A stretch of 7,137 nt of DNA from Chloroflexota bacterium (GTDB taxonomy: Bacteria; Chloroflexota; Dehalococcoidia; Lucifugimonadales; UBA826), in the NCBI GenBank assembly GCA_002718095.1, contig PBDP01000004.1, positions 322,103 through 329,239 of the forward strand, read 5' to 3'. Shown here one piece after another: positions 1 to 7,137 of the stretch. Below the pieces are notes generated by a model. The model saw only the letters and a program-made list of their open reading frames with translations. It did not search any database and was not told where the DNA came from. The number at the start of each line of letters is the position of its first letter. The stretch's first letter is position 1. The translations under genes and the position numbers were made by a program.

Positions 1-390
1 TTTTTTGGTTCTCCTTTAAATTTAGGTCTTTCTACTCCAGACTGGTTAGGATTCCGCATACTTGAAATTCCAGATCAAATAACGGAAGGGTCAACAATTT
101 TGTATAAGATAAAATTGGGGTTTGTTTATATGAAATGGTGTACTGTTATAGCGAAATGGCAACCAACTGACGTATTTGTAGATTTTCAATCAAAAGGACC
201 TTATTCTTTGTGGTGGCATGAGCACAGTATAAAATCTTTATCTCCTAATTCTTCAATTATGGAAGATCTAGTAACTTATAAAGTCCCTTTTGGTATATTT
301 GGGAGAATAGCCCATTATTTTTTTATCAGAAAAATATTGAACAGAATATTTAATTATCGACGATTTATTATGAGATTGAGATTTGGATAA
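1..390 (+). CDS. SRPBCC (START/Bet v1-like) ligand-binding fold protein, 5' truncated by window edge
   Basis: The reading frame is open from the first base to a TAA at 388-390, giving the last 129 residues, so the true start lies upstream of the window. The protein matches my memory of the COG4276-type SRPBCC family: a 'P-NL-STPDWLGFRIL' segment, then a Trp-rich strand pair (KWCTVIAKWQP), then 'FVDFQSKGPYSLWWHEH', then a 'VPFGIFGRIAH' stretch, ending in a basic helix with RIFNYRR. These proteins form a helix-grip pocket for a hydrophobic ligand; the ligand is unknown. No signal peptide can be judged without the N-terminus. An internal ATG at 130 would remove the N-terminal strand, so it is not the start. 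The B12 regulator begins 6 bp after the stop, which implies co-transcription. From memory, such genes often sit near photolyase or carotenoid genes, which would fit a light-regulated operon. Confidence 0.8.
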   Translation, partial: FFGSPLNLGLSTPDWLGFRILEIPDQITEGSTILYKIKLGFVYMKWCTVIAKWQPTDVFVDFQSKGPYSLWWHEHSIKSLSPNSSIMEDLVTYKVPFGIFGRIAHYFFIRKILNRIFNYRRFIMRLRFG

Positions 391-396
391 AACATT

Positions 397-1296
397 ATGA
401 CTAAAAAGAATAAAAAAGATCTATACAAACCTTTAGTTAGTAGAATGGTATCTCATTTATTGGACAACGATTATGCTGGATGTGAATCTGTGATTAATGA
501 TTCACTACGATTACAGCTTCAACCTGGAGAAATTTATTCCCATATACTTTCTGGTGCTATGACGCAAATAGGGAAATTATGGCATTCAGGTAAAATTTCT
601 ATTGCTCATGAGCATCTGGCTACACAAATGACGGCTTCCATAGTTGATATGGTAGCTGATAAATTCCCTAAGCTTTCTTCAAATGGAAAAATAGCTATAA
701 TTGCTACCACTTCAGGAGAAACACACTGGATGGGAGCTAAAGTGTTTTCAAAACTTTTAGAATTAGAAGGTTGGGAGGTTCATTATTTAGGATATGATAC
801 CCCGCAAACAGATCTAGCTTCATATGCAGATTCTCAGTCAGCTGACATAGTTGTAATATCTATTGTTAGAGACTCGTATATACTTGGAACAATAGAAGCT
901 ATTGATAAGATACAAGAACTAGATCCTGCTCCTGTTATATTAGTCGGTGGGCCTGCGACAGAAGATCATTTTGAGTTGTTAAAAGAATCAAATGTATTAT
1001 TAGCTCCTGATTTTATTTCTGGTATGGATTTGGTTAAAGATGCCTTTGGGCTTTCTGCTGAATTTTCCTCATTAGAAGAAGTTCTAGTCGGGATTGGAAC
1101 AAATATTCAGAATACTAGGAAGTCCAGATCTATGAGTCAAATGGAATTAGCTGAAATTGCTGGAGTTGATAGAGCTTATATAAGCTTGGTTGAAAACGGA
1201 AAACAAAATATTACCATGTCAGCTTTGCATAAATTTTCAGAAGCCTTAGGAGTTTCTTTGATATCTTTAATGCCTTCCTTATCTAGCACTGAATAA
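397..1296 (+). CDS. CarH-like adenosylcobalamin photoreceptor regulator with C-terminal XRE helix-turn-helix
   Basis: This 299-residue protein has three parts. Residues about 10-88 form the helical cap domain with the W-x9-EH signature (W62, E72, H73) of B12 photoreceptors, and W62 is followed by H63, the position of the light-induced second cobalt ligand (His132) in Thermus CarH. Residues about 97-215 form the Rossmann-like B12 domain: E108-x-H110-xx-G113, then 41 residues, S155-x-V157, then 26 residues, G184-G185. This is the family spacing, with H110 as the expected lower axial ligand. Residues about 232-292 form an XRE/HTH_3 domain, with MELAEIAG then DRAYISLVENGK as the two HTH helices. 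There is no N-terminal MerR domain, unlike CarH/LitR. The predicted role is light- and AdoCbl-dependent DNA binding in the cytoplasm; the target genes are unknown, the adjacent SRPBCC gene being the best guess. Its stop lies 3 bp from the convergent plsY stop. Only a weak GGAT lies upstream of the ATG. Confidence 0.9.
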   Translation: MTKKNKKDLYKPLVSRMVSHLLDNDYAGCESVINDSLRLQLQPGEIYSHILSGAMTQIGKLWHSGKISIAHEHLATQMTASIVDMVADKFPKLSSNGKIAIIATTSGETHWMGAKVFSKLLELEGWEVHYLGYDTPQTDLASYADSQSADIVVISIVRDSYILGTIEAIDKIQELDPAPVILVGGPATEDHFELLKESNVLLAPDFISGMDLVKDAFGLSAEFSSLEEVLVGIGTNIQNTRKSRSMSQMELAEIAGVDRAYISLVENGKQNITMSALHKFSEALGVSLISLMPSLSSTE

Positions 1297-1299
1297 ATA

Positions 1300-1878
1300 T
1301 CACTTCAAGCTTTTGTACTGAGCCCTTACTTTTATCATTATAAGAGCCCCGACTATTAAGACTGACAATGTCATAACAAAATTTTTATATATTAACCAAC
1401 TTGAAATTGTTGCAGTTAAGAAAGCGAAAACTCCAGTGTATACTGGACTTCTTGTAATTATTAGTACCACTGCAGACGGTATTGAAGTTGCTATAGCTGC
1501 AATAGGTATTAAAGCTATAACGGCTCCCATTGATGTTGCCATTCCTGTTCCCCCCGGCGTTTTGTATGGAAATCGAACCATATGGCCAGTTATTAAAATA
1601 AACATTGATAATACCGAGACCCATGTTGAGTATCCTAATGCATAAGGGATTATCGTAGGAAACAGTCCTTTTGCTATGTCTATGAAGAAAACATAAATTC
1701 CGTATTTAGGACCTAATTTGTCATATATATTTGAGGCTCCAGGATTTTTAGTACCCAATTCTCTTATTTCGACATTTCTTTTACGAGATACTATATCTCC
1801 AATTTGAATAGTTCCAATTAAATAACACAAAAGTACCCATAGTATTAATAAAGCAAATGATGATAATTCTATATTCAT
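1300..1878 (-). CDS. plsY: Divergent PlsY-family glycerol-3-phosphate acyltransferase
   Basis: This is a 192-residue, multi-helix inner-membrane protein, close to the usual PlsY length of about 200. PlsY transfers an acyl group from acyl phosphate to glycerol-3-phosphate to make lysophosphatidate, the first step of phospholipid synthesis. The motifs are recognisable but altered. Motif 1 reads IRELGTKNPGASN (residues 38-50; usual form IR..GSGN.G.TN). Motif 2 is D67-IAKG-71. Motif 3 is GH(98-99) followed by PGGTGMAT (108-115), where the canonical form is GGKG, so the motif Lys is Thr111. The start ATG at 1878 is preceded by GAGGG with suitable spacing. It is convergent with the B12 regulator and divergent from the small membrane protein, so it is probably monocistronic. 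Divergent PlsY paralogues are known; the altered motif leaves activity or substrate uncertain. Confidence 0.8.
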   Translation of the reverse strand: MNIELSSFALLILWVLLCYLIGTIQIGDIVSRKRNVEIRELGTKNPGASNIYDKLGPKYGIYVFFIDIAKGLFPTIIPYALGYSTWVSVLSMFILITGHMVRFPYKTPGGTGMATSMGAVIALIPIAAIATSIPSAVVLIITRSPVYTGVFAFLTATISSWLIYKNFVMTLSVLIVGALIMIKVRAQYKSLK

Positions 1879-1902
1879 TTAGCCCTCATGTATTTATAGA
1901 TA

Positions 1903-1908
1903 TATAAT
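1903..1908 (+). promoter_or_regulatory. Candidate -10 box (TATAAT) giving a leaderless transcript
   Basis: A perfect TATAAT ends 6 nt before the ATG at 1915, so transcription would begin at or next to the start codon. There is no Shine-Dalgarno sequence before that ATG, which fits a leaderless mRNA. No convincing -35 is visible, and the region is AT-rich enough for chance matches. Confidence 0.3.
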
Positions 1909-1914
1909 TGAACA

Positions 1915-2289
1915 ATGTCTTTAGAAAATAATTCTTATTCAGATGATATCAAAAAAACTTTGATTCTATATTTATCAATTTCAGATGGTATTTTGAAAGG
2001 ATGGGGATTAATTTTATCCACTATTGCTATACATGCTTCATTTATAGATCCTGATTATGGGTTTATAAATGATTTAATGACTGATGATCAAATCATATCT
2101 TTAATGAGATACTGGATCCCTATATTTTTTTGGGGATTGAGTTTATTGTTTGTTTATTTTTATATAAGAAATTTATATTTGAAGAATATAAATACAAATA
2201 ATTTGATGACTCTTGTCTCACCAATATTATTTACTGTTATTTTTTTAGCTACTGGAGCTATAAGTTTAGGTATTATATTTTATTATTGA
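1915..2289 (+). CDS. Hypothetical three-helix membrane protein
   Basis: I do not recognise this 124-residue protein. It has a short polar N-terminus (about 1-12) and three hydrophobic segments: about 26-45 (LKGWGLILSTIAIHASFI), about 66-84 (YWIPIFFWGLSLLFVYFYI) and about 98-123 (TLVSPILFTVIFLATGAI onward). An acidic loop (DPDYGFINDLMTDDQ) lies between helices 1 and 2 and a Lys/Asn-rich loop between 2 and 3. By the positive-inside rule the second loop is likely cytoplasmic. No catalytic or ligand motif was seen. It stands alone: plsY diverges 36 bp upstream and the NHL gene converges 11 bp downstream. Coding is supported by the length, the ordered hydrophobicity and the snug fit between neighbours. 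The function is unknown. Confidence 0.65.
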   Translation: MSLENNSYSDDIKKTLILYLSISDGILKGWGLILSTIAIHASFIDPDYGFINDLMTDDQIISLMRYWIPIFFWGLSLLFVYFYIRNLYLKNINTNNLMTLVSPILFTVIFLATGAISLGIIFYY

Positions 2290-2300
2290 TGGACTATTAA

Positions 2301-3314
2301 TTATTTATAAACCTGAATTCTGTGCCTATTACTTTCTGTTATATACAATGTCTCATCTTTATCTAGTTTTATAGATACAGGTCCCCAGAACAATTTTTCA
2401 ATATGAGCTGATTCTTCATGTGGATCCTGATTGAATTGAGAAATTTCAGGTTCTAGGTTGGATCTAGATCGAGGTTCTGCTTCTTCTTGGTTGGCTTCCA
2501 TAAACTCTTCCCCCCATTTAGATAAAGTAGCCTCTCCTCTAAGTGTTTCTATCCAGTTTCCATTTGAATCTAATATTTGAACACGTTCATTTCCCCAATC
2601 AGCAACATATAAATTATCTTTTTTGTCTACCGCGACACTTGAAGGATTTTTAAATTCTCCATCTGCAGTTCCTAAATTACCAAATCGATTTATCAATTCC
2701 CCTTTTTCAGAGAATTTTGCAATTTGATGGTTGCCCCAGTCAGCAACATAGATATGATTACTTGGTGAAACTGTTATCCCCCATGGGAGATTTAGATTTA
2801 TATTCTCATCGGTCTCATTTCCAAACAAAGATATAAAAGTCCCATCAGATGTAAATTTTTGTATCCTGTTGTTTTTATGATCTGAAACCAACAATTCATT
2901 ATTTTGATTGAAGCATATTCCAGAGGGGCCATCCAGCTCTCCAGGATTAGTACCTGTTGTACCCCAAAATTTTTTAGGATTACCATTTATGTCATACACA
3001 TTTATACGATTATTTTTTTCATCACTTATATAAATATCTCCAAAGCTATCTGTAGTGATGGATGATGGCCATCTAAATTGACCTAATTCATCTCCATATC
3101 CACCATATATGCCATAGAATTCTCCATTAGTGTCATATACGGTTACTCGTAAATTGCGAGGCACCGCTGAGTATGCTCGACTTACAGTATGCATTCTTCC
3201 GTCATTTGAGAAAGTAGTATCTACGGGAAACATAAATCCTCTACCTTCCATAGTACATAAGCCAATCGAATGACTATATTTCATTTTTTTAATTTGGGTT
3301 ATATCTGTAGTCAT
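2301..3314 (-). CDS. NHL-repeat beta-propeller protein
   Basis: From the ATG at 3314 the protein has 337 residues. Four clear NHL repeats lie at about 81-109, 127-154, 175-201 and 221-248, each with a P-x-G/S-I/V start, a (D/N)-x-(L/I)-(Y/L)-V-(A/S)-D core and a N-x-(R/Q)-(I/V) end (for example NLYVADWGNERVQI). A degenerate blade at about 26-70 and a final one at about 311-336 (DETLYITESNRHRIQVY) make six, enough to close a propeller. An acidic, low-complexity insert of about 55 residues (252-308) separates the last two blades. NHL propellers are usually binding scaffolds; the partner here is unknown. No signal peptide is seen. A longer TTG-initiated form from 3365 would overlap the DUF1800 gene by 41 nt. 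I prefer the ATG, 10 nt after the DUF1800 stop, although neither start has a good Shine-Dalgarno sequence. It is the last gene of the minus-strand run. Confidence 0.85.
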   Translation of the reverse strand: MTTDITQIKKMKYSHSIGLCTMEGRGFMFPVDTTFSNDGRMHTVSRAYSAVPRNLRVTVYDTNGEFYGIYGGYGDELGQFRWPSSITTDSFGDIYISDEKNNRINVYDINGNPKKFWGTTGTNPGELDGPSGICFNQNNELLVSDHKNNRIQKFTSDGTFISLFGNETDENINLNLPWGITVSPSNHIYVADWGNHQIAKFSEKGELINRFGNLGTADGEFKNPSSVAVDKKDNLYVADWGNERVQILDSNGNWIETLRGEATLSKWGEEFMEANQEEAEPRSRSNLEPEISQFNQDPHEESAHIEKLFWGPVSIKLDKDETLYITESNRHRIQVYK

Positions 3315-3324
3315 TTGTTTTATA

Positions 3325-4755
3325 TCAACATTTCTGGAATTCAGGTACTGATGCAATAACTCCAAACATATTGGAAATTTTCTCTTTTAATTCGTTTTTA
3401 TCGTTACTATTCAGTAAATCAATGCTAGTGGCAAAATTCTCTAAGGATTCTTTTGTGTGACTTGAAATATCTAAACCACCAATTTCATCCATTATGTTTG
3501 TTATTAATATATCTAGATTCATAGAGGATATATCACTATTCATAATAGTATTTGAAATTTTTGAAATTCCAGGTTTAGTTGCGTCACTCATTTGCTGTAC
3601 GCAGAAGTTTACTCTTTCTGTGATTGATCCCGTTTCAATCCATTCAAGCCCTTGATGCCATCCTTCAACAGATGGAGGGTTTAATAATTGTTGCCCCATG
3701 TAGGTTATCTGAGAGTTCCGACTAGATAATTCAAATTTTGGACCATCAAATTCTTCAGTAATTCTTAGTATTTGAACAACTAGTTCAGTTGGGCTTTTAA
3801 TTTTTTTATAGAATGTTTCCTCTGATTTAAAAAACTCAGAGTTAAATAATGTACGTAGCATTTCTTCAATATTGTGGTTGCTGTCAAAATAACATTTCTC
3901 TAAAATATTTATTGCTTCAATATCTTGAGGTTCAATATATGGCCATGAAGGGACGGGGGGTTCATCGGCAACAAAGAAATGATATAAATGTCTAGATATA
4001 AACCTAGCCGTTGAAGGCTGTTGGCATATGATTTTTATAATATCTTCACCATTAAAGTCACCTTTTTCTCCTAAAAAAGTCTTTTCTGATGAATCATGAT
4101 CTGACTCGTCGTATTCGTATCGCCAAGCTATTTTACCGTAGGGCCAGATAGAATTACGCACAGCTAATTGTTTTGTATAATCTACGTTCGCAACTGTCCA
4201 ACCGGTAAATGCACGGGAACATTCTTTAATGTCCTCTTCGGAATAATTTCCAACACCCATAGAGAATAGTTCTAATAATTCACGACCATAATTTTCATTA
4301 ATAGCACCTTTATGATTATCCATATTGTCAAGCCAAATTATCATTGCAGGATTTTTTGATAATTGTAAAAGTAAGTCATCTAATCTTCCTAATCCATATT
4401 TTCTGAACATTGAAATCTGGTCAGTCAGAGATTTTCCATTTGTGACTTTGGAATATCCAGTTGCAAATATGTTATGCCAGAATAAACCTATTTTTTCTTG
4501 TAGAGGGTTATTGGAAGAAACTAGTCTGTATAACCAATATGAACCTGCACCAGTAGAATCGTGTGAAACTGATTGGTCTGGGTGGTAACGTCGCAATAAA
4601 GAATCGTCAATTCCGTTAAATTCAATTTTAGGATTTAGTAATTCTTCGACAGTGGATTCATAACCAATATTAAGTCTTTTTTCTATCTTATCTTTTGTTT
4701 CAGAGAACCCGGCCCTTCTCATCAGATGCGACATAAGTTTAAAGTTATCTACCAT
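3325..4755 (-). CDS. DUF1800 domain protein
   Basis: This 476-residue protein belongs to the DUF1800 family (PF08811). It shows the N-terminal HLMRRAGFS signature (residues 10-18), LFWHNIFATG (91-100), the long family block NENYGRELLELFSMGVGNY to RAFTGW (153-186) and LLNPPSVEGW (357-366). The biochemical role of the family is not established; members are often encoded with a DUF1501 protein and are thought to be envelope-associated or secreted. No signal peptide or membrane helix is visible here, and the following gene is an NHL propeller, not DUF1501. The ATG is supported by GAGGTG 4 nt upstream. The fur-family gene ends 43 nt upstream, and that gap holds a TATAAT and a 19-bp imperfect palindrome, so it may have its own regulated promoter. 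The final about 90 residues after the VEGW motif are predicted helical and less conserved. Confidence 0.9.
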   Translation of the reverse strand: MVDNFKLMSHLMRRAGFSETKDKIEKRLNIGYESTVEELLNPKIEFNGIDDSLLRRYHPDQSVSHDSTGAGSYWLYRLVSSNNPLQEKIGLFWHNIFATGYSKVTNGKSLTDQISMFRKYGLGRLDDLLLQLSKNPAMIIWLDNMDNHKGAINENYGRELLELFSMGVGNYSEEDIKECSRAFTGWTVANVDYTKQLAVRNSIWPYGKIAWRYEYDESDHDSSEKTFLGEKGDFNGEDIIKIICQQPSTARFISRHLYHFFVADEPPVPSWPYIEPQDIEAINILEKCYFDSNHNIEEMLRTLFNSEFFKSEETFYKKIKSPTELVVQILRITEEFDGPKFELSSRNSQITYMGQQLLNPPSVEGWHQGLEWIETGSITERVNFCVQQMSDATKPGISKISNTIMNSDISSMNLDILITNIMDEIGGLDISSHTKESLENFATSIDLLNSNDKNELKEKISNMFGVIASVPEFQKC

Positions 4756-4765
4756 AAAACACCTC

Positions 4766-4784
4766 TATAACAATTTGTATTATA
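4766..4784 (-). promoter_or_regulatory. Candidate promoter -10 plus 19-bp Fur-type palindrome upstream of the DUF1800 gene
   Basis: On the plus strand 4766-4784 reads TATAACAATTTGTATTATA; six of the nine symmetric pairs match, with perfect outer arms TATAA/TTATA. On the minus strand its end (4784-4779) is a perfect TATAAT, which would start transcription about 15 nt before the DUF1800 ATG. Fur-family operators are typically 15-19 bp AT-rich inverted repeats, and the fur-family gene is immediately upstream. There is no clear -35, and palindromes are common in AT-rich DNA, so this is a proposal. Confidence 0.35.
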
Positions 4785-4798
4785 AACCAAGTAAGTAG

Positions 4799-5281
4799 CT
4801 ATTCACAGACTCTGCATTCCTCCCCGCATGTCCCATATAACTCTAAAGCATGTTCTCTTATGGATACATTGAGATTCTTTTGGATTTCACTGATTTCTTC
4901 CTCTATAAGCCTTTCTAAATTATCGCTTAAAGATATATCAGTTATGCCTCCACAGCTTTCACAAAAAATATGATGATGATGTTCTGCTTCTGCGTTATTT
5001 AGTTCTACAACAATACTATTTTCAGGGTTTCTAAATTCGGTTATTAATCCGAATTCTTTCAAATCACTTAGCACACGATATAACGTTGACTGAGCTAAAT
5101 CTCCTTTAGTGAGTGATAATATTTGATCTACAGTTAGTGGTTTATCTTCTTTAATTAACAAACTTAATAATATGAGCCTTGGGTTTGTAATGGAAATATT
5201 TTTCGAATTTAATAGTTTGCAAGAATCAATGCAATAATGTTCTGGATCTTTTCTTGCAAGGCTACATGTAGTGTTATTCAT
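4799..5281 (-). CDS. Fur-family metal- or peroxide-responsive transcriptional repressor
   Basis: This 160-residue protein has the Fur layout. The winged-helix domain spans about 25-92, with recognition helix QSTLYRVLSDLKEFGLI (64-80). The metal and dimerisation domain follows, with HHHHIFCESCGG (101-112) and a C-terminal Cys cluster C152, C156, C159. C107/C110 with two of the C-terminal cysteines would form the structural zinc site. Fur, Zur and PerR cannot be separated from sequence alone. An oddity is the N-terminal extension with three further cysteines and a histidine (C6, H15, C17, C21) ahead of the DNA-binding domain. The ATG overlaps the stop of the upstream small gene (shared ATGAATAA, 8 nt), so the two are translationally coupled; no strong Shine-Dalgarno is seen. 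The DUF1800 gene follows after 43 nt. It acts in the cytoplasm, with its own cluster as a likely target. Confidence 0.9.
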   Translation of the reverse strand: MNNTTCSLARKDPEHYCIDSCKLLNSKNISITNPRLILLSLLIKEDKPLTVDQILSLTKGDLAQSTLYRVLSDLKEFGLITEFRNPENSIVVELNNAEAEHHHHIFCESCGGITDISLSDNLERLIEEEISEIQKNLNVSIREHALELYGTCGEECRVCE

Positions 5282-5642
5282 TTATTTGTCCGAGCTTTAT
5301 GTCAGCTTCTTCTTGACTTATTTTCCCGAGTTTAACAGCAATTTGTATCTTAGTTTTGAGATCACTTGAAGAGAGATTTTTTTTAGTTGTGTATTTATCT
5401 TTATTGCTAAGGTATTCAAGTTTTTTGTTAGCCTCTTCTTGAGTTATTTGTCCGTTTTCTAGTGCGATCTTTATTTTGTTCTCAAAGTTAGATTTGTGGT
5501 AATACTGACTTTTTTGTTTTGATCCTTTATCAGCAGATATAGAAGTATTATTCCCGAGTATAGAATTTGCTAATAACAACATTGATAAAATTGTAATAAT
5601 AATAAAAATATTTTTTATCGAAAAGAGTATTTTGAAATTCAT
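5274..5642 (-). CDS. Small membrane-anchored or secreted protein with two SHOCT-like repeats
   Basis: From the ATG at 5642 the product has 122 residues; a TTG four codons earlier (5654) is the alternative. Residues about 8-29 form a hydrophobic segment after two lysines, either a signal peptide or an N-terminal anchor, with the rest outside the membrane. The exported part has a Ser/Lys/Gln-rich linker and two copies of a 26-residue unit, at 53-78 and 95-120, with 12 identical positions. The consensus is K-I-x-I-A-x3-G-x-I-x-Q-E-E-A-x2-K-L. The unit resembles short helix-turn-helix modules of the SHOCT kind ('G-x-I-T-x-E-E'), but I do not recognise the protein. It overlaps fur by 8 nt and lies just downstream of the tmRNA, so it is the first gene of the Fur cluster and may share its regulation. 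No metal-binding cysteines are present in the exported part. Confidence 0.75.
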   Translation of the reverse strand: MNFKILFSIKNIFIIITILSMLLLANSILGNNTSISADKGSKQKSQYYHKSNFENKIKIALENGQITQEEANKKLEYLSNKDKYTTKKNLSSSDLKTKIQIAVKLGKISQEEADIKLGQINE

Positions 5643-5667
5643 ATTATTAACCAACTTTCATTTTAAT

Positions 5668-5683
5668 TTACGTAAGTATTATA
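5668..5683 (-). promoter_or_regulatory. Candidate -10 box and adjacent TTACGTAA palindrome before the repeat-protein gene
   Basis: On the minus strand a perfect TATAAT (5683-5678) is followed three bases later by the 8-bp palindrome TTACGTAA (5675-5668), about 25 nt upstream of the ATG at 5642. This would be the promoter and possible operator of the repeat protein-fur unit, as opposed to read-through from the tmRNA. There is no recognisable -35; the corresponding position falls inside the tmRNA 3' end. Confidence 0.25.
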
Positions 5684-5691
5684 TAAAATTT

Positions 5692-6039
5692 TGGTGGAGA
5701 CGGGGGAGGGTCGAACTCCCCGTCCAAAAGATACCCCGAACGAGATGTACTACAGGCTTAGCTAATCATTAAATTTGTTTGGAATAGCATCGATTAGCGG
5801 ACACTAAACCAGACTAGCCGATAGTTTTCAGCCAGTATTATCGGCGTAGTACTGACTACACCCCGTCTATCGGCGCCTATCCAGCCTCTTCGGGGATCGA
5901 GAGTGGTAGACGTGGCCTAATTAAGCGGCCAGTGCTAGCTGTTTATTGCCAGTTACTTTTTTCCCTTCTTTTTAACGAGGGAGAAGGACCTCGACCTGCA
6001 ATCTCGCGGTGACATCCTCTGTCGAATCCGCGCGTCCCC
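5692..6039 (-). ncRNA. ssrA: tmRNA (transfer-messenger RNA), one-piece
   Basis: On the minus strand the RNA begins GGGGACGCGCGGATTCGAC, the conserved 5' end of tmRNA, and ends with GGGAGTTCGACCCTCCC (T-arm) and GTCTCCACCA. The seven-pair acceptor stem GGGGACG/CGTCTCC closes with one G-U pair, and CCA is encoded. The 348-nt length is normal. A tag reading frame follows GTAACT. The RNA rescues ribosomes stalled on broken mRNAs by acting first as alanyl-tRNA and then as a template for a degradation tag, together with SmpB. It is much richer in G+C than the flanking genes, as expected for structured RNA. No separate terminator hairpin follows the CCA, so 3' processing from a longer transcript is likely. 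Confidence 0.97.
5921..5950 (-). other. tmRNA tag-peptide reading frame (GNKQLALAA)
   Basis: Read on the minus strand from GGC at 5950, the frame is nine sense codons plus TAA and encodes G-N-K-Q-L-A-L-A-A. The LALAA end is the standard protease-recognition signal, and an A occupies the -4 position before the resume codon (GTAACT-GGC), as in other tmRNAs. The resume codon is GGC (Gly) instead of the more common Ala. The tag is about as short as these tags get. Confidence 0.9.
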
Positions 6040-6046
6040 ATTTAAA

Positions 6047-6052
6047 TTTATA
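6047..6052 (-). promoter_or_regulatory. Candidate -10 box of ssrA (TATAAA)
   Basis: On the minus strand TATAAA ends 7 nt before the first G of the mature tmRNA 5' end, the right spacing for transcription to begin at or near position 6039. No clear -35 element was found at 16-18 nt upstream. Confidence 0.45.
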
Positions 6053-6083
6053 GCTAGATTTTAGCATAAACTCGATATTATCT

Positions 6084-6095
6084 TTACATGTGTAA
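6084..6095. promoter_or_regulatory. Inverted repeat TTACA-TG-TGTAA, candidate operator between ssrA and hyi
   Basis: Positions 6084-6095 form a perfect 5-2-5 inverted repeat, TTACATGTGTAA, in the divergent region between ssrA and hyi. It overlaps a TTTACA (6083-6088) that could be a -35 with GAAAAT (6105-6110) as a weak -10 at 16-nt spacing, which would place it on the hyi promoter. The regulator is unknown. The remaining bases of 6040-6138 hold the ssrA promoter and the hyi ribosome-binding site (GGAG, 6125-6128). Confidence 0.35.
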
Positions 6096-6138
6096 TAAAC
6101 TAACGAAAATTGATGATATTGAGTGGAGATAATTAATT

Positions 6139-6915
6139 ATGGTTAAATTAGATGCAAATTTGAGTATGATGTTTAATGAAGTCCCTTTTGAGGATAGATT
6201 TTATTCGGCTGCCAAAATGGGTTTTAGTGGCGTAGAATATCTATTTCCTTATGATTATAAAAAAGATGATCTTAAGATGTTACTAAAAGAGAATAAACTA
6301 ACTCAGGTACTTCATAATTTACCTGCAGGGGACTGGGATTCTGGGGATCGAGGGATTGCATGCGACCCTTCAAGAGTTGAGGAATTTAAAAAAGGTGTTG
6401 AGTTAGCTGCAGATTATGCTTCGGATTTGTCTTGCCCTCAAGTTAATTGTTTAACAGGAATAAAGCCTCCTAATATTACAGATGAAGAAGCTAGGGAAAC
6501 GCTTGTGTCAAATCTGAAATACGCAGCACCTGTTTTGAAAAAAGCTGGTGTGAAATTAATTATAGAAAGTATTAATACAAAAGATATTCCAGGATTTTTT
6601 CTAAATAATACTAATCAAGCTGTTAGCATAATTAAAGATGTGAATTCAGATAATTTAATGCTTCAACATGATATCTATCATATGCAGATTATGGAAGGGA
6701 ATTTAGCAAAAACTATTGAATCTAATTTGAAACTTATTAGCCATATACAAATTGCAGATAATCCAGGAAGACATGAACCTGGATCGGGTGAAATCAACTA
6801 TCCATTTTTGTTCAAATGGTTGGATAAATTAGGATACGATGGATGGGTAGGTTGCGAGTATATTCCATTGTCAGATACAGAGATAGGGTTAAAATGGGCA
6901 ACCAAATATCTATAG
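6139..6915 (+). CDS. hyi: Hydroxypyruvate isomerase / 2-oxo-tetronate isomerase (Hyi/OtnI family)
   Basis: This 258-residue TIM-barrel protein of the xylose-isomerase-like fold matches the Hyi family along its whole length, including the exact length recalled for E. coli Hyi. Family blocks are HNLPAGDWDSGDRGIAC (59-75), QVNCLTGI (101-108), IIESINTKDIPGFFL (141-155), LQHDIYHMQIMEG (174-186), HIQIADNPGRHEPGSGEINY (202-221) and GWVGCEYIP (235-243). E143 and E240 are the expected catalytic glutamates, and D177 (in DIY), H203 and Q204 lie in the usual metal-site region. The reaction is hydroxypyruvate to tartronate semialdehyde (Hyi) or the 2-oxo-tetronate/3-oxo-tetronate interconversion (OtnI); the sequence does not decide between them. 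It acts in cytoplasmic glyoxylate or sugar-acid catabolism. GGAG at 6125-6128 supports the ATG. No glyoxylate carboligase or tartronate semialdehyde reductase gene is visible. Confidence 0.93.
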   Translation: MVKLDANLSMMFNEVPFEDRFYSAAKMGFSGVEYLFPYDYKKDDLKMLLKENKLTQVLHNLPAGDWDSGDRGIACDPSRVEEFKKGVELAADYASDLSCPQVNCLTGIKPPNITDEEARETLVSNLKYAAPVLKKAGVKLIIESINTKDIPGFFLNNTNQAVSIIKDVNSDNLMLQHDIYHMQIMEGNLAKTIESNLKLISHIQIADNPGRHEPGSGEINYPFLFKWLDKLGYDGWVGCEYIPLSDTEIGLKWATKYL

Positions 6916-6919
6916 ATGA

Positions 6920-7066
6920 CTTTTCCGAATTAAATTAGGTAATAAAACTTTCTCTTTAGGAGTTTCTGATTGGGGACAATCTGGTAGTAGGGCAGATTTG
7001 TATAAAGAATATGGGATTAACACGGATTCTATTGTTAATGCATGTATATCTGTATTAGATATATAA
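6920..7066 (+). pseudogene. Remnant of a transketolase C-terminus (start-less, 48 codons)
   Basis: Between an in-frame TGA at 6917-6919 and a TAA at 7064-7066 there are 48 sense codons whose product contains LGVSDWGQSGSRADLYKEYG followed by INTDSIVNAC. This aligns well in pattern with the very C-terminus of transketolases (an SG-x4-L-x4-GI/L-x2-D-x-I core, as in the human enzyme). It has no ATG and no ribosome-binding site at its front, and the rest of the transketolase (TPP and pyrimidine domains) is absent because hyi occupies the upstream DNA. It therefore looks like the 3' tail left by deletion or rearrangement. It begins 4 nt after the hyi stop. A short expressed peptide is possible but unsupported. 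Confidence 0.6.
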
Positions 7067-7082
7067 TGTGTAAGCAAATTAT

Positions 7083-7088
7083 GGAGGA
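7083..7088 (+). promoter_or_regulatory. Strong ribosome-binding site (GGAGGA) setting a GTG start
   Basis: GGAGGA lies 5 nt upstream of GTG at 7094. An ATG two bases earlier (7092) would run into TAG after five codons, so the Shine-Dalgarno points to the GTG frame. Confidence 0.6.
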
Positions 7089-7093
7089 ATAAT

Positions 7094-7137
7094 GTGTCAA
7101 ATATTTTAGTTATACACGGTGCAGGAATAGATATGAG
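7094..7137 (+). CDS. N-terminus of a probable type II 3-dehydroquinate dehydratase-like protein, cut by window end
   Basis: Only 14 full codons are visible: (M)SNILVIHGAGIDM. The short N-terminal strand followed by HGxxxxM resembles the start of type II dehydroquinases (AroQ), whose canonical form is ILVLNGPNLNLLG, and the gene begins at the right place relative to that strand. In AroQ this loop carries an active-site Asn (PNLN); here it reads AGID, so the protein may be a divergent family member or a different flavodoxin-like protein. The GTG start is supported by GGAGGA. It follows the transketolase remnant by 27 nt. The call rests on very few residues. Confidence 0.45.
   Translation, partial: MSNILVIHGAGIDM

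Follow-up and report, generated by a model that had tools for sequence, protein, structure and literature searches.

A B12-binding module joined to a C-terminal XRE domain in a SAR202 bacterium: a putative light-responsive regulator of membrane-lipid genes

The regulator gene, its domain layout and its relatives

The window is a stretch of 7,137 nucleotides of Chloroflexota DNA that opens with the 3' part (1..390, + strand) of a gene for a TIGR01777 oxidoreductase with a C-terminal SRPBCC-like domain. The whole gene lies at L034:13075-14493, and the SRPBCC-like domain was assigned by eye and from its similarity to SRPBCC genes in L046/L047. The stop codon of this gene is 6 bp ahead of the ATG start of a 299-aa open reading frame on the + strand at 397..1296, which encodes the B12-XRE regulator and is recognized from its ORF, its Pfam domains and full-length homologues in many Chloroflexota families. 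Further along the window are a DUF1800 gene and then an NHL beta-propeller gene, which overlap at their ends (2301-4755, - strand), and a tmRNA gene (5692-6039, - strand) with the predicted tag GNKQLALAA. A short open stretch at 6945-7065 (+ strand), GVSDWGQSGSRADLYKEYGINTDSIVNACISVLDI, resembles by eye the C-terminal tail of a transketolase-type protein, with the remainder absent, and is possibly a gene remnant.

The 16S gene of the source genome is an exact match to the SAR202-312R probe. It also matches the SAR202-104 probe exactly (probe sequence from PMC6306507), and by this gene the source organism is a SAR202 Chloroflexota bacterium. The genome size of 1.44 Mb and the 33% GC of the stretch fit streamlined euphotic SAR202 (PMC11994032). 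The genome encodes a photolyase, a cob(I)alamin adenosyltransferase and a rhodopsin; light inhibits and kills cultured SAR202 strains, and heliorhodopsin has been proposed as the light regulator there (PMC10444878). The only other protein of the genome with a B12-binding domain (L001, G000:C5:329843-333169) adjoins a ferredoxin-ASKHA protein that resembles, by eye, corrinoid reductive activators.

The regulator features three Pfam domains, all above their gathering cut-offs. A B12-binding_2 helical cap at residues 16-85 (442..651, + strand; PF02607, 8.6e-12), which is helical in the AlphaFold model, is followed by a B12-binding Rossmann domain at residues 100-197 (694..987, + strand; PF02310, 2.2e-15) and by a C-terminal XRE/HTH_3 DNA-binding domain at residues 238-288 (1108..1260, + strand; PF01381, 1.1e-11, 45 bits against a cut-off of 23). 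The HTH_3 domain is the sole HTH of the protein and the only domain besides the B12 module: the N-terminus begins straight with the helical cap, and Pfam finds neither an N-terminal MerR-type HTH nor a biliverdin-binding (globin-like) domain. Glu266, Gly268, Gln270 and Asn271 of the HTH_3 domain are invariant in 37 of 37 homologues. A sequence-only reading of this DNA had proposed a B12 module joined to a C-terminal XRE domain, and the ORF and the Pfam domains bear this out; the same layout recurs in 37 Chloroflexota loci. By these sequence criteria the architecture is confirmed as real, far beyond chance. The same reading described a permuted and swapped output domain. The DNA-binding domain is indeed exchanged and placed on the other side of the module, but the order within the sensor module is unchanged.

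The best NCBIfam family for the regulator is CarH (NF052513), with 87.3 bits, below the curated cut-off of 400, and the closest sequence with a solved structure is Thermus CarH (1.5e-15, phmmer). Assignment as a corrinoid methyltransfer protein (MtbC/MtaC) was rejected on a score of 59 bits vs 350 for MtbC and on neighbours that are not corrinoid methyltransferases.

A full-length homologue with the same architecture is encoded by 19 of 60 sampled genomes of the same family and order, and full-length relatives were also recovered from further families of the class and from additional classes of the phylum. The class has, besides, proteins of the MerR type that carry this B12 module (L079, L081, L085 and L086, with the MerR start read by eye). 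A scan of genome contigs with the single protein returned no true relative and one match to the HTH only, and a scan of viral contigs returned none; the relatives came to light by searching whole genomes. According to a published survey, HTH domains can be fused to light-responsive B12 domains on the N- or the C-terminal side, with XRE unnamed in its text (PMC11796333). No paper on a B12 module with an XRE domain was found in a literature search that covered subscription papers thinly, so that absence is unproven.

Signature residues and fold of the B12 module

The SignatureFinder workflow characterizes light-responsive B12 domains by four motifs, GxxW, EH, GxxH and GxxxP, with experimentally verified examples, and it uses the residue names W131, E141, H142 and H177 for CarH (PMC11796333). 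All four motifs are present in the regulator. The GxxW signature, GKLW at residues 59-62, together with His63 (571..585, + strand), aligns with W131/H132 of Thermus CarH in phmmer, and the EH signature at residues 72-73 (610..615, + strand), kept in 37 of 37 homologues, aligns with E141/H142. The GxxH signature, GETH at residues 107-110 (715..726, + strand), places His110 opposite CarH H177, and His110 is the predicted lower cobalt ligand. The GxxxP signature is GYDTP at residues 132-136 (790..804, + strand). Gly59, Trp62, Glu72, His73, His110, Pro136, Gly184 and Gly185 are invariant across the 37 aligned homologues, in which Gly107 is kept in 33, Gly132 in 35 and His63 in 28. His63 is missing in the other 9, and the close SAR202 group retains it throughout. 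In CarH, H132 takes the upper ligand position once photolysis has occurred, and dissociation of the tetramer depends on it (PMC10442372). The residues named in the sequence-only reading (Trp62, His63, Glu72-His73, E108xH110xxG113, S155xV157 and Gly184-Gly185) are all correct in the translation.

The AlphaFold model of the regulator, built from a 19-row alignment, has a mean pLDDT of 90 and a pTM of 0.70. The best solved fold matches of its B12 module are light-responsive B12 proteins: the photocobilin 8j2w (Z 27.4, rmsd 1.9 over 207 residues), CtMerR 8jbs (Z 25.3) and CarH 5c8e (Z 21.3). Methionine synthase is found among these matches with a Z of 22.6, so the fold alone is no proof of a light sensor; it is the signature residues, not the fold, that separate light sensors from enzymes here. 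A structure overlay on Thermus CarH had been suggested for the geometry of His63 and His110. The model does superpose on the CarH B12 module, and the placement of the two histidines at the cobalt is based on the alignment.

The AppA SCHIC domain is also a fold match (Z 20), and B12-independent relatives such as CarA are known (PMC9304148), which is the basis for considering that the B12 module has lost cobalamin binding and now acts as a dimerisation or protein-interaction platform like that of CarA or AppA. This is very improbable, as none of the 37 homologues departs at the predicted cobalt ligand His110 or at the residues that contact the adenosyl group, and the source genome contains an adenosyltransferase gene. 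The claim of a light-type B12 module is instead supported by the sequence signature, the fold and a conserved gene context, and judging from its sequence the regulator most likely uses vitamin B12 for light sensing.

The divergent, putatively lipid-modifying operon and its candidate operator

The genomic context was compared in a close group of 12 loci (L034-L045, with L034 the source locus) and in 26 more distant loci. The TIGR01777-SRPBCC gene is directly upstream of the regulator in all 12 close-group loci, and 9 of the 12 share a divergent operon. This operon encodes a small membrane protein, ORF358, two CMAS (CFA-type) methyltransferases, an amine-oxidase-type FAD protein and a DUF1365 protein, often also with a 233-aa protein (truncated in L036 by the end of the contig). 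The exceptions are L038, in which the membrane protein is retained and ORF358 is reduced to a remnant of 70 aa, L035, which has none of the operon, and L039, where the contig ends. In L035 and L038 the TIGR01777-SRPBCC and regulator operon persists together with the palindrome described below, although nothing, or no more than a remnant, is left of the divergent lipid operon.

ORF358 (L034:11283-12359, - strand, on contig C4 of the source genome G000) is the best conserved member of the operon, with 51-62% identity to the source copy. Searches found no Pfam or NCBIfam family for it and no Pfam or PDB sequence match above noise, and its model (pLDDT 71) weakly resembles diiron acyl-ACP desaturases (E 0.017). 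A pyrimidine-dimer DNA glycosylase (PF03013) is encoded within the divergent operon at L042:6567-6983 (- strand), and L043 has an ORF of similar size in the same place.

Similar gene sets have been characterized in other bacteria. In the Pseudomonas LitR system, the genes for UfaM, PhrB, an SDR and an FAD oxidoreductase make up the conserved cluster that is regulated by light (PMC9758184), and the furan fatty acid pathway consists of UfaM, UfaD (NAD/FAD-binding) and UfaO (DUF1365) (PMC7380195). By analogy of gene type with UfaM/UfaD/UfaO, the divergent operon would be a light-induced pathway of acyl-chain desaturation combined with methylation or furan formation, and the regulator appears to control these adjoining membrane-lipid genes.

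In the distant loci, a photolyase gene is located within about 9 kb in six cases (L047, L049, L102, L103, L105 and L108), and 9 of the 26 have photolyase, TIGR01777 or SRPBCC genes nearby (these six with L046, L052 and L097). About 17 of the 26 have no recognised light gene within the flanks examined, and other signals or targets may therefore apply there. Two distant members adjoin RND efflux genes, and one of those (L051) is also beside cobU. The cobU neighbour and the patchy distribution of B12 synthesis in SAR202 (PMC11994032) would suit a regulator that senses AdoCbl supply or the redox state of cobalamin, whose holo-protein binds the operator when AdoCbl is plentiful and for which photolysis is incidental. 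Such a sensor is unlikely: the target operon is of the lipid-modifying kind known from regulons for light and singlet oxygen rather than one for B12 or for metabolism that depends on AdoCbl, photolyase and pyrimidine-dimer glycosylase recur nearby, and the light-type W/EH signature is invariant.

The divergent regions of the close group have a sequence in common, TTGTGYTATARTACAA, which is self-complementary at 10-14 of 16 positions and includes a -10 hexamer. When it was scored as a matrix with the clade left out, the score was reached in 0 of 1000 shuffles in eight loci and in 7 of 1000 in L042 and L043, in a test that was not fully blind because the seed sites had been chosen by eye beforehand. 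At the source locus the score was reached in 63 of 1000 shuffles, which is not significant alone. A genome scan with one mismatch allowed determined that each of seven relatives has exactly one TTGTGYTATARTACAA site, in every case at the shared promoter, and the reversed-pattern control gave 0 sites in the same scan. A related pattern occurs once each in G004 and G017 and twice in G008; the second consensus site in G008 (C17:11636) precedes an ABC transporter operon. The divergent promoters of G005 and G014 feature TTGTGCTATAATACAA and ATGTGCTATAATACAA, respectively. The TTGTGYTATARTACAA consensus was not found in the scan of the source genome. Some bases of the intergenic region there are ambiguous, and the region includes a related palindrome, GTGTCATGATACAC, 1.13 kb ahead of the window start (C4:320968-320981). 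GTGTCATGATACAC is the only exact match to its pattern in the source genome and is located at overlapping -10-like hexamers of both strands. Because the site overlaps the -10 box, conservation of the palindrome may in part be that of promoter sequence. In the distant loci L049 (9845-10414) and L052 (8900-9060), other repeats of a TGTAGA-TTATA type, seen by eye, precede the gene and are perhaps lineage-specific operators.

From the position and uniqueness of the site we infer that the regulator may bind the palindrome of the shared promoter. XRE proteins act as activators or as repressors. Since they can do either, a light response of the opposite sign or another mode has to be weighed, in which the protein would bind DNA after photolysis or act as an activator. 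It is quite improbable: the -10-like element overlapped by the conserved palindrome belongs to the regulator's own promoter, an arrangement consistent with repression, and CarH and LitR are dark repressors (PMC9304148).

Relation to known systems and proposed mechanism

The regulator shares with CarH/LitR (Thermus CarH 5c8d/5c8e) the helical cap and Rossmann B12 module, the equivalents of W131/H132/E141/H142/H177 and, for its own part presumably, local control of light-protection genes. CarH/LitR proteins have an N-terminal MerR domain, whereas the regulator has a C-terminal XRE domain. The operators of CarH consist of tandem 11-bp direct repeats, a design that is itself plastic (PMC9304148), and the candidate site here is a single imperfect palindrome over the -10 element, so the predicted operator would be of another design. 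An operator unlike that of CarH had been anticipated in the sequence-only reading, and the conserved palindromic candidate site agrees with this. By its domains and signature the protein would be a B12 photoreceptor regulator, but it is not a member of CarH.

The photocobilins (SasPcob 8j2w/8j2x and AbDPcob 8j2y) have the closest B12-module fold (Z 26-27) and the same light signature, but feature a biliverdin-binding domain instead of a DNA-binding domain like that of the regulator. CtMerR (8jbs/8jbt) shares the fold (Z 25) and the signature motifs, but is of the MerR family and has an Arg at the H132 position, in contrast to the XRE domain and His63 of the regulator. The ufa/phr light-inducible cluster of Pseudomonas PplR/PmlR (class II LitR) and the Rhodobacter UfaM-UfaD-UfaO system share the CFA-type methyltransferase, the FAD/NAD-binding oxidoreductase and the DUF1365 protein, and the Pseudomonas cluster also shares photolyase, which lies near some distant B12-XRE members. 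Compared to these systems, the SAR202 operon adds the desaturase-like ORF358, of an unclassified family, and the small membrane protein, and its regulator is of the XRE type.

The regulator is quite probably an XRE-type repressor that depends on AdoCbl, is released by light and acts on its own operon as well as on the divergent membrane-protection operon; we infer AdoCbl binding, light release, the sign of repression, the protein-operator pairing and the function of the operon. In the dark, AdoCbl would be held between the helical cap (Trp62, Glu72 and His73) and the Rossmann domain, with His110 as the lower ligand, and the AdoCbl-bound form would favour an oligomer that sets the C-terminal XRE domains on the palindrome. 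The palindrome would cover the -10 elements of the two divergent promoters, and its occupation would keep both operons off. Blue-green light would cleave the Co-C bond, after which His63 could occupy the upper ligand position like H132 of CarH, the assembly would loosen, DNA would be released and both operons would be expressed. The products would be the TIGR01777-SRPBCC protein and the regulator itself on one side, and on the other the acyl-chain-modifying operon with its desaturase-like protein, two CFA-type methyltransferases, FAD oxidoreductase and DUF1365/UfaO-like protein. The modification of membrane acyl chains would probably serve photo-oxidative protection.

On balance we lean towards a broader reading, in which these proteins would form a widespread, apparently undescribed Chloroflexota class of B12 photoreceptor regulators, with a C-terminal XRE domain, a palindromic operator that overlaps the -10 element and one local divergent light switch, which in SAR202 would turn on acyl-chain remodelling with an unrecognised desaturase family as a defence against green and blue light. 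The architecture also suggests that an XRE output acting on a palindrome can be coupled to the AdoCbl light module. Such a palindromic operator would be a simpler DNA target than the direct repeats of CarH and is potentially useful for gene control by green light. For SAR202, which is widespread in the ocean, the finding offers a concrete candidate light-regulated operon together with a candidate operator.
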